A DNA stretch of 64,000 bases from Actinomadura soli (lineage in GTDB: Bacteria; Actinomycetota; Actinomycetes; Streptosporangiales; Streptosporangiaceae): assembly GCF_005889715.1 (NCBI RefSeq), contig NZ_VCKW01000001.1:1-64000 (forward strand). The letters run 5' to 3'. Under the pieces are notes generated by a model. The model was not told where the DNA came from, did not search any database, and saw nothing but the letters and a program-made list of their open reading frames with translations. Numbering within the stretch: the first letter of the stretch is position 1; every line of letters begins with the position of its first letter. Of this stretch, positions 1-64,000 are shown in pieces. Made by a program: the position numbers and the translations under genes.

Positions 1-127
1 TGACGTCCGCGCCTGGGTCAACGAGTGGAACACCGACCCCAAGCCGTTCGTGTGGACCAAACCCGCCGACGACATCCTCGAAACCCTCGCCGGATACTGC
101 CAACGAATTAACGACTCAAGACACTAG
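1..127 (+). CDS. Transposase C-terminal end (partial, IS630-like)
   Basis: An open frame enters from the left edge and ends at TAG 125-127. It encodes about 41 residues, beginning DVRAWVNEWN and containing PFVWTKPADDI. The pattern of Trp-Asn followed by PF.WTK and a conserved D near the end is typical of the C-terminus of IS630/Tc1-mariner DDE transposases. The catalytic core lies outside the window, so completeness cannot be judged. It borders an accessory region containing other recombination genes. Confidence 0.6.
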   Translation, partial: DVRAWVNEWNTDPKPFVWTKPADDILETLAGYCQRINDSRH

Positions 128-305
128 TTACCTGGCTCAGTACGCCGCGTCCAGCCCACCGCTTGAGGGCAGCTGGCGACAGCCCGCTGAACTTGCTTGC
201 CTCCTGGGATGGCACCCACTGGCTGTGGTCAATGTCGTACAGCAGGGCTGTCCAGCCCCAACTGATGCGATCGGTGGTGTCCTGCAGAGGGTCGACCAGG
301 ATCAC
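108..305 (-). CDS. Small hypothetical protein
   Basis: A 65-residue frame starts with GTG at 305 and overlaps the stop of the upstream ATP-binding gene by four bases (GTGA), the same coupling used between the other genes of this operon. The product contains DRISWGWTALLYDID and a basic C-terminus. No family was recognised. Its 3' end overlaps the transposase tail on the other strand, so it may have been cut or altered by that insertion. The coupling supports it as a gene; the lack of recognisable homology keeps confidence modest. Confidence 0.4.
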   Translation of the reverse strand: MILVDPLQDTTDRISWGWTALLYDIDHSQWVPSQEASKFSGLSPAALKRWAGRGVLSQVTSVLSR

Positions 306-775
306 GCGCTAACCGCCTGCTGGTTGGTGACGGCTAGCTCGGCCCACACGACCTTGCCCAAGGGCGCGACTGGGTAGAAGCCGAAGCTCACGCTGAGGGC
401 GTCCACCATCATGAGACCACGCCCGTTCTCGCGCCCCAGATTGAACGGCGGGACGTGCGGCTCACTGGGGCAGCGGTCCCACACCTCGATGGCGATCGTG
501 GACTGGAAGCCCAGCAGACGCAGCCGGATGAGCTTGGACGTGGGCAAGTGCTTCCACTGGCCGTCCGCGTACTCCTCGCACACCTGGATGGCGTTAGTCA
601 CGAGCTCTATGCCCACGGTGAGCATGTCGTCGACCACGTGCGGTGCCCGCCACCACTGGAGCGTCCGCTTCATGAAGATGCGCGCGATGGCCGTCGCGTC
701 CGGCGCAGCCACGATGTCGATGGTGTCGCTGAAACGCACCGTGTTTGTTAGGTGCGAGGCGTGTTTGCGGATCAT
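302..775 (-). CDS. GHKL ATP-binding protein, anti-sigma/RsbW-like
   Basis: This 157-residue protein has the Bergerat fold signatures: an N box ELVTN (residues 57-61), a G1-type Asp in EVWDR (Asp100) and a G2 loop GRENGRGLMMV (114-124). Such single-domain HATPase_c proteins in actinomycetes resemble anti-sigma factor kinases (RsbW/SpoIIAB), though most are uncharacterised. ATG 775 was chosen over an in-frame upstream start at 829 because it gives a four-base ATGA overlap with the preceding gene and starts directly before the domain. It is the third gene of a minus-strand operon with two resolvase-like proteins. No partner sigma factor or antagonist lies next to it. Confidence 0.8.
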   Translation of the reverse strand: MIRKHASHLTNTVRFSDTIDIVAAPDATAIARIFMKRTLQWWRAPHVVDDMLTVGIELVTNAIQVCEEYADGQWKHLPTSKLIRLRLLGFQSTIAIEVWDRCPSEPHVPPFNLGRENGRGLMMVDALSVSFGFYPVAPLGKVVWAELAVTNQQAVSA

Positions 776-1101
776 GATTCGTGCATGATGATGACGGTCA
801 CTTTCGTTGTCTCGACAAGCCGTTCCCATATGGCGTCTTGAAGGACACGGCTTTCAGCGAAGTCGGACAGGCCGCGAATAATGACGTACTTCACCGGCGT
901 CCGTTGGACTTCTGCGATCAGCTCGTTCAGACCAGGCTTTAGGCGCGCGTCCCATTCGTAGAAGACCCTGGAGAGCTCGAAGCCGCTTTGGTCGGCATAG
1001 GCTTCCAGCTCACGGCTGCGCCGGTCGGCCTCTTCGGCGGGCATGTCGTTCGGCGCGTACATGTAGCCGTAGGCGAGGGGCTGCAGGTGCAGGGTACTCA
1101 T
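772..1101 (-). CDS. Resolvase-like protein without catalytic serine (paralogue 2)
   Basis: The 109-residue product follows the layout of the N-terminal serine-recombinase (resolvase) domain: AYGYMYAPND at the start, a helix with ELEAYADQSGFELSRVF, and a later strand YVIIRGLSDFAES. In active resolvases the first strand reads Y-x-R-V-S. Here the positions of Arg and the nucleophilic Ser are Tyr15 and Pro17, so strand-exchange chemistry is not expected. No DNA-binding HTH follows. It is paralogous to the gene just upstream (1101-1421), and stop and start share one base (TGATG). A regulatory or binding role is an inference; the catalytic loss is visible. Confidence 0.7.
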   Translation of the reverse strand: MSTLHLQPLAYGYMYAPNDMPAEEADRRSRELEAYADQSGFELSRVFYEWDARLKPGLNELIAEVQRTPVKYVIIRGLSDFAESRVLQDAIWERLVETTKVTVIIMHES

Positions 1102-1421
1102 CAGTGCTGCCCCTGAATCACCCAGAGGCGAGCGCCGGTTTCCTGCTCGATGTGCTGACGCATGGCGTCCTGAAGGCCCGGCAACCTGGCGAAGTGCCAG
1201 AGTGACGGCACGAGAAGGTCTTTGACGTTGTAGCGCTTCAGCGCTTCGATCATGGTGTAAAAGGCTGGCTCCGAGCAGTTGGTGTTCTCGGTGAACACCT
1301 GATCGAGCGTGAAGCCTTCACGTTCGGCGTACACAATGAGCTGACGCCTAATACGTTGCGGCTCCTCCTCTTGATCCTCACCACCCACCACGCGCATGTA
1401 GCCGTAAATGAGGGGTCGCAT
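1101..1421 (-). CDS. Resolvase-like protein without catalytic serine (paralogue 1)
   Basis: This 106-residue protein matches the serine-recombinase N-terminal fold better than its neighbour: IYGYMRVVGGED, RRQLIVYAEREGFTLDQVF, and VKDLLVPSLWHFAR, which corresponds to the V-V-P-S-L-D-H-L-A-R strand of true resolvases. Arg10 of Y-x-R is kept but the nucleophilic Ser is Val12. A strong Shine-Dalgarno (GGAAGGAG, minus strand 1433-1426) precedes ATG 1421. It is the first gene of a coupled operon: this gene, its paralogue, the GHKL ATPase, then a small protein. It is divergent from the HTH regulator at 1645. Confidence 0.72.
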   Translation of the reverse strand: MRPLIYGYMRVVGGEDQEEEPQRIRRQLIVYAEREGFTLDQVFTENTNCSEPAFYTMIEALKRYNVKDLLVPSLWHFARLPGLQDAMRQHIEQETGARLWVIQGQH

Positions 1422-1583
1422 TGGGCTCCTTCCGGCGTAGGAACCGGCGTGACGGCGGGCTCAAGCTCCGGCACCGCCGCGCCGGTATACAGGCCAGACA
1501 AGCCGGTTGACCTGCCGAAACCCAGCGCAGGGGAGTGGCAAGAATGAGGCGGAAAAGAGGCGTGGCGCCGTTTAGCTGCGCAA

Positions 1584-1602
1584 ATAGCCGCCAGGCGGCT
1601 AT
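1584..1602. promoter_or_regulatory. Perfect 19-bp palindrome, putative operator
   Basis: ATAGCCGCC (1584-1592), one central A (1593) and GGCGGCTAT (1594-1602) form a perfect inverted repeat in the 223-bp gap between the resolvase-like operon and the HTH regulator. It ends 42 bp before the regulator start. Its position suggests an operator used by the HTH protein at 1645-2811 to control one or both divergent promoters. It could also form a short RNA hairpin. Confidence 0.5.
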
Positions 1603-1644
1603 GGTGGGACCCCCCTTGGTGGCCGCCCTAGAAGGGAAAGCGGG

Positions 1645-2811
1645 ATGGCGAGTAAACGCGTACGCCTCGCCCAACGCCGCAAATCGGCGGGTTTTACCCA
1701 AGAGCGCTTGGCTGAACGCCTGGGCGTCGAGCGATCAACGATCGTGCGCTGGGAAACGGCCGAAACGGAGCCGCAGCCGTGGGTGCGGCCCAAGCTGGCA
1801 ACCGCGCTCAAGGTGACGGCCGAAGAGCTACAGGCCATGCTCGACGACGTCACGATCACCCAGGCCAAGCCGAGCGAGCGCATGAGCTACGTGCTGGAGC
1901 ACCCTTCCTCAGTCGACCTGGTGGCGGTTGCCTTCCTGCACGAGCGCATCCGCCAGCTCGACGAGCAGTACGACAAGGCACCCTCGACCGCCCTGCTTGG
2001 TCCGGCCGGCCAAGTCCACGGTCAAGTGAAGTTCCTTCGGGAGAACGTCACCAACCCCCGTGTGCGCAGAGCGCTGTTCGAGGTGGAGGCCGAGTCCGCC
2101 ACGATCATGGGACAGCTCGTCTGGGATGTCAGCCAACGCCGCAACCACGAGGCCTCGATCACCTACCTTGACGAGGCAATCGCCGCGGCTCGTCAGGCGC
2201 GTGACGCCTGCACTGAGGCGTACGCCGTCCTCCGTAAGAGCTTCGTCGCGCTCTACGGCGACAAAGATCCCCACAAGGGCGTCGCGCTGGCCGCGGAAGC
2301 AGCCAAGGTCGCCGCGCCTGTCAGCCCGTCGCTCACTGGCCTGGGCCTGCTCCACGTCGCCGAGGGCCACGCCATGAGTGGCGAGGTCAGGGCGTGTGAG
2401 GAAGCGCTCAAGAAGGCCGAGGCCCAGCTCCACCGAGTGAGCACGCAAGATCTGGCGGCGGAGTACTACACGATTAACGAGTTCAACCGCCTGAGTGGCT
2501 CCTGCTACCTCTTCCTTGGTTTGCCGGAGCGGGCTGAGCCGATCCTGCGCTCGACCGCCAGGGCGCTCGCGCCCAAGAAGAAGAGCCAAGCCATCGCGCT
2601 CGGCAACCTCACCCTCTCACTCGTCCGGCAAGGCAAGCTCGACGAGGCTGAAACCACCATGCACCGGACGATCGACGCCGTGGAGCTGACGCGTGGCGGC
2701 GGTGGGCTTAACCTGGCATTTGCCGCTGGCCGGGAGCTCCGGCCATGGCGGCAAGAGCCATGGGTGCAGGACGTCAACGATCGCCTGTTGGCCCTCATGG
2801 CAGCGATCTAG
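1645..2811 (+). CDS. XRE-type HTH regulator with C-terminal helical repeats
   Basis: The 388-residue protein has an N-terminal helix-turn-helix at about residues 15-40 (GFTQERLAERLGVERSTIVR). A long alanine/leucine-rich helical part follows with TPR-like spacing, e.g. AIALGNLTLSLVRQGKLDEAE near residues 312-332. This architecture is common in actinobacterial orphan XRE regulators whose C-terminus senses a ligand or peptide. GAAGGGA lies 8 nt before ATG 1645. The perfect palindrome at 1584-1602 is a possible binding site. The next gene begins within a few bases, so they probably form an operon. Confidence 0.8.
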   Translation: MASKRVRLAQRRKSAGFTQERLAERLGVERSTIVRWETAETEPQPWVRPKLATALKVTAEELQAMLDDVTITQAKPSERMSYVLEHPSSVDLVAVAFLHERIRQLDEQYDKAPSTALLGPAGQVHGQVKFLRENVTNPRVRRALFEVEAESATIMGQLVWDVSQRRNHEASITYLDEAIAAARQARDACTEAYAVLRKSFVALYGDKDPHKGVALAAEAAKVAAPVSPSLTGLGLLHVAEGHAMSGEVRACEEALKKAEAQLHRVSTQDLAAEYYTINEFNRLSGSCYLFLGLPERAEPILRSTARALAPKKKSQAIALGNLTLSLVRQGKLDEAETTMHRTIDAVELTRGGGGLNLAFAAGRELRPWRQEPWVQDVNDRLLALMAAI

Positions 2812-2828
2812 CGATAGTGGTAGGGCGC

Positions 2829-3605
2829 GTGGGAAACATCGACCAGGCCAAGGCAGCCGTCCGTGACCAGGTGTGGCGGCTGCTGGAGCGCGAGGGTGCA
2901 GCGCCGGGCGGCTCGTACGGCAAGATCCCCGGCTTCCGCGGTGTTGAGGCGACGGCCGAACGATTGGGCGAACTCGACCTGTGGAAGCAGGCCCGGACGA
3001 TCAAGGCCAACCCGGACTGGGCGCAGCTTCCGGCCCGCGTCCGAGCGCTCCAGGACGGCAAGCTCCTCTATATGGCGGTGCCTCGGATGGCCACGCTGCA
3101 GCCGTTCTACCTCCTCGATCCGGCATCGCTCACCGTTCCACCCGAGCAGGCAGCCGAGAAGAAGGGCGCGGCCCAGATCGCTCGCCGTGTCGGCGTCGAG
3201 GACATGCGGCCCATCGACATCGTGGTGTGCGGCAGCGTGGCGGTGAACCGCTCCGGTGCGCGGATCGGCAAGGGCGCTGGCTACTCCGACCTTGAGGTGG
3301 CGTTGCTCATCGAGGCGGGCCTGGTGACGGACGAGACGGTCATCGTTGCGCCGGTTCACCAGCTCCAGGTCGTCGACGAGGAAATCCCCGTAGCCGAACA
3401 CGATTTCAACGTCGACCTCATCGTGACGCCTGATGAGGTGATCCGGTGCTCACGCCGTCGCCGGCCGCGGGGGCTGATCTGGGAGGATCTGTCAGCGGAG
3501 AAGGTGGCCGAGATTCCGGCGTTGGCTGACCACACATCTAAGCGCTTCGGGAATAGGCACTCATTGGACAGCGAGTCGGTGAGCAAACGTGAACTCCGAC
3601 AGTAA
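2829..3605 (+). CDS. 5-formyltetrahydrofolate cyclo-ligase-like protein
   Basis: The product (258 aa from GTG 2829) matches the MTHFS/cyclo-ligase family. The N-terminus is helical with KAAVRDQVWRLLER. The core has VVCGSVAVNRSGARIGKG followed by GYSDLEVALLIEAGL, the counterpart of the G-x-G-K-G-Y-x-D motif that binds ATP and folate. Then come TVIVAPVHQLQVV and the conserved EHDFNVDLIVTP. Canonical enzymes make 5,10-methenyl-THF from 5-formyl-THF and ATP. Its place beside an XRE regulator in a mobile region suggests an accessory role. GTG 2817 is an alternative start; neither has a strong ribosome site. Confidence 0.75.
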   Translation: MGNIDQAKAAVRDQVWRLLEREGAAPGGSYGKIPGFRGVEATAERLGELDLWKQARTIKANPDWAQLPARVRALQDGKLLYMAVPRMATLQPFYLLDPASLTVPPEQAAEKKGAAQIARRVGVEDMRPIDIVVCGSVAVNRSGARIGKGAGYSDLEVALLIEAGLVTDETVIVAPVHQLQVVDEEIPVAEHDFNVDLIVTPDEVIRCSRRRRPRGLIWEDLSAEKVAEIPALADHTSKRFGNRHSLDSESVSKRELRQ

Positions 3606-3888
3606 CGGGGCAGATCTCTCCGCTGCACTCACGGCGTACGACCGAGTAGCACTCAACCTCGACAAGCTGGATCGGGTCTGGCAGCGGATGTAGGGACTTG
3701 CTTCCTGAATCGCTGCCAAGTAACTGCAGAAGGGTCTACGTCTGCAGCTCGCTCAGCGAGGCATCGCGCGGACAGCTCATCAGGTATGTGCCAGCGGGGT
3801 CAGTAATTGTGGACTATACCGACACTCGGGAAGGACTCGGACCAGCTGGTCGGACGCTTAGCGATCGCGCAGGCGGTATAGTAAATAT
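3606..3888. other. Intergenic stretch, no convincing gene
   Basis: Composition shifts towards A+T in this 283-bp gap. One 64-codon frame (3698-3892) has no ribosome site or recognisable product and is not called. The right end carries the promoter of the next gene. Confidence 0.5.
3877..3882 (+). promoter_or_regulatory. -10 element TATAGT, probably leaderless transcript
   Basis: TATAGT ends 6 nt before ATG 3889 and there is no Shine-Dalgarno sequence upstream of the ATG. Transcription would start at or next to the A of ATG, giving a leaderless mRNA, which is common in actinobacteria. The gene at 5860-6477 has the same spacing. Confidence 0.45.
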
Positions 3889-5820
3889 ATGAGTGGTGCT
3901 TCTTCACCAGCCAGCGATCAGTCGTGGCTCGACGAGGCAGTTGCAGCCTTAAGGAAGCCGGACAAAGCCTGGTGCGATGAAGACCAGATCAGCTTCGTTG
4001 TAGCTGCGAGAGAGCTGTCGGCATGGCTTCATGACCGGCGTCCCTACGAGGGTCGACACAGGCCGGGTTGGCGGTCAGCCCTTCGTGACTTCTTTCAAGC
4101 CGCGGGGGACCTTGGTCCCGAGGCAACAAGGAGCCTCAGTGGCGAGCTGCTGCAATGTCGATCTATGGCACAGGATATACAGTCAAACCTGGCTACGCTC
4201 TCAGCGGAAAACTTCAAGGCGTGGCTGGCTAGTCAAAGCAATGCATATCGAGCAGCTTTTCTGGCTTTGATCGGTCGATTTAGTGATCCGGATGTGCGAC
4301 TCGCGGCATGGAACGATGTTCTTGCCGGGTATCGTACGTCGGTCGTTTCTCACCAAGAGTTGGCGAAGCGCCGCGACTTGTTCCTGACAGTTGTCCGCGC
4401 GGCGAACCTAAGCGCGGACCGAATAGCTAGCAATCTTCGCGGCCTGCTCTCGAACAATGCCTTTGAAATCTTTGCAACCAAGCATGCACTTGGAGACGCT
4501 GATGCCTCCCGGTCAGATGCCTATCCTCGCCCGAATAAGTCGGCGAACCTTGGCGAGAGTGAGCGCCTGTCTCTCTGTGAGCGCCTTCTAACACAGTCGC
4601 CGCAGCGAGCTCATTACGTGGTGTGGGTGGTGTTCCAGCACGCATCCATGACGCGGGTGGTGCAGACGGTTGGGCCAATTACTTATTATGATGCCGAATT
4701 GATCAAGTCTCTTTTGCAAGCTGAAGAAGATGTGCTGGAGCGGCTCCCGGAAGAACTGAGAGATAGGGAATCGCTTTTCCAGCCATCGCAGCTGCCCGAG
4801 GAGCGCGATACCGTACTGGCTCGTGTCGACCTGGGCATGAGCTCGTTTGCCGATCCCGTACTTGCGGCGCGCGAACAAGCTGACGCCGTTGTCGCACTAG
4901 CTGGCTTCCGCTTTGGCAGGCCAAGGTGGCGGATTCTCCGGGGTTACCTGCTTGCAGTGGATGGACGCATCAGGGGTGTGGGTGCGTTTATGCCGCTTCG
5001 CGACCCTGGCTCTTTGCCGGTATCTGCATCTTCTGACCCCATGAGTGATCTTCTTCAGATGGTGGAAGCTGACCTGGCGCCACATCTTCCGGTGGATAAC
5101 CTCGAACTGATCGAGCTTATTGAAGCGCTACACACTTGGCAGAAGACGGATCGGGAGGAGCCGCTCTCCTCGATAATCTTGCATGTGCGCGCCTTGGAGC
5201 TTATCGCCGCCCGTGTTACCCACGGGGCCTGGTACGAGTTCCTCGATGGCTACCTCTGTTCCTCGTGGGTGCGTGACAAGATATGGGACATGATCCACTC
5301 GGCCGCGTTTGATGCCGCCTACGGACATATTGAGGGGTTGTCGTTAGCGCAAGAGCAAGAAAGGAGGAGCCTTCAACTAGCTCTGTTTAAGAGTACGGGC
5401 TACGGCCACGAGATAGATCTTTCCAGGGCGTACGAAGCCCTCCCAAGGCTTGTTAGCATGCATCCGCCGCAGAGCGAAAGCGGGCGCGAGCTGCGGCATG
5501 TGATGAGCCTGCTGTCGTCACCAGCGAGCATATTGACCGTGCGTGACGATTTGCTTGAGCGGTGGGACATCGCGAGAGCGCGCCTGCAGCGAATCCGCAA
5601 CGCGCTGGCGCATGGTGGCCCCGTAGACGTCGACGGTGCTAAGACAGTCCATGGATTCGCGCGTCAGTTGGCAGCATGGAGTCTCAGCCGAAGCCTGGAA
5701 GGCATCTTGAAGGGCAACGGTGTAGTTGACGAGCATGATCGCTGTCGGGACGAGGCTAATTTGTGGTTCGCAGCCGTTCCGAGTGCCGCTGACGCCAAGA
5801 GTGCGATCTTTTCAAGGTAG
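3889..5820 (+). CDS. Large protein with C-terminal HEPN-like RNALAH motif
   Basis: A 643-residue protein of no family I can name. It appears soluble and largely helical. Near the C-terminus, LERWDIARARLQRIRNALAH ends in R570-N-A-L-A-H575, and the next helix is FARQLAAWSLSRSLEGIL. R-N-x3-H followed by such a helix is the active-site pattern of HEPN RNases, which occur in toxins and abortive-infection proteins such as the ApeA-type families. The first 500 residues could be the sensor part. GC content is visibly lower than in the flanking chromosome, which suggests transfer. It is convergent, 39 bp apart, with the unknown gene on the minus strand. Confidence 0.65.
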   Translation: MSGASSPASDQSWLDEAVAALRKPDKAWCDEDQISFVVAARELSAWLHDRRPYEGRHRPGWRSALRDFFQAAGDLGPEATRSLSGELLQCRSMAQDIQSNLATLSAENFKAWLASQSNAYRAAFLALIGRFSDPDVRLAAWNDVLAGYRTSVVSHQELAKRRDLFLTVVRAANLSADRIASNLRGLLSNNAFEIFATKHALGDADASRSDAYPRPNKSANLGESERLSLCERLLTQSPQRAHYVVWVVFQHASMTRVVQTVGPITYYDAELIKSLLQAEEDVLERLPEELRDRESLFQPSQLPEERDTVLARVDLGMSSFADPVLAAREQADAVVALAGFRFGRPRWRILRGYLLAVDGRIRGVGAFMPLRDPGSLPVSASSDPMSDLLQMVEADLAPHLPVDNLELIELIEALHTWQKTDREEPLSSIILHVRALELIAARVTHGAWYEFLDGYLCSSWVRDKIWDMIHSAAFDAAYGHIEGLSLAQEQERRSLQLALFKSTGYGHEIDLSRAYEALPRLVSMHPPQSESGRELRHVMSLLSSPASILTVRDDLLERWDIARARLQRIRNALAHGGPVDVDGAKTVHGFARQLAAWSLSRSLEGILKGNGVVDEHDRCRDEANLWFAAVPSAADAKSAIFSR

Positions 5821-5859
5821 AAGTGTGCACGTCTGGTCCGAGTGAGGGGCGTTTGTGAA

Positions 5860-6477
5860 TTAAGCGAATGCGGACTCGCTATAGACGACACCATTCTTGG
5901 CGTACTCTACCTCAGTAAAGTACGCCTCTTCGCCGAAGCTGTCGATAAACGGGGTCTCGGTCACATGTCGACGAACCTCGAAGCCGTGCTCTTCAAACTC
6001 TCTGTCATCAGTTGCAAACATTGGCCAATCCGCTAACACGCGTAACTCCCCGCGCTCAAACTCGGCCGTGACGATGTATCGGGCTGCCGTTAGACACCAG
6101 GTTCCTTCTAGCAGGCGGCTGTAGACATGAAACTCGATACGCGGACCTTGCTCATGGTCAAACGACGTTGACCTGCCTAACACTTTGGAGAATAATTGTC
6201 CCTTGTTGCGGCATGAGGCCATATAGGAGGTGGCTCCATGTTGGATGAAGAACATTGAGTCGCTGCCCAGGTATGTAATCGAGAGATAGGCTTTGCGTAC
6301 AGCTTCCTGGTAGGATTCCTTGTCCCGGCTTGGCCAGTCCTTCAATTCTTTTCCTGTGGAAGCATTTGAAATCCCAAGCAAGCTCGCCATCGCGCCGTTC
6401 TTCATAATCCCCTCAACGGCACCCAGGGCATCTACAGTAATTTGAAAGGTCTCATTCTGTTGCTTCGCCTTAAACAT
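5860..6477 (-). CDS. Hypothetical 205-aa protein of the low-GC island
   Basis: No family recognised. The protein begins with Gln/Asn-rich MFKAKQQNETFQ, has LSITYLGSDSMFFIQHG and later strands rich in aromatic residues (IEFHVYSRLLEGTWCLTAARYIV), and looks like a compact alpha/beta protein without membrane segments. Codon use is A+T-richer than the backbone and similar to both neighbours, so the three genes probably arrived together. There is no Shine-Dalgarno; a TATTCT hexamer lies 6 nt upstream of the ATG. It lies between the HEPN-like gene and the nuclease gene and may be a cofactor or immunity partner, which is inference only. Confidence 0.6.
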   Translation of the reverse strand: MFKAKQQNETFQITVDALGAVEGIMKNGAMASLLGISNASTGKELKDWPSRDKESYQEAVRKAYLSITYLGSDSMFFIQHGATSYMASCRNKGQLFSKVLGRSTSFDHEQGPRIEFHVYSRLLEGTWCLTAARYIVTAEFERGELRVLADWPMFATDDREFEEHGFEVRRHVTETPFIDSFGEEAYFTEVEYAKNGVVYSESAFA

Positions 6478-6483
6478 GCTATT

Positions 6484-6489
6484 AGAATA
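6484..6489 (-). promoter_or_regulatory. -10 element TATTCT of the 205-aa gene, leaderless
   Basis: On the minus strand TATTCT is followed by AATAGC and then ATG at 6477. This repeats the -10 plus 6 nt arrangement of the gene at 3889 and lacks any ribosome-binding sequence. The surrounding 6478-6560 is the most A+T-rich part of the window. Confidence 0.4.
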
Positions 6490-6682
6490 TCATTGATACC
6501 GCAATAATAAAATAGTTTCGCAGTCTGCCGTAGAATGGCGAGCGAGTGGCTTCAATCGCTAATCTACTGTGAAATGTCGGCCGATTTCTGTATCGCATCT
6601 GCCGCCGCGCCCTAGAGGCAGCTCCGAATGAAGGTGTCGTCAACGCCTAGTGTTGCCCAATCCGGCCCAAGGACCAAGGATA

Positions 6683-8518
6683 CTAACGCTTGATTTTGTA
6701 GACCTGTACACCGTTGCGAACCTGGTCTTTGGTAAGCGTGGTTTTAGTGCCTACGTAATCACCTGCACTCGCTGTCCCGACGGGTTGGTTGTCGAGCTGC
6801 AGCGAAGTGACGTCTTCCTCGATAAAGTCCACCGGCAGTTCGTAGGCGACTCGGTCACCCACAGCAAGGGGCTGCGACAATCGTAGTCCTACTACGGAAG
6901 CCTTTGGCCAGTGGCCATCAATGTGCCCGATCGGCTCGTAGTGTGCGGGAACGGGGTGGACGCGGCCTGACGTCACGAACAGGGGAGCGATATCCTCGTG
7001 GCGCCAGCTATGCATGATGAAATTTCGCGTGAGGCGGAACAGGTCCCATGCAGTCAGCAAGGACAAGTCCTGCTCTTCAGCGTTGGTGACGACGTCCTCC
7101 TGAAAGACGTGTTCGTGCTCGCGGTCGAGGCCTGGCAGATGTCGCTGATGATTGACGATCGCCATACCGCGGATGTTGTGTGTTCGCCATTCGCGCATGC
7201 GAGGCGCGATGTACTTGGCGACTTGCAGTGAGCTGGCTTCTTTGGGTGTGCCGGCTATTCCCTTGATCTCAACCAGCACGGGCACGGCTGCGTCCATGAT
7301 GCGTACGTCTTCGCGTCGCGGACCGGTTGCACCGGACGCCTCAGCCTCGGCGTCTACATCACGCACATCTGTGAAGCCGAGCGTCGTCAGTGCTTGAATA
7401 ACAGCCTTGACCAGGTTGTCGCCGGTGGCGGTGATGAGCTCGTGCAGGAAACCATACTGGTCGCGGCTGGCTGCGATTTGCTCTTCGAGTCCGCGGATGC
7501 GGAGGCGGGCAGCCTCTTCAATCCTGGTGATCTCGTCCTTGACTGTCATGATCTGAGGCAGCTCGTATGCGGGGCGCTGCACCCAGAAGCTTCGCTCAGC
7601 GTGAGGAAAGAGGCGCGGTACGAGCGTGGGAAGGACGACTTCGACCAGTTCGACTACCAGGTCAGCTCGTCGTTTGATTTGGGGAAGTATGAAGATTAGC
7701 CCGGATTTGCCTTCTTCCTGGGCGGGGTAGAGGAGTCCGCCTACCGACGCTCCATACTTGTTTGTAGCCAGTGTCACCCATTTATAATCGTTGTTCCACG
7801 GCGACGGTTCGACTATGCATTCGAAGCGACCGGTCTCCAGGAAGCTGCTGATTCCGATCTCGTTGCAGGCGCTGGTAGGTTGGATCTCTCGTCCACTGTC
7901 GTTCTTGATCCGCAATTTGGAAGTTTCTGTTAGCAAGCTCCAGTTGCTGAGGCCACGTAGTTCACGATTGCCAAGAGGCTCTCTTAGTTCGCCAAATGAA
8001 TTCTTTTCGCTAATGAAGCACCCCGGTTCGAAACGCGCGCCAGCGAATACAATAAAGATGCCTCCATGCTCATGGATGCGGTTCATGGCATCGGACGTGC
8101 GTTCCATATTGATTGGTCGCGGGTCAATGACGCCCGTTACTGTAGGAGTCCATATGGCTGGGACGCCCTGAGGCGGCTGTTCGAATGAGTCTTCGGTAGC
8201 TCTCTTCAGTGCTGGACCGGTGAGGTCTACGATGACAATTTCTTGCTCCGTGTAATCATCGGGTAGGTCATCACTCATTGCTAGTGGCAAGTAGCTGCTA
8301 CTTTTGGGCACCGAAACGGGCTGGCCGAAGGAGCTTGCGGATGTCGCATACCCGCGCTGCTTAAGCACCGAGGCAACGTCCGGGCTGTCGATGACGAGGA
8401 TCTTGGGGTGCGGGTATTTTGGTGCAAAATCGTCCTGTTTGTCGGAATGTGTGGATCGTGTCGCAATCGTGTTAGAGGTGTCGGCGGAGGTCACGGGCTG
8501 GGCTCGGCGCTTCCACAT
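6683..8518 (-). CDS. PD-(D/E)xK nuclease fused to a beta-barrel-like domain
   Basis: From ATG 8518 the product has 611 residues. The N-terminal third resembles an alpha/beta sensor (KILVIDSPDV, EIVIVDLTGP, GGIFIVFAGARFEPG). A coiled coil (RIEEAARLRIRGLEEQIAAS) precedes a Mrr/restriction-like core with LTTLGFTDVRD, REDVRIMD (Asp near 402) and PVLVEIKG (E-x-K near 416-418), fitting PD-(D/E)xK nucleases. The last 80 residues, with LAVGDRVAYELPVDFIEEDV and ending in GVQVYKIKR, resemble the barrel of translation factors or U32-type C-termini. The open frame continues upstream to 8833, but that part is a remnant of a recombinase HTH, so the shorter start was chosen. The gene is low in GC. Confidence 0.65.
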   Translation of the reverse strand: MWKRRAQPVTSADTSNTIATRSTHSDKQDDFAPKYPHPKILVIDSPDVASVLKQRGYATSASSFGQPVSVPKSSSYLPLAMSDDLPDDYTEQEIVIVDLTGPALKRATEDSFEQPPQGVPAIWTPTVTGVIDPRPINMERTSDAMNRIHEHGGIFIVFAGARFEPGCFISEKNSFGELREPLGNRELRGLSNWSLLTETSKLRIKNDSGREIQPTSACNEIGISSFLETGRFECIVEPSPWNNDYKWVTLATNKYGASVGGLLYPAQEEGKSGLIFILPQIKRRADLVVELVEVVLPTLVPRLFPHAERSFWVQRPAYELPQIMTVKDEITRIEEAARLRIRGLEEQIAASRDQYGFLHELITATGDNLVKAVIQALTTLGFTDVRDVDAEAEASGATGPRREDVRIMDAAVPVLVEIKGIAGTPKEASSLQVAKYIAPRMREWRTHNIRGMAIVNHQRHLPGLDREHEHVFQEDVVTNAEEQDLSLLTAWDLFRLTRNFIMHSWRHEDIAPLFVTSGRVHPVPAHYEPIGHIDGHWPKASVVGLRLSQPLAVGDRVAYELPVDFIEEDVTSLQLDNQPVGTASAGDYVGTKTTLTKDQVRNGVQVYKIKR

Positions 8519-8575
8519 GGGTAAGAAGGTAAACCCTCGGCACGACACTCGACATCTGGATTCAATGGTCTGCGC

Positions 8576-8730
8576 CTGCAGCCCGCGCGGCCTCGCCTGC
8601 ACCCCTCGTTCGATCAGGCGGAGCCGCGTGGTGTCGGCACTTACCTCCAGCCGCTTACCGATGCGCGCAAGCGACCAACCCTCCTCGTGCAGGCGTGAGG
8701 GCTGCTCGACCTGGTTGGGGGGCATGACAC
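8576..8730 (-). pseudogene. Remnant of a duplicated recombinase-type HTH gene
   Basis: The segment encodes HEEGWSLARIGKRLEVSADT and RLRLIERGVQARPRG. This closely matches the end of the intact neighbour at 8840-9289 (YQEGWSLARIGKRMSVDGQT, RSRLVERGVRMRD). Only the last HTH is present. It is in frame with the nuclease gene downstream, giving a chance fusion to the upstream open frame. It indicates a tandem duplication or unequal recombination in which the second copy decayed. Confidence 0.6.
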
Positions 8731-8839
8731 GCCGATGGGAGCCAGTTCCACGTTCATGATCCCGCTCTACGCTGGGCGCGGCAGGCGTACCGGAACTTCG
8801 GGACTGGATGCGAAGGACTCCGACAAGCGGCAACGTGCG

Positions 8840-9289
8840 TCACGGCCGCTCCCTCCCATGCGTATCCCTCATCCTCACCCCACGCTCCACCAGTCGGCTC
8901 CGCACCGTCTGGCCATCAACGCTCATGCGCTTGCCGATCCGTGCGAGTGACCAGCCTTCTTGGTACAGCTTCACCGCCTCGTCGATCTGCTCAGGGCTCA
9001 TCCCACCCATACGCATCTTCACGCCATGACGGCGCAGGATCTTGCTTACCGTTACCCGGTGGATGTGGAAGCGACGAGCGATCTGGTACACCGAAGCGCC
9101 CGCTCGGTAGGCGGCCACTACTTCTTGGGCTTCTTGCTCTTTGAGCTGCTTCGCACGACCGGGGAGGTTTCGTGCGGGCTTCGTGGGTACCGGCGCGGTG
9201 GGCGATGGCAGCTTGCGTAGGAGCGTCTCAAGGGCCTTGGCCTGTGTACCGGGGTTGTACAGAGGTGGCGGGAGGCCCACCCAGGTCAC
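8840..9289 (-). CDS. Double-HTH protein of the serine-recombinase C-terminal type
   Basis: The product (149 aa from GTG 9289) carries two HTH units. The first is QEVVAAYRAGASVYQIARRF with HIHRVTVSKILRRHGV, a Hin/resolvase HTH_7-type. The second is DEAVKLYQEGWSLARIGKRM with RSRLVERGVRMRD. This is the DNA-binding tail of actinobacterial resolvases and invertases. No catalytic domain (Y-x-R-V-S) is found in frame upstream, so it is either a stand-alone DNA-binding protein or a truncated recombinase. A strong hairpin abuts the proposed start, which leaves the start uncertain. Confidence 0.55.
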   Translation of the reverse strand: MTWVGLPPPLYNPGTQAKALETLLRKLPSPTAPVPTKPARNLPGRAKQLKEQEAQEVVAAYRAGASVYQIARRFHIHRVTVSKILRRHGVKMRMGGMSPEQIDEAVKLYQEGWSLARIGKRMSVDGQTVRSRLVERGVRMRDTHGRERP

Positions 9290-9320
9290 AGGCCGGTTCC
9301 GACCAAGGAACCGGCCTTTT
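9290..9320 (+). terminator. 11-bp stem hairpin with T tract
   Basis: AGGCCGGTTCC (9290-9300), loop GACCAA, GGAACCGGCCT (9307-9317), then T to 9320. Read on the plus strand this is a classical intrinsic terminator. No plus-strand gene precedes it within 1 kb, and on the minus strand it lies just before the HTH gene. It may instead be a recombination or attachment-type inverted repeat, or an attenuator. Confidence 0.5.
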
Positions 9321-9733
9321 CGATCTCCGTACGGCCGCGAAGTACAGCAGTAGCCCCCGTAATCAGGGGCCTGCCCATCTGTGCGAGGGTGCTGGGTGGA
9401 CGAGATGAAGCGGCCGGGCCGGAGTCCGGGTTGCCGGAGACAATCTGCAATGGCCACCTGTGTGGGAGGCATGCCTGGCCGCGCTTTATCGACCGAGGAC
9501 GCGGGGAGCGCAACCCCATGGTCCGGGTCGGCGTCGAGGTCGGACCGTGGAGACAGGTCAGGGGGATGTTCTCGCCACACTCAGTGGCACCATCCGGCTG
9601 ATCTGGGGCGGCTCGTGCACCCTGCTCATTCCGGCCGATTCAACCGTCGTCCTCTAGGCTGACGACAGGTCAGGCAGACGCCTCGGGGGCCACCGCCCGC
9701 TCTGGTGCTGCCCGGGCCAAAGGGAGATCGGCG
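9321..9733. other. Intergenic stretch without recognised gene
   Basis: This 413-bp stretch has no frame with recognisable product or ribosome site. A second short inverted repeat, CCCCCGTAATCAGGGG, lies near 9355-9371. The right end supplies the upstream region of the gene at 9734, including GGGAGATC just before its ATG. Confidence 0.4.
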
Positions 9734-10582
9734 ATGCAGGTCCCAAGATCCAAACGCTCGATGCTGTTCCTGGGCGCGACCCCGACCTGTCTCACCGCCG
9801 CCGGCCGATACCGCGCCTGGAAGGCATTGGGCGCGCCACTACCACCAGAACCCAGCTTGGCCACCATCGCCCTCGCACTCGCCGACCTGAACACGCGGGT
9901 CTCCCCCTGGCGAGCACTGGTTCGCGACCACCTGCGCGAATGCGTGCGTACCGCCGTAATCGACGTCCTGCGGGGCGAGGCGTTCACCCGCGCAGAGCCC
10001 GGTCCGTCGGATGAACTGTCGGATGCCGCGCTGTCACGGCTGGCCGGCCAACGGGTCAGGGAAATCAGCCGTCAAGCCGACCCGGAGATGGCCAGGACGC
10101 ATCCGTTGCTGCTCACCCTGCACCGGTTCGCCGAACCGGGCACCGATCCGCTGGTCTGGCTCGCGGCCAACGCGGCCCAGCAAGCCGTCGAGATCGCCTT
10201 CAAAGCGACGATCGCCGCCTGCGCCCGCGCCTGTGACCCTGGAGACATCCAGGCACTCAGGACGATCACCGCCGCTGAGCGGCGACTGCAGCCGGCGCCC
10301 TACAACAAGATCCAGCTGGCCGAAATCGTCCTTGGCCGCGCCGGATGGCAGGTGTGCACCACTGCCCGCACGCGCTGGCTCGGAATCTCACAGATCGCCG
10401 ACGACCTGGGGACCGACTATCTCGTCACCGGCACCAGCGCCGATGAGACAAAACGGTGGCGCACCACCATCCGGCGCGTCCGGCAGACGTGCCGCCCACC
10501 CGTGCCCGAGGCGGCTACGGCCATCGTGCTGACCATCAACCCCATGGAACCGGACGAGTCTGTGATCCGCGTGAATCTTTGA
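9734..10582 (+). CDS. Hypothetical 282-aa protein
   Basis: Not recognised. The first 60 residues (LFLGATPTCLTAAGRYRAWK) could hold one hydrophobic stretch. The middle is helical and Ala-rich (AANAAQQAVEIAFKATIAAC). Near residues 205-240 a short HTH-like segment, WLGISQIADDLGTDYLVTG, is followed by a basic stretch, KRWRTTIRRVRQ. GGGAG lies 10 nt before the ATG. Codon use matches the high-GC backbone, in contrast to the preceding island. It could be a DNA-binding protein of the neighbouring element, but this is not established. Confidence 0.6.
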   Translation: MQVPRSKRSMLFLGATPTCLTAAGRYRAWKALGAPLPPEPSLATIALALADLNTRVSPWRALVRDHLRECVRTAVIDVLRGEAFTRAEPGPSDELSDAALSRLAGQRVREISRQADPEMARTHPLLLTLHRFAEPGTDPLVWLAANAAQQAVEIAFKATIAACARACDPGDIQALRTITAAERRLQPAPYNKIQLAEIVLGRAGWQVCTTARTRWLGISQIADDLGTDYLVTGTSADETKRWRTTIRRVRQTCRPPVPEAATAIVLTINPMEPDESVIRVNL

Positions 10583-11088
10583 AGATCGCCGCCGCATCCA
10601 GGTCGGGGCCGAGCCCGGGCAGGACGACGTAGGCCAGGCTGGTGGCGACGCCGCGATGGTCCGGGATAGCGGGGTCCTGTTGTCCTAGCGGTCGCGGAAG
10701 TGCCTCTGAACCTCGGGGTCCAGGGGCGCTTTGCCGGGAGCGACTGGCGCCCACAAGGGCGGGCGTCGGCGCCCATCGGACACCGGTCTTGGGGCTCGCC
10801 ATGGCATCGCTGGGATTGCGGTGATCGGTCAAACTCGGTGCGGCGTGGCACGCCCATCGTGACGGGCCGGATCTGCCGGCGGGCGACAGGAAGCTCGCTG
10901 CTGAGGGCGTGAGTTGGAGGCTTTGCTGCGGGTGGAATGTCCAGGTGGCACGGTTCGCGGGGCTGTGTCACTATTGTCGGCGCTCGGAGGCCGGTACCGG
11001 CGGTTCTTGTCCGGGCGACGGGGAGTGGGGGAGGTCGAGTGCACCGGACGGGCGTCGCGGGTGTGCGCGGGCGAGGGCGGGGCCGCTG
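10583..11088. other. Intergenic stretch without recognised gene
   Basis: The 506-bp interval has several overlapping open frames on both strands typical of GC-rich noise and none with a convincing start. A frame reading upstream from the next gene exists from 10909, but the recognisable protein begins at 11089. Confidence 0.4.
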
Positions 11089-11580
11089 ATGGCCCATGCG
11101 CGTCCTCCCTCCAGACCCTCTGCGCGGCGGCGGTACGTCGTGCTCGGTGTCGTCCTGGTGATCGTGCTCTTCCTGGCCGTCGGGTACGCGGCGGCCCGGC
11201 CGTCCGGTGGTTCGGGGTCGTCTGCTGCTCCGGTGACGACCGGTGTCGATCCGGGTGGCGGGGCACCGACGCAGAGTGCGGCGCCGCCGGATTCGGTCGG
11301 GGTGGGACGGAAAGGTACCGCCACACCGTCCGAGACGCCGTCGACCGCGACACCAACGCCGTCGAGCGCCACGCCCACGCCGTCCACTAGTGAACGCGAT
11401 ACCCCGACGCCGAATCCGCCCAAGAGAAGGCCCGGCGGTTCCGCGTGGACGCCCGGCGTCAACTACCGTCCCGGCGACGCGGTGACCCATCGCGGCACGG
11501 ACTACGTGTGCCGCCAAGCCCACACCGCGCAGGCCGATTGGCAGCCCCAGGACACTCCGACGCTCTGGCAGCCGACCTGA
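11089..11580 (+). CDS. Membrane-anchored protein with chitin-binding-type CBM5/12
   Basis: From ATG 11089 the product has 163 residues. A short basic N-terminus (RPSARRR) is followed by one transmembrane helix at about residues 13-33 (YVVLGVVLVIVLFLAVGYAA), a long low-complexity linker of Thr/Pro/Ser repeats, and a C-terminal module. The module contains WTPGVNYRPGDAVTHRGTDY, then VCRQAHTAQADWQ and TLWQPT. Its W..Y..GD.V...G..Y.C...H....W....LW pattern is that of carbohydrate-binding module families 5/12. There is no catalytic domain, so it probably holds chitin or other glycan at the cell surface. Confidence 0.8.
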   Translation: MAHARPPSRPSARRRYVVLGVVLVIVLFLAVGYAAARPSGGSGSSAAPVTTGVDPGGGAPTQSAAPPDSVGVGRKGTATPSETPSTATPTPSSATPTPSTSERDTPTPNPPKRRPGGSAWTPGVNYRPGDAVTHRGTDYVCRQAHTAQADWQPQDTPTLWQPT

Positions 11581-11876
11581 TCTGCGAACGCCCGGTTCGC
11601 CGTCTCCGTTGTCTGTCCAGGAATGTGCTGAGCAGTGGTGCGGTACTTCCTGCTCGTCCCCCTCGCTTGGCCGTGATGCCTTGGAGTGCTGCGGTTGTGC
11701 TCCTTGGGGGACAATCCCTGGGCTGGCCGTGACCGTCATATGGAATGGCGGGCGTCTCTGTAAGGATTAGGTTTGTGTATTGCTGTGGTGGTGGCAATGG
11801 GGGGTTCTCGCAGTAAGCGTGTGTTCAGATTGGGGCCGTAGGAGAGGACGCTTCGAATCTCTGTGGGGGCAGCGGT
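11581..11876. other. Upstream region of the lectin-like gene
   Basis: These 296 bases hold no recognised gene. GTGGGGGCAGCGGT lies immediately before ATG 11877, with GGGGG as the likely ribosome site. Confidence 0.35.
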
Positions 11877-12965
11877 ATGAGGCAACGGTGGGCTCGTGTT
11901 GCGGTGGCGGTCGGGGTCGGTGCCATGGCCGTCACGTCGAATGGGCATGCGTCGGCTTCGGAACGGGGTCCGGGGGCCGTTCTGGTCAAGGAGGCGTTCA
12001 CTGGAGCCACTGCGGATTCGCGCTTTATCGGGTATGGGGCGGCCTGCCTGACGGGTGCGCGGCGCGGACAGGCAGAGGTGGAGGCTACGAATCATCCGCT
12101 CAGGGGCTGTCGTCGCGATCCGGTCGGGCCCGTACCGCCGGGCGGTGCGGCGCCGCGTGGGTACCTTCAGCTCACGGACGCGCACTTCGAGGAGACCGGC
12201 GCCGTGCTGTTCGACTCGCCGATCCCGGCGCGGGGTGGACTGGTGGTGGTCTTTGAGCAGTGGCAGTACGGGAATACGACGCGGGCGCCCGCGGATGGGA
12301 TCTCGTTCTTTCTGACGGACGGTGCTCGGCGGCTCACCACACCGGGTGCGTTTGGCGGAAGCCTCGGCTACGCCCAGAAGAGGCCGGGTGGCCAACCCGG
12401 TGCCCAGTTCGTGCCTGGGGTGGACGGCGGGTATCTCGGCATCGGACTCGATGTCCTGGGCGAATACTTCGGCGACGGAGAAGGGCGCGGGAATGGGTGC
12501 GAGCGCCGCTCCCCGGCCGGGACGTTCTTCCGTCAGACTGCCCCCGGGCCCAACATCGTCACAGCTCGCGGCCCCGGAGACGGCATCACCGGATACTGCC
12601 TGCTCGATGCCACGACCACCAACAAGAGGACGGCCGGGCCCTGGCCATCGTCGCTTCCCGGACGGCTGCATGGAAACCTGAAAAAGATGCCTGCCAATGT
12701 CTCGCCGGGTCGGGCTGAACGGCTGCTGGAACCGGTGAAAAGGATCGTCAGAGTGGCGGTGTCGGCTGGACGGGATCCGGTCGTGACGGTCGACATCGAC
12801 TTTCAGGACGACGAGGGTTTCGAGCGGGTTCTGAGATTCCCCGCTCCCGAGCCCATCCCGGACACCTTCAAATTCGGCTTCGCCGCGTCCACGGGACCTC
12901 TCACCGATGTGCAACTCATCCGGCGGGTCGTCCTGCGTTCCAAGCGTCAGCCGGAAGGGTCGTAG
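11877..12965 (+). CDS. Secreted lectin-like (L-type lectin fold) protein
   Basis: A 362-residue protein with a Sec signal peptide (ARVAVAVGVGAMAVTSNGHA, cleavage near residue 27). The body matches bacterial legume-lectin-like domains: EAFTGATADSRFIGYGAACL near the mature N-terminus, LVVVFEQWQYGNTTRAPADG then ISFFLTDG (the glycan/metal-binding strand region), GSLGYAQ, and GGYLGIGLDVLGEYF, which contains the conserved Asp-rich loop. C-terminal strands read DPVVTVDIDFQD and FGFAASTG. It probably binds sugars outside the cell. It follows another surface glycan-binding gene, though as a separate unit. Confidence 0.75.
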   Translation: MRQRWARVAVAVGVGAMAVTSNGHASASERGPGAVLVKEAFTGATADSRFIGYGAACLTGARRGQAEVEATNHPLRGCRRDPVGPVPPGGAAPRGYLQLTDAHFEETGAVLFDSPIPARGGLVVVFEQWQYGNTTRAPADGISFFLTDGARRLTTPGAFGGSLGYAQKRPGGQPGAQFVPGVDGGYLGIGLDVLGEYFGDGEGRGNGCERRSPAGTFFRQTAPGPNIVTARGPGDGITGYCLLDATTTNKRTAGPWPSSLPGRLHGNLKKMPANVSPGRAERLLEPVKRIVRVAVSAGRDPVVTVDIDFQDDEGFERVLRFPAPEPIPDTFKFGFAASTGPLTDVQLIRRVVLRSKRQPEGS

Positions 12966-13043
12966 CCGTCCGGATCGGCCGATCAGGTGCGGCCGGTTGC
13001 GTTTGCGAGGGACGGCCGACCCGGCGGCCGAAGGGTTCCGTCG

Positions 13044-13745
13044 TCACAGGGGCGAGGGGACAGGGCGGATCGTGAGGGTGTTGACGTCCACTCCGTGCGG
13101 CTGGTTGATCGCCCACACGATGGCGCTGGCGATCTGGTCGGCGGTCATCATCGCGCGGTCGGGCGGGCCGCCGCCGGCGTCGAAGAAGTTGGTCTCGGTG
13201 GCCCCGGGGTTGACCAAGGTCACGCCGACGCCGTCGTCCGTCACCATGCGCCTGGTGTTCTCGGCGAGCCCGGTCACCGCCCATTTGGTCGCGCCGTAGA
13301 TGTTGCCGGGGCTGTAGACGACGCCCGCGACGCTCCCGATGAGCACGATCCGTCCGCGGGTTTCGCGCAGTGCGGGCAGGGCGGCCCTGATCAGCAGCGC
13401 GGGGCCGAGCACGTTGGTGAGCACCATGTCACGCCACACAGCCGGATCTCCGTCGGTGACGTTGTCGAAGGAGGCGAAGCCGGCGTTGGCGACGACAGTG
13501 TTCAGCTGTCCGAATTCCTCGACGGTGGCGGTGACGGCCGCTTGGACGTCCTGGTAGTCGGCCGCGTCCCCGGCGAGCGTCAGAAGGCCCGAGGGCTCAC
13601 CCAGTTCTTCGGCGAACCGGCGCAGCCGGTCAGCGCCGCGTCCGGTGACGGTCACCCGATGCCCCTGGTCCAGCAGTTGCCGGGCGGTCGCCGCCCCGAT
13701 GCCGCTTCCGCCCCCGGTGATGAGGGCGACAGGAGAGTCGGTCAC
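13044..13745 (-). CDS. SDR-family NAD(P)-dependent oxidoreductase
   Basis: The 233-residue protein is a classical short-chain dehydrogenase: cofactor loop TGGGSGIG (residues 10-17), structural NAG (VVANAG, 84-89), catalytic Ser138, and Y150-G-A-T-K154, followed by PGATETNF. The substrate is unknown; closest in type are 3-oxoacyl-ACP reductase-like or serine-dehydrogenase-type SDRs. GTG 13745 was chosen because GGAAGG lies 7 nt upstream and the Rossmann fold starts directly after. It is transcribed towards the lectin-like gene. Confidence 0.88.
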   Translation of the reverse strand: MTDSPVALITGGGSGIGAATARQLLDQGHRVTVTGRGADRLRRFAEELGEPSGLLTLAGDAADYQDVQAAVTATVEEFGQLNTVVANAGFASFDNVTDGDPAVWRDMVLTNVLGPALLIRAALPALRETRGRIVLIGSVAGVVYSPGNIYGATKWAVTGLAENTRRMVTDDGVGVTLVNPGATETNFFDAGGGPPDRAMMTADQIASAIVWAINQPHGVDVNTLTIRPVPSPL

Positions 13746-14268
13746 GTGCGGCCTTCCGGAGTCGCATGATCCGTTCGCCAGGGTGGTTCCCTTGCCGGAC
13801 GGCTTGATCAGGTTACACACGGCCGGATCCGGTTCGGCGGGCCAGGCCATTTCGCCGTTCACATTGTGTCGCCGGTGTTCGTCGTGCTGTTTCGGGCGCT
13901 GTGCGGTGTGCCGCTGTCCGTCTCGTCCGTTTCGGTGGCGGTGACCCGTAGGAGCGGGCCGCTCATGAGCTGGCACGTGGACGACCCGGGCCCTTGAGTC
14001 GTGTCCGTTTCGGGACGCTGAGTCGCGGTTTTGATCGGTCGTCGCTCTAGAATGAGGACGACGACCACATCGCCGACATTGCGGGCGATGGTCAGCGAAC
14101 TGAGCACCCTGGCTGATCAACGGCCAGTGCCCGCATGGACGGTCGGCGCCGGACACTGGGGTCCGCGTCGGAGAGGTCACGGAGGCCGCTTCGTGAGCAT
14201 CGTCGGCGTGACGGCCGCCTATCTGCCGGCTTGCGTGCACGCTTCCATCCGGACGGGCGGTGCCTGAC
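13746..14268. other. Intergenic stretch between divergent genes
   Basis: A 523-bp gap separates the SDR gene from the ABC operon. Frames such as 14031-14267 (78 codons) and 13859-14107 on the other strand show no recognisable product. The gap must hold the promoters of both flanking units, but no convincing -35/-10 pair could be fixed by eye. Confidence 0.4.
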
Positions 14269-15768
14269 ATGTCCGGGCCGGCCGCGCCTCCGGTGCTGGA
14301 ATTGCGCGGCGTATACAAGACATTCGGCGGTGCCCATGCCCTGAGCGATGTCGATTTCGCGTTATCGGCGGGTGAGGTCCACGCCGTCGTCGGGATGAAC
14401 GGCGCGGGCAAGTCCACGCTTGTGGAGACGATGTGCGGCGCCATCGTTCCCGATCGGGGTGCCGTCCATATCTCTGGACGGCGCCACACCGCCCTGACAC
14501 CGAGGCGTGCCCGGGCGTCTGGTGTGAGCATCGTCCATCAGAAACGGTCGCTGGTTCCGGGGCTGACCATTGCTGAGAATCTGCTCCTCGGCCGTCTTCC
14601 CACTCGTTTCGGCGCGGTGTCGTGGCGAGAGGCGCGGCGGGAGGCGGCACGCGCGCTCGGTGAACTCGGCATTGAAATCGCCGTCGACCGGGTCGCCGCC
14701 GCGCTCGGTCCGGCCGAGCAGACCCTGGTCGAGATCGCGCGGGAAGTGCATCGGGGCAGGCGCATTCTCATCCTGGACGAGCCCACCGCGTCACTGGGGG
14801 CCGCCGATGCCCAGCGAATTCACCGGCTGGTGCGCTCGCTGCGAGCCCGCGGCGCCGGTGTCGTCTACATCTCCCATGACCTGGACGAGGTCCTCGACCT
14901 CGCCGACCGGATCACGGTGTTACGGGACGGCAAGCGGGTCGTCACCGTCCCGGCGGCGGACGCCGACCTGCCCGCCCTTGTCCGGGCCATGGCCGGCGAC
15001 GGGCTCCGCAAGAAGATCCACGACGCCGTCCGCGCTGCCGGTGAGCCGGTGCTGGAACTCGGGGGGCTGACCGCCGGGTGGCTGCGCGGGTTCGATCTGG
15101 CGGTTCGCGCCGGGGAGATCACTGCGGTGCTCGGGCCGTCCGGGGACGGTCAAGCCGAGCTGTTTCCGCTGCTCAGCGGGCTCCGCCGCGCCGAGTCCGG
15201 ACGGGTGCGGATCGCCGGGCGCGACGTCCCGTCCGGCGATGTCGGCGCCGCGCTGGCGGCGGGGATGCGCTGCGTGACCGGCGACCGGCTCGGCCACGGC
15301 CTGGTCCCGGGGCTCGGCGTGGACGAGAACCTCGACCTTGTCCGCCGCGGGCTCCGGCGCCCCTGGCTGGTGCGGTGGAGCAGGATGCGCGGGCATGGGC
15401 GCGACGCCCGCGACCGGTACGGGATCAAGGCCATTCACGCCGACCCGCCCGTCGCCGCGCTCTCCGGCGGCAACCAGCAGAAGGTGCTGCTCGCCGCCTG
15501 GCTCGACACCGGGGTGACCGCGTGCCTGCTGGAAGAGCCCACATGCGGGGTGGACGTGGCGGCGAAGGCCGACGTCCAGCGGCTGGTCGGCGGGCTGGCG
15601 GCGAGCGGGGCCGCGGTTCTGCTCGCGTCCAGCGACGTCGACGAGGTCGCCGGGCTCGCCGACCGGGTCGTGGTCGTCCGGGGCGGCCGGACGGTCGCGG
15701 ACCGGCCCGTCGCCCAGGTCACCTGCGACGAGCTCGTCGCGCTGACCGCGGGAGGGCGGACGCCATGA
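14269..15768 (+). CDS. Sugar ABC transporter, duplicated ATP-binding protein (RbsA/XylG type)
   Basis: This 499-aa protein has two fused ABC domains. The first has Walker A GMNGAGKST (about 42-50) and Walker B ILILDEPTASLG. The second has a degenerate P loop (GPSGDGQAE) but a good signature (LSGGNQQKVLLA) and LLEEPTCGVDVAAK. One active and one degenerate site is usual for the carbohydrate-uptake CUT2 family. Stop and start of the permease overlap (ATGA). GTG 14260 is an alternative start. With the two genes downstream it forms a complete importer for ribose-, xylose- or inositol-like sugars. Confidence 0.92.
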   Translation: MSGPAAPPVLELRGVYKTFGGAHALSDVDFALSAGEVHAVVGMNGAGKSTLVETMCGAIVPDRGAVHISGRRHTALTPRRARASGVSIVHQKRSLVPGLTIAENLLLGRLPTRFGAVSWREARREAARALGELGIEIAVDRVAAALGPAEQTLVEIAREVHRGRRILILDEPTASLGAADAQRIHRLVRSLRARGAGVVYISHDLDEVLDLADRITVLRDGKRVVTVPAADADLPALVRAMAGDGLRKKIHDAVRAAGEPVLELGGLTAGWLRGFDLAVRAGEITAVLGPSGDGQAELFPLLSGLRRAESGRVRIAGRDVPSGDVGAALAAGMRCVTGDRLGHGLVPGLGVDENLDLVRRGLRRPWLVRWSRMRGHGRDARDRYGIKAIHADPPVAALSGGNQQKVLLAAWLDTGVTACLLEEPTCGVDVAAKADVQRLVGGLAASGAAVLLASSDVDEVAGLADRVVVVRGGRTVADRPVAQVTCDELVALTAGGRTP

Positions 15769-16754
15769 GGGCGGACGCCATGACCGCCCTCGGCGCCCTC
15801 CGCGGCCGCGTCGGCGTGAACCTTCCGGCGGGGCTGACGCGGCATCTGGGGCTGCTGGCCGTCCTGCTGCTCGTCGGCCTGATCACCGCGTGGAACAGCT
15901 CCGCGTTCCTGACCGGGGCGAACCTGCTCAACGTGTCGCAGCAGGTCGCCGTCACCGCCGTCCTGGCCGCCGGGCTCACCCTGGTCATGACCTCCGGCGG
16001 GATCGACTTCTCGCTCGGCTCCGTCGCGGCCGTGACCGCCGGTGTCGTGGCCCGGCTGATCGCGTCCGGGACGGGGGAGTGGACGGCGGCGCTCGCGGGC
16101 CTCGCGGTCGGCGCGGCGATCGGCTTCGGCAACGGCGCCGTCGTGACGGTGTTCCGCGTCGCGCCGTTCGTCGCCACCCTCGCGACGTCCACCGTTCTCG
16201 GCGGCGCGGCGCTGCTGATCATCGACGGGCAGAGCGTGTCGATCGGCGACCACCTGGACGAACTCGGGTTCGGCGAGGTGCTCGGCGTCGTGCCCGCGAC
16301 GGTCGTGGTCGCGGCGCTCGTCTGCATGGCGACCGGGCTGGTCATGCGCTGGACGGCGTTCGGCCGCAACGCCTTCGCCATCGGCGGCAACGAGAACGCG
16401 GCGCGGCTGGCGGGCATCCCGGTGGCGCGCACGAAGCTGCTGCTCTACACGGTCGGCGGCCTGCTCGCCGGGCTCGGCGGCGTCATGCTCGTGGCCCGGC
16501 TCGGCGCGGCGAGCCCCGGAACCGGCGGGCTGCAGCTGGAGCTGACCGCCGTCGCCGCCGTCGTGATCGGCGGGACCGCGCTGCACGGCGGAAGCGGCAC
16601 CGTCGCCGGGACGGTCCTCGGCGTCGTGCTGCTCGGCGTAGTCGCCAACTCGCTCAACCTCCTCCAGGTGGACGCGCATTTCCAGGACGTCGCGGTCGGC
16701 GGCGTCCTGCTGGTCGCGGCCGTCACCAACCATTTGCGCGGCCGATTTCGCTGA
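15765..16754 (+). CDS. Sugar ABC transporter permease (RbsC type)
   Basis: The 329-residue protein has about eight to ten hydrophobic segments and the BPD_transp_2 hallmarks: LVMTSGGIDFSLGSVAAVTA near residue 66 and FAIGGNENAARLAGIPVART near 203, then VVIGGTALHGGSGTVAGTVLG. It forms the membrane channel with the ATPase encoded before it. Start ATG 15765 overlaps the preceding stop by four bases; an in-frame ATG 15780 is an alternative. Confidence 0.92.
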   Translation: MRADAMTALGALRGRVGVNLPAGLTRHLGLLAVLLLVGLITAWNSSAFLTGANLLNVSQQVAVTAVLAAGLTLVMTSGGIDFSLGSVAAVTAGVVARLIASGTGEWTAALAGLAVGAAIGFGNGAVVTVFRVAPFVATLATSTVLGGAALLIIDGQSVSIGDHLDELGFGEVLGVVPATVVVAALVCMATGLVMRWTAFGRNAFAIGGNENAARLAGIPVARTKLLLYTVGGLLAGLGGVMLVARLGAASPGTGGLQLELTAVAAVVIGGTALHGGSGTVAGTVLGVVLLGVVANSLNLLQVDAHFQDVAVGGVLLVAAVTNHLRGRFR

Positions 16755-16764
16755 AAGGGTCTTC

Positions 16765-17739
16765 ATGCTCGATTTCTCACGCGGACACCTCCGCTCGGTG
16801 ATCCCGGTCGCGGCGCTCGCCGTTTCGCTGGGCGCCGCCGGCTGCTCGGTGGACGACGGGGCGGGGAAGAGCGCCGTCCCGTCCGGGGAGAAGATCACGA
16901 TCGGTTTCGTCAACGGCAACCGCGTCCAGTTCCACACGTGCCTGCAGAGGGCGTTGCAGGCGCGGGCGGCCAAGAAGGGCGTCGAGGTCCTGACCGCGAA
17001 CTCCGCGATGGACCCGGGCCGGGAGCTGTCGAACATCGACGACATGATCGTCAAGAAGGTCGACGTCATCGTCGTCCAGACCGTCAACATCGACTCGCTC
17101 CAGGGCGGCGTCGCCCGCGCGAACCGGGCGGGCATCCCGATCTTCCTGACGGGCGTCGCGTCCGGTGTCGACCGCTCGAAGATCCTCGGCGCGGTCGTCG
17201 CCGACGTCGAGCAGGTCGGACGCTCGCTCGGCGCCTGGCTGGTCGAGGACACCGGCGGCCGTCCCGCCGAGGTCGCGATCATCGGGGGCGCCCCCGGCGC
17301 CGCCGCCGACCTGATGACCGGCGCGTTCAAGAAGAGCGCCGGGACGCGGGCGGACGTCGTGTTCGAGCAGCCCGCGTTCTGGCAGCGGGCCAAGGCGCAG
17401 GACGTGGCGGAGAACCTCCTCCAGGCCCGGCCGCGCGTCCGGTACGTCCTCGTCCAGAACGAGGACATGGCCTTCGGCGCCGAGGCGGCGTTCCGGGCCG
17501 CGCGCCGTACCGACATCAAGATCCTGACGAACGGCGGCACGGCCGAGGGCGTCCAGGCGGTCAAGTCCGGGCGGTTCGCGGTCACGGTCAGCAACACGCC
17601 GAAGGACATCGGGGAAATGGCCGTGGAGAACGTCGTCGCGCTGCTGCGCAAGGAACCGTCGGCCAAGAAGTTCGAGAACGTCCCCGAAACCGTAGTCACC
17701 AAGGACAACGCGGACAAGGCACCGCCCTACTGCGTCTGA
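16765..17739 (+). CDS. Sugar ABC transporter substrate-binding lipoprotein
   Basis: A 324-residue periplasmic-binding-type protein. The signal peptide ends in a lipobox (AAGC, Cys27), so it is anchored as a lipoprotein. The mature part starts ITIGFVNGNRVQFHTCLQRA, then has DDMIVKKVDVIVVQTVN and AGIPIFLTGVASGVD, the layout of RbsB-like type I binding proteins. Only ten bases separate it from the permease gene, so the operon order is ATPase, permease, binding protein. The ligand cannot be read from sequence. Confidence 0.88.
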   Translation: MLDFSRGHLRSVIPVAALAVSLGAAGCSVDDGAGKSAVPSGEKITIGFVNGNRVQFHTCLQRALQARAAKKGVEVLTANSAMDPGRELSNIDDMIVKKVDVIVVQTVNIDSLQGGVARANRAGIPIFLTGVASGVDRSKILGAVVADVEQVGRSLGAWLVEDTGGRPAEVAIIGGAPGAAADLMTGAFKKSAGTRADVVFEQPAFWQRAKAQDVAENLLQARPRVRYVLVQNEDMAFGAEAAFRAARRTDIKILTNGGTAEGVQAVKSGRFAVTVSNTPKDIGEMAVENVVALLRKEPSAKKFENVPETVVTKDNADKAPPYCV

Positions 17740-17760
17740 GCGCCGATTCCCTGTGCCGCC

Positions 17761-18399
17761 TCAACCGTTCTTCGGCGGTTTCTCGACACGGTCGGCGAGC
17801 TTCTGGCGTCCCGGTCCCGAGAGTTCCTGGACGATGCCGCGCCGTCCCGCGATCGCCATCAACAGCGCCTCGGCGGGCCCCCGCACGTCCGGCCCGGATC
17901 CTCGCGACCAGTCCAGGTCGGTGGCCACGAGCCGCACGCCCCGTCCCCTCCAGAAACCGCCGATCAACGGGGATTTCAGCGCGCCCCGCAGCGCGAGCAG
18001 CAGCCGCTCCGCCGGAATCTCGCGGGACCTGCCGAGGGGACGGCGGATGTCCTGATGGTGGATGACGCCGTCAGTCAACGCGATCAAGCCGCTGAACCCG
18101 GCGGTCGGCCCCGTCGGCTGGAGACGCTTCCTCAACATCGCCAGAAGCTCGTCGGGCGTCAGCGCGCCGGAGTCGGCGACGCCCACGGCGTTCGTCCGGT
18201 TCAGGGTGAAGCGCCCCTTGGCGAGCCGTCCCGCCAGATCCCGGACGCCGAGATCCTCGTAGCTGATCATGTGGGCGACGACGTCCCGCACCCGCCATCC
18301 CTCGCACAGCGACGGCGCTTCCCACTGCTCGGGCGTCAGCGTTTCGAGGAACGCCGCGAGATCGGCCCGCTCGTCCCGCGCCAGCGGCTTCAGATCCAT
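17761..18399 (-). CDS. Maleylpyruvate isomerase-family protein (mycothiol-dependent type)
   Basis: The 212-residue product begins MDLKPLARDERADLAAFLET, followed by LTPEQWEAPSLCEGWRVRDV and VAHM, the start typical of DinB-like MDMPI_N proteins. A second metal-ligand segment is LTDGVIHHQDIRRPLG, with the His-x-x-x-Asp/Arg pattern. Family members use mycothiol or act as thiol transferases in actinobacteria; the substrate here is unknown. ATG 18399 was preferred over an upstream TTG because AGGGAAG lies upstream. It is convergent with the sugar transporter operon. Confidence 0.8.
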   Translation of the reverse strand: MDLKPLARDERADLAAFLETLTPEQWEAPSLCEGWRVRDVVAHMISYEDLGVRDLAGRLAKGRFTLNRTNAVGVADSGALTPDELLAMLRKRLQPTGPTAGFSGLIALTDGVIHHQDIRRPLGRSREIPAERLLLALRGALKSPLIGGFWRGRGVRLVATDLDWSRGSGPDVRGPAEALLMAIAGRRGIVQELSGPGRQKLADRVEKPPKNG

Positions 18400-18506
18400 G
18401 ACCAACTTCCCTAACGCAGACCCGTGCGCCCCGGCAACCTGCGGCCGCTCCGAGCGGACGTGACGGTGCCGGGCCCCGTTGAGGGATGAATCACGGAAAT
18501 CCCAAG

Positions 18507-18561
18507 TTGATCTTTAAAACGGTCGTCCAGTAAGTTCCTTTGCAGTGGACCAAAAGTCCAC
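18507..18561 (+). promoter_or_regulatory. Candidate promoter and 5' UTR hairpin
   Basis: TTGATC (18507-18512) and TAAGTT (18531-18536), 18 bp apart, are a plausible -35/-10 pair for the secreted protein gene. Just downstream, GTGGAC (18545-18550), loop CAAAA and GTCCAC (18556-18561) form a small hairpin in the untranslated leader before the AAGGAG ribosome site. Confidence 0.45.
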
Positions 18562-18588
18562 GATTTCACTGTCGGACAAGGAGACTAC

Positions 18589-19092
18589 GTGAAGCAGCGG
18601 ATGGGCCGGATTCTCGCGACGGGCCTCGTCGCGACGTCGCTGACCGGGCTCGGCACCCTCGTGCTCGCAGGCCCGGCCAATGCCGACGCCAGGTGCGCGA
18701 CCAGCTCGAAGGAGTACCCGACCAACGGGTTCAACGCCGACGTCAAGGTCGAGGTCTGTTTCAACCGCAACTGGGGCGGCCCGGGCGGCAGCAACAGCTA
18801 CAAATGGGCGACCGCCAAGGTCACCTGGGGTGATTCGAGGTCGGGCAAGTTCGAGAATTTCGACGTGCAGGTCCGGATCGAGCAGGACGACGCCGATGTC
18901 AGGACGAAGACCTGCGATTTCACCGCGGAGATCAACGGCAGCAGTTCCGGCTCCAAGACCTGCAGGCTCCCCGACTCGGGGTCCTATGTGAACATCAGCG
19001 GCAACACCGCCGATGGGCACGTCGTGGCCAACGTCAACGACGACGGTGACGGCAACAAGACCTGGGGACTGCAGGGAACCGCGAAGCTCTGA
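18589..19092 (+). CDS. Small secreted hypothetical protein
   Basis: A 167-residue protein with a clear Sec signal (RILATGLVATSLTGLGTLVL, then AGPANA, cleavage about residue 32). The mature part is Gly/Asn/Asp-rich with four cysteines in two likely pairs (RCATSS, VEVCFNR, KTCDF, KTCRLP) and beta-rich segments, suggesting a disulfide-stabilised extracellular beta protein. No family was recognised. AAGGAG lies 6 nt before GTG 18589. The gene is monocistronic and closed by a strong hairpin. Confidence 0.7.
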   Translation: MKQRMGRILATGLVATSLTGLGTLVLAGPANADARCATSSKEYPTNGFNADVKVEVCFNRNWGGPGGSNSYKWATAKVTWGDSRSGKFENFDVQVRIEQDDADVRTKTCDFTAEINGSSSGSKTCRLPDSGSYVNISGNTADGHVVANVNDDGDGNKTWGLQGTAKL

Positions 19093-19114
19093 GCCGTCGC
19101 GAACATAGCGAGCA

Positions 19115-19141
19115 GCCCCGTCCGGCCTGTCCGGACGGGGC
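19115..19141 (+). terminator. Hairpin terminator after the secreted protein gene
   Basis: GCCCCGTCCGG (19115-19125), loop CCTGT, CCGGACGGGGC (19131-19141): a perfect 11-bp stem 22 bp after the stop codon. There is no long T run, as is common for actinobacterial terminators. Confidence 0.7.
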
Positions 19142-19239
19142 CTCCATAGAACTCCTGACAGAATGAGTCGGTCTTGAGCGGCGCCGGCAGGCGAAGTGCA
19201 GAGCCGGGTGGCCGCCGGTCATGCTGGTGCTGTTCGTAG

Positions 19240-19410
19240 AGCAGTCGCAGCACTGACATCGGAGGACAGTGCGTCGAGGTGGCGGACTTGCCGGCGGCGG
19301 TGGCCGTGCGGGACTCGAAGGACACGGACGGGCCGAAGCTGGTGTTCGGCCCCGCCGCGTGGCAGGCGTTCGCGTCCAAGGTCAAGTCCGGAACCCTAGA
19401 CCTGGCGTGA
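19240..19410 (+). pseudogene. DUF397 gene remnant (5' truncated)
   Basis: The frame ending at TGA 19408-19410 encodes GGQCVEVADLPAAVAVRDSK followed by DTDGPKLVFGPAAWQAF, a near-consensus DUF397 sequence. A stop (TAG 19237-19239) precedes it in frame and no start codon lies before the domain; the family's usual N-terminal start with the W-x-K-S-S segment is missing. DUF397 genes normally sit beside XRE regulators in actinomycetes, and none is adjacent here. It is probably a decayed copy. Confidence 0.6.
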
Positions 19411-19427
19411 CCCCCTGGCCAGACAGC

Positions 19428-19462
19428 GCCCCCGGCCTCCGTCCACCCGACGGACCGGGGGC
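19428..19462. terminator. Bidirectional terminator hairpin
   Basis: GCCCCCGG (19428-19435) pairs with CCGGGGGC (19455-19462), and TCCGTC (19438-19443) with GACGGA (19449-19454), around loop CACCC with a two-base bulge. It lies between the DUF397 remnant and the convergent aldo/keto reductase gene and can serve both. Confidence 0.7.
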
Positions 19463-19481
19463 TTCGTGCGTGGGAACCAAG

Positions 19482-20360
19482 TCACGTCGGCCGCGGGTTG
19501 TCGAGCCGGGCGAGGTGCTCGGCGCTCAGGTCGAGGTCGGCGGCTTGGGCCGAGTCGATGATCGTCTCGGGTCGGCTCGCACCCGGGATCGGGATCACCC
19601 TTGGTGACTTGGCGAGCATCCACGCCAGGCATACCCGCTGCGGGCTGAGCCCGAGCTCGGCCGCCACCTTTTCGAATTCGGTGTGGCGCTCGCCGAGGCG
19701 CCCGGCCTGCGCCGCCCCGCCCAGGGGACTCCACGGCAGGAACGCCAGGCCCAGCTCGTCGCAGAGCCGCAGTTCCGGCTCGCTGGATCGGAACCGCGGA
19801 GAGTATTGGTTCTGCACGCTCACCAGCGCGGAACCGAGAATGTCCCGCGCCTGCCGGATCTGCGTTGGGCTCGCGTTGGAGATGCCGACCATCCGCACTT
19901 TCCCGGAGTCGTGCATCTCTTTGAGCGTCATCATCGCCTCGCCGTAGGGGACGTTCGGGTCCGGGCGGTGATGCTGGTACAGGTCGATCTGCTCGACTCT
20001 GAGATTGGTCAGGCTTTCCTTGACGGCCGCGCGCAGGTGCGACGCCGAGCTGTCGACCGCCCATCCGCCGCCTGCGGTGCGGACATGTCCGCCTTTGGTG
20101 GCGACCAGCACCTGGCGGCGGACGCCGAGCCGGTCCAGAAGCGCGGTGACCAGCCGCTCATTCCTGCCCATGGTGTCGGCCCCGAGGCTGCTCGGGCCGT
20201 AGGCGATCGCCGTGTCGATGAGCGTGACGCCGGCGTCCAACGCCGCCCGCAGCGTCGCCTCGGCGCGCTCGGTGTTCGCGGCCGGGTCGTCCAGTTGCAT
20301 CGCCCCGAAGCCGACCGCGCTGACCGTCTGGTCCCCGATTCGCCGCATTCGCACGGACAT
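19482..20360 (-). CDS. Aldo/keto reductase
   Basis: The 292-residue protein is an AKR-family TIM barrel with the catalytic tetrad Asp49 and Tyr54 (LIDTAIAYG), Lys89 (VATKGG) and His130 (DLYQHH). NADPH-binding loops near the C-terminus read VIPIPGASRPETI. The substrate is unknown. ATG 20360 is the first start next to the conserved MRRIGDQTVSAVGFG and is preferred to an upstream frame extension. It is divergent from the DUF1992 remnant. Confidence 0.88.
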   Translation of the reverse strand: MSVRMRRIGDQTVSAVGFGAMQLDDPAANTERAEATLRAALDAGVTLIDTAIAYGPSSLGADTMGRNERLVTALLDRLGVRRQVLVATKGGHVRTAGGGWAVDSSASHLRAAVKESLTNLRVEQIDLYQHHRPDPNVPYGEAMMTLKEMHDSGKVRMVGISNASPTQIRQARDILGSALVSVQNQYSPRFRSSEPELRLCDELGLAFLPWSPLGGAAQAGRLGERHTEFEKVAAELGLSPQRVCLAWMLAKSPRVIPIPGASRPETIIDSAQAADLDLSAEHLARLDNPRPT

Positions 20361-20497
20361 GATTGTGCCACCGGGCGGTCCTGCGCCGTGCATTCACCAG
20401 TGCCGCCCGGGCCTTCGCCGCCGATGTCCGGCCGGCTGACGTTATGAAGGTCCTGACCGTCCTCGGGGGCCGGGGAAGGGAATGGGACAATGGGGTC

Positions 20498-20884
20498 ATG
20501 ACGGAGCGAAAGCCCACTGGGCTCAGCTTTGAGTCTTGGATCGACGGGCAGATCCGCGAGGCGGAGGCGCGCGGCGAGTTCGACGGGCTGCCGGGCTCGG
20601 GCAAGCCGCTGCCGGACGCGGGCAGGCCGCTGGACGACAACTGGTGGATCAAGCAGAAACTGGCCGGCGAGGGTCTCGTGGCCATGATCCATCCGACCCT
20701 GGGAGGACCACGGCGTGAGCGTGGACCGGCCGCAGGGCGCGGTGGGGAAGAGCGGCGACAAGCCGAGCGGTGGCCGGTGGAGGCTCCGCCTTCGTCGGCG
20801 GCATCGCGGCTGAGCTGGGCGGGCGGCGGTGTCCGGGCTCGATACTTTGCTCTTGTGCTAAGTGTCTTGGACTGTGATACTTAG
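20498..20884 (+). pseudogene. DUF1992 (DnaJ-like YhdN) gene, C-terminus degraded
   Basis: The first 60 residues are textbook DUF1992: LSFESWIDGQIREAEARGEF, GLPGSGKPLPDAGRPL, WWIKQKLAGEGL. After HPTLGG the frame turns into an Arg/Gly/Ser-rich sequence unlike the family's helical C-terminus with L-P-P-S-L-A-L-R. A deletion or frameshift near 20700 is likely. A GACAAT hexamer 6 nt before ATG 20498 could be the -10 of a leaderless transcript. The open frame ends inside the operator of the next gene. Confidence 0.6.
20853..20884 (+). promoter_or_regulatory. Promoter and inverted-repeat operator of the ArsR operon
   Basis: CTAAGTGTC (20858-20866) and GATACTTAG (20876-20884) are an inverted repeat with one mismatch. 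It overlaps a promoter with -35 TTGTGC (20853-20858) and -10 GATACT (20876-20881), 17 bp apart. The -10 is 7 nt before ATG 20889 without a ribosome site, so the mRNA is probably leaderless. Autoregulation by the ArsR-type protein is the simplest reading. Confidence 0.6.
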
Positions 20885-20888
20885 CCTC

Positions 20889-21239
20889 ATGGCACAGTAT
20901 TCGGCGGAGATCGACGGCGTGTTCGTCGCGCTCGCCGACCCGACCCGGCGCGGCGTCATCCGGCGGCTCGGGCGCGGCCCGACGAGCGTGGGCGAGCTGG
21001 CCCGCGACTTCCCGATGACCCTTCCGTCGTTCATGAAGCACGTGCGGACACTGGAGGCGAACGGCCTGATCCGCACGGTGAAGGCCGGACGGGTGCGCAC
21101 CTGCGTGCTCAACCGCGAGCGCCTCGCCCTCGTGGACGACTGGCTCGCCGAGCAGCGCCGGATCTGGGAGGGGCGGACCGACCGGCTCGAACGCCTCGTC
21201 ACCGATGCGAAGGAGGAGACCGATGAATCCCGATCTTGA
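20889..21239 (+). CDS. ArsR-family winged-helix repressor
   Basis: A 116-residue protein with VFVALADPTRRGVIRRLG, TSVGELARDFPMTLPSFMKH (recognition helix) and LEANGLIRTVKAGR (wing). It has no metal-binding C-x-C motif in the DNA-binding helix, so it belongs to the non-metal ArsR type commonly paired with SRPBCC/AHSA1 genes. The start ATG 20889 follows the operator immediately. The downstream AHSA1-type gene overlaps it by 17 bp, forming a three-gene operon. Confidence 0.88.
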   Translation: MAQYSAEIDGVFVALADPTRRGVIRRLGRGPTSVGELARDFPMTLPSFMKHVRTLEANGLIRTVKAGRVRTCVLNRERLALVDDWLAEQRRIWEGRTDRLERLVTDAKEETDESRS

Positions 21240-21699
21240 CCTGGCCCTGGAGCGGGTCATCCGCGCGCCGCGCGCCGTGGTGTGGAACGCGTGGACCGAT
21301 CCGGCCCGGCTGGAGAGGTGGTGGGCCCCGGCCCCGACCGTGTGCCGGGTGGACCGGCTGGACGTCCGGCCGGGCGGCGCGTTCGTGACGCGGATGAGCG
21401 AGGACGGGACGGAGTTCGTCCCGCAGGTCGATGCGATCTTCCTCGTCGTGGACGAGCTGGAGCGGATCGTGTTCACGAACGCCGTCGACAGCGCCTGGCG
21501 TCCCGCCGATCCCGCGCCGGTGCCGATGACGGCGGAGATCACGCTGAGCGATCACCCGGACGGCACGGACTACCGGATCGTCGTCCGGCATGGTGACCCG
21601 GACGCCCGTGCCCGCCACGAGAAGCTCGGCTTCGCCGAGGGCTGGGAAACGGTCGCCGCGCAGCTCGCCGGGTTCGCGGAGAGCGAGGCGCCGGGATGA
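21223..21699 (+). CDS. SRPBCC/AHSA1-domain protein
   Basis: The 158-residue product has the AHSA1/START-like pattern: ERVIRAPRAVVWNAWTDPAR, LERWWAP, RPGGAF, a central ELERIVFTNA strand and C-terminal GFAEGWETVAAQLAGF. Members bind hydrophobic ligands; the specific ligand is unknown. AAGGAGGAG precedes ATG 21223, which lies inside the end of the ArsR gene. The next gene overlaps by four bases. Confidence 0.88.
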   Translation: MNPDLDLALERVIRAPRAVVWNAWTDPARLERWWAPAPTVCRVDRLDVRPGGAFVTRMSEDGTEFVPQVDAIFLVVDELERIVFTNAVDSAWRPADPAPVPMTAEITLSDHPDGTDYRIVVRHGDPDARARHEKLGFAEGWETVAAQLAGFAESEAPG

Positions 21700-22322
21700 A
21701 GATCGCGATCTCCGAGTTCGTCACGCTCGACGGGGTGAGCCAAGGTCCCGGCTCACCGTCCGAGGACACGAGCGACGGCTTCACCCGGGGCGGCTGGCTG
21801 GTGCCGCACATGGACGAACTCTTCGTCCGGCGGATGTCCGAGTGGCTGAACCTCGCGGACGGCCTGCTGCTCGGACGGCGGACCTACGAGGCGTTCGCCC
21901 GCGACTGGCCGCAGATCACCGACCCGGACGATCCGTTCACCGAGCGGATGAACTCGCTGCCGAAGTACGTCGTGACCAGCACCCTGAGCGAGGGGACCTG
22001 GAAGCCGACGACCGTGCTGCGCGGCGACCCGGTTCAGACCGTTGGGGAACTCAAGGCGCGGCCTGGACGGGAGCTCCAGATCCACGGGAGCGCCCGGCTG
22101 GGCAACGCGCTGCTGGCGGCCGGGCTCGTCGACACGCTCCGGCTCGCCGTCGCGCCGACCGTGATCGGTTCCGGGCGGCGGCTCCTCGATCACCCGAGCC
22201 GGCCCGCCGGCCTGCGGCTCGTCCAGCACGAGGTGACGGTGAACGGGGTGCTGCTGCTCGAATATGAGGCCGTCGGCGCGGCTCCCGTGGCGGAATACGA
22301 AGGCGTGACGGACTTCCTCTAG
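21696..22322 (+). CDS. Dihydrofolate reductase-family (RibD C-terminal) protein
   Basis: The 208-aa protein has MKIAISEFVTLDGVSQGP, LLLGRRTYEAFARDWP, KYVVTSTL and an IHGSARLGNALLAAGLVDTL segment, then RLAVAPTVIGSGRRLL. This is the pattern of stand-alone DHFR/RibD-C proteins common in actinobacteria, which bind NADPH but mostly lack a known substrate. It is third in the ArsR-SRPBCC operon through an ATGA overlap. Confidence 0.88.
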   Translation: MKIAISEFVTLDGVSQGPGSPSEDTSDGFTRGGWLVPHMDELFVRRMSEWLNLADGLLLGRRTYEAFARDWPQITDPDDPFTERMNSLPKYVVTSTLSEGTWKPTTVLRGDPVQTVGELKARPGRELQIHGSARLGNALLAAGLVDTLRLAVAPTVIGSGRRLLDHPSRPAGLRLVQHEVTVNGVLLLEYEAVGAAPVAEYEGVTDFL

Positions 22323-22457
22323 CGGTCGGCCGATACGGCCGCTGGTGACCTTGTGAGTTTCCTTTCCTGAGGGGTGTTCGCGGCACGTTGGTGTGGGACC
22401 CCTCCCGGGCGTGCGGGCCAACAATGGGCGAAATCCGCGGCCGATGGAGAGCGCCCC

Positions 22458-23882
22458 ATGATGGATCGTCCGATGTACGCCTCGCCGGAGCCCGCGCCGC
22501 CACCGGTGCGCGTTCACGACCCGCTGGCCGTCGCCGTCGGCAACGCCTCTCTGCTGGGCGTCGGATATCTCATCCTGGGGCGGCGCAAGACCGCTCTGGG
22601 CACCGGGATCATCACCCTTGTTCTCCTCTCAATTCTTGTCTCGGCCGCTCAGTGGTGGTGCGAGACCCTCGTGCTTCTCTGGTGGGCGGCCGTCGTCGCG
22701 CATGGATGGTCCGCGGCGGGCGGACGCACCGGACGGGTCACGGTCGGCGGGCAGCGGATGGTCGCGCTCGGGGTCACGGTGCCGGTCCTGCTTGCGGCGG
22801 GGCTCCTGCGGTTCGACGCGGCCAGGATCGAGCAGCGCGTCGCCGAGGCACGCGAGGACGGCGACTGCGCACGGGTGCTGAGCGACGGGAAGAGCGCGTG
22901 GTTCGGGCACCGCGTCGCGGGCGCCCCGGCGATTTCGAGCGGCGATGAGGCCGTCGATGCGTGCCGGCGGCTGCGAACAGCCGAGGCGAAGCTCACCACG
23001 GGCCTGACCGCCGGTGACACCGGTTCGCTGAAGGCGGGATTCGACATTCTCGCCTCGGTCCTCGCCGAACCCGGCAACCGGAGGACGGTCGGGACGGCCC
23101 TCGACGGATTTCTCGGCCGCCTTCCCACGCAGGACGCGTGCCGCACGGTCACGGTCACCGACTGGCTCCGCAACCGGCGGCCCGACCATGACGCGCTGGA
23201 CCGATCGTCGAGCGCCGTCACGCGGACCGCGCCGGCGGCGCTCGTCGGTTGCGGTGACAATCTCATGAAGGCCAAGGAATGGGCGAGCGCCCGCGCGCGA
23301 TATCAGCAATTGCTCGACCAGTACCCTCAGGACGGACGCACGGGCACCGCGAAGGAGGGAGTCAGGGAGGCGACGCTTTCGATCGAGCTGGCGCACGTCC
23401 GGAGCCTTCTTGAAGGGTCGTACGACGAGCAACCCGGTTATTGCAGCTCACCGGCGAAATACAGCGGCGCCAAGGCTTATGGCAGGGGAATCAATCGGGC
23501 CCTGTTCTACGGGAATGACGAGTACACGGACGACCTCCCCGGCAAATGGCGGGTCAAGGACGCGGCCGACGCCGTGCTCGTCGTCTGCGTGGGGGAGCAG
23601 AAACAGGGGAGTACCGTCGAGACGTGCACCTATCGGAGCAAGAGCTCCGGCAAGCTGTACCAGGTGTCCTTCCACAAGATCGCGCTTCCGGTGAAGGTGT
23701 ACGAGCTGCGGACCGGCAGGCTCGTGGTCAACCGGAAAGTGCAGATCGGCGGAAGGAGCTGCCCGTCCGTCATCAAATACAACTCGTCCTTCCTCGACGA
23801 TTTCGGCCCGGATCCGGACCGGTACGTGAACCCGTCCAAGAGCGACGTCCGCGCCGCCTTCACCTCCCTGATCGACCGGTGA
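22458..23882 (+). CDS. Membrane protein with soluble C-terminal domain, unknown
   Basis: From ATG 22458 (GGAGAG upstream) the product has 474 residues. Three hydrophobic segments lie in the first 120 residues (VGNASLLGVGYLILG, GIITLVLLSILVSAA, VALGVTVPVLLAAGLL). An extracytoplasmic part contains a short TPR-like stretch, MKAKEWASARARYQQLLDQY. The C-terminal domain has paired cysteines (PGYCSSP, VVCVGEQ, ETCTYRS, RSCPSV) and probably carries disulfides. Similar proteins in streptomycetes are uncharacterised. Confidence 0.7.
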   Translation: MMDRPMYASPEPAPPPVRVHDPLAVAVGNASLLGVGYLILGRRKTALGTGIITLVLLSILVSAAQWWCETLVLLWWAAVVAHGWSAAGGRTGRVTVGGQRMVALGVTVPVLLAAGLLRFDAARIEQRVAEAREDGDCARVLSDGKSAWFGHRVAGAPAISSGDEAVDACRRLRTAEAKLTTGLTAGDTGSLKAGFDILASVLAEPGNRRTVGTALDGFLGRLPTQDACRTVTVTDWLRNRRPDHDALDRSSSAVTRTAPAALVGCGDNLMKAKEWASARARYQQLLDQYPQDGRTGTAKEGVREATLSIELAHVRSLLEGSYDEQPGYCSSPAKYSGAKAYGRGINRALFYGNDEYTDDLPGKWRVKDAADAVLVVCVGEQKQGSTVETCTYRSKSSGKLYQVSFHKIALPVKVYELRTGRLVVNRKVQIGGRSCPSVIKYNSSFLDDFGPDPDRYVNPSKSDVRAAFTSLIDR

Positions 23883-24077
23883 CCAGCGGGCTTCGGAGCG
23901 CCGGGTCATACGGCATCACCATGAGGTCGCCGCCGTCCGGCAAAGCGCCCGTCTCGTCGCGGTGTCGCTACGGGGAGTGGCTGGATGCGGTCAGTTGGTG
24001 AGGGTGGTGCGAGTTTGTCCGGGTGTGTGGTTACCCTGCCGTGATCTGGTGGTTCACGTGGTGTCCGGGTGGGGTGC

Positions 24078-25835
24078 ATGGGCGAAGAGGCGGCGGGACG
24101 GGTCGTGGGGCGGGTGCTGGGGACGCAGTCGGCCACGCCGCTGTCGTTCTGGGTCGGGCTGGAGCCGGGGGCGGTCGTCCAGCTGGACGAGGTCGTCGCG
24201 ACGACCCGGGAGGTGCCCGGACGGGGCGAGGTGCTCATCGCCGGGGTCGTCACGAACGTCGAGGCGAGGCACGAGGGGGCCGCCTACGACTCGGACGTGT
24301 TCCTGATCGTCCAGGGCGTGCTGCCCGCGGCGGTGGTGGAGTCGGCCGAGGTCACGGTGACGCGGGTCGAGCCCGAGGTGTACGTGCCGCCGCTGCCCGG
24401 CACCGTCGCGCGCCGGGCGGGGGCGCAGGAGCGGGAACGGGCGCTGTACTTCGACGTGATGGAGCGGCGGGTGCCGGTCGGGCTGGGCCGGGACGGCGAG
24501 CCGATCCACGTCAACCTGGAGTTCCTCGACGGGACGCGCGGCGCCCACGTGTCGATCTCCGGGATCTCCGGGGTGGCGACCAAGACGTCCTTCGCGACCT
24601 TCCTGCTGTACTCGATCTTCAACTCGGGCGCGCTGGGCGCCGAGGCGCACAACACGAAGGCGCTGATCTTCTCGGTGAAGGGCGAGGACCTGCTCTTCCT
24701 CGACCACGCCAACAAGCGCCTGGACGACACCGCGCGGGCCGCGTACCGGAAGCTGGGCCTGGAGCCGGGGCCGTTCGGCAGCGTGCACGTGTTCGCGCCG
24801 CCGCGTCCGGGCGACCCCAACGGGACGCCGCACGTCTCGGCGCGCACCCAGGACGTGAGCCCGTTCTACTGGACGCTCGCGGAGTTCTGCCGGCAGGAAC
24901 TGCTGCGGTTCGTCTTCGCCGACGCTGAGGACGAGCGCGCGCAGTACACGATGCTTATCGGGCAGGTCGCGGCCCGGCTGGCGAGGCTGGCGGAGCCGGT
25001 CGGCGGCGCCGTCGCACTGCGGAGCTCCGACGACGCGGAGCCCGAGGTCTGCCGCACCTACGACGACCTGGTCCGGTTCATCGAGGAGACGCTGACGGAC
25101 GAGGGCACCCGCCATGGGTGGGGCGCCGGGCTCATGGGCCTCGGGACGGTGAACGCGTTCCTGCGGCGGCTGCGGTCGTCGGTCCGGGCGCTGTCGCCGA
25201 TCGTGCGGGGCGACCTGGCGTCGGACGCGTCGATCGGCACGGGCGCGCAGGTCACCGTCGTCGACCTGCACAACCTGCCCGAACGCGCGCAGCGGTTCGT
25301 CGTCGGGGTGGTGCTGCGCGGCGAGTTCGCCCGCAAGGAGAGCACGGGCAGCGCCCGGCCGCTGCTGTTCGTGGTGCTGGACGAGCTGAACAAGTACGCG
25401 CCCCGCGAGGGCGGCTCCCCGATCAAGGAGATCCTGCTGGACGTGGCGGAGCGTGGCCGGTCGCTCGGCGTGATCCTCATCGGCGCGCAGCAGACCGCGT
25501 CGGAGGTGGAGCGCCGCATCGTGGCGAACTGCGCGGTGCGGGTGGCGGGACGGCTGGACGCGGCGGAGGCGGCGCGCGGCGAGTACGGCTGGCTGCCTCC
25601 GGCGGCGCGGGCACGGGCGACGATCGCCAAGCCCGGGACGATGTTCGTCGGGCAGCCGGAGATCCCGGTGCCGCTCGCCGTCGAGTTCCCGTTCCCCGCG
25701 TGGGCGACCCGTCCGGCCGAGGCCGAGGCGCGCGAACCGTCGCGGCCGGCGTCGGGACCGGCGGCGCGGTCGGCGCGGGACCCGTTCGCGGGGCTCGGCG
25801 ACGCGGGCGACGACGACGAAGTACCCCCCTTCTGA
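24078..25835 (+). CDS. herA: HerA-like hexameric ATPase/helicase
   Basis: The 585-aa protein matches HerA of the HerA-FtsK superfamily. An N-terminal beta barrel (HAS-barrel-like, VVGRVLGTQSATPLSFWVGL) is followed by the ATPase core with P loop GISGVATKTS (about 162-171) and Walker B LLFVVLDELNKYAP (about 429-442). Next are a sensor, GVILIGAQQTASEVERRI, and the Arg-finger-type segment NCAVRVAGRLD. The P loop has lost the usual G-K-T spacing (A-T-K-T). HerA translocates DNA to the NurA nuclease during end resection. It heads a four-gene unit with sbcD, sbcC and a NurA-like gene; sbcD starts 16 bp downstream. Confidence 0.8.
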   Translation: MGEEAAGRVVGRVLGTQSATPLSFWVGLEPGAVVQLDEVVATTREVPGRGEVLIAGVVTNVEARHEGAAYDSDVFLIVQGVLPAAVVESAEVTVTRVEPEVYVPPLPGTVARRAGAQERERALYFDVMERRVPVGLGRDGEPIHVNLEFLDGTRGAHVSISGISGVATKTSFATFLLYSIFNSGALGAEAHNTKALIFSVKGEDLLFLDHANKRLDDTARAAYRKLGLEPGPFGSVHVFAPPRPGDPNGTPHVSARTQDVSPFYWTLAEFCRQELLRFVFADAEDERAQYTMLIGQVAARLARLAEPVGGAVALRSSDDAEPEVCRTYDDLVRFIEETLTDEGTRHGWGAGLMGLGTVNAFLRRLRSSVRALSPIVRGDLASDASIGTGAQVTVVDLHNLPERAQRFVVGVVLRGEFARKESTGSARPLLFVVLDELNKYAPREGGSPIKEILLDVAERGRSLGVILIGAQQTASEVERRIVANCAVRVAGRLDAAEAARGEYGWLPPAARARATIAKPGTMFVGQPEIPVPLAVEFPFPAWATRPAEAEAREPSRPASGPAARSARDPFAGLGDAGDDDEVPPF

Positions 25836-25851
25836 TCCACCTGGAGCGGAC

Positions 25852-27018
25852 ATGAAGTTCCTGCACACCGCCGACTGGCACGTCGGCAAGGTGCTCCGGG
25901 GCCGGTCGCGGTTCGACGAGCACGTGAAGGTGCTGGACGAGCTGGTCGGCGTCGCCCTGGAGGAGGACGTCGACGCGGTCATCGTCGCCGGGGACGTGTT
26001 CGACGGCGCGGTCCCGACGCCGCCGTCGCAGGCGCTGGTGATGAGGACGCTGATGGCGCTTCAGGAGGGCGGCCGGGAGGTGGTCGTCCTCGCCGGGAAC
26101 CATGACGATCCCCGGCTCCTGGACGACGTGTACCGCCCGGTGCTGCGGCAGCTCGGCATCCGCGTGATCGGGAGGTTCCGGCGCCCGGACGCGGGCGGCC
26201 TCCTGTCGTGGACGGCTAGGACCGGCGAGCCGGTCAGGCTCGCGGCCATGCCGTTCCTGTCGCAGCGGTACGTCGTCCGGGCGCTGGAGGCGCTCACCGG
26301 CACGCCCGACCAGCACAACCGCGACTACGCGCACCGGTTCGCGCGGCTCGCCGAGGCGCTCACCGAGGGCTTCAGGGCCGACACCGTCAACCTGATCGCG
26401 GCGCACGGCACGCTGCCGGGCGGGAGGCTCGGCGGCGGCGAGCGCGAGGCGCAGACGATCTTCTCCTACTACTTCGAGTCGGCGGCGTTCCCGCCGTCCG
26501 CGCACTACGCCGCCCTCGGCCACCTGCACCGGCGGCAGCGGATGCCCGGCCCGTGCCCCATCTGGTACAGCGGGTCGCCGATCGCCGTCGACTTCGGGGA
26601 GGAGCGGAACACGCCCGGCGCGCTGGTGGTGGAGGCGTCGCCGGGACGTCCCGCCGACGTCCGCGAGGTGACACTGGAGAGCGCCCGCGTCCTGCGGACG
26701 GTCACCGGCACGCTCGGCGAGCTGGAGGCCATGGCGGACGGGCTCGGGGACGCCTGGCTGCGCGTCGTCGTCGCGGAGAAGCCGCGCGCCGGGCTCGCCG
26801 ACGACGTCCGGGAGGTGCTCCCGAATGCGCTGACCGTGGACGTCGACGAGGCGTTCCGGCCCACGGCCTCCCGGCGCCGCACGGCCGTCACGGGCGCCGA
26901 CGCCCCCACACCGCGGGAGCTGTTCCGCGCCTACCTCGACCACAAGGGCCACGAGGACGAACGGGTCGTGGCGCTGTTCGACCGGCTCTACGACGAGCTT
27001 GACGAGCGGGAGGGCTGA
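25852..27018 (+). CDS. sbcD: Exonuclease SbcD (Mre11-type nuclease subunit)
   Basis: The 388-residue protein contains all five metallophosphoesterase motifs: D8-W-H10, AGD48, AGN83-H84-D85, AAH185 and GHLH (223-226), so it should be active with Mn2+. It pairs with SbcC to process double-strand breaks and hairpins. GGAGCGG lies just before ATG 25852. Its stop shares one base with the sbcC start (TGATG). Confidence 0.93.
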   Translation: MKFLHTADWHVGKVLRGRSRFDEHVKVLDELVGVALEEDVDAVIVAGDVFDGAVPTPPSQALVMRTLMALQEGGREVVVLAGNHDDPRLLDDVYRPVLRQLGIRVIGRFRRPDAGGLLSWTARTGEPVRLAAMPFLSQRYVVRALEALTGTPDQHNRDYAHRFARLAEALTEGFRADTVNLIAAHGTLPGGRLGGGEREAQTIFSYYFESAAFPPSAHYAALGHLHRRQRMPGPCPIWYSGSPIAVDFGEERNTPGALVVEASPGRPADVREVTLESARVLRTVTGTLGELEAMADGLGDAWLRVVVAEKPRAGLADDVREVLPNALTVDVDEAFRPTASRRRTAVTGADAPTPRELFRAYLDHKGHEDERVVALFDRLYDELDEREG

Positions 27019-29462
27019 TGCGTCCGCTGTGCGTCCACATGGACGACTTCTGCAGCTACCGCGAGCCGACGTCGGTCAGCCTGCACGATGTCGACTACTT
27101 CGTCCTGGTCGGGCCGACGGGGGCCGGGAAGAGCACGGTCATCGACGCGATCTGCTTCGCCCTGTACGGGTCGGTACCCCGGTGGGGGAAGGAGAACGTG
27201 ATCCGGCTGGCGCTGGCCCCGTCCGCCAACTCCGGCAGGGTGGCGCTGGTGTTCGAGGCGGCGGGACGCCGGTACGGGGTCGTCCGCGCGCTGGCCCGCA
27301 CCAAGCAGTCGGTGACGACGAAGGAGGCGCGGCTGGACGAGCTGGACCCGTCCGTCGACCCGGCGGACGGCATCGAGGAGATGCTCGCCGCACAGGTCCG
27401 GACGATCGCCGACGGCGACCGCGTGACCGGCGCCGTCGAACGCGTCACCGGCCTGGAGTTCCGCTACTTCACGCAGTGCGTCGTCCTCCCGCAGGGCCGG
27501 TTCGCCGACTTCCTGCAGGCCGAGCCGAGGAAGCGGCAGGACCTCCTCGTCCAGCTCCTCGACGCCGGGACCTTCGAGATCATCATGCGGCGGGCGGGGG
27601 CCGAGGCGAACGTCGCCGAGGCGCGGGGGCGGGGCGCCGAGGGCCAACTGGCGAGGGTCGGCGGCGCGGACGAGGCCGCCGAGACGGCGGCGCGGCGGCG
27701 GGTGGAACGGCTGGAAACCCTCGGTGACCAGGTCCGTTCGGCGCTGGACGAGCTGCGCCGCACCGGCGACGCGATCCGCGACCGGGACGCGGAGGCCGCC
27801 GGGGCCGCGCGTTCGCTCGACGCGCTGTCCGCCCTCGCCATGCCCGCGGACGTCCCGACCCTGGCGGACGATCTCAAGGCCGCGACCGGCGCGGCGGAAC
27901 GGCTCGCGCGCGAGGCGGCCCGGTACGGGGAGGCGGAGTCCGCCGCGCGCGAGCGGCTCGCCGGGCTCGGTGACAGGGCCGTCCTGGACCTGGCGGCCAG
28001 AGCGCACCGCGATCACGCCCGGCTCACCGCCGAGATCGAAGCCGCCGTCGCCGAGGCGGAGGAGGCGCGCGGGGCGGCGGCCGGCGCCGAAGCGGACGTC
28101 ACCGTCGCCCAGGCGAATCTCCAGCAGGCGCAGGACGAGGTGCAGCGCACGCGCGACGCGCACACCGCCGCCGATCTCGTCCAGCGGCTCGCCGTCGGCG
28201 AACCGTGCCCGGTGTGCCTGCGCGAGGTCACCGAACCGCCGGAGCGGCACGCCCCGCCTGCGCTCGGCGCGGCCGACCGCAACCTGAAGGCCCGCACCCG
28301 CGACCTTGAAACCGCGCAGAACGAGCAGCGGAAACGCGACCGCGAGACGTCCCGGCTCGACGGGAAACTGGACGGGCTGCGGCGGCAGCTCGACGCGCAG
28401 GCCGAGCACATCCGCGCACACCCGGACGCGGACGACGTGCAGCGCCGCCTCGACGCGATCCGCACGGCCGAAGAGGAGGCCGAACAGGCACGGCGGGAGC
28501 TGCGCGCCGCCCGCGCCGACCTGACCAAGGCCGAACGGCTCCTCACCGGGCTGAACGACGAGGCGAGCAGAGCACAGCGCGAGCTGGACGAGGCCCGCGA
28601 CACCGTCGTCGCGTACGGCGCCCCGGCGGTCGACCGGGCCGACCTGCACGCCGCCTGGACGGCCCTGCTCACCTGGCGCGACCAGGAGGCGGCGCGCCGC
28701 GGCGAGGCGGCCGAGGCCCTGGCGGACGAGCTGCGCGGCCTGCGGGCCCGGCGGGACGACCGGCGCCGCGCGCTCGCCGCCGAGCTGGACGCCCACGAGA
28801 TCGCCGTGCCCGCGACCATCGACACCGAGACCGTCCGCGAGGCCGTCCTGACCGCCCGGAACCAGGCGGAGAACCGGCTGGCGGACGTCCAGCGCGACCG
28901 GCGGCGCGCCGAAGCCCTGACGGACGAGATCCACAAGCACCGGCAGGACGCCGCCGTAGCGCAGGAGCTCGCCCGGCACCTGCGCGCCAACAACTTCGAG
29001 AACTGGCTGTGCGGCGAGGCCCTGGCGCTGCTGGTCGACACCGCGTCCGAGACGCTGCGGGAGCTGTCGGGCGGGCAGTTCGAGTTCGTCCTCAACGACA
29101 AGAACGCGATCGAGGTGGCCGACCACACCGAGGCGGGGCTGCGGCGCAGCGTCCGGACGCTGTCGGGCGGCGAGACGTTCCAGGCGTCGCTCGCGCTCGC
29201 GCTGGCGCTCTCGGACCAGATCGCCCGGCTCGGCGGCGGCGCGGCCCGCAGCCTGGACTCGATCTTCCTGGACGAGGGCTTCGGCACCCTCGACCCGGCG
29301 ACGCTCGACACGGTCGCGACGACGCTGGAAAGGCTGACGTCGGGGGGTGACCGTATGGTCGGCATCGTGACGCACGTTCCGGCGCTCGCCGAGCGCGTTC
29401 CCGTCCGGTTCGACGTGTCGCGCGACCACACCGGCTCGCATCTGGAGAAGAAGAGCACGTGA
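27018..29462 (+). CDS. sbcC: Exonuclease SbcC (Rad50-type ATPase)
   Basis: An SMC-type ATPase of 814 residues: Walker A GPTGAGKST (32-40), long heptad-rich coiled coils on both sides of a zinc hook CPVC (about 397-400), ABC signature LSGGETFQASLALALALSD (from about 715) and Walker B SIFLDEGFGTLD (about 748-759). It is shorter than the 1048-aa E. coli protein because the coiled coils are short. It forms a complex with the SbcD encoded upstream. The stop overlaps the next start (GTGA). Confidence 0.93.
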   Translation: MRPLCVHMDDFCSYREPTSVSLHDVDYFVLVGPTGAGKSTVIDAICFALYGSVPRWGKENVIRLALAPSANSGRVALVFEAAGRRYGVVRALARTKQSVTTKEARLDELDPSVDPADGIEEMLAAQVRTIADGDRVTGAVERVTGLEFRYFTQCVVLPQGRFADFLQAEPRKRQDLLVQLLDAGTFEIIMRRAGAEANVAEARGRGAEGQLARVGGADEAAETAARRRVERLETLGDQVRSALDELRRTGDAIRDRDAEAAGAARSLDALSALAMPADVPTLADDLKAATGAAERLAREAARYGEAESAARERLAGLGDRAVLDLAARAHRDHARLTAEIEAAVAEAEEARGAAAGAEADVTVAQANLQQAQDEVQRTRDAHTAADLVQRLAVGEPCPVCLREVTEPPERHAPPALGAADRNLKARTRDLETAQNEQRKRDRETSRLDGKLDGLRRQLDAQAEHIRAHPDADDVQRRLDAIRTAEEEAEQARRELRAARADLTKAERLLTGLNDEASRAQRELDEARDTVVAYGAPAVDRADLHAAWTALLTWRDQEAARRGEAAEALADELRGLRARRDDRRRALAAELDAHEIAVPATIDTETVREAVLTARNQAENRLADVQRDRRRAEALTDEIHKHRQDAAVAQELARHLRANNFENWLCGEALALLVDTASETLRELSGGQFEFVLNDKNAIEVADHTEAGLRRSVRTLSGGETFQASLALALALSDQIARLGGGAARSLDSIFLDEGFGTLDPATLDTVATTLERLTSGGDRMVGIVTHVPALAERVPVRFDVSRDHTGSHLEKKST

Positions 29463-30472
29463 CCACGGCACCCCCGGCCGGGACGGCCGCCGCCATCACC
29501 GTCGACCCCTGGGACCCGGGGTACGCGACCTCGCTGACCGCGGAGGCGATCGGCGAACTGGACGCGACGTCCGTCCGGCTCGACCTGGACGTGGAGCTGC
29601 CGTCCGGGCGGTGGCGTCCGATCACCCCGGCCGCCGGGGGCCTCCCGCCCGCCGGGCTGATCGTCGCCGACGGGGTGCGCCGCATCGAGGCCCGCGTCTG
29701 GGTCGGCCACCCGGACGGCGGCCCGACCGGCGGCGCGGACGGGGACATGCCCGCCCCCGGCATCGCCGCGTCCATCGCCGCCGGTCTGGTGCGCTGCACG
29801 CCCGGCGGCCCGGCCGAGCTGGCCGAGGTGGACGTGCGCCGCTCGTTGTTCACGCCGTCCCCGCACGCGACCGACCTGGCGACGTGGGCGGGCACCTACG
29901 TCGCGGTGCGGGCGGCGGGCGGCGCCGCCGAGCAGCTGTCACTCGCGCTGCAGCGGCAGCTCAGCGACGTGGAGGTCGGCCTCGCGACCCGCTACCGGAC
30001 GGCGTCCGGTAGCGACGACGACCTCCTCATCGTGGACGGGCCGCTCCGGGGCCGCGCCCACCTCCCGCGCACCATCGGCTACGTCAAGACGCACCACGCC
30101 GCCTACCTGAAGGGCGCCGAGCTGGCCGTCCTCACGGCGTTGCGGCCGGGCCAGCGGACGCCCGTCTTCCTGATGACAACGAGCTGGGCGCGGCACTCCT
30201 GGTACCTGCGGCTGCCGACGCCGTCCACCGCGCCGTGGGCGGGCATCGCGCGCTGCGAGGCGGCGTCCGACCTGCCCCGCGACGCGGTCGTGGACCTCGC
30301 CGACCAGAGCGCGGCGATCATCCCCGCGCTGGCCGGGGTCGACTACAAGGACCCGCGGGCGCCGCAGAACCTCGTCCCGATCGGCGGCCTGGAGAAGGTC
30401 CTCCGCCACCGCCTGGGCGACGCCGGGCTCCTCTACCGGGCCCTGCGCACCGCCACCGGCCGCCGCCCCTAG
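29459..30472 (+). CDS. nurA: NurA-domain nuclease
   Basis: The 337-residue product has the NurA layout: LIVADGVRRIEARVWV (Asp71, first metal ligand), a middle helix with QLSLALQRQLSDVEVGLA, LLIVDGPLRGR (Asp193, second metal ligand), then GYVKTHHAAYL (K210, H212/H213) and a C-terminal PQNLVPIGGLEKVLRHRLG. NurA is a 5'-3' nuclease working inside the HerA ring. A GTGA overlap with sbcC and the upstream herA support the call. Sequence similarity judged by eye is moderate, so a divergent or inactive form is possible. It ends four bases into the convergent dacB gene. Confidence 0.75.
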   Translation: MTTAPPAGTAAAITVDPWDPGYATSLTAEAIGELDATSVRLDLDVELPSGRWRPITPAAGGLPPAGLIVADGVRRIEARVWVGHPDGGPTGGADGDMPAPGIAASIAAGLVRCTPGGPAELAEVDVRRSLFTPSPHATDLATWAGTYVAVRAAGGAAEQLSLALQRQLSDVEVGLATRYRTASGSDDDLLIVDGPLRGRAHLPRTIGYVKTHHAAYLKGAELAVLTALRPGQRTPVFLMTTSWARHSWYLRLPTPSTAPWAGIARCEAASDLPRDAVVDLADQSAAIIPALAGVDYKDPRAPQNLVPIGGLEKVLRHRLGDAGLLYRALRTATGRRP

Positions 30473-32010
30473 CGGCTCCGCCGCCACGTCGGTTCGAGGC
30501 CGCCGCCGTCGACCGACGGCGCCGTGCGGCGCAGAGCGGACCCGGCCCCGCCACCGGTGGCGAGGCGGACGGCGATCTCGTCCTCGATGTCCTTGGGGGC
30601 GCTCCCGGCGTAGCCGTTGAAGACGACCGAGAAGACCAGCGTGCGGCCGCCCGGGTCCCGGACGTAGCCGGACAGGGCCGTGACGCCGGTCAGCGTGCCC
30701 GTCTTCGCGTGGACGTTCCCCTCCGCGGCGGTGCCAGCCATCCGCCTTGCGAGCGTCCCGCCGACCAGCGGGCCCGACTTCCCGGCGACGGGCAGCGAGG
30801 CGTACCAGGCGGGGAACCACGTCTGTTCGCGTGCGTTCGCCAGCAGGGTGCTGAGCTGCCAGGCCGTCGTCCGGTTCGACCGGGCGAGGCCCGAGCCGTC
30901 CGTCATGGTGATCCGCGAGGTGTCGACGCCGAGCCGCCCGGCGTAGGCGGTGACGGCGGGCAGCCCGGCCGCCCAGGTCCCCTCGCCGCGCACCTTCCGG
31001 CCGATCGCCTTGACGAGGGTCTCGGCCATGACGTTGTTGCTCAGCTTCATGAACGGCTTGGCGAGCCGCGACAGCGGCATCGACGTGCGCGTGGCGATAG
31101 TCTCGGCGCCCGCGGGCGTCCGGCCCCGCTCGGTCGCGCCCGCCACGCGGACGCCGTGCGCCTTCAGCGCCCGGCGGAACACGTCCGCCGCGTAGAGCGT
31201 GGGGCCCGCCACCGTCCGCAGGACGCTCGCCTCGGGCGCACCGGCCGGATGCCTGCCCGTGATCGTGATGGTGTTGGAGCCGTTGCGCCGGTTCACCGCG
31301 AGCGTGGACGGCGACCCGGCGGGCCCGGTCGTGGCCCTGTTGTCGATCCTCACCACACCGGTCGCCGGACGCAGACCGACCTTGACCCGCCTGCCGGGGC
31401 GGGTCGCGGCCACGGTGACGTCGATCGAGCCCGCGTCGAAGTCGGCGTTGGGGGAGACGGTGAGCGCGGACGTCTGCCCAGCGTAGGCGTATTGCAGGTC
31501 GCCGGGATTCCAGCCGTCGGGGACGCGGTCGGCGTCGAACCAGGTGTCGTCCGCGACGAGGTCGCCCTCGACCTCCCTGATGCCCTTCCCGGCGACGGCG
31601 GCGGCGAGCCTGTCGTAGTCGGCCGCCCGCATGGTGGTGTCGCCGGTGCCCTTGAGGTACAGGTTCCCGCCCTTGGCGCTGACCGTCGTCCGGAACCTGT
31701 ATCCGGCGCCGAGGATGCCGAAGGCGGCGGCGGACGTCGGCAGCTTGTTGTTCGACGCCGGCATGACCGCCACGCCGCCGTCACGGTCGTACAGGACCCT
31801 GCCGGACCTGGCGTCCCGGACGACCACGCCCACTTTCGCGCCCTTGAGACGCCCGTCCTTGAGGATGGCGTCCAGGTCCCCGGCGAGGTCCCCGGCAGGG
31901 ACCTTGGCGAGGCTCTGACCAGGGGCGGCGTGGGCGGGGAGGGCGGCGGCACCGCCGACGACGAGGGTCCCGGCCAGCGGCACGGCCACCCCGAGGCTAC
32001 GGATGATCAT
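30469..32010 (-). CDS. dacB: D-alanyl-D-alanine carboxypeptidase/endopeptidase (PBP4)
   Basis: A 513-residue secreted peptidase S13 with a signal peptide (GVAVPLAGTLVVGGAAALPA, cleavage near residue 28), SxxK motif S86-N-N-K89, SxN motif S-N-N in KLSNNVMAETLVKA (near 314), and KTG in HAKTGTLTGVTALSGYV (near 434). The long insert between SxxK and SxN is typical of PBP4. It trims or cleaves peptidoglycan cross-links outside the membrane. Its stop overlaps the convergent NurA-like gene. The universal stress gene is divergent, 74 bp away. Confidence 0.9.
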   Translation of the reverse strand: MIIRSLGVAVPLAGTLVVGGAAALPAHAAPGQSLAKVPAGDLAGDLDAILKDGRLKGAKVGVVVRDARSGRVLYDRDGGVAVMPASNNKLPTSAAAFGILGAGYRFRTTVSAKGGNLYLKGTGDTTMRAADYDRLAAAVAGKGIREVEGDLVADDTWFDADRVPDGWNPGDLQYAYAGQTSALTVSPNADFDAGSIDVTVAATRPGRRVKVGLRPATGVVRIDNRATTGPAGSPSTLAVNRRNGSNTITITGRHPAGAPEASVLRTVAGPTLYAADVFRRALKAHGVRVAGATERGRTPAGAETIATRTSMPLSRLAKPFMKLSNNVMAETLVKAIGRKVRGEGTWAAGLPAVTAYAGRLGVDTSRITMTDGSGLARSNRTTAWQLSTLLANAREQTWFPAWYASLPVAGKSGPLVGGTLARRMAGTAAEGNVHAKTGTLTGVTALSGYVRDPGGRTLVFSVVFNGYAGSAPKDIEDEIAVRLATGGGAGSALRRTAPSVDGGGLEPTWRRSR

Positions 32011-32084
32011 GTCGCCGGAGTCTAGGCGTCCCCCTTCTACTACGCGCGGTGAGCGCGCAGACTTGGCAGAAGGAGGGCAGGCAC

Positions 32085-32966
32085 ATGGACGAAGGAGAAA
32101 GGATTCAACGACCGCACGTCCTGTTCGGCTTCGACGGGACGACGGAGAACGACGCCGCGCTGCGCTGGGCGGTCGACGAGACGGGCCGGCGCGGCCTCGA
32201 CCTGGTGATGTGCCACTGCTGGCACTGGCCCTACGCGAGCGGCCACGTGGACCGGGACGCCGAGGCGATCAGAAGGCGGGCGGGGGAGAACCTGCTGGAG
32301 CGGGGCGTCCTGCGGGCCCGCGAGCTCGGCGCGCAGGACGTGCATGGGCGGCTGATGCGAGGGCCCGCGGCGAAGGCGCTGCTGCGCGCGTCGAGCACCG
32401 CGGAGCTGATCGTGATCGGCGCGCACGAGCGGCCGGACGACGGGGCGACGGCCCTGGAGGTCCCCGCGCGGGCGGACCGGCCGGTGATCGTCGTCCCGGA
32501 CGGAAGCGGCGGGCGGCGCGAACTGGTCGTGGCGGGCGTCGACGGGACGGCGCGCTGCGACGCCGCGCTCGGCTTCGCCTTCGAGGAGGCGGTCCTGCGC
32601 GACTGGGACCTGCACGTCGTCTACGGCTGCTGGGAGCCCGCCGTGGTGACCGACTCCGAGCTGGCGCTGTTCAACGACCGGGAGCTGCTGGAGAAGACGC
32701 GCGCCGCCGAGCTGGAGGAGGCCGTCGCGCCGTGGCGGGAGCGCCATCCGGAGATCGGCATGAGGGTGTCGCTGCTGCTCGAGCGTCCGTGCGAGGCGCT
32801 GCGGGACGCGGTCGCGGACGCCGGGCTCCTGGTCCTCGGCGACCGCGGAACGGGCCTGGACCCGCTGGGCGCGACCAGCACCAGCATGCTGGGCCGGGCG
32901 TCGTGCCCCGTCGCGATCGTCCCGGGCCGCAGGTCGGGGGTGACGGCCGCTCGCCGCGCCCCCTGA
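32085..32966 (+). CDS. Universal stress protein with two USP domains
   Basis: The 293-aa protein has two tandem USP folds. The first is VLFGFDGTTENDAALRWAVD to LIVIGAHERPDDG; the second is LVVAGVDGTARCDAALGFAF to LLVLGDRGTGLDPLGATSTS. The second ends with GATSTSMLGRASCPVAIVPG, close to the ATP-binding motif G-x2-G-x9-G-(S/T). Such proteins act in dormancy and stress. AGAAGGAGG lies before ATG 32085. Confidence 0.9.
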   Translation: MDEGERIQRPHVLFGFDGTTENDAALRWAVDETGRRGLDLVMCHCWHWPYASGHVDRDAEAIRRRAGENLLERGVLRARELGAQDVHGRLMRGPAAKALLRASSTAELIVIGAHERPDDGATALEVPARADRPVIVVPDGSGGRRELVVAGVDGTARCDAALGFAFEEAVLRDWDLHVVYGCWEPAVVTDSELALFNDRELLEKTRAAELEEAVAPWRERHPEIGMRVSLLLERPCEALRDAVADAGLLVLGDRGTGLDPLGATSTSMLGRASCPVAIVPGRRSGVTAARRAP

Positions 32967-32996
32967 GGCTTGCGCGCCCCCTGAAGCCGGGTGCGG

Positions 32997-33848
32997 CTAG
33001 GGCTTGCGGAGGATGCCGCCGTACTCGGTGGGGTCGCGGCTGAGCCGCGACGCGCCCGAGTACGGGAGCAGCTCGGCGGGGACGGGCGCGAGCGGCGGCT
33101 GCTCGGGGTCGGGACGCCAGTCGACGATGTCGACCAGGCCCGGCGCGACGGGCTCCAGCCCCTTCGGGAGGATCGCGTCGGTCTCGGCGCGGTCGCGGGT
33201 CCGCCAGCGCAGGCCGGCGCCGTTCGAGCGGGCGTCGATGTCGGCGGCGCGCTCGCGGTCGGAGCAGACGATCCCGGTGAACGCCAGGTGGCTGCCGGGG
33301 ACGGCGCGGTCGATGATGGTGCGCAGGATGCGGCGCGGGTCGTCGGCGTCGACCAGGTGATGGCCGACGGACAGGAACAGCACGGCGAGCGGCTTGCTGA
33401 AGTCGATGAGGCGCTCCACGTCCGGGTGGGCGAGGATGGCCTCCTGGTCGGACATGTCAGCGGTGATCACAGCGGTGGAGCCGTCAATGGCCAGCAATGC
33501 GCGGGCGTGCACGAGGACGATCGGGTCGATGTCGACATAGACGACATTGGCGTCGGGTGCGAACCTTCGCGCGACCTGATGCACGTTGTCATTGGTCGGC
33601 AACCCGCAACCCATGTCGATGAACTGCCGGATACCAGCGTCCTGCGCCAGGTACCGGACGGCCCGGTAAAGGAACTGCCGGTTCTGCCGGGCAAGGTCGA
33701 TGAACTCGGGGAAATCCGGCAGATTCTGCAGCATGAACCGCCGGTCGGCCTCGTAGTTGTCCTTGCCGCCAAGAGCCCAACCGTAGATGCGGGCGGCCGT
33801 GGGCACGTCGTGGTGGATCTCCGCGGGGATGACCTCGTCTGCAGCCAC
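32997..33848 (-). CDS. DUF574 SAM-dependent methyltransferase
   Basis: The 283-residue product begins with the hallmark of the actinobacterial DUF574 family, HHDVPTAARIYGWALGGKDN, followed by RQNRQFLYRAVRYLA and the SAM-binding strand FIDMGCGLPTNDNVH, then VVYVDIDPIVLVHARALL. The acceptor is unknown; these genes are numerous in actinomycete genomes. GTG 33848 was chosen because CAGGAG lies 7 nt upstream; the longer frame to 33932 lacks similarity. Confidence 0.9.
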   Translation of the reverse strand: MAADEVIPAEIHHDVPTAARIYGWALGGKDNYEADRRFMLQNLPDFPEFIDLARQNRQFLYRAVRYLAQDAGIRQFIDMGCGLPTNDNVHQVARRFAPDANVVYVDIDPIVLVHARALLAIDGSTAVITADMSDQEAILAHPDVERLIDFSKPLAVLFLSVGHHLVDADDPRRILRTIIDRAVPGSHLAFTGIVCSDRERAADIDARSNGAGLRWRTRDRAETDAILPKGLEPVAPGLVDIVDWRPDPEQPPLAPVPAELLPYSGASRLSRDPTEYGGILRKP

Positions 33849-33939
33849 GGCGCACTCCTGAACGTCTGAAAAGCGAATTGTCCAGCATCTCAGAATAGCG
33901 GGCCATGGCCCGTTCCATGGGGGAACCGGCAAGAAACGA

Positions 33940-34542
33940 TCATGACTTTCCGACGAGCGCGGCGGTGGCGTCCAGGGCCGGATCGGCGGGCAGGGCGGGG
34001 TCGAGGATCAGCTGCAGCATCAGGCCGTCCAGCAGCGCGGTGACCAGCATTGCGGTTCCCTCGCGGCGCTCAGCGGGCCAGTCCGGGCACAGTTCCTCCA
34101 GGCGGGCGGCGACGCGCCCGCGGACGGCCCGCGTCCAGTCCCGCCGCTCCGCGCCCATCCGCGGATCGCGCAGCGCCCTGACCAGCAGTTCCGCCGCGAG
34201 CCGCAGGTTGCGCTCCCCGGCGATCATGTCCGGGACGAGATCGCGCAGCGCCTGCACGGCGGCCGGGGTGTCCGGCGCGGCGAGCAGCGCGTCCAGCACC
34301 GGATCGATGATCATCTCGCCGGCCCGCTGCGCCACGGCCACGTGCAGACCGGGCAGCCCGTTGAAGTAGTGGTGCAGGAGGCCCGGCCTGATCCGCGCCC
34401 GGTCCGCGACGGCCCGGGCCGTGATCGCGGGCCAGCCGCCCTCGGCGAGCAGGTCGAGGCCGATCCGCACCAGTTGGTCGCGGCGCGCCCGCCCACGAGG
34501 AGTCGACGCGGCCCGCACGGCGGCCGGGTCCTCGTGGGTCAT
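33940..34542 (-). CDS. TetR-family transcriptional regulator
   Basis: The 200-residue protein has an N-terminal TetR HTH: RRDQLVRIGLDLLAEGGWPA, ITARAVADRARIRPGLLHHY, F. The C-terminal ligand domain is helical and Ala-rich, with VQALRDLVPDMIAGERNLRL. The start is at ATG 34542. A perfect TTGCAC-G-GTGCAA palindrome 22 bp upstream is a likely autoregulatory operator. The adjacent STAS gene is divergent and may be its target. Confidence 0.88.
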   Translation of the reverse strand: MTHEDPAAVRAASTPRGRARRDQLVRIGLDLLAEGGWPAITARAVADRARIRPGLLHHYFNGLPGLHVAVAQRAGEMIIDPVLDALLAAPDTPAAVQALRDLVPDMIAGERNLRLAAELLVRALRDPRMGAERRDWTRAVRGRVAARLEELCPDWPAERREGTAMLVTALLDGLMLQLILDPALPADPALDATAALVGKS

Positions 34543-34564
34543 GCCGCCCAAGCTATCCCAACGG

Positions 34565-34577
34565 TTGCACGGTGCAA
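34565..34577. promoter_or_regulatory. TTGCAC-G-GTGCAA operator
   Basis: A perfect 13-bp inverted repeat centred on 34571 in the gap between the divergent TetR and STAS genes. TetR-family operators are often such short palindromes overlapping the promoter. Confidence 0.6.
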
Positions 34578-34617
34578 AGATCGTCGGCGGTGAGTCGACG
34601 GTTGCGTCGCCGGGCCT

Positions 34618-34634
34618 CCTCGCACTGTGCGAGG
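34618..34634. promoter_or_regulatory. CCTCGCAC-T-GTGCGAGG palindrome
   Basis: A perfect 17-bp palindrome 46 bp upstream of the STAS gene start. Its core CGCAC/GTGCG resembles the TTGCAC/GTGCAA site 41 bp away, so it may be a second operator or an mRNA leader hairpin. Confidence 0.45.
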
Positions 34635-34680
34635 ATGAGCCTTTTCATGATCTGGTGCGCGGTCCGCTCGGAGGCGTCAG

Positions 34681-35046
34681 GTGAGCGACGAGGCGGTTTC
34701 CGGACTGCCCATGTCGATCGACATCACGATCGAGCGCGGCTGCATCGTCGTCCGGCTCGGCGGCCACCTCGTCATCGACAACGTCCCCCGGCTGAACCGC
34801 TGGATCAACCGCATCGGGCGGCTGGAGGGCCGCGTCCTGGTCGCCATGGACCTGCGCGGCGTCGTGGGCTGCGACTCCATCGGCGTCGACGCGCTCGTCG
34901 ACGGCGCCGGGCGCATCCGCCAGTCGGGCGGCTTCCTCATCGCCGCCAACTACCCCGACGCCTGCGCGGCCTTCGCCGCACGGGCCGTCCTGGAGACCCG
35001 CGCGTCCGTCCGCGACGCCATCGACGAACTCCACACCTGGTCCTAG
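34681..35046 (+). CDS. STAS-domain anti-sigma factor antagonist
   Basis: The 121-residue protein has the STAS fold: IVVRLGGHLVIDNVPRLNRW, then VLVAMDLRGVVGCDSIGVDA with the conserved Asp-Ser pair (D-S-x-G) whose Ser is phosphorylated by GHKL anti-sigma kinases in RsbV/SpoIIAA proteins, and GGFLIAANYPDACAAFAA. No kinase or sigma gene is adjacent. GTG 34681 directly follows a GGAGGCGTCAG ribosome site. Confidence 0.85.
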   Translation: MSDEAVSGLPMSIDITIERGCIVVRLGGHLVIDNVPRLNRWINRIGRLEGRVLVAMDLRGVVGCDSIGVDALVDGAGRIRQSGGFLIAANYPDACAAFAARAVLETRASVRDAIDELHTWS

Positions 35047-35072
35047 CCCTCCGGCCCCCGGCCGGGGGGCGG

Positions 35073-36113
35073 TCACGACGCGCGGTCGCGTTCGGCGGCG
35101 AGCTGCAGCGCCACGTCGATGATCATGTCCTCCTGGCCGCCGACGTAGCCGGCCTCGCCGACCTTCTGCAGGATCTCGTGCGCGGGGACGCCGTAGCGCT
35201 CCGCCGCCCGCTCGGCGTGCAGCAGGAAGCTGGAGTACACGCCCGCGTAGCCCTGCGTGATCGCGCCCCGGTCGGCGAACGGCAGCCGGTGCAGAAACGG
35301 CTTCACCACCTCGTCGGCGGCGGCCATCACGCCCTGCACGTCCACGCCCGTCGGGACGCCGAGCCGCTCGAACGTCGGGACGAGCACCTCGGTGGGCGAG
35401 TTGCCCGCGCCCGCGCCGAGCGCGCACAGCGCCCCGTCGATCTGCAGCGCGCCGTTCTGCTGCGCCAGGACGGAGTTCGCGACGCCCAGCGACAGGTTCT
35501 GGTGGCCGTGGAAACCGACCTGCGCCTCGTGCCCGATCTCCTTCACCAGCGCGCTGATCCGCTCCTGCGCGTCGCCGAGCACGAGCGCGCCCGCCGAGTC
35601 GACGACGTAGACGCACTGCGCGCCGCCGTCCACCATGATCCGCGCCTGCTTCGCCAGCTCCTCGGGCCCGACGCGGTGCGACAGCATCAGGAACCCGACC
35701 GTCTCCATGCCGAGGTCGCGGGCGGCGGCGAAATGCTGCAGCGACACGTCCGCCTCGGTGCAGTGCGTCGCGATCCGCGCGACGGACGCGCCCGCGCCGT
35801 GCGCCAGCCTCAGGTCCTCGACCGTGCCGAGGCCCGGCAGCAGCAGGACGGCGATCTTCGCGCGGGTCGCCTCGTCCACGGCGGCGGCGACGAGCTTGAC
35901 GTCGTCCTCCAGCGAGAAGCCGTAGTTGAACGACGAGCCGCCGAGGCCGTCGCCGTGCGTGACCTCGATGACCTCGACCCCGGCGCCGTCCAGCGCGTGC
36001 ACGACCCCGCGGACCTGCTCCTCGGTGAAGCGGTGCGCCATCGCGTGGCTGCCGTCCCGCAGCGTCGAGTCGGTGATCCTGATCTTCTGGTTCCCGGTCT
36101 TCGCTTCGCTCAT
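35073..36113 (-). CDS. dmpG: 4-hydroxy-2-oxovalerate aldolase
   Basis: The 346-aa protein cleaves 4-hydroxy-2-oxovalerate to pyruvate and acetaldehyde, the last carbon-splitting step of meta-cleavage pathways. It shows the HMGL-like TIM barrel start [40 protein letters not shown], the metal-site [15 protein letters not shown] and the C-terminal communication domain. It is last in a three-gene minus-strand operon and overlaps the dehydrogenase gene by ATGA. The two enzymes normally form a channelled complex. Confidence 0.93.
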
Positions 36114-37006
36114 GTGGTGGCCTTCCTGCGTGCCAGTTGCTCGCCGACGCGGGCGGCGGCCGCGGTCATGATGTCGAGGTTCCCGGCCCACGGCGGCAGG
36201 TAGTCGCCGTTGCCGCGCACCTCCAGGAACACGGCGACGCGCGCCATCCCGTTCCAGATGTCGCGGGGCTCGTCGAACTGCGGTTCCGCGCGCAGCGCGT
36301 AGCCGGGGACGTAGGTCCGCACCTCGGCGACCATCTTCTCGATCGACCCGGCGATGGCCTTGCTGTCGGCGTCCGGCGGGATCGCGCAGAACACCGTGTC
36401 CCGCATGATCATCGGCGGCACGACCGGGTTCAGGATGATGATCGCCTTGCCGCGTCCGGCGCCGCCGACCCGCTCGATCGCGCGGGCCGTGGTCTGCGTG
36501 AACTCGTCGATGTTCGCGCGGGTGCCGGGACCGGCGGAGCGGGACGCGATCGACGCGACGATCTCCGCGTACGGCACCGGCACCACCGACGACACGGCGT
36601 GCACGATCGGGATCGTCGCCTGCCCGCCGCACGTGATCATGTTGAGGTTGGCGGCGTCCGACAGGGTGTCCAGGTTCACCGGCGGGCACACGAGCGGGCC
36701 CGTCGCGGCGGGCGTCAGGTCGATCGCGGTGATCCCCGCCTCCGCGTAGCGGGGCGCGTTCGCCAGATGCGCCTTCGCGGACGTCGCCTCGAACACGATG
36801 TCGGGCAGCGTCGGCTGGGACAGCAGCCAGTCCACGCCCTCCGCCGACGCCGGGACGCCGAGCTTGCGGGCGCGTTCCAGGCCGTCCGACTCCGGGACGA
36901 CCCCGATCATCGAATGGACGTCGATCAGCTCGCTGCGCATCAGCTTGACCAGCAGGTCGGTGCCGATGTTGCCGGGCCCGACGATCGCCGCGGTCAGCTT
37001 GGTCAT
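36110..37006 (-). CDS. dmpF: Acetaldehyde dehydrogenase (acylating)
   Basis: The 298-residue enzyme converts acetaldehyde, CoA and NAD to acetyl-CoA. It contains the nucleotide-binding start [20 protein letters not shown], the catalytic Cys in [18 protein letters not shown], and [22 protein letters not shown] precedes ATG 37006. Its start overlaps the hydratase stop and its stop overlaps the aldolase start, so all three proteins should be made together. Confidence 0.93.
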
Positions 37007-37800
37007 GCCACCTCCTCCTTTCCGAACCGGGCGGTGACGGTGCCGATCCCGGCGAACGTCGCGGTGACGGTCTCGCCGGGCGCGACCGGGACGGCCGCCG
37101 TGACCGAGCCGGGCAGCACCACGTGCCCCGCCTCGAGGGTCACGCCGCGCTCGCCGAGGACGTTCGCCAGCCACACGAGCGCGTTGATCGGCGAGCCGAG
37201 CACGGCGCCGCCCGCGCCCGTGTCGATCAGGTCGCCGTCGCGGCGGAGCAGGCAGCCCATCAGCGACAGGTCCAGCCCGTCCAGCCGGACGGGACGGGTG
37301 CCGAGCACCACGCCGCCGCTGGAGGCGTTGTCGGCGACCGTGTCCAGCAGCGTGATCTTCCAGTCCGCGATGCGGGAGTCGATGATCTCCAGCGCGGGCA
37401 GCACGTACTCCACGGCGGCGACCGCGTCCGCGGCCGTCGCGCCCGGCCCGGACAGCGGGCGGCCCAGCACGAACGCGATCTCCGGCTCGATCCGCGGCTG
37501 CAGGAACCGGCCGGTGTCGATCGGGGCGCTGTCCTGGAAGAACATGCTGTGGAGCAGGACGCCGAAGTCCGGCTGGTCCACGCCCATCTGGCGCTGCATC
37601 GCCGCCGACGTCAGGCCGACCTTGTGGCCCTTGATCCGCGCGCCCGCCCGCGTCCACGCCTCGACCTGCGCGAGCTGGACCGCGTAGGCGTCGGCCACCG
37701 TCATGTCCGGATGGCCCGCCGTCAGCGGCGCGATGGGGGTGCGGGTCGCGTACGCGTCGAGCAGCGCGGCCGCGGCCTTCTCCACGGAACCCGGGTCCAT
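37003..37800 (-). CDS. 2-keto-4-pentenoate hydratase
   Basis: The 265-residue protein belongs to the MhpD/HpaH-like hydratase family: [45 protein letters not shown] (acidic metal ligands) and [16 protein letters not shown]. It hydrates 2-hydroxypenta-2,4-dienoate to 4-hydroxy-2-oxovalerate, feeding the next two enzymes. It is first in the operon and divergent from the iclR gene with an inverted-repeat operator between. No ring-cleavage dioxygenase or hydrolase is nearby, so the upper pathway lies elsewhere. Confidence 0.92.
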
Positions 37801-37849
37801 GGACCGTCCTTTCGTCGTCGCGCACATCGTCTCGGGTGTGTGAAGAGCC

Positions 37850-37900
37850 TGTCCCACCTGGGGCGACGCGGGCAACGCGCACGTCCCGCGTGGTGGGACA
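37850..37900. promoter_or_regulatory. Inverted-repeat operator between hydratase and iclR
   Basis: TGTCCCACC (37850-37858) and GGTGGGACA (37892-37900) are perfect 9-bp inverted arms 33 bp apart, between the divergent hydratase operon and the IclR gene. The second arm ends 8 bp before the IclR start. Spaced arms suit an IclR tetramer and would allow control of both promoters. Confidence 0.65.
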
Positions 37901-37908
37901 CTTCTTTC

Positions 37909-38679
37909 ATGGGAGCCTCCGCGCACGAATCCGCGCCGTCCGGCGACGACTCGTTCCTGCGCCGCGCCGTCGCCGTGCTGGCCGCGTTCCGCGCGGACGA
38001 CGACGGCCTCGGCGCCGCCGAGCTCGCCCGCCGCAGCGGCCTGCCGAAGTCGACGGCGCACCGGATCGCGCTCGACCTGGTGGAGGCGGGGCTGCTGGAG
38101 CGGCGCGGCACGCGGGTGCGGCTCGGCCTGAAGCTGTTCGAGATCGGGCAGCGGGTGCCGCGGCAGCGGGTGCTGCGGGACGCCGCCGTCCCCTACATGT
38201 CGGACCTGCGCGAGGCGACCCGGCAGACCGTCCACCTGGCGGTGCTGGAGGGCGGCGAGGTCGTCTACGTGGAGATCCTCGGCTCGCCGGGCGGGCCGCG
38301 GCTGCCGTCCCAGGTCGGCGGGCGGCTGCCCGCGCACGTGACGGGGGTCGGGAAGGCGATCCTGGCGTTCTCCCCGCCGGACGTGGCGAGGGGCGTCCTG
38401 GAGTCGGAGCTCGTCAAGACGAGCGAGCGGAGCGTCACCGCGCCCGGCCTTCTCGCGAAGGAGCTGGAGCGGATCCGGCGGGAGGGCGTCGCCTACGACC
38501 GGGAGGAGTCGGGGAAGGGGATCGTGTGCGCGGCCAGCCCCGTTCTCGGCCCGGACGGCCTGGCGCTGGGCGCGCTGTCGGTGTCGGGCTGGTCGACCAA
38601 GATGCGGCTCGCCGTGGTCGCGCCGGCCGTCCACACCGCCGCGCTCACCCTGTCGCGCACGCTCGGCGGCGAACCCTAG
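37909..38679 (+). CDS. IclR-family transcriptional regulator
   Basis: The 256-aa protein has an N-terminal winged helix (FLRRAVAVLAAFRADDDGLG, AAELARRSGLPKSTAHRIAL) and a C-terminal ligand domain with QTVHLAVLEGGEVVYVEILG, GVGKAILAF and the GIVCAASPVLGPDGLALGAL strand. It probably senses a catabolic intermediate and controls the divergent hydratase-dehydrogenase-aldolase operon through the repeats at 37850-37900. Its stop overlaps that of the convergent FAD/Fe-S gene by four bases. Confidence 0.9.
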   Translation: MGASAHESAPSGDDSFLRRAVAVLAAFRADDDGLGAAELARRSGLPKSTAHRIALDLVEAGLLERRGTRVRLGLKLFEIGQRVPRQRVLRDAAVPYMSDLREATRQTVHLAVLEGGEVVYVEILGSPGGPRLPSQVGGRLPAHVTGVGKAILAFSPPDVARGVLESELVKTSERSVTAPGLLAKELERIRREGVAYDREESGKGIVCAASPVLGPDGLALGALSVSGWSTKMRLAVVAPAVHTAALTLSRTLGGEP

Positions 38680-41552
38680 CCCTCGCTTTCCGGCAGGTGC
38701 CGGGCGAGGAGTTGCGCGAGATGCTCGCCGTCGCGGCCGGACAGCTCGCGGAGCTGGGTGCGGCAGCTGAACCCGTCGGCCAGGACGACGTCGTTCTCCG
38801 CTGCCTTCCGCACGGCCGGGAGCAACTGCTGTTCGGCGACCGCGACGGACACGTCGTGGTGGCCCTTCTCGACGCCGAAGTTTCCCGCGAGGCCGCAGCA
38901 GTTTCCGAGGCGGCCGACGTCGGCGCCCGCCTCCTTGAGCAGGGCGGCGTCCTTCGTCCAGCCCATGACGGCGTGGTGATGGCAGTGCGGCTGGGCGATC
39001 CCGGCGACGCCGGACAGGTCGGGCGGCGTCCAGCCGGGGGTCTCGGCGAGCAGCTCGGCGAGCGTGCGGGTCGCGGCGGCCACTTCGCGGGCGGCGGCCG
39101 CGTCCGCCCCGCCGAGCAGTTCCTCCGCGTCGGAGCGCAGCACGCCCGTGCAGGACGGTTCCATCCCGACGACCTTGGCGCCGCGCCGCACGTGGGGGAG
39201 CAGCGCCCGGACGGTGCGCCCGGCCTGCGCGCGCGCCCCGTCCAGCTGGCCGGTCGAGATCCAGGTGATCCCGCAGCACACGGGACGTTCGGTGACGGAC
39301 ACGCGGTATCCGGCGTGTTCCAGGACCTTCACGGTCGCCTTGCCGACGTCGGGGGAGAACGCGTCGGTGAAGCTGTCGACGAACAGCACGACGTCGCCGT
39401 TGCGCCCCTGCGCGCTTGTGCGGGACGCGAACCAGCGGCGGAACGTCACCGGCGCGAACGCGGGCAGCGTGCGCCGTCGGTCGATGCCCGCACCCCACGC
39501 GACCAGGGGTTTCAGCGCCCGCGCCCGCATCGCGACATTCATGATCTTGATGGCCGCCGGGGCCTTCGCGGCGAGGCGCGTCCAGCGGGGGAGCCAGCCG
39601 AGCGCGTAGTGGGAGCGCGGCCGGAGCCTCCGCCGGTACCGCCGGTGCAGCGCCTCCGCCTTGTAGGAGGCCATGTCGATCCCGGTCGGGCAGTCGGACG
39701 CGCAGCCCTTGCACGACAGGCACAGGTCGAGCACGTCGTGCAGGGCCTCGGATTTCCAGCCGTCCGGGCCGAGTTTCCCATTGACGACCTCCTGCAGCAC
39801 CCGGGCCCGTCCGCGCGTGGAGTCCTTCTCCTCGCTCGTCGCCAGGTAGGACGGGCACATCACGCCGCCCGCGGCGGTGTTGTCGGCGCGGCATTTGCCC
39901 ACTCCCGTGCACCGGTGCACGGCCCGGGAGAGGTCGCCGCGATCGTCCCGGAAGGCGAGGCCCAGCCCGCGTTTCAGCGGGACGGCCTGCGCCGGACGCA
40001 GATCGGCGTCCACCGCGGCCGGACGGACGATGATCCCGGGATTGAGCAGGTCGTCCGGATCGAAGACGTCCTTGACCGCCGAGCACAAGGCCAGCGCCTC
40101 GGCCGAATACATGTGCGGCAGCAGTTCGCTCCGGGCGCGCCCGTCGCCGTGCTCGCCCGACATGGTGCCGCCGTGCCGTGCCGCGAGCGTCGCCGCCTCG
40201 TTCAGGAAACTCCGGAAGACACGCGTCCCGTCGGCGCCGTCCCGGCCGAAGGGGAAGTCGATGCGGACGTGGATGCACCCGTCCCCGAAATGCCCGTAGG
40301 GGACGCCGAAGAGGTCGTAGCCGACCAGCAGCGCCTCCAGTTCCCGCAGGTATTCGCCGAGCCGCTCCGGCGGGACGGCCGAGTCCTCCCACCCGGCGTG
40401 GGCCTGCTCGCCGCCGGGCGTCCGCGCCACGAGCCCGGACCCGTCCTCCCGGATCCGCCACAGCGCGTCGCCGAGCGCCATGTCCTCGACGAACATCGAG
40501 TCGACGCACCCCGACTCCTTGACGACCCGCTGCGCGGTCGCGCGCAGGGCCCCGATCTCCGTCCCGGCGAGCTCCACGAGCATCCACCCGGACCCGCGCG
40601 GCAGCGGCGGCACCGCGTCCGGCCCGCGCCGCTCCCGCACCACCCCGGTGATCCGCGAGTCCAGGCCCTCGCACGCCACGGGCCCGAACGGAAGGATCGC
40701 CGGGACGGCGTCGGCGGCCTCCGCCATCGACCCGTACCCGAGGACGGCCAGCAGCCGGCACGCGGGCTCCCGGACCATCCGGATCCGCGCCGCCAGCGTC
40801 AGCGCCAGCGTCCCCTCGCTCCCCACCAGGGCCCGCGCGACGTCGAACCCGTTCTCGGGCAGCAGATGCTCCAGCGAATAGCCGGAGACCTGCCGTCCGA
40901 ACCGGCCGAACTCCGTCCGGACCAGCGCGAGATGCTCGCCCACGAGCCCCCGGAGCCGCTCAAGCGCCCCGCTCTGCACCCCGGCGCCCGGCATGTCGCC
41001 GAGCCGCAGCCGCTCCCCGGACCCGGCGACGACATCGAGCCCGAGCACGTTGTCGCTGGTCCGCCCGTAGCCGAGCGCCCGCGACCCGCACGCGTTGTTG
41101 CCGATCATCCCGCCGAGCGTCGCCCGCGTCCGCGTCGACGGATCGGGCCCGAACCGCAGCCCGTGCACCGCCGCCTCCCGATGCAGCCGCGCCTGGACGA
41201 TCCCCGGCTCGACCAGCGCCGTCCCGGCCTCCGGGTCGATCTCCAGGACGCGGTTCAGGTGCCTGCTGACGTCCACGACCACGCCGGGCCCGACCGCGTT
41301 GCCCGCGATGGACGTCCCGCCGCCCCGCATCGTCAGCGGCACCCCCGCCTCGCGGCACACGCCGAGCACGGCCGGCAGCTCGCCCGCCTCCCGCGGCGTC
41401 ACCACCACCCGCGGCGGGACGCGGTACAGCGAGGCGTCGGAGGAGTACATCGACCGGGCGAGCGGGGAGTCGTCCACCCCGCCGACCCCGGCCCGCCGCA
41501 GCGCGGCCACCAGCTCGCCGCTGTCGGTGCTGTTCTCGGGACGATCGGTCAC
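38676..41552 (-). CDS. FAD-linked oxidase/Fe-S protein (D-lactate or glycolate dehydrogenase-like)
   Basis: A 958-residue fusion. The N-terminal FAD_binding_4 domain has VPLTMRGGGTSIAGNAVGPG and STRTRATLGGMIGNNACGSR. The FAD-oxidase C domain has YGHFGDGCIHVRIDF. The 4Fe-4S region has CTGVGKC near 549 and CLSCKGCASDCPTG near 612. C-terminal heterodisulfide-reductase-type motifs are RPVCCGITWISTG and CCGLAGNFG. The layout is that of membrane-associated D-lactate/2-hydroxy-acid dehydrogenases feeding quinones. GTG 41552 follows the ketopantoate-reductase-like gene by 15 bp, forming an operon. Confidence 0.88.
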   Translation of the reverse strand: MTDRPENSTDSGELVAALRRAGVGGVDDSPLARSMYSSDASLYRVPPRVVVTPREAGELPAVLGVCREAGVPLTMRGGGTSIAGNAVGPGVVVDVSRHLNRVLEIDPEAGTALVEPGIVQARLHREAAVHGLRFGPDPSTRTRATLGGMIGNNACGSRALGYGRTSDNVLGLDVVAGSGERLRLGDMPGAGVQSGALERLRGLVGEHLALVRTEFGRFGRQVSGYSLEHLLPENGFDVARALVGSEGTLALTLAARIRMVREPACRLLAVLGYGSMAEAADAVPAILPFGPVACEGLDSRITGVVRERRGPDAVPPLPRGSGWMLVELAGTEIGALRATAQRVVKESGCVDSMFVEDMALGDALWRIREDGSGLVARTPGGEQAHAGWEDSAVPPERLGEYLRELEALLVGYDLFGVPYGHFGDGCIHVRIDFPFGRDGADGTRVFRSFLNEAATLAARHGGTMSGEHGDGRARSELLPHMYSAEALALCSAVKDVFDPDDLLNPGIIVRPAAVDADLRPAQAVPLKRGLGLAFRDDRGDLSRAVHRCTGVGKCRADNTAAGGVMCPSYLATSEEKDSTRGRARVLQEVVNGKLGPDGWKSEALHDVLDLCLSCKGCASDCPTGIDMASYKAEALHRRYRRRLRPRSHYALGWLPRWTRLAAKAPAAIKIMNVAMRARALKPLVAWGAGIDRRRTLPAFAPVTFRRWFASRTSAQGRNGDVVLFVDSFTDAFSPDVGKATVKVLEHAGYRVSVTERPVCCGITWISTGQLDGARAQAGRTVRALLPHVRRGAKVVGMEPSCTGVLRSDAEELLGGADAAAAREVAAATRTLAELLAETPGWTPPDLSGVAGIAQPHCHHHAVMGWTKDAALLKEAGADVGRLGNCCGLAGNFGVEKGHHDVSVAVAEQQLLPAVRKAAENDVVLADGFSCRTQLRELSGRDGEHLAQLLARHLPESEG

Positions 41553-41567
41553 GGTTCCAACGGTAGG

Positions 41568-42548
41568 TCACCCGCCGGGGTAGAGGCCGCGCACCTGGGC
41601 GTTCAGCCGGGTGAGTCCGAGCAGCGCGTCGATCGACGGCGTCGGGACGCCGACCTGCCGGGCCAGCTCGGTCACCGACGTCACCAGCGCGTCCAGCTCG
41701 ACGGCCCGGCCCGCGTCGGCGTCCTGGAGCATCGACGTCCGGACGGCGCCGAGCCCGCGGCTGATCGCGTGCCGGTCCTCGGGCTCGCTGTAGATCGGCA
41801 GCCCGATCCGCGCCCCGACCTCCGCCGCCTCCCGCATGCACGCGGTCGCGAACGCGCGCACGAGCGGGTCGTCCAGGATCCGGTCCATGGTCGCGCCGGT
41901 CAGCACCGACAGCGGGTTCAAGGTCATGTTGCCCCACAGCTTGAACCACACGCTCCGCTGGATCTTCTCGGCGACCTCCACCTCGAACCCGGCCCGCCGC
42001 AGCGGCCCGGCGATGGACTCGACCCGCTCGTACCCGCCCCCGCGCGGCTCGCCGAGGATGACCCGCTCACCCGCCGTATGCCGGACGACGCCCGGCTCGG
42101 GACACGACGCCGACAGATGCAGGACGCTGCCGACGACCTGCCGCGGCGGCAGCATGACCGACACCACCCCTCGGGGGTCGGTCGAGTTCAGCCGGATGTC
42201 CTGGTCGAGGCCGTAGAAGAACCACCACGGGACGCCGTTCATGGCGGGCACGATCACGCTCCAGGCCCCGACGAGCTTCGCGATCGCACCGGCGGCCGCG
42301 GGCAGCGCGGTCGCCTTGACCGCGATGACCACCACGTCCTGCGGGCCCAGCTCGGCGGGGTCCTCCACCACGTCCACCGGGATGGGCTCGGACCGTCCGG
42401 CCTCGTCCACCAGCACCAGCCCGCCCCGCTTCCGGACGGCCTTCAACGTCGCCCCGCGCGCGACCGCCACCACGTCGACGCCGGCCCGGGCGAGCCGCGC
42501 CGCGATCAGCCCGCCGACGGCCCCCAGCCCGAACACGCAGACCCTCAT
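41568..42548 (-). CDS. Ketopantoate reductase-family protein (ApbA/PanE)
   Basis: The 326-residue protein starts with a Rossmann motif, VCVFGLGAVGGLIAARLARA. It has DVVVIAVKATALPAAAGAIA, NGVPWWF (catalytic Asn and substrate loop), and VWFKLWGNMTLNPLSVLTGA with the catalytic Lys. PanE reduces 2-dehydropantoate to pantoate; divergent members act on other 2-oxo acids. Location next to a 2-hydroxy-acid dehydrogenase suggests the latter. GAGGAGGG precedes ATG 42548. Confidence 0.85.
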   Translation of the reverse strand: MRVCVFGLGAVGGLIAARLARAGVDVVAVARGATLKAVRKRGGLVLVDEAGRSEPIPVDVVEDPAELGPQDVVVIAVKATALPAAAGAIAKLVGAWSVIVPAMNGVPWWFFYGLDQDIRLNSTDPRGVVSVMLPPRQVVGSVLHLSASCPEPGVVRHTAGERVILGEPRGGGYERVESIAGPLRRAGFEVEVAEKIQRSVWFKLWGNMTLNPLSVLTGATMDRILDDPLVRAFATACMREAAEVGARIGLPIYSEPEDRHAISRGLGAVRTSMLQDADAGRAVELDALVTSVTELARQVGVPTPSIDALLGLTRLNAQVRGLYPGG

Positions 42549-42729
42549 GGACGCCCTCCTCAGTTCGACGGCGGCGGGAGGCCCCGGCGGCCGCCGATCA
42601 ACCGGCCCGAGTTCAGGAATCGGTACGCGGACCGCACGGCCAGAGCCGTCCGATTCATGATCGCCAGCATCCAGCGGAAGCCGCACCCCGTCAACGCCCT
42701 GTTTTCAGGGGGTTTCGCGTCCGTCCCCT

Positions 42730-42760
42730 TGACCTCAAGCGCGGTCGAGTTCCTACCGTG
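42730..42760 (+). promoter_or_regulatory. MerR-type promoter with 19-bp spacer
   Basis: -35 TTGACC (42730-42735) and -10 TACCGT (42755-42760) are 19 bp apart. The spacer carries an imperfect inverted repeat (ACCTCAAG against CGAGTT). Over-long spacers with a central dyad are the signature of promoters activated by MerR-family proteins. No merR gene adjoins; the nearest is at 46163. Confidence 0.55.
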
Positions 42761-42780
42761 GCCAATGATCGACAAGCCGC

Positions 42781-42808
42781 GGCGGCTCGCCGAGACCCGA
42801 GCCGCCGC
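42781..42808 (+). repeat. 10-bp stem hairpin in the 5' UTR
   Basis: CGGCGGCTCG (42781-42790) pairs with CGAGCCGCCG (42799-42808) around an 8-nt loop. It falls after the predicted start of transcription and directly before the GGGGGAGGG ribosome site of the gene at 42830, so it may affect translation or mRNA stability. Confidence 0.5.
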
Positions 42809-42829
42809 TCCAGGGGGAGGGCGAGACCA

Positions 42830-43747
42830 ATGAGTGAGATTTCCGGGACCAACGACGTCCGCCCCGCCGTGACCGTGATCGGTCTGGGCGAGATGGGCAC
42901 CGCGCTGGCGACCGCCTTCCTGGACGGCGGCCACCCGACCACCGTCTGGAACCGGACGCCCGGCAAGGCCGACGCCCTGGTGTCCAAGGGGGCGCGACGG
43001 GCCGGGACCGTCCGCGAGGCTGTGGCCGCCGGCCCGCTGGTGGTCGTCAACGTGAAGGGCAACACCGCTGCCCGCGACATCTTGGAGTCGGCGGGCACCG
43101 CCCTGGCCGGACGGGCCGTGGTCAACCTGACCGACGGGACGTCCGCAGAGGTCACCGCCGTCGCCGAGTGGGCCGCCGACCAGGGCGCGCACTATCTGCA
43201 CGGCCAGATCATGACGATCGCCCCAGGCATCGGCCACCCGGACGCCGTCGTCTTCTACGGCGGAGAGAAGGCCGTCTACGACCGCTTTCACCCGGCCCTG
43301 CGGCTCCTGAGCGGCCGCGCAAGCCTGATCGCCGACGACCCGCGCGCGCCGGTCCTGTACGGGATGGCCGTGCACGGCACCATGTGGGGAACGCTGAACG
43401 GCTTCCTTCACGCCGCCGCACTGCTGTCGAACGAGGGAATCCAGGTGAGCCGATTCCTGGAGGACGCCACCCCCTCGGTCTCCGCGCTGCTGTCCTTCCT
43501 GCCGTCCATCGCCGAGGCGGTCGACCGCAACGATCACGCGGTGGAGTACGGCGCCCTCAAGCACCACCTCCCCTCGGTAGAAGACCTCTTCCAGGAGAGC
43601 CGGTCCCGAGGCATCGACGACGATCTCCCCGCCTACACCCTGGCCCTAGTAGCCAAGGCCATAGACGAGGGCCACGCCAACGACAACTACTCCCGCCTGA
43701 TAGACCACTTCACCAACCCCCAGAACGGCCCGACCACGACACCCTGA
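42830..43747 (+). CDS. NAD(P)-dependent oxidoreductase, imine reductase-like
   Basis: The 305-residue protein has a beta-hydroxyacid dehydrogenase Rossmann start (VTVIGLGEMGTALATAFLDG) with WNRTPGKAD, which favours NADPH. It then has VVNLTDGTSAEV, HYLHGQIMTIAPGIGHPDAV and YGGEKAVYD, a pattern found in bacterial imine reductases and related enzymes where the beta-HAD catalytic Lys is absent. The substrate is unknown. The promoter at 42730-42760 suggests induction through a MerR-type activator. Confidence 0.82.
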   Translation: MSEISGTNDVRPAVTVIGLGEMGTALATAFLDGGHPTTVWNRTPGKADALVSKGARRAGTVREAVAAGPLVVVNVKGNTAARDILESAGTALAGRAVVNLTDGTSAEVTAVAEWAADQGAHYLHGQIMTIAPGIGHPDAVVFYGGEKAVYDRFHPALRLLSGRASLIADDPRAPVLYGMAVHGTMWGTLNGFLHAAALLSNEGIQVSRFLEDATPSVSALLSFLPSIAEAVDRNDHAVEYGALKHHLPSVEDLFQESRSRGIDDDLPAYTLALVAKAIDEGHANDNYSRLIDHFTNPQNGPTTTP

Positions 43748-43812
43748 CCAAGCACCACGGCTCGTCCACCCTCCGTACGATCGACCCACCGTCCACCGAC
43801 CAAGGAGCGAAG

Positions 43813-44007
43813 ATGACCTGCTGGGACCGCCCCCTCACCTGGCAGGAATTCCTCGCGATAGACGAGGACGAGCGCCGCGCACGGGCTTGGTGGGCGGCGT
43901 CTGGTGATCATGGTGTGGTGTCGGATGCGGGCGTGGCCGGGAGGCGGCGGTGCAGGAGCAGGCCGGCGAGGGGGAGGAGCGCGATGAGGAGGCCGAGGGC
44001 GGCGTAG
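43813..44007 (+). pseudogene. Truncated gene start, Uma2-like N-terminus
   Basis: AAGGAG lies 5 nt before ATG 43813. The first 24 residues, with RPLTWQEFLAIDEDERRAR, resemble the N-terminus of Uma2-family (DUF820) PD-(D/E)xK proteins (P-L-T-x-E-E-F-L-A-L). After this the frame runs antisense through the 3' end of the MFS gene and ends at 44007 as low-complexity sequence. It looks like the 5' stub of a gene cut by a rearrangement. The family assignment is tentative. Confidence 0.4.
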
Positions 44008-45107
44008 CCGTAGGTGAGCGTGGCGGCGGTGGCGACCGCGGCGACGAGGAGGGGGCCGCCGGCGTCGCCGAGTTCGCGGCCGAGTTCGGCGGCGCCCATG
44101 GTCTGGCCGATGCGCTCGCGGGGCGTCCGGGCGGCGAGGGCGGCGAAGCCGAGCGGGGTGATGAGCCCGGTCCCGGTGCCGATCAGCACGGCCGCGGCCA
44201 GGATGCCGGGCAGCCCGGGCAGCGTCGCGGCGGCCAGGCCCGCCGCGGTGACGAGCAGTCCGGTCCGGATGCCGGTCCGGGTGGTCAGGCGTCCGTCGTC
44301 CAAGGCGCGTCCGGCCCTTGGCTGGACGAGGGCGGCGCACAGGGCCAGGACGGAGACGGCCGCGCCGGTGGCGACGGTGCCCAGATCGGCGGCGCGGCCG
44401 GAGACCGGCAGGAACCCGACGCCGACCGAGAGCGCGGCCGTCGCGGCGGCCAGCGCGCAGGTCGGGGCGAGGAAGGCCGGATCGGCCAGGCGCCGGGCGA
44501 GGTCGAGGACCGTCTGCCGCTTCTTGGGCAGCGGCGGCACGGCGGGCACGGTCAGCGCCGCCCACGCGGCCACCGCCGCGCCCAGCGCGGCGAGGACCGC
44601 GAACAGCAGCCGTAGTCCGCCGCCCCACACCAGCAGCCCGCCCAGCAGCGGGCCGAGTGTGTACCCGATCGACTTGTAGAACCCGTACCCGCCGAAGGCG
44701 CGCCCCAGCCCGGCGGTCTGGTTCAGCCGGGCCACCAGCGCCGAGGCCGACGGCGAGAACGCCGACGCCGCGGCGCCCTGTCCCAGGCGGGCGGCCCACA
44801 GCCAGCCGGGGCTGTCGAAGACCACGTAGAGGGCGGAGGCGAACGCGAACGCCACCAGACCGCCGAGCAGGACGGGACGGGCCCCGATCCGGTCGGAGAG
44901 GCTGCCGAACAGCGGCTTGAGCAGCACCTCCGCACCGTCGTACAGGGCCAGCAGGCCGCCCAGGACGAGCAGCGAGGTCACGGCGTCGTCGGAGAAACCG
45001 CCGAGGTTGGCGGCGATCCCGTGCGCGCCGAACGCGGTGGTGAACCCCGCCGCATACAGCGGCCACATCTGCCGGGCAGGTGCGGCGGCCCGGGCTCGGC
45101 CGGTCAT
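43908..45107 (-). CDS. MFS transporter linked to ChrB-like gene
   Basis: A 399-residue 12-TM major facilitator. Loop 2-3 has KPLFGSLSDRIGARPVLLGG, the central loop has VPPLPKKRQTVLDLARRL, and the C-half has GTGTGLITPLGFAALAARTP with RERIGQTMGAAELGRELGDA. The start ATG 45107 overlaps the upstream ChrB-like stop (ATGA). This MFS-ChrB pair recurs in actinobacteria. It is not the ChrA chromate pump, and the exported substrate is unknown. Confidence 0.85.
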   Translation of the reverse strand: MTGRARAAAPARQMWPLYAAGFTTAFGAHGIAANLGGFSDDAVTSLLVLGGLLALYDGAEVLLKPLFGSLSDRIGARPVLLGGLVAFAFASALYVVFDSPGWLWAARLGQGAAASAFSPSASALVARLNQTAGLGRAFGGYGFYKSIGYTLGPLLGGLLVWGGGLRLLFAVLAALGAAVAAWAALTVPAVPPLPKKRQTVLDLARRLADPAFLAPTCALAAATAALSVGVGFLPVSGRAADLGTVATGAAVSVLALCAALVQPRAGRALDDGRLTTRTGIRTGLLVTAAGLAAATLPGLPGILAAAVLIGTGTGLITPLGFAALAARTPRERIGQTMGAAELGRELGDAGGPLLVAAVATAATLTYGYAALGLLIALLPLAGLLLHRRLPATPASDTTP

Positions 45108-45676
45108 CGGCCCTCCTGTAATCCGGGCATCTCGTGCAGTGCGGCGAACACACGCTCGGCGTAGTCCTCGCACAGGGCCGTGCATTCGCGCAGCCGCCCG
45201 GCGGCTTCGGACGCCTCCGGGGCCCCGAAGACGTCCCGCGCCGTCAGTTCGCGGTGCCAACGTCGCAGCCGCTCCAGCGACTGCTCCTCTTCCTCCAGTT
45301 CGGCCAGGGTGAACTTGCCGATGGAGGTCTCCTTGGCCAGTTCGGCTTCGAATTTTCCGCAGTCGGCGAGGAACTCCGCCCAGTCCGCCGACCGCGCCGC
45401 CGTGAACATCTCCCGCAGCCGCTCGGCATCACCGCTGTCACGCCCGGCCGCGGTGAGCGTGACGAACTTGCCGCCGGCCTGCCCGGTCAGCTCGCGGGCG
45501 CGCGCGACGCCGTCGGCGAACACCGGCACGTCCGGCACCGCCCACACACCCTGCCCGAGCGAGAGCGCCCCCATCCTCCGCAGCTCCCGCCACACCGCCA
45601 CCCGGTGCCGGGACGGCTCCGCCGGAACCTTCACCACGAACACGAGCCACCGGCCCGCCACATCGGCATTGGACAC
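45104..45676 (-). CDS. Chromate resistance protein ChrB N-terminal domain-like
   Basis: The 190-residue product has WLVFVVKVPAEPSRHRVAVW, RELRRMGALSLGQGVWAVPD and later EFLADCGKFEAELAKET, the pattern of the ChrB N-terminal domain, thought to act as a chromate-sensing regulator. The separate C-terminal ChrB domain is absent. GTG 45676 has no strong ribosome site; a dyad at 45686-45701 lies just upstream and may be its operator. It is the first gene of an operon with the MFS transporter. Confidence 0.78.
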   Translation of the reverse strand: MSNADVAGRWLVFVVKVPAEPSRHRVAVWRELRRMGALSLGQGVWAVPDVPVFADGVARARELTGQAGGKFVTLTAAGRDSGDAERLREMFTAARSADWAEFLADCGKFEAELAKETSIGKFTLAELEEEEQSLERLRRWHRELTARDVFGAPEASEAAGRLRECTALCEDYAERVFAALHEMPGLQEGR

Positions 45677-45685
45677 AGCATGAAA

Positions 45686-45701
45686 TGTAGCAGCGGTTAC
45701 A
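45686..45701. promoter_or_regulatory. TGTA...TACA dyad upstream of the ChrB-like gene
   Basis: TGTAGCAGCGGTTACA is symmetric at 12 of 16 positions with outer arms TGTA/TACA and starts 10 bp upstream of GTG 45676. It is a candidate autoregulatory site. Confidence 0.4.
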
Positions 45702-45753
45702 AGTGGCAGGGTGACGTGTGGTGGTCGCGGATGGCTATCTCGGAGCCGAAGGG

Positions 45754-45785
45754 TTGTATCCAGTACTGGGGTACCGGCTTACCGT
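45754..45785 (+). promoter_or_regulatory. MerR-type promoter with 20-bp spacer
   Basis: -35 TTGTAT (45754-45759), -10 TACCGT (45780-45785), spacer 20 bp with the dyad CCAGTAC...GTACCGG (one mismatch). The -10 is 6 nt before ATG 45792, so the transcript is probably leaderless. The MerR regulator encoded second in this operon is the likely activator. Confidence 0.65.
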
Positions 45786-45791
45786 GAAGAC

Positions 45792-46166
45792 ATGGAACTT
45801 CAGCAGATACCGGACGATCACGGGTGGGCGGCGGAGGCGTGCACGCTGCCGACCGCCGAGCGGCCGCTGCGCGAGGCCGAGTTCGACGCGTTGTTCGCCG
45901 AGGCGGTGACCGCCGTCCAGCCCGATGGGCCGGGCCGGGTGCGGCTGGAGCTGCGCCCAGACCCGCGGGTGGCCGGGCGGGCCGCCGAGCTGGCAGCCCG
46001 CGAGACCGGCTGCTGCTCCTTCTTCACCTTCACCCTGACCGCCACCGGTGGTGCGCTGGCGCTGCAGGCCAGTGTCGATGAGCGGCATAACGCGGTGCTG
46101 GACGCCCTGGCTGCCCGCGCCATCCGGATCAGCACGTCCGACGGCACCTCGGAGACGCGGCCGTGA
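45792..46166 (+). CDS. Small hypothetical protein of a MerR operon (GCCSF motif)
   Basis: The 124-residue protein starts MELQQIPDDHGWAAEACTLP and has AARETGCCSFFTFTLT. Vicinal cysteines followed by Ser-Phe-Phe are a conserved feature of this actinobacterial protein group, found next to MerR regulators. It may bind a metal or thiol-reactive compound; no function is established. It overlaps the MerR start by four bases (GTGA) and is expressed from the MerR-type promoter upstream. Confidence 0.72.
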   Translation: MELQQIPDDHGWAAEACTLPTAERPLREAEFDALFAEAVTAVQPDGPGRVRLELRPDPRVAGRAAELAARETGCCSFFTFTLTATGGALALQASVDERHNAVLDALAARAIRISTSDGTSETRP

Positions 46167-46708
46167 CCGTTCCGACCACCGATGGCGGCGGGGGCGGCTG
46201 GTTGCGCAGCGGGCAGGTCGCGGCCGCGGCCGGGGTGAACCGGCAGACGCTGCGCTACTACGAGCGGCGCGGCCTGCTGCGCGAGCCGGAGCGGACGCCG
46301 GGCGGGCACCGGCTGTATCCGGCCGAGGCGGTGACGCTGCTCCAGGTGATCAAGACCGCGCAGCGGCTGGGTTTCACTCTGGAGGAGGTCGCCGGTCTCC
46401 TGGAGGCCGGGACTCACCGGCACGGGCGGCGGCGCGGGCGTCCGGACGCCGGGTTGCGGGAGAGCGCCCGTGCCAAGCTCACCGAGGTCGAAGCCAAGAT
46501 CACCGACCTGCGGGTCATCGCTGGGACGCTGCGCCAGGCCCTGGAGGCCGGATGTGACGATCTGGTCGCCTGCGCTGCGGAGGAGGGCTGCCCGCTGCCA
46601 TTCGCCGACCTGGCCGGAGCCGACACCGAAGCCGATGCCGCGGAACCGGGCAACGGTGAGAAGGGCATCGAGGTCACCGTCCGTTGCGCAGATACGGCAT
46701 GCGGATAG
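46163..46708 (+). CDS. MerR-family metal-type regulator
   Basis: The 181-residue protein has the MerR HTH (LRSGQVAAAAGVNRQTLRYY, ERRGLLREP, GGHRLYPAEAVTLL), a dimerisation helix, and a Cys-rich end: GCDDLVACAAEEGCPLP at about 132-148 and CADTACG at the C-terminus. This places it near heavy-metal responsive MerR proteins, though the cysteine pattern is not that of classical mercury MerR. It should bind the dyad at 45760-45779. Confidence 0.85.
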   Translation: MTVPTTDGGGGGWLRSGQVAAAAGVNRQTLRYYERRGLLREPERTPGGHRLYPAEAVTLLQVIKTAQRLGFTLEEVAGLLEAGTHRHGRRRGRPDAGLRESARAKLTEVEAKITDLRVIAGTLRQALEAGCDDLVACAAEEGCPLPFADLAGADTEADAAEPGNGEKGIEVTVRCADTACG

Positions 46709-46709
46709 G

Positions 46710-46721
46710 CAAAATATTTTG
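46710..46721. promoter_or_regulatory. CAAAATATTTTG palindrome, TetR operator candidate
   Basis: A perfect 12-bp A+T-rich palindrome stands out in GC-rich DNA, 14 bp before ATG 46736 of the TetR gene, with TATTAT (46723-46728) overlapping the promoter area. It is probably the autoregulatory operator. Confidence 0.55.
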
Positions 46722-46735
46722 GTATTATTTTCTGT

Positions 46736-47329
46736 ATGACGCAGCACGCCGATGCCGATACGAGACGTGGCCAGGTCGCTTCCGCGCTCGTGACCGTGGT
46801 CGCCGAACGCGGGCTGGCCCGGACCACGCTGGCTGACGTCGCACGGACGGCCGGTGTTTCCGTGGGTCTTGTCCAGCGCTACTTCCGCTCCAAGGACGAG
46901 CTGCTCAGGTTCGGGATCGAGTACGTCTACCGGCGCGCCGAGGAGCGCGCCGCCGCCGTGCCGGTCCGGTTGCCGATCCGCGAGTTCGTCGTGCGGTTGA
47001 TGGAGATGTTCCTGCCGATGACGGACGAGCGGGGCGCAGAACTGCGGGTCTGGCTGAGCTTCGTCCAGGCGTCGCTCACCGACCCCGGCATGGCCGCGAT
47101 CCACCGGGACACCACCGCGCGGCTCCTCCGAGGCGTCGAGGAGGCGTTGCGGGGCGCGCAACGGGCCGGGGAGCTTGGCGCTGGCGTCGACGTCGAGGCG
47201 GAGGCGGCGGCGCTGGTGGCGTTCGTGGACGGCCTGTCCCTGCACCACGCGGCGACCGGGGACGGGTTCGACGCGTCCAGCATCAGCGCCGCGTTGGCCG
47301 CCTACGTCGACCGGCTGTTCGGCCGATGA
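46736..47329 (+). CDS. TetR-family regulator
   Basis: The 197-residue protein has the TetR HTH (ASALVTVVAERGLARTTLAD, VARTAGVSVGLVQRYFRSKD) and a C-terminal BetI-like helical domain (LLRGVEEALRGAQRAGEL). It starts at ATG 46736 next to an A+T-rich palindrome and overlaps the Sap-family membrane gene by ATGA, so it probably controls that gene and itself. Confidence 0.88.
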   Translation: MTQHADADTRRGQVASALVTVVAERGLARTTLADVARTAGVSVGLVQRYFRSKDELLRFGIEYVYRRAEERAAAVPVRLPIREFVVRLMEMFLPMTDERGAELRVWLSFVQASLTDPGMAAIHRDTTARLLRGVEEALRGAQRAGELGAGVDVEAEAAALVAFVDGLSLHHAATGDGFDASSISAALAAYVDRLFGR

Positions 47330-48069
47330 GCGCGACGCTGGCGCTGGCGCTCGCCGGGCTGGGGCTGCTGGACAGCACCAGCTTCGGCACCCTGCTGATC
47401 CCCATCTGGCTGCTGCTCACCCCAGGCCGGGTGCGCACCGGACGGATCCTCATCTACCTGGCCACGGTCGCGGTGTTCTACTTCTGCGTCGGCGTCCTTC
47501 TGGTGCTGGGGGCCGATGCCGCGCTGGAGGCGGTCCGGGGAGCCCTTGCGGACGTTCCCCCGACGCAGCTGCGGATCGCGCAGCTCGTGCTCGGTCTCGT
47601 CGTGATCGTCTGGAGCTACCGGCTGGAGGCCCGCGCGCGCAGAAGGGCGGGCAGGCCGGGGCGTCTGCAGCGCTGGCGGACGGCGGCGATGACGGGCGGC
47701 GCGGCGGAAGGCGAGGCCGTGGGCGGCGGGGGCGTGCGCGGGCTGATGAGCCTCGCGCTGGTGGCCACGTCGCTGGAGGTCGTCACGATGGTGCCCTATC
47801 TGGCGGCCATCGGGCTCATCGCCAACGCCGACCTGACCTGGCAGGTCACCGGCGGGGCGTTGGCCGGCTACTGCGCCGTGATGGTCCTCCCGGCGGTCCT
47901 GCTCGGCGCCGTCCGGATCGCCGCGCACGCCAGGGCCGAGCCGGTGCTGCGGCGCATCAACGACTGGTTCACCCGCAACAGCGCCAAAGCCCTCGGGTGG
48001 ACGGTCGGCGGGATCGGCATCGGCATGGCCCTCAACGCCGTGATCGCCCTCATCACCGAACCCGCCTGA
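47326..48069 (+). CDS. GAP/Sap-family integral membrane protein
   Basis: The 247-residue protein has six hydrophobic segments, with ALALAGLGLLDSTSFGTLLI, PIWLLL, LIYLATVAVFYFCVGVLLVL and VATSLEVVTMVPYLAAIGLI. This matches GAP (Sap, sulfolipid-1-addressing protein) family members, which move lipids such as glycopeptidolipid or sulfolipid precursors in mycobacteria. The substrate here is unknown. It is co-transcribed with the TetR gene. Confidence 0.8.
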   Translation: MSATLALALAGLGLLDSTSFGTLLIPIWLLLTPGRVRTGRILIYLATVAVFYFCVGVLLVLGADAALEAVRGALADVPPTQLRIAQLVLGLVVIVWSYRLEARARRRAGRPGRLQRWRTAAMTGGAAEGEAVGGGGVRGLMSLALVATSLEVVTMVPYLAAIGLIANADLTWQVTGGALAGYCAVMVLPAVLLGAVRIAAHARAEPVLRRINDWFTRNSAKALGWTVGGIGIGMALNAVIALITEPA

Positions 48070-48076
48070 ACCTCCG

Positions 48077-48901
48077 CTAGGCCCGTTCTTCCACGGCCGG
48101 TGCCTGGGACGCCTCGGGGAGGAGCGTCTCGCGGGACACCTCTCCTGCGGCGGCGAGGGCGCGTCCTACGGGGTAAGCGTGGGCGCTTGCCGGGAGGTCT
48201 CCGCTGTGACCGCTGAGCATCACGTCGACTCCGCCCACGGTGCCGTCCGGGACGGTGGGACGGGGCAGACGCCGCAGTGTCTGGCGGGCGACCGCCTCCG
48301 CGCTGTCGTACAGGGCCGTGCCCGCGGGCAGACGCTGCAGGATCTCCGGTGCGACCAGGGGGTAATGCGTGCAGCCGAGGACAACGGCGTCGCAGTGTTC
48401 GGGGGTTCGCCCGGCCGCGTCGTCGATCGCCTCGGACGCGGCGGCCACGTCCCCGTGGTCGATCGCCTCCGCCAGCCCGGGGCAGGCGACCTGCTCGACC
48501 GGCTTGCCGTTCGCGAACTCGGCGATCAGTCGGGCCTGGTAGCTGCTCGCCGTCGTCCGGACGGTCGCCCACACCGCGATGCTCCGGCCCGCCGCCGCGG
48601 CCGGTTTCACGGCGGGAACGGTCCCGATCACGGGAACCCCGGGCTCGAACTCCTCGCGCAGGACGTCGATCGCGGTGACCGTGGCGGTGTTGCAGGGCAC
48701 CACGATCGCCTCCGCGTCGCGTCGGACCGCGGCCTGAGCGGCGCTGAGCAGACGGTCGGTGATGAAGGACGTGGTTTTCGGGCCCCACGGCGCGCCTTCG
48801 GGGTCCATGAGGAGGAGCAGATCGAGCTGCGGAGCGAGATGCCGCAGCCAACCGGCGGTGGAGAGGAGCCCGAGCCCCGAGTCGATCAATGCCACCTTCA
48901 C
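48077..48901 (-). CDS. murI: Glutamate racemase-like protein
   Basis: The 274-residue protein has the Asp/Glu racemase pair of catalytic cysteines: VVPCNTATV (Cys70) and GCTHYP (Cys177), with ALIDSGLGLLSTAGWLRHLA at the N-terminus. Cofactor-independent glutamate racemase supplies D-glutamate for peptidoglycan. Divergence from canonical MurI in the first strand (IDSGLGLLS rather than F-D-S-G-x-G-G-L-T) leaves open a second racemase of similar type. GTG 48901 starts just before the first beta strand. Confidence 0.75.
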   Translation of the reverse strand: MKVALIDSGLGLLSTAGWLRHLAPQLDLLLLMDPEGAPWGPKTTSFITDRLLSAAQAAVRRDAEAIVVPCNTATVTAIDVLREEFEPGVPVIGTVPAVKPAAAAGRSIAVWATVRTTASSYQARLIAEFANGKPVEQVACPGLAEAIDHGDVAAASEAIDDAAGRTPEHCDAVVLGCTHYPLVAPEILQRLPAGTALYDSAEAVARQTLRRLPRPTVPDGTVGGVDVMLSGHSGDLPASAHAYPVGRALAAAGEVSRETLLPEASQAPAVEERA

Positions 48902-49027
48902 GCCGGTCAAGCTATCAAGCCCGCCCGGACGGCCGCGCGGTCGGTCCGGCCGATTTGAGCCAGTGGGGGAGCGTGCCCGGTTTGCGCCTTTAGCCTCGAA
49001 TGAGGGCAAGTGCTTTTCTGGGGCGTC

Positions 49028-49572
49028 ATGCGGTCTCGGATTCTTGGCCCACTTGAGGTGGCGGACGGCGAAGCGCGTCTCGCAATTGGCGGACCGCAGC
49101 AGCAGGCGTTGCTGGCCGTACTTCTGTTACACGCCAACCGGGTCGTTTCGACCGATCGGCTGATCGAACATCTGTGGGCGGATCAGGCTCCTTCCGCGGC
49201 GCGCGAGTTATTGCAGGGATGTGTCGCACGGCTCCGCCGGGTGAGCTCGACCGGGACCGGTTCGAGGAATTGACCACAGCCGCGCACGCGCTCGCGGGCG
49301 ACGATTCCATGACCGCCCTGGACGAGCGGTCGGCGCTGTTGACGCAGGCCCTCGCGCTGTGGTGCGTTCCCGTCCTGGACGGGCTCTCGCTGGACGCGTG
49401 CATGCCGGAGGCCCTGCGCGTGGAGGAGGACAGGCTCGCGGCACTTGAGGAACGCGTCGAGGTCGACCTGCGGTTGGGCCGGCACGTCGACGTCGTCGGT
49501 GAGCTGCGGTCCTACGCACGGCTCCATCCGCTGCGCGAGCGTTTCTGGGACACAAGGGCGGGACGATGGTGA
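49028..49572 (+). pseudogene. SARP/AfsR-type regulator, frameshifted and truncated
   Basis: ATG 49028 opens RILGPLEVADGEARLAIGGP and VSTDRLIEHLWADQ, ending with VARLRR: the OmpR-like DNA-binding domain of SARP regulators. The protein then shifts frame near 49235-49245. In the other frame, PPGELDRDRFEELTTAAHAL continues through the BTAD domain to LHPLRERFWD and stops at 49572. About 20 residues of the usual linker are missing at the junction, which lies in a repeated CGCCGG, and the end of BTAD is lost. It is a decayed pathway-specific activator. Confidence 0.75.
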
Positions 49573-49654
49573 TGACGGCGGCGGGAGATTGACCATTTCG
49601 CTTTCGTGAAATTGTCAGGGGACGTATCCCCCTGAATGTCACCGAGGAGTGACC

Positions 49655-50248
49655 ATGTCTCCACGTCCGACGCCCCTGTTACTGGTGCACGGTTTCTGGT
49701 TCGGTTCCTGGTGCTGGAGCGAGGTCATCGCCCGGGTGGCCGCCGCCGGTCGCGTGGCGCAGGCGGTCGACCTGGCAGGTCACGGGCTGCGCGCCCGATG
49801 GCCCAAGTGCCTCGCCCAGTCGCCCGAGAACGCGGACAGCCTCGTCGCGCAGGTCATGCGGGGTGATCCCGGGGTGATCGGCGCGCTGCGGATCGATCTC
49901 GCCTCCGCCGACGCCGATTACCGGCGGCGGCTGCGGGCCGCGTACTTCGACGACATCGCGCCGGACGCGGCGGAGGCGGCCATCGGGCTGCTGACGCCCG
50001 ACAGCCCGCTGGCCATGCAGATCGACTCCACCCGCCTGACCCGCGACGGCTGGGGCTCGGTGCCCCGCACGTACGTCGTCTGCGAGCAGGACTGGGCGCT
50101 GCGCCCGGCGGTCCAGCGGAGGCTCATCGCCGAGGCCGACGCCGCGTTCCCGGAGAACCCGACGTCCGTCGTGACGCTCGATTCGTCGCACTCGCCGTTC
50201 CTGTCGATGCCCGGCCAGGTCGCCGACATCTTCACGAAGTTGCACTGA
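49655..50248 (+). pseudogene. Alpha/beta hydrolase with internal deletion of the nucleophile region
   Basis: The 197-residue frame begins PLLLVHGFWFGSWCWSEVIA and AVDLAGHGLRARWP and ends WGSVPRTYVVCEQDWALRPA with LDSSHSPFLSMP (catalytic His). The G-x-S-x-G segment and the helices after it, normally about 60-70 residues between WPKCL and MRGDPG, are missing, while the frame is kept. It cannot be a normal serine hydrolase. GAGGAG precedes ATG 49655. It is probably a non-functional relic, like the SARP gene beside it. Confidence 0.65.
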
Positions 50249-50265
50249 CCGCCCGGCGGACCCAG

Positions 50266-50293
50266 GGGCCCGGCCGTGGCCACGGCCGGGCCC
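50266..50293 (+). terminator. 28-bp perfect palindrome terminator
   Basis: GGGCCCGGCCGTGG (50266-50279) followed directly by its complement CCACGGCCGGGCCC (50280-50293), 17 bp after the hydrolase relic stop. It would form a very stable hairpin and isolates the following operon. Confidence 0.7.
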
Positions 50294-50334
50294 TTGACCG
50301 TCCCTGCTCGGTCGTGCAGACTCGGTGCAACCAG

Positions 50335-50371
50335 CGCACAATTGTGCGTCAGGCGAACTATATTCGATAGT
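50335..50371 (+). promoter_or_regulatory. Operator palindrome and candidate promoter of the 50-57 kb operon
   Basis: CGCACAATTGTGCG (50335-50348) is a perfect 14-bp palindrome. It overlaps a possible -35 TTGTGC (50342-50347) with -10 GATAGT (50366-50371) 18 bp downstream. It lies about 90 bp before the first gene of the catabolic operon. No regulator gene is adjacent. Confidence 0.5.
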
Positions 50372-50431
50372 CCACCCATCCCCTTTCACCTTCCCCCTTC
50401 CCTCGGCATCCGTCCACCCGAAACGAGGCCC

Positions 50432-51337
50432 ATGGCATCCCAAGGTGCGACGCGGGGCGGCCGGAGGGTCGCCGCTCCGCCTCACCCGGACCCGAAGGTC
50501 CCCGACCTGCGGCTGCCGCCGCGAAGCTGCGACGCGCACTGCCACATCTTCGGTCCCGGCGACGTGTTCCCCTATCCCGAGGACCGGGCGTACGACCCGC
50601 CCGACGTGTCCAAGGAGGACCTGCGCCGCCGGCACGACCTGCTGGGATTGGACCGCGCCATCATCGTCCAGTCCGCCGCGCACGGCACCGACCATTCCGC
50701 GCTGCTCGACGCGCTGCGCACCTACCCCGACCGGTACCGGGGCGTGGCGCTGCTGACGCCGCGGAACACCCCGGCGGAGGTCGCCGCGCTGCATCACGCC
50801 GGCGTGCGCGGGGTGCGGGTCCAGTTCATGCCGCATCTGGGGCCCGGGCCTACGCCCGACGAGCTGCGGGCGGTGCTGGATCTCGTCCGGCCGTACGCGT
50901 GGCACGTGGCGTTCCACATCGGCGGCGACGCGGTCGTCGACATGTACGACACGCTCCGCTCCACCGGGCTGCCCGCCGTCATCGACCACATGGCGCGGGT
51001 CGATCTCAGCACCGGAATGGAGGGCGCGCAGGTGCGGGCGCTGCGGCGGCTGCTCGACACCGGGGACGTGTGGGTCAAGCTCAGCGCGCCCGAGCGGCTG
51101 TCGGCCGAGGGGCCTCCGTACGCGGACGCGGTGGGGCTGGCGCGCGTGCTGGCCGCGCAGGCGCCCGAGCGGTGCCTGTGGGGCACCGACTTCCCGCATC
51201 CGAACGTGCGCGAGATGCCCGACGACGGGGTGCTGGTCGATCTGATCGAGCGGATCGTCCCGGACGAGGAGGCCCGGCACCGCATCCTCGTCACCAACCC
51301 GGCCGGGCTGGCCGACTTCCCGGCGGAGCCGCGATGA
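50432..51337 (+). CDS. Amidohydrolase, 2-pyrone-4,6-dicarboxylate hydrolase (LigI)-like
   Basis: The 301-residue protein is an amidohydrolase of the COG3618 type. It has SCDAHCHIFGPGDVFPYPED (His36, His38), RAYDPPDVSKEDL, VRGVRVQFMPHLG, VIDHMARVD and WGTDFPHPNVREMPDDG (metal/acid Asp near 252). These closely follow LigI, which opens the PDC lactone to 4-carboxy-2-hydroxymuconate in the protocatechuate 4,5-cleavage pathway. It is first in a seven-gene operon and overlaps the aldolase gene (ATGA). Confidence 0.82.
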   Translation: MASQGATRGGRRVAAPPHPDPKVPDLRLPPRSCDAHCHIFGPGDVFPYPEDRAYDPPDVSKEDLRRRHDLLGLDRAIIVQSAAHGTDHSALLDALRTYPDRYRGVALLTPRNTPAEVAALHHAGVRGVRVQFMPHLGPGPTPDELRAVLDLVRPYAWHVAFHIGGDAVVDMYDTLRSTGLPAVIDHMARVDLSTGMEGAQVRALRRLLDTGDVWVKLSAPERLSAEGPPYADAVGLARVLAAQAPERCLWGTDFPHPNVREMPDDGVLVDLIERIVPDEEARHRILVTNPAGLADFPAEPR

Positions 51338-52086
51338 CCCCCCATCCGCCCACGCGACTGCCTCCGCGCGGCACGGTCTTCACCCGGGCGCCCCGGCCTT
51401 CGGACGAGGTGCTGCGGGCCTACGACGGGCTGGCGGTGGCGTCCGTCCACGAGGCGATGGGGCAGCGGAACCTGCTGCGGGGCGTCCGTCCGCTGGCGCC
51501 CGGGGCCCATGCGGTCGGACGGGCGGTCACGGCGCTCGACCTGTCCGGCAGCAACCTCACGCTGCACGCGATGCTGGAGGTGGCCGGGCCCGGCGACTTC
51601 CTGGTGTGGACGTCCCAGCACGGCCCGGCCGACTCGGCGGTGTGGGGCGCCAACGTCAGCGAGTCGGCCGCCGCGCGGGGGCTCGCGGGCGCGGTGATCG
51701 AAGGTCGTGCCCGCGACATCGCCGACATCCGGCGGGTCGGGTTCCCGCTGTGGGCGCTGGGCGTGACCCCGGCCGCGACCGGAAAGACGCGCGCCGGGTG
51801 GGGCAACGTCCCCGTCGTGTGCTGCGGCGCGTACGTGCGGCCCGGCGACCTCATCGTGGCGGACGGCGACGGCGTCGCGGTCGTTCCACTGGAGGACGCC
51901 GCCCGGGTCGCCGACGCCGCCAGCGCCCGGGACCTGCGCGAGAGGACCACGCTGACCCCGCGCGTGCGCAAGGGCGAGTCGCTGTTCGCGGTGCGCGACT
52001 GGGCCGGGAACTTCCCCGCCGACGGCGGACGCTTCGTCGACGCCGCATGGGATCAGGACGGGTCAGGGGAGCCCGTTGACGACTGA
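51334..52086 (+). CDS. RraA-type HMG/CHA aldolase-like protein
   Basis: A 250-residue RraA/dimethylmenaquinone-methyltransferase-fold protein: LAVASVHEAMGQRNLLRGVR, DFLVWTSQHGPADSAVWGAN, GAVIEGRARDIADIRRVGFP (the G-x-x-R-D motif) and YVRPGDLIVADGDGVAVVP. Class II pyruvate aldolases of this fold split 4-carboxy-4-hydroxy-2-oxoadipate to pyruvate and oxaloacetate, the last step after LigI and a hydratase. The hydratase (LigJ-type) is not in the window. Confidence 0.82.
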   Translation: MTPHPPTRLPPRGTVFTRAPRPSDEVLRAYDGLAVASVHEAMGQRNLLRGVRPLAPGAHAVGRAVTALDLSGSNLTLHAMLEVAGPGDFLVWTSQHGPADSAVWGANVSESAAARGLAGAVIEGRARDIADIRRVGFPLWALGVTPAATGKTRAGWGNVPVVCCGAYVRPGDLIVADGDGVAVVPLEDAARVADAASARDLRERTTLTPRVRKGESLFAVRDWAGNFPADGGRFVDAAWDQDGSGEPVDD

Positions 52087-52101
52087 GAGATCGGAGAGTC
52101 G

Positions 52102-53157
52102 ATGAAGGCCGTCGTCGCCCAGGAGACCGGTCCGCCCAGCGTGATGACGTGGACGGACGCGGAACCACCGAAACCCGCGCCCGACGAATGCGTGGTGAAG
52201 GTCGAGGCGTGCGGGGCGTGCATGCACGAGGTGCTCGTCCGGCGGGGGGACCGGGCGCAGGGCACCGGATTCCCGATCATCCCCGGGCACGAGGTCGTCG
52301 GCGAGGTGGTCGAGATCGGCGCGGACGTCGTGGACTTCGCGGCCGGTGACCGGGTCGTCGCCAACCAGCGGCAGCGGGTCTGCGGCAAATGCCGGGAGTG
52401 CCGGATGGGACGGGAGACGCGCTGCCCGCGCAAGGTGTTCCTCGGCGACATCGGGCTGAACGGCGGCTACGCCGAGCTGGTCGCGGTGTCGGACGGCAGC
52501 CTGGTGAAGGTGCCGGCGGGCCTCACCTCCCCGCACGTCGCGATCGCGTCCTGCGCCATCGGGACCCAGCTCAACGCGCTGCGGGACGTCGCGCGCCTGG
52601 AGCTGGGGGAGACGGTCCTGGTCACGGGGGCGGGCGGCGGCGTGGGGCTGCACGCCATCCAGCTCGCGAAGGCGATGGGGGCGCGGGTCGTCGCGCAGAC
52701 CACGTCACGGAACAAGGTCGAGGCCGTCCGGGAGGCGGGCGCGGACGAGATCGTCCTGGTCGAGCGGGGCGCCGACTACGGCAAGGACGTCATGGACGTC
52801 ACCGGCGGGCGGGGCTGCGACGTCGTCCTGGAGAACGTCGGCGCCGCGTCGTTCGCGTCGAGCGTGAAGACCGTCGCCCTGCACGGACGGCTCGTGCTGG
52901 TCGGCGAGGTGCAGAAGACGCCGCCCCGGGTGGAGGCGGACCTGGTGGGGTGGCGCGGCCGCGACATCTCGATCAGGTCGGCGGCGAGCACCACCCGGCG
53001 GCAGCTTGAGGACGTGCTGACCCTGATGGAACGGGGCGTGGTCACCCCCGTGGTGACCGATGTGCTTCCCATGTCGCAGGCGCCGAGAGCACACCAGATC
53101 CTGGAGAGCGGTTCGGCGACCGGGCGGATTCTCCTCGTCCCCGACAGTGCCGGATGA
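52102..53157 (+). CDS. Zinc-dependent alcohol dehydrogenase-family protein
   Basis: The 351-aa MDR protein has catalytic-zinc ligands C37 and H63-E64 (PIIPGHEVVGEVV), a structural zinc lobe C94-x2-C97-x2-C100-x7-C108, and nucleotide loop VTGAGGGVGLHAIQLAKAMG. It probably oxidises or reduces an aldehyde or alcohol in the same catabolic route. It is separated by 15 bp from the aldolase gene and 19 bp from the binding-protein gene. Confidence 0.88.
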   Translation: MKAVVAQETGPPSVMTWTDAEPPKPAPDECVVKVEACGACMHEVLVRRGDRAQGTGFPIIPGHEVVGEVVEIGADVVDFAAGDRVVANQRQRVCGKCRECRMGRETRCPRKVFLGDIGLNGGYAELVAVSDGSLVKVPAGLTSPHVAIASCAIGTQLNALRDVARLELGETVLVTGAGGGVGLHAIQLAKAMGARVVAQTTSRNKVEAVREAGADEIVLVERGADYGKDVMDVTGGRGCDVVLENVGAASFASSVKTVALHGRLVLVGEVQKTPPRVEADLVGWRGRDISIRSAASTTRRQLEDVLTLMERGVVTPVVTDVLPMSQAPRAHQILESGSATGRILLVPDSAG

Positions 53158-53176
53158 ATTGTGGAAGGGATGGAAG

Positions 53177-54301
53177 ATGGGACCTCGTAGAGCGGGTTCT
53201 CTGGCGTTCCGCGTCCTGGTGTCGTCCGTCGCGGTCGCGCTGGCGGCCGCCGGGTGCGGCGACGACGCCGGCAATTCCAAGGAGAGCGGCGAGAACCTGC
53301 GCACCGTTAAGGTCGCCCTGGCCATCAAGGCGATGAACTCCAGCTTCGCCGCCATTCCGGTGGCCCGCTACCTCGGCTACTTCAAGGAGGAGGGCCTGAA
53401 GGTCGAGACGACGTTCACGCCCGGCTCGACCCAGGCGATCCAGGCCGTCGCCGCCGGGCAGATGGAGATGGCGGCGCCGGTGCCGCAGTCGCTCATTCCG
53501 GACGCCGTGAAGAACAAGTCCGACCAGCGGATGTTCTTCAACTGGGCGCGGTCGCAGGTGGCGAGCTTCGCCGTCGAGTCCGGCAGCCCCATCCAGAACT
53601 GGGCCGACTTCAAGGGCAAGAAGATCGGCGCGCAGAGCCTCGGCAGCGGGACGATCCCGCTGGCCAAGGCGCTGCTGCGCGAGCAGGGCCTCAACCCGGA
53701 CACCGACGTCCAGTTCGTGTCGGTGGGGCTGGAGGCGGGGGCGTACCACGCGCTGAAGAGCAAGCGGGTCGACGCGCTGATGCTCTTCGACTCGCAGTAC
53801 GCGGCGATGGAGAACCTCGGCGCGAAGCTCCGCTATTTCAAGTCCGCGCTCGGTCAGGAGCTCTTCTCGACCGGGTTCTCCGCGAAGCAGTCGTACATGA
53901 AGGCCAACCCGAAGGTGATCGAGGGGTTCGGCAGGGCGATGGCGAAGGCGAACGTATTCGCCACCGCCAATCCGGAGGCCGCCATCAAGATGATGTACGA
54001 GGTCTACCCGAAGACGAACATCCCCGGCGTCCCCGAGGACAAGAAGATGGAGGACAACAAGCGGATCCTCGCGCTGCGGACCACGCACATCACCAGCGGC
54101 GATCCGGCCGCCAACAAGAACTGGGGCGAGTTCCCCGAGTCGGGCGTGAAGGCGTGGAGCGACTTCTCCGTCTCGACCAAGCTGACGCCCATCGCGTTCA
54201 AGGCCGAGGATTTCGTGACCAACGAGTTCGTGAAGGCGTTCAACAACTTCGACAGCCTGCAGATCCAGAACGCCGCCAAGAGCTACAAGTTCGAGGGCTG
54301 A
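53177..54301 (+). CDS. ABC transporter substrate-binding lipoprotein (NMT1/THI5-like)
   Basis: The 374-residue protein has a lipobox (AAAGC, Cys27) and an NMT1/SsuA-like core: VALAIKAMNSSFAAIPVARY, LGYFKEEGLKVETTFTPGST, AIQAVAAGQMEMAAPVPQSL, WADFKGKKIGAQSLGSGTIP. The family binds nitrate, taurine, sulfonates, thiamine precursors or aromatic acids. Operon context favours an aromatic carboxylate, which is inference. GGAAGGG precedes ATG 53177. Confidence 0.88.
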   Translation: MGPRRAGSLAFRVLVSSVAVALAAAGCGDDAGNSKESGENLRTVKVALAIKAMNSSFAAIPVARYLGYFKEEGLKVETTFTPGSTQAIQAVAAGQMEMAAPVPQSLIPDAVKNKSDQRMFFNWARSQVASFAVESGSPIQNWADFKGKKIGAQSLGSGTIPLAKALLREQGLNPDTDVQFVSVGLEAGAYHALKSKRVDALMLFDSQYAAMENLGAKLRYFKSALGQELFSTGFSAKQSYMKANPKVIEGFGRAMAKANVFATANPEAAIKMMYEVYPKTNIPGVPEDKKMEDNKRILALRTTHITSGDPAANKNWGEFPESGVKAWSDFSVSTKLTPIAFKAEDFVTNEFVKAFNNFDSLQIQNAAKSYKFEG

Positions 54302-54302
54302 C

Positions 54303-55106
54303 ATGAGCACCGAGGAACATGCGGTCGAACTGGCCGGGCTGCGCCACGTGTTCGCCGGACGGGGCCGCGGGCGGCGGGCCGTCCGGGACGTCGAGGCCGT
54401 CAAGGACGTGGACCTCACCGTCGAGCCGGGCGAGTTCGTGAGCATCGTCGGCCCCAGCGGCTGCGGCAAGAGCACCATCCTGAAGATGATCGCGGGCCTG
54501 CTGCGTCCGACCGAGGGGTCCGTGCGGGTGTGGGGGGAGCCGGTCACCGGGCCGCGCCGCGACATCGGCATCGCGCTGCAGGACGCCACGCTGCTGCCCT
54601 GGCGGGACGTGATGTCCAACTGCCTGTTCCCCGTCGAGCTGCACGGCAAGGTCACCGGCGCCGCCCGCGAACGCGTGTCGGGCCTGCTGGAGCGGGCGGG
54701 CCTGGCGGGGTTCGAGTCGCGGCGTCCGAAGGAGCTGTCCGGCGGGATGCGGCAGCGCGTCGCGATCTGCCGGGCCCTCGCCGACGACCCGCGCCTGCTG
54801 CTGCTGGACGAGCCGTTCGGCTCCCTGGACGCCCTGACCAGGGAGCAGATGAACATCGACCTCAACCGCATCTGGCGGGAGACGGAGAAGACCGCCCTGC
54901 TCATCACGCACGGGATCGACGAGGCGGTGCTGCTGTCGACCCGCGTGGTGGTCCTGTCGGAGCGGCCCGGGACCGTGGTCGAGGTCGTCACGCCGCCGTT
55001 CCCGAAGGAGCGGACCAAGGAGCTGATGTCCACCCCGGAGTTCGCCGAAGTGTCCGGGCAGGTCCGCGACCGGCTGTTCGCCTCCGACGTGAAGGTCGGC
55101 GGATGA
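54303..55106 (+). CDS. ABC transporter ATP-binding protein (SsuB/TauB type)
   Basis: A 267-residue ATPase: Walker A GPSGCGKST, signature LSGGMRQRVAICRALA, Walker B LLLLDEPFGSLDALTREQMN, H-loop LLITHGIDEAVLL. It belongs to the nitrate/sulfonate/taurine group and matches the two permeases after it. It starts one base after the binding-protein stop and overlaps the permease by ATGA. Confidence 0.93.
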   Translation: MSTEEHAVELAGLRHVFAGRGRGRRAVRDVEAVKDVDLTVEPGEFVSIVGPSGCGKSTILKMIAGLLRPTEGSVRVWGEPVTGPRRDIGIALQDATLLPWRDVMSNCLFPVELHGKVTGAARERVSGLLERAGLAGFESRRPKELSGGMRQRVAICRALADDPRLLLLDEPFGSLDALTREQMNIDLNRIWRETEKTALLITHGIDEAVLLSTRVVVLSERPGTVVEVVTPPFPKERTKELMSTPEFAEVSGQVRDRLFASDVKVGG

Positions 55107-55894
55107 CCGCCGCGCCGCGTCCCATGTCCGCTGGAGCGGGGGCGGCCGTCCGCTGGGGCGGGCTCGCGGTGGTCACCGCCGTGCTGCTCGCGGCCTGGCA
55201 GTTCCTGCCGTCCGGCGTGCAGGGCGACGGCAGCTCGGTGCCGAAGCTGGACGCGGTCGTCAAGGCGCTCGGGCCGTCCGGCGAATGGGGCGAGTACCTG
55301 ACCGCGCTGCGCACCACGCTCGGCGAGGCGTTCTTCGGGCTGCTCATCGGCTTCGCCGCGGGCGTGGTGCTCGGCGTGCTGCTCGGCGAGTCGAGGATCC
55401 TGCGGCAGGGCTTCTACCCGTACGCGCTCGCGCTGCAGGCGCTGCCGCCGATCGCGCTCGCCCCGATCTTCGTGATCTGGTTCGGGCTCGGCATGGAGTC
55501 CAAGATCGGGCTGGTCGGCGCGGCGACGCTGTTCCCGATCCTGGTGAGCACGATGGCGGGCGTCGCGGAGACCGACCGGGGCCGGATCGAGATGGCGACG
55601 GCGTTCGGCGCGTCCAAGGCCCAGATCCGCCGCAAGATCGTCTTCCCGGGGCTGGTGGTGCCGATCTTCTCCGGCCTGGAGATCTCGGTGGTGCTGTCGT
55701 TCCTCGCCGCCATCGCCGGCGAGCTGATCAGCGCCAACGCCGGCATCGGCGTGATCCTGCAGGTCTACCAGCGCGACTTCCGGCTGGCCGAGGAGTTCGC
55801 CGTGCTGCTGATCCTGGTCGTGGTCGGGCTGGCGCTGGCGCTGCTGGTGCGGCTCGCCCGGCATTTCGTACTGGAGCGCATGCCCAATGAATAA
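55103..55894 (+). CDS. ABC transporter permease 1 (SsuC/TauC type)
   Basis: The 263-residue permease has about six hydrophobic helices and the BPD_transp_1 EAA loop, EMATAFGASKAQIRRKIVFP. It also has ALQALPPIALAPIFVIWFGL, typical of the SsuC family. It overlaps the second permease by eight bases. Two different permease genes imply a heterodimeric channel, unusual for this family, which mostly uses one. Confidence 0.92.
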   Translation: MTAAPRPMSAGAGAAVRWGGLAVVTAVLLAAWQFLPSGVQGDGSSVPKLDAVVKALGPSGEWGEYLTALRTTLGEAFFGLLIGFAAGVVLGVLLGESRILRQGFYPYALALQALPPIALAPIFVIWFGLGMESKIGLVGAATLFPILVSTMAGVAETDRGRIEMATAFGASKAQIRRKIVFPGLVVPIFSGLEISVVLSFLAAIAGELISANAGIGVILQVYQRDFRLAEEFAVLLILVVVGLALALLVRLARHFVLERMPNE

Positions 55895-56741
55895 GGTGAC
55901 CGAGGCGCCCGAGCGGCGCGTCCCACGGCGGGAACCGCCCGCGCCGAGGCGGTCGTTCCGCTCCGGCCCGCTGGGAAAGGCCGCGTTCCTGCTGCTGCCC
56001 CCGCTGGCGGTCGGGCTGGCCGGGGTGCTGCTGATCCAGCTCGTGATCTCCCGCTTCGAGATCAGCGGGGTCGTGATCCCCGCGCCGACCGACATCTTCG
56101 CGGTGATGCGCTCGGACATCTTCCTGGAGCAGGTCGGGCAGAGCACCTGGGAGACGTGGAAGGCCACGCTGATCGGGTTCGTGCTGGGCGCCGGGTCGGG
56201 CGTGCTGCTCGGCATGCTGATGGCCGAGTCGCGGATCGTCCGGTTCGTCCTCTACCCGTACGTCGTCGCGTTCCAGTCGCTGCCGAAGATCGCGCTCGCC
56301 CCGGTGTGCGCGCTGTGGCTGGGCTTCGGGCTGACGATGAAGTTCAGCTTCGCGGCGATGCTGGCGTTCTTCCCCGCCGTGATCGCGACGCTGGCCGCCT
56401 TCTCCACCGTGGCGGAGTCGCGGCTGGAGATGGCGACGGCGTTCGACGCGAACCGGCGGCAGCGGTTCGTCCGGATCTCGCTGCCGTCCGCGGTGCCGGG
56501 CATCGTGTCCGGGCTGGAGATCAGCATGGCGTTCGCGCTGATCGGCGCGATCGTCGGCGAGTTCGTCGCGCCCTCGGCGGGCGGGCTCGGGCAGCTCCTG
56601 CTCACCTACAGCGAGGCGATCAACGTGGCCGCCGAGTTCTCCGTGCTGGTCGTGCTGATGCTGCTCGGCGTCCTGCAGAACAAGATCCTCTTCAGCGTGA
56701 TCCGCGCGGGCACGGAGAGGTTCTTCGAGTCGTCCCGGTGA
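55887..56741 (+). CDS. ABC transporter permease 2 (SsuC/TauC type)
   Basis: A 284-residue paralogue of the first permease: YVVAFQSLPKIALAPVCALW, LGFGLTMKF, and EAA loop EMATAFDANRRQRFVRISLP, then IVSGLEISMAFALIGAIVGE. Six hydrophobic segments follow a basic N-terminus (RRVPRREPPAPRR). It ends the operon; its last 50 bp overlap the tail of the opposite-strand MFS remnant. Confidence 0.92.
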   Translation: MNKVTEAPERRVPRREPPAPRRSFRSGPLGKAAFLLLPPLAVGLAGVLLIQLVISRFEISGVVIPAPTDIFAVMRSDIFLEQVGQSTWETWKATLIGFVLGAGSGVLLGMLMAESRIVRFVLYPYVVAFQSLPKIALAPVCALWLGFGLTMKFSFAAMLAFFPAVIATLAAFSTVAESRLEMATAFDANRRQRFVRISLPSAVPGIVSGLEISMAFALIGAIVGEFVAPSAGGLGQLLLTYSEAINVAAEFSVLVVLMLLGVLQNKILFSVIRAGTERFFESSR

Positions 56742-57232
56742 CGGCGCCGGGCGCCTCCACCCGGACGGTACCGGCGGCGGTGCGGCGGGCCCCGGCCGAC
56801 GGCAGGGCGAGCGTGACCGCCGCGGCGATCAGGGCGCTGCCGCCCGCGATCAGCATCCCGACGTGGAAGCCGTCCTCGGACGGCAGCGCGTGCCCGCCCA
56901 GGTCGATCGTCATCTGCGCCAGGACGACGCCCACGACCGCGGCCGACACCGACGTCCCGACCGACCGCATCACGGTGTTGAAGCTGTTCGCGGCGCCGGT
57001 CTCCGACTGCGGCACCGCGCTCATGATGAGGGCGGGCATCGCGCCGTAGGCGAGCCCGACGCCCGCGCACAGCGTCACCTTGGGGCCGCGCGCCCGCGAC
57101 AACCGCGCGCCGAGCGGCGACACCGCCATCATGACCAGCCCGGCGGGCGCCGTCCACAGCCCGGCGGCGAGCATCGACTGACCCAGCCCGTAGCGGTGGC
57201 CTCGGGCAGTTGCAGCAGCTGCATCACGATGA
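56692..57232 (-). pseudogene. DHA2-type MFS transporter remnant (C-terminal part, frameshifted)
   Basis: Minus-strand sequence encodes GLGQSMLAAGLWTAPAGLVM, SPLGARLSRARGPKVTLCAG, SAVPQSETGAANSFNTVMRS and VGTSVSAAVVGVVLAQM, the C-terminal half of an EmrB/QacA-like drug exporter. Upstream, LLQLPEAT is in another frame: a missing base near 57201 (ACCGCTACG instead of an expected ACCGGCTACG) breaks the gene. All sequence for the first ten or so helices is gone. Confidence 0.7.
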
Positions 57233-57236
57233 GCGA

Positions 57237-57464
57237 CTGCGCGTGTGCATCCCCGACCCCGGGGGCGGCATCGCCCGCAAGTTCCGCATCACCGCCGCCG
57301 GCGAGCGGCGCCTCGACGAGCACCGCGACGGCATCATCCGCGGCCTGGACAAGGTCATGGCCGACTGGACGCCGGACGACGTCGCCGCCTTCGCCGCCTA
57401 CCTCAAGCGGTTCAACACCGACATCGAACGCCTCTCCGGACGCGCCTGGCCCCGCCCCGGCTGA
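57237..57464 (+). pseudogene. MarR-family regulator remnant (C-terminal part)
   Basis: The plus-strand frame encodes PDPGGGIARKFRITAAGERR, LDEHRDGIIRGLDKVMADWT and FAAYLKRFNTDIERLSGR. These are the wing and C-terminal dimerisation helices of a MarR protein. The DNA-binding helices are missing; the sequence before 57237 belongs to the opposite-strand MFS remnant. The two were probably a divergent regulator-transporter pair. Confidence 0.7.
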
Positions 57465-57555
57465 GCCCGCCCGGAAGCCGGGCATGGTTATCCCGCCCGG
57501 GCCCCGGGAAGATCCTCCGCGACTGAGGTGGTGACTGCGAAGGCGGGGCGGCACG

Positions 57556-58797
57556 GTGACGAGGACGCGGCGGGAGACCGGGCCCGAAGCGGCCGGGCCT
57601 GGACGGTCCGGCACCGGCGCGCGGCCCATGGTCATGCTGGTCGTGGCCACGATCGGGTTCGCGGTGAACTTCTGGGCGTGGGCGCTGCTGAGCCCGCTCG
57701 GCCCGCGGTTCAAGGACTCGCTCGAACTGTCGTCGTTCGAGCAGTCGCTGCTGGTGGCGGTGCCCGTCGTCGTCGGGTCAGTGGGACGGATCCCGGTCGG
57801 GGCGCTGACCGACCGGTTCGGCGGGCGGGTGATGTTCCCCGTCGTGTCGCTCATCACGATCGTGCCCGTCCTGTACCTGGGGCTGCTGGGGCACTCGTCG
57901 CTGGCGGCGCTGCTGGTCGGCGGGTTCTTCCTCGGCGTCGGCGGGACCGCGTTCGCCGTCGGCGTGCCGTTCGTGAACGCTTGGTTCCCGCCGGAGCGGC
58001 GCGGCTTCGCGATCGGCGTGTTCGGCGCCGGGATGGGCGGCACCGCCATCAGCGCGCTGACGACGGTCAAGGAGGTCGACCGCTACGGCATGGAGTTCCC
58101 GTTCGAGGTCATGGCCGTCCTGCTCGCCCTGTACGCGGTGGTGTCCTGGCTCGTCCTGAAGGAGGCGCCCGGACGGACGCCGCCCGGCGAGCCCATCGCC
58201 AAGCGGCTGGCGGAGACGATGCGGGTCGGCGTCACCTGGCAGATGTCGGCGCTGTACGCGGTGGCCTTCGGCGGCTACGTGGCGTTCTCGGTGTACCTGC
58301 CGACGTACCTGAAGACGCAGTACGGGCTGTCGCAGGCGGACGCGGCGAACCGGATGGCGGGGTTCGTCCTGCTGGCGGTGGTGATGCGCCCGGTCGGCGG
58401 CTGGCTGTCGGACCGCGTCGGGGCGGTGCGGGTGATGCTCGTGTCCCTGGCGGTGACGGTCGTGGGCGCGGCCGTGCAGGCGTTCGCGCCACCGCTGATG
58501 CCGCTCGGGACGATCGCGTTCCTGGCGATGGCAGCCGCGCTCGGCGCCGCCAGCGGAGCGACGTTCGCGCTGGTGGCGCGGCTGGCTCCGGCGAACAAGG
58601 TCGGCGCGGTCACCGGCGTGGTCGGCGCGGCGGGCGGCCTCGGCGGGTTCGTCCCGCCGCTGGTGATGGGCTCGATCTACGGCGCCTACGGCTCCTATGC
58701 CGTCGGCCTCGCGCTGCTCGCGGTCGTGGCGGCGGCGGCCGCGGTGTTCACCGCCACGGTCGTCCGGCGGGCCGCCGAGGGCGGGCGAACCGCCTAG
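57556..58797 (+). CDS. narK: Nitrate/nitrite transporter NarK
   Basis: The 413-residue, 12-TM MFS protein has both nitrate-signature regions: GVGGTAFAVGVPFVNAWFPP with RRGFAIGVFGAGMGGTA, and GAASGATFALVARLAPANKV with GAVTGVVGAAGGLGGFVPP. It imports nitrate or exports nitrite for the reductase encoded next. narG starts 22 bp after its stop. The GTG start at 57556 lacks a strong ribosome site. Proximity of narK to narGH indicates one anaerobic-respiration operon. Confidence 0.9.
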   Translation: MTRTRRETGPEAAGPGRSGTGARPMVMLVVATIGFAVNFWAWALLSPLGPRFKDSLELSSFEQSLLVAVPVVVGSVGRIPVGALTDRFGGRVMFPVVSLITIVPVLYLGLLGHSSLAALLVGGFFLGVGGTAFAVGVPFVNAWFPPERRGFAIGVFGAGMGGTAISALTTVKEVDRYGMEFPFEVMAVLLALYAVVSWLVLKEAPGRTPPGEPIAKRLAETMRVGVTWQMSALYAVAFGGYVAFSVYLPTYLKTQYGLSQADAANRMAGFVLLAVVMRPVGGWLSDRVGAVRVMLVSLAVTVVGAAVQAFAPPLMPLGTIAFLAMAAALGAASGATFALVARLAPANKVGAVTGVVGAAGGLGGFVPPLVMGSIYGAYGSYAVGLALLAVVAAAAAVFTATVVRRAAEGGRTA

Positions 58798-58819
58798 CGG
58801 GCGAGAAGGGGATTCGAGA

Positions 58820-61800
58820 GTGGGTTCGAGCGAGCACGGCGACGCACGCCCGGGGCGCGCGGGGCGGCCGGGTCTGGACGGTCCGCTGGAGGACGCCCTG
58901 GTGAGCACGCGCAGGTTCTTCACACGGGCGCGGGTGTCGCCGGATCTGCGGACGCTGACGAAGAAGGGCGGGCGTGAGGCGGACGCGTTCTACCGTGACC
59001 GGTGGTCGCACGACAAGGTCGTGCGGTCTACGCATGGGGTGAACTGCACGGGTTCGTGTTCGTGGAAGGTGTACGTCAAGGACGGCATCATCACCTGGGA
59101 GGCGCAGCAGACCGACTATCCGTCGGTGGGCGCGGACCGTCCGGAGTACGAGCCGCGCGGCTGCCCGAGAGGCGCGTCGTTCTCCTGGTACACCTATTCG
59201 CCTACACGCGTCCGGTACCCGTATGTACGCGGTGTGCTGCTGGAGATGTACCGGGAGGCGCGGGCGCGGACGGGTGACCCGGTGGCGGCGTGGCGCGAGA
59301 TCGTCTCCGACCCGGAGAAGGCGGCCGCGTACAAGTCGGCGCGGGGGCGTGGCGGGCTGGTGCGGGCCTCGTGGGACGAGGCGACGGAGATGATCGCGGC
59401 GGCGCACGTCCACACGATCGCCGAGTTCGGCCCGGATCGGGTCGCGGGGTTCTCGCCGATCCCGGCGATGTCGATGGTGTCGCACGCGTCCGGCGCGCGG
59501 TTCGTGTCGCTGATCGGCGGGACGATGCTGTCGTTCTACGACTGGTACGCCGATCTTCCGGTGGCGTCCCCGCAGGTGTTCGGCGATCAGACGGACGTGC
59601 CGGAGTCGGGGGACTGGTGGGACGCCGGGTACCTGATCATGTGGGGCTCCAACCTCCCGGTCACGCGGACCCCCGACGCGCACTGGATGACCGAGGCCCG
59701 CTACCGGGGCCAGAAGGTCGTGGCGGTGTCCCCGGACTACGCCGACAACGTCAAGTTCGCCGACGAATGGCTGGCCGCCCAGCCCGGGACGGACGGCGCC
59801 CTGGCGATGGCGATGGGCCATGTCGTCCTCAAGGAGTTCTTCGTCGACCGGCAGGTCCCGTACTTCACCGACTACGTCAAGCGCTACAGCGACCTGCCGT
59901 TCCTGGTGCGCCTGGAGCGGCGCGGCGACGCGTACGTGCCCGGCAAGTTCCTCACGGCCGCCGACCTGCCGGGTGCCGAGGCCGGGTCAGAGCACGCCGC
60001 GTTCAAGACCGTGATCCTGGACGCGTCGACCGGGCGTCCGCTGGTGCCGAACGGGTCGCTGGGGTTCCGGTTCGGCGAGTCGGGCCAGGGCCGCTGGAAC
60101 CTGGACTTGGGCGACGCCGACCCGCTGCTGTCGGTCGAGGGCGGAGAGGCGGTAGAGGTCGAGCTGGCCCGCTTCGACGCTCCCGGCGGCACGCCCGGGA
60201 CGCTGCGCAGGGGAGTACCGGTGCGGGCCGTCGGGGGGCATCTGTTCACAACGGTGTACGACCTGCTGCTGGCTCAGTACGGGGTCGGACGTGAGGGGCT
60301 GCCCGGTTCGTGGCCGTCCGGGTATGACGACGCGTCGCAGCCGTGCACACCGGCGTGGCAGGAGGGGATCACGGGCGTCCCGGCGCAGGCCGCCGAGCGG
60401 ATCGGGCGGGAGTTCGCCGCGAACGCCGAGGAGTCGCGCGGCCGTTCGATGATCATCATGGGGGCGGGGACCAACCACTGGTTCCACTCCGACACGATCT
60501 ACCGGGCGTTCCTGGCTCTGACCACGCTGACCGGGTGCCAGGGCGTGAACGGCGGCGGCTGGGCGCACTACGTCGGGCAGGAGAAGTGCCGTCCGGTGAC
60601 CGGGTGGGCGCAGCTCGCGGGCGCGCTGGACTGGTCGAGGCCGCCCCGCCAGATGATCGGCACCGCGTTCTTCTACCTGCACACCGACCAGTTCCGCTAC
60701 GACCACTTCAGCGCCGGGACGCTGGCGGCCGCGACCGGCGGCGGTCAGCTCGCGGGACGGTCGACGGCCGACGTGATCGCGCAGGCGGCGCGGCTGGGCT
60801 GGATGCCGTCCTATCCGACGTTCGACCGCAACCCCCTCGATCTCGCGGCCGAGGCCGAGGCCGCCGGGAAGCAGGCGGGCGACCACGTCGTGGACGAGGT
60901 GAAGGCCGGGCGGCTGAGGTTCGCGTGCCAGGATCCCGACGCGCCCGAGAACTTCCCGCGCGTGCTGACGGTCTGGCGGTCGAACCTGCTCGGCTCGTCC
61001 GCCAAAGGGGACGAGTACTTCCTCAAGCATCTGCTCGGCGCCGCCAACGCCGTGCGCGCGAACGAGGCGGCCCCGGACGTCCGGCCGAAGGAGGTCGTCT
61101 GGCGGGACGAGGCGCCGACCGGCAAGCTCGACCTGCTGCTGTCGCTGGACTTCCGGATGACCAGCACCACCATCTACTCCGACATCGTGCTCCCGGCGGC
61201 GACCTGGTATGAGAAGCACGACCTGAACACGACCGACATGCACCCGTTCGTGCACTCGTTCAACCCGGCGATCGCACCGCCATGGCAGACCCGCAGCGAC
61301 TGGCGGGCGTTCCAGGACATCGCCGCCGCGTTCAGCCGCCTCGCCGAGCGGCATCTGGGCGTCCGCAAGGACATCGTGGCGGTGCCGCTGCTGCACGACA
61401 CGCCCGACGAGATGGCCACCCCGCACGGCCGCGTGGCCGACTGGGCGAGGGGGGAGTGCGAGCCGGTCCCCGGGGTGACGATGCCGAAGCTGGTCACGGT
61501 GGAGCGCGACTACCCGGCGGTCGCCGCGAAGATGACCGCGCTCGGCCCGCTCTCCGAACGGCTCGGCGCCACCACCAAGGGCGTCACGTTCGACCTGGAA
61601 CAGCAGGTCGAGTACCTGAAGCACACCAACGGCGTCGTCCGGGGCGGCCCGGCGGACGGACGCCCGTCCCTGCGGCGGGACGTGCACGCCTGCGAGATGA
61701 TCCTCGCCTTCTCCGGGACGACGAACGGGCACCTGGCCGTGCAGGGCTTCCGCACGCTGGAGCAGCGCACCGGCACGCGGCTCGCGGACCTGGCCGCCGA

Positions 61801-62539
61801 GCACGAGGGCACGCGGATCACCTTCGCCGACACCCAGGCCCGCCCGGTCCCGGTGATCACCTCGCCGGAGTGGTCGGGGTCGGAGAGCGGCGGGCGCCGC
61901 TACTCGCCGTTCACCGTCAACGTCGAGCGGCTCAAGCCCTGGCACACCCTCACCGGACGGCAGCACTTCTACCTCGACCACGACTGGATGGCCGAGCTGG
62001 GCGAGCAACTGCCCGTGTTCCGGCCGCCGCTGAACATGCAGGCCCTGTTCGGCGAACCCGAACTCGGCGACACGGGGGAGCTGGGGCTGACCGTCCGGTA
62101 CCTGACCCCGCACAACAAGTGGTCGATCCATTCGGAGTACCAGGACAACCTGTTCATGCTGTCGCTGGCGCGCGGCGGCCCGGCGATCTGGATGAGCGGC
62201 GCCGACGCGGCGAAGATCGGCGTTCGCGACAACGACTGGATCGAGGCGGTGAACCGCAACGGCGTGGTCGTCGCCCGCGCGATCGTGTCCCACCGGATGC
62301 CGGAGGGGACGGTGTACATGTACCACGCCCAGGACCGGCTGATCGACGTGCCGCGGGCCGAGACGTCCGGGCGCCGCGGCGGCATCCACAACTCCCTGAC
62401 CCGGTTGCTGATCAAGCCGTCCCATCTGATCGGCGGGTACGCGCAGCTGTCGTTCGCGTTCAACTACCTCGGCCCGACCGGCAACCAGCGCGACGAGGTC
62501 ACCGTGATCCGCCGCCGCTCACAGGAGGTGACCTACTAA
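58820..62539 (+). CDS. narG: Respiratory nitrate reductase alpha subunit
   Basis: The 1239-residue molybdoenzyme has the usual NarG length. The FS0 cluster motif is H72-x3-C76-x3-C80-x34-C115 (HGVNCTGSC). The Mo-bis-MGD region includes SFYDWYADLPVASPQVFGDQ with the Asp that ligates Mo. A twin-Arg-like remnant, STRRFFTRAR, is at the N-terminus. It reduces nitrate at the inner membrane face with NarH and NarI. GAAGGGGA lies 8 nt before GTG 58820. The stop TAA overlaps an ATG (TAATG). Confidence 0.95.
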   Translation: MGSSEHGDARPGRAGRPGLDGPLEDALVSTRRFFTRARVSPDLRTLTKKGGREADAFYRDRWSHDKVVRSTHGVNCTGSCSWKVYVKDGIITWEAQQTDYPSVGADRPEYEPRGCPRGASFSWYTYSPTRVRYPYVRGVLLEMYREARARTGDPVAAWREIVSDPEKAAAYKSARGRGGLVRASWDEATEMIAAAHVHTIAEFGPDRVAGFSPIPAMSMVSHASGARFVSLIGGTMLSFYDWYADLPVASPQVFGDQTDVPESGDWWDAGYLIMWGSNLPVTRTPDAHWMTEARYRGQKVVAVSPDYADNVKFADEWLAAQPGTDGALAMAMGHVVLKEFFVDRQVPYFTDYVKRYSDLPFLVRLERRGDAYVPGKFLTAADLPGAEAGSEHAAFKTVILDASTGRPLVPNGSLGFRFGESGQGRWNLDLGDADPLLSVEGGEAVEVELARFDAPGGTPGTLRRGVPVRAVGGHLFTTVYDLLLAQYGVGREGLPGSWPSGYDDASQPCTPAWQEGITGVPAQAAERIGREFAANAEESRGRSMIIMGAGTNHWFHSDTIYRAFLALTTLTGCQGVNGGGWAHYVGQEKCRPVTGWAQLAGALDWSRPPRQMIGTAFFYLHTDQFRYDHFSAGTLAAATGGGQLAGRSTADVIAQAARLGWMPSYPTFDRNPLDLAAEAEAAGKQAGDHVVDEVKAGRLRFACQDPDAPENFPRVLTVWRSNLLGSSAKGDEYFLKHLLGAANAVRANEAAPDVRPKEVVWRDEAPTGKLDLLLSLDFRMTSTTIYSDIVLPAATWYEKHDLNTTDMHPFVHSFNPAIAPPWQTRSDWRAFQDIAAAFSRLAERHLGVRKDIVAVPLLHDTPDEMATPHGRVADWARGECEPVPGVTMPKLVTVERDYPAVAAKMTALGPLSERLGATTKGVTFDLEQQVEYLKHTNGVVRGGPADGRPSLRRDVHACEMILAFSGTTNGHLAVQGFRTLEQRTGTRLADLAAEHEGTRITFADTQARPVPVITSPEWSGSESGGRRYSPFTVNVERLKPWHTLTGRQHFYLDHDWMAELGEQLPVFRPPLNMQALFGEPELGDTGELGLTVRYLTPHNKWSIHSEYQDNLFMLSLARGGPAIWMSGADAAKIGVRDNDWIEAVNRNGVVVARAIVSHRMPEGTVYMYHAQDRLIDVPRAETSGRRGGIHNSLTRLLIKPSHLIGGYAQLSFAFNYLGPTGNQRDEVTVIRRRSQEVTY

Positions 62540-62589
62540 TGCGCGAAGCGTTCGGGGGGTCTGGGGGACCTTCCCCAGGAGGGACACGG
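62540..62589 (+). repeat. Short palindromic insertion-like segment at the narG-narH junction
   Basis: Between the narG stop and the narH start homologous to other NarH proteins lie 50 bp with GGGGGGTCTGGGGGACC and TTCCCCAGGAGG. CTGGGG (62561-62566) and CCCCAG (62573-62578) can pair. It resembles the small GGTCCCC/CCCCAGA-type repeats scattered in actinomycete genomes. It is in frame with an upstream ATG at 62539 that has its own perfect AGGAGGTGA. Confidence 0.4.
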
Positions 62590-64000
62590 ATGCGGGTCAT
62601 GGCGCAGATGGCGATGGTGATGAACCTCGACAAGTGCATCGGGTGCCACACCTGCTCGGTCACCTGCAAGCAGGCGTGGACCAACCGGTCCGGCGTGGAG
62701 TACGTGTGGTTCAACAACGTCGAGACGCGTCCCGGGCAGGGCTACCCCCGCCGCTACGAGGACCAGGAACGCTGGCGCGGCGGCTGGACGCTCAACCGGC
62801 GCGGGCGCCTCGCGCTCAAGGGCGGCGGCAGGCTCCGCAAGCTGCTGACCATCTTCGCCAACCCGAAGCTGCCGGGCATCGCCGACTACTACGAGCCCTG
62901 GACCTACGACTACGAAACCCTCACCAACGCCCCGCTGCAGGAGCACACCCCGGTCGCCCGCCCAAAGTCGCTGCTGTCGGGCAAGGACATGAAGATCTCC
63001 TGGTCGGCGAACTGGGACGATGACCTGGGCGGCTCGACCGAGCACGGTGACCAGGACGTGGTGCTGGCGCGGATCTCCGACAAGGTGAAGCTGGAGTTCG
63101 ACCAGACCTTCATGTTCTACCTGCCGCGGATCTGCGAGCACTGCCTCAACCCGTCGTGCGCGGCGTCGTGCCCGTCCGGGGCGATCTACAAGCGGACCGA
63201 GGACGGCATCGTGCTCGTCGACCAGGACCGCTGCCGGGGCTGGCGGATGTGCGTGTCCGGCTGCCCGTACAAGAAGATGTACTTCAACCACCGCACCGGC
63301 AAGGCGGAGAAGTGCACGTTCTGCTTCCCGCGCGTCGAGGTCGGCATCCCCACCGTCTGCTCGGAGACCTGCGTGGGACGGCTGCGCTACATCGGCCTCG
63401 TCCTCTACGACGCCGACAAGGTGCTGGAAGCCGCGTCCACCCCCGATGACACCGGCCTGTACGAGGCGCAGCGCGAGGTGTTCCTCGACCCGAACGACCC
63501 GCGGGTCGTGGCCGCGGCCGAACGCGAGGGCATCCCCGGCGACTGGATCGAGGCGGCGCAGCGCTCCCCGGTGTACGCACTCATCAACACCTACAAGGTC
63601 GCGCTGCCGCTGCATCCCGAGTACCGGACGATGCCGATGGTCTGGTACATCCCGCCGCTGTCACCGGTGGTGGACGTCGTCCGCGACACCGGCCACGACG
63701 CCGAGAGCGCCGGGAACCTGTTCGCCGCGATCGACGCGCTGCGCATCCCCATCGAGTACCTGGCCGAACTGTTCACCGCCGGGGACACCGCGCCGGTCGA
63801 CGCCGTCCTGCACCGCCTGGCCGCGATGCGCGCCTACATGCGCGACCTCAACCTCGGCCGCGACCCCGACGAGGCCATCCCCGCCCGCGTCGGGATGACC
63901 GGCGAGGCGATGTACGACATGTACCGGCTGCTGGCGCTCGCCAAGTACGACGAGCGGTACGTCATCCCCACCGCGCACGCCGAACAGGCCCACAACCTCG
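62590..64000 (+). CDS. narH: Respiratory nitrate reductase beta subunit (3' end outside window)
   Basis: The visible 470 residues contain the four ferredoxin-like cysteine clusters of NarH: C16-x2-C19-x2-C22-x3-C26 (CIGCHTCSVTC), C182-EHC-x4-C190-x3-C194, C215-RGW-RM-C221-x3-C225 (Trp218 marks the 3Fe-4S cluster), and the CTFC group near 241. Electrons pass from NarI to NarG through these. ATG 62590 has AGGAGGGA upstream; ATG 62539, overlapping the narG stop with a perfect Shine-Dalgarno, is an alternative adding 17 residues. narJ and narI should follow beyond the window. Confidence 0.93.
   Translation, partial: MRVMAQMAMVMNLDKCIGCHTCSVTCKQAWTNRSGVEYVWFNNVETRPGQGYPRRYEDQERWRGGWTLNRRGRLALKGGGRLRKLLTIFANPKLPGIADYYEPWTYDYETLTNAPLQEHTPVARPKSLLSGKDMKISWSANWDDDLGGSTEHGDQDVVLARISDKVKLEFDQTFMFYLPRICEHCLNPSCAASCPSGAIYKRTEDGIVLVDQDRCRGWRMCVSGCPYKKMYFNHRTGKAEKCTFCFPRVEVGIPTVCSETCVGRLRYIGLVLYDADKVLEAASTPDDTGLYEAQREVFLDPNDPRVVAAAEREGIPGDWIEAAQRSPVYALINTYKVALPLHPEYRTMPMVWYIPPLSPVVDVVRDTGHDAESAGNLFAAIDALRIPIEYLAELFTAGDTAPVDAVLHRLAAMRAYMRDLNLGRDPDEAIPARVGMTGEAMYDMYRLLALAKYDERYVIPTAHAEQAHNL

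Follow-up and report, generated by a model that had tools for sequence, protein, structure and literature searches.

A reading frame on a contig of Actinomadura soli (NZ_VCKW01000001.1) raises the question of what a protein might do that joins a nuclease core to a barrel of the translation-factor type. We analysed the first 64,000 nucleotides of this contig (the window), in which the frame is present at the coordinates of the original prediction and lies on the minus strand; by translation, it starts with an ATG at 8518, ends with a stop at 6683-6685 and encodes a 611-aa protein, here called P0001. The sequence strings quoted in that prediction were all found in P0001 (REDVRIMD at residue 402, VEIKG at 416, LAVGDRVAYELPVDF at 551, GDYVGTK at 586 and GVQVYKIKR at 603). 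Coordinates are collected in Table 1.

Table 1. Features of the P0001 gene and its surroundings (residues of P0001; positions in the window)
Feature	Residues	Positions	Strand	Basis
Low-GC block (0.51-0.58 per gene), probable acquired island		3889..8518	.	GC 0.718 in 10583-64000
Whole P0001 gene		6683..8518	-	Translation; a 55% relative of the same genus has a like leader and identical architecture
Helix-turn-helix remnant, in frame, upstream of the P0001 gene		8519..8833	-	Resembles the 8840-9580 ORF in a 45-column local protein alignment
ORF with resolvase-type HTH regions (HTH_23, HTH_38, HTH_7, two stretches each)		8840..9580	-	Pfam
Class-I glutamine-amidotransferase/ThuA-fold alpha/beta domain, proposed ligand or trigger sensor	35-305	7604..8416	-	Model and fold comparison
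Long helix, probable coiled coil (putative dimerisation)	321-355	7454..7558	-	Secondary structure of the model
PD-(D/E)xK nuclease core	357-522	6953..7450	-	FokI fold match; most conserved part
D404, predicted metal-binding acid, family motif EED	404	7307..7309	-	Identical in 56/56
E417-I-K419, ExK motif	417-419	7262..7270	-	E417 and K419 identical in 56/56
Q432, conserved residue downstream of the ExK motif	432	7223..7225	-	Identical in 56/56
EF-Tu domain-2/U32 C-terminal-type beta barrel	527-611	6686..6940	-	4he5 fold match; profile-profile comparison

The P0001 gene lies in a probable acquired island

The GC content is 0.568 over the P0001 gene and 0.513 and 0.577 over its two adjoining genes, compared with 0.718 across 10583-64000. 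The low-GC block, which comprises a 643-aa ORF, a 205-aa ORF and the P0001 gene, is probably an acquired island. Recombinase-type remains were found directly upstream of the P0001 gene and about 2.5 kb past the opposite end of the block, and no tRNA gene was found within the window as a mark of the insertion site. On the upstream side, two mutually similar resolvase-type HTH segments stand side by side (8519-9580, minus strand), one of them in frame upstream of the P0001 gene; this helix-turn-helix remnant is outside the family protein proper. On the other side, two neighbouring short ORFs (772-1421, minus strand) are, from their sequences, likely serine recombinase remains: one passed the cut-off of the resolvase N-terminal domain (1.4e-5) and the other gave a weak match (0.012). 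The 643-aa ORF (3889-5820, plus strand) carries an RNALAH string (Rx4H, HEPN-like) at residue 570, and it had no match in Pfam or PADLOC at E 1.

P0001 is predicted to combine three known folds

A model of full-length P0001 was built on a 56-row family alignment (pLDDT 85.3, pTM 0.57) and compared with the PDB by VIA-align. The modelled protein has three parts: an N-terminal alpha/beta domain, a FokI-type core that follows a long helix, and a C-terminal barrel. Given the pTM of 0.57, the mutual arrangement of the domains is left open. When solved chains were searched by sequence, P0001 alone gave no match at E up to 1 and the full family profile none at E 1; the profile of the core alone gave one unrelated chain at E 1.1, and that of the barrel gave four matches, none of them a credible relative, including a chain of translation factor 1A (E 0.59). 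Credible relatives among solved structures were revealed by fold comparison only. Parts of the model also matched entries of BFVD, where none of the 50 matches listed exceeded a TM of 0.20 of the query.

Conservation is highest in the nuclease part, with a mean pairwise identity of 0.51 among the 56 members versus 0.28 for both the N-terminus and the barrel. The invariant columns of the alignment are E91, G209, P279, W312, L369, D389, E403, D404, E417, K419, G420, G423, T424, Q432, K435, V455, N456, R466 and G590; identity in 56/56 at E403, D404, E417, K419, G420, G423, T424, Q432 and K435 is beyond chance. Residues 355-522 of the model matched FokI (2fok) with a Z of 12.0 and an rmsd of 3.1 over 146 residues. 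The core of P0001 thus shows the PD-(D/E)xK residue pattern in sequence (D404, E417, K419 and Q432) and is modelled with the fold of the FokI cleavage domain. The original prediction had taken D402 and K418 as the catalytic residues; both numbers need correction, as the acid is D404 and the lysine K419, to which E417 is added. Its description of the core as Mrr-like holds at the level of the PD-(D/E)xK superfamily, with the FokI fold match, but not at that of Mrr itself, since the Mrr models of Pfam are absent both from the matches of P0001 (E 1) and from the 21 families weakly matched by the 56 members (E 0.1).

The core also occurs in sister proteins that have no barrel (L074, L075, L103, L104, L107 and L111), some of which matched in the N-terminal region as well. 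In the alignment, the D...ExK motif is kept only in L103 and L104, while K is replaced by R in L074 and by E in L107 and L111, and the motif is gone from L075. The sisters suggest that the barrel may be a module added to an older sensor-nuclease body, or else that it was lost in them.

The C-terminal barrel, assigned by the original prediction to the EF-Tu domain 2/U32 type, was borne out by the model, in which residues 527-608 have this fold: they matched the U32 C-terminal domain 4he5 with a Z of 14.0 and an rmsd of 1.4 over 79 residues, and domain 2 of EF-Tu and eEF1A with a Z of about 12 and an rmsd near 2 over 82-84 residues. Profile-profile comparison of the family barrel gave E-values of 2e-17 with barrels of HEPN proteins, 1.2e-13 with standalone barrels and 1.3e-12 with U32, all of them favourable as the compared sets had been gathered with the family's own profile; the control, the barrel against the family's own nuclease, gave E 0.57. 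On fold comparison and the profile-profile matches against this control, we rejected a chance resemblance of the barrel. Neither outcome that would have overturned the original prediction, a model lacking the PD-(D/E)xK fold or one lacking the C-terminal barrel, arose. The family proteins fall short of the Pfam cut-offs for PF03144 and PF16325, and one of the 56 matched PF03144 at E 0.058. The net charge of the barrel is near zero rather than positive (mean -0.8 over 56 members), so simple RNA binding gains no support from it.

For the N-terminus, the original prediction of a Rossmann-type domain is loosely compatible with the alpha/beta character that we found, but the specific fold in the model is that of class-I glutamine amidotransferases and ThuA. 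In the full model, residues 36-303 matched the ThuA-like structure 1t0b (Z 12.4, rmsd 3.4 over 177). The N-terminal part was also modelled alone (pLDDT 88.2, pTM 0.88), and this model matched 8hx9, of the amidotransferase type (Z 12.7, rmsd 3.4 over 175), 1t0b (Z 12.5, rmsd 3.3 over 173) and 5fmr, the IFT52 N-terminal domain (Z 11.3, rmsd 3.6 over 178); the best E-value obtained for it with Foldseek was only 1.8e-3. The family has a motif P86...H90-E91, with P86 in 53/56, H at column 90 in 54/56 and E91 in 56/56, P0001 itself having T90. We searched the N-terminal columns for a conserved catalytic cysteine and found none invariant among the 56 members; the columns richest in cysteine were 41 (25/56), 159 (22/56, A159 in P0001) and 59 (15/56). 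As no cysteine is invariant, the domain is unlikely to be an active amidotransferase, and a role in binding is proposed for it instead. Between this domain and the nuclease, the coiled coil that had been predicted appears in the model as a long helix ahead of the core, the coiled coil itself being probable. The combination of these three folds is new to the libraries and literature searched, and each fold is already known.

The P0001 family is rare and patchy

We then looked at how far proteins of this kind are spread. A first kinship search matched 2/59 genomes, the window's own and one other (G005, 55% identity), and a scan of genome contigs with the single P0001 sequence gave nothing. Protein searches gave seven plasmid records and one phage record. 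When a 9-row alignment was used, 41 loci in the genome collection and 20 in the viral collection were found (61 in all), of which 56 have an unbroken full-length match. The copies at L035 and L057 are interrupted by a stop, and those at L056 and L062 are in pieces. Two family copies (L024 and L044) stand on a single Trichocoleus contig (NZ_JACJPF010000088.1), one of them cut by the contig edge. The 56-row alignment consists of P0001 and 55 of the 56 full-length loci; the broken or partial L035, L044, L056, L057 and L062 were left out, as were L061, L001-L010 and the loci from the searches of genome samples.

The titles of the genome records that carry members name Pseudomonas, Flavobacterium, Anabaena and Blautia, besides many more, and we take these to span several phyla. 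Full-length copies were found in 2/396 genomes of the phylum sample and 2/65 of the genus sample, the window's own genome being counted in both. In three other samples, only the centre genome carried one (1/299, 1/247 and 1/194), and the barrel, used as the query on a sample of 139 genomes, gave one additional copy beyond the centre (L170). The family is therefore rare and patchy among the sampled genomes. Two gene queries against E. coli complete genomes gave no similar DNA.

Pfam, PADLOC and NCBIfam gave no match to P0001 at E up to 1, nor did PHROGs at 0.001. Among the 56 members, 55 were without a match in PADLOC-DB 2.0.0 at E 0.1 and one matched mad4 weakly (E 0.0018); in Pfam at E 0.1, 21 families were each matched by a single member (best E 0.0041); and two members matched one unnamed PHROGs family (3.8e-4). 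The NCBIfam scan, which covered P0001 and one other member, gave no match. We found no publication describing the family in the literature searched, where most subscription journals were outside coverage. The original prediction had regarded the architecture as unusual. The combination was indeed found, but P0001 is not a lone oddity: it is one of a scattered family, and HEPN-type proteins carry the barrel too.

The barrel is found on other proteins

In the phylum sample of the window, the 9-row-alignment search matched 44/396 genomes, about 40 of them by the barrel alone. Twenty-six barrel-only loci were retrieved (L076-L101), which are standalone ORFs of 85-126 aa; six were scanned with Pfam, and the GTP_EFTU_D2 cut-off (PF03144) was passed by three (L076, L080 and L090) and missed by three. 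One standalone barrel, L077, is preceded by an ORF that we take to be RtcB-like. The standalone barrels, present in about 40 of the 396 genomes, offer the smallest starting point for structural and binding studies.

The phylum samples of other member genomes gave a varied picture. In that of the L012 genome, 12 barrel-matched ORFs were scanned, comprising 10 of U32, one of HEPN (L109) and one of neither. The sample of the L013 genome gave 13 HEPN proteins and a short ORF (L124) without a match, while in that of the L018 genome the centre alone matched (1/249). When 184 genomes of a single phylum were searched with the barrel, 11 beyond the centre gave matched ORFs of 353-364 aa and two gave short ones only. 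Altogether, 14 of the 23 barrel-matched ORFs scanned with Pfam are of the HEPN type, and one matched the UPF0176/rhodanese families. The HEPN proteins (MAE_28990/RiboL-PSP; L122, L123, L109, L127-L135, L137 and L138) are about 353-383 aa long with a C-terminal barrel of the EF-Tu/U32 type, and Rx4H was present in 6/6 of those looked at. The barrel profile also found L158, presumably a LepA-like GTPase. A HEPN survey from 2013 (PMC3710099) mentions a MAE_18760 HEPN fused to a 'novel beta rich domain', which might or might not correspond to the P0001-type barrel.

Relatives lie in prophages, phage-plasmids and plasmids

To place the family genes in their surroundings, we compared the neighbourhoods of the loci. 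In four of the 20 viral-contig loci, which are P2-like prophages (L057, L060, L068 and L071), the gene lies between the portal gene gpQ and the replication gene gpA. PHROGs supported the portal and terminase in L068 and gpA in L068 and L071. Extra ORFs lie inside the interval in L071 and in L057, the latter with a family copy interrupted by a stop. According to the accessible part of PMC9122126, the gpA-gpQ locus, on the cos side, holds old/tin and other tested anti-phage genes, and about a fourth of P2-like phages have a partition system there. Given these partition systems, the hotspot position is no proof of defence.

A phage-repressor cluster was found within about 3.5 kb in seven loci (L010, L018, L030, L052, L053, L056 and L062), confirmed by PHROGs in L030; in L018 and L030, the repressor is tail to tail with the family gene. 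In the P1-like phage-plasmids L007 and L070, the gene adjoins a lysozyme gene. Plasmid copies lie at varied sites: three adjoin NadS/RelE-type or RelE genes, and a Klebsiella plasmid copy adjoins pifC and a P-loop NTPase. Among the 30 largest neighbour clusters, none covers more than 7/71 loci, indicating that no obligate partner gene is seen; an obligate two-gene system is unsupported on the same count. Beyond the phage and plasmid backbone, these clusters presumably include NadS/RelE-type, methyltransferase-like, UmuC-like and glutathione-transferase-like genes, at 3-5 loci each.

We also compared PADLOC matches at 1e-10 near and far from the chromosomal copies. The 146 nearest ORFs (40 of 41 loci, L044 being left out) matched 139 models, and 105 distant ORFs matched five, after three of 108 (two from L041, one from L051) that were also in the near set had been dropped; the near set is therefore not made up of close neighbours alone. 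Each near-set model was matched by at most three proteins, and 24 of the 25 models listed, out of 139, are methyltransferase models with two proteins apiece. With so few proteins per model, neighbour-defence enrichment was set aside as too weak to count as support.

P0001 is proposed to be a mobile defence nuclease

The model and the sequences together provide three domains with a helix linker, invariant PD-(D/E)xK residues, a barrel, and relatives on prophages, phage-plasmids and plasmids. On this basis, we consider it somewhat probable that P0001 is an anti-phage (or anti-element) nuclease encoded by one gene that moves horizontally. A role in defence is probable because several relatives lie on plasmids and in prophages at spots where anti-virus genes gather. 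In the mechanism that we propose, the helix would pair two proteins as a coiled-coil dimer, given that double-strand cutting would need paired active sites. The amidotransferase-like domain, which has no conserved cysteine, would bind the trigger, and the barrel may dock on RNA associated with translation, or on a partner from the host or the phage, and either license or position the nuclease. The triggered nuclease would cut nucleic acid, with DNA a likelier substrate than RNA in view of the fold of the core, and cleavage might halt the incoming phage directly or through cell death.

More tentatively, and with a rather low expectation that it is right, we suggest that the barrel could be an aiming module common to bacterial immunity, through which unrelated effectors (PD-(D/E)xK here, and HEPN in proteins of two further phylum samples) would be brought to their goal during infection, be it tRNA, the ribosome or a translation factor. 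Translation would then be the sensor or the target, and the P0001 family would be a branch that attacks the translation apparatus or is switched on by it.

The same barrel could lead to a different substrate, in that it might dock on tRNA or the ribosome while the core cuts RNA, which would make P0001 a translation-stopping abortive-infection RNase like the barrel-bearing HEPN proteins. The HEPN barrel is the closest profile match (E 2e-17), and the other carriers are, by name, translation or RNA-cutting families (U32, the HEPN type and L158, which we assume to be LepA-like). However, most known PD-(D/E)xK cores are DNA-cutting, the listed fold match FokI is a DNA endonuclease, the barrel is not basic, and the core occurs without it in the sister proteins. 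We consider this RNA-targeting reading unlikely.

No less unlikely, in our view, is a restriction-like enzyme in which the barrel or the N-terminal domain would read DNA or its modification with no link to translation. The FokI-type cleavage fold and the occurrence as a single gene on mobile elements would suit such an enzyme, as would a cluster that we take to be DNA-methyltransferase-like, found within about 3.5 kb in 4/71 loci (L049, L057, L060 and L068). However, three of these four are P2-like prophages, and the other loci have none among the 30 largest clusters. Moreover, fold comparison listed nothing but translation factors and U32 for the barrel, which by profile matched the barrels of HEPN proteins, standalone barrels and those of U32.

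Less likely still is a plasmid or prophage maintenance or stress gene (e.g. for killing competing elements or controlling induction) rather than anti-phage defence, which would agree with the copies on plasmids and near prophage repressors and with NadS-type regulators near five loci (L004, L005, L006, L037 and L048), four of them also near RelE-type toxins, but the NadS loci are 5/71, four share much of one plasmid neighbourhood, and no antitoxin-like gene was seen across the remaining loci among the 30 largest clusters.

If P0001 is indeed a mobile single-gene defence nuclease, it would be one not clearly listed in Pfam, PADLOC and PHROGs (56 members scanned) or NCBIfam (two). Two unrelated effector types, PD-(D/E)xK and HEPN, would be tied to one translation-factor barrel, and the loose idea that defence enzymes dock on the translation machinery would become directly testable through one 85-residue domain.

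Comparison with known systems

The family has its insertion site in P2-like prophages in common with old/tin and the other gpA-gpQ hotspot genes; among the hotspot genes named in the accessible part of PMC9122126, none has an architecture of the P0001 type. As far as the available text of PMC11090510 goes, CoCoNuT systems have coiled coils together with nucleases and, in CnuH, an OB fold like that of EF-Tu domain II, but they are multi-gene and built on a McrB-like GTPase, whereas P0001 has no GTPase domain in Pfam. With the FokI cleavage domain and the PD-(D/E)xK superfamily, the P0001 family has the core fold and the invariant acid and ExK residues in common; in FokI and type IIS restriction enzymes, DNA-recognition domains precede the cleavage domain, and for the N-terminus of P0001 the fold matches listed are of the amidotransferase/ThuA kind. 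The fold of the barrel is common to the U32 C-terminal domain (PF16325; 4he5/4he6) and to domain 2 of EF-Tu, eEF1A and LepA (PF03144), but in P0001 it is fused behind a nuclease, and the family proteins lie below the Pfam cut-offs. Finally, while their effector is HEPN and their length of about 355-385 aa leaves no room for an amidotransferase-like domain, the HEPN_MAE_28990 and RiboL-PSP-HEPN proteins (L122, L123, L109 and others) carry a C-terminal barrel as P0001 does.
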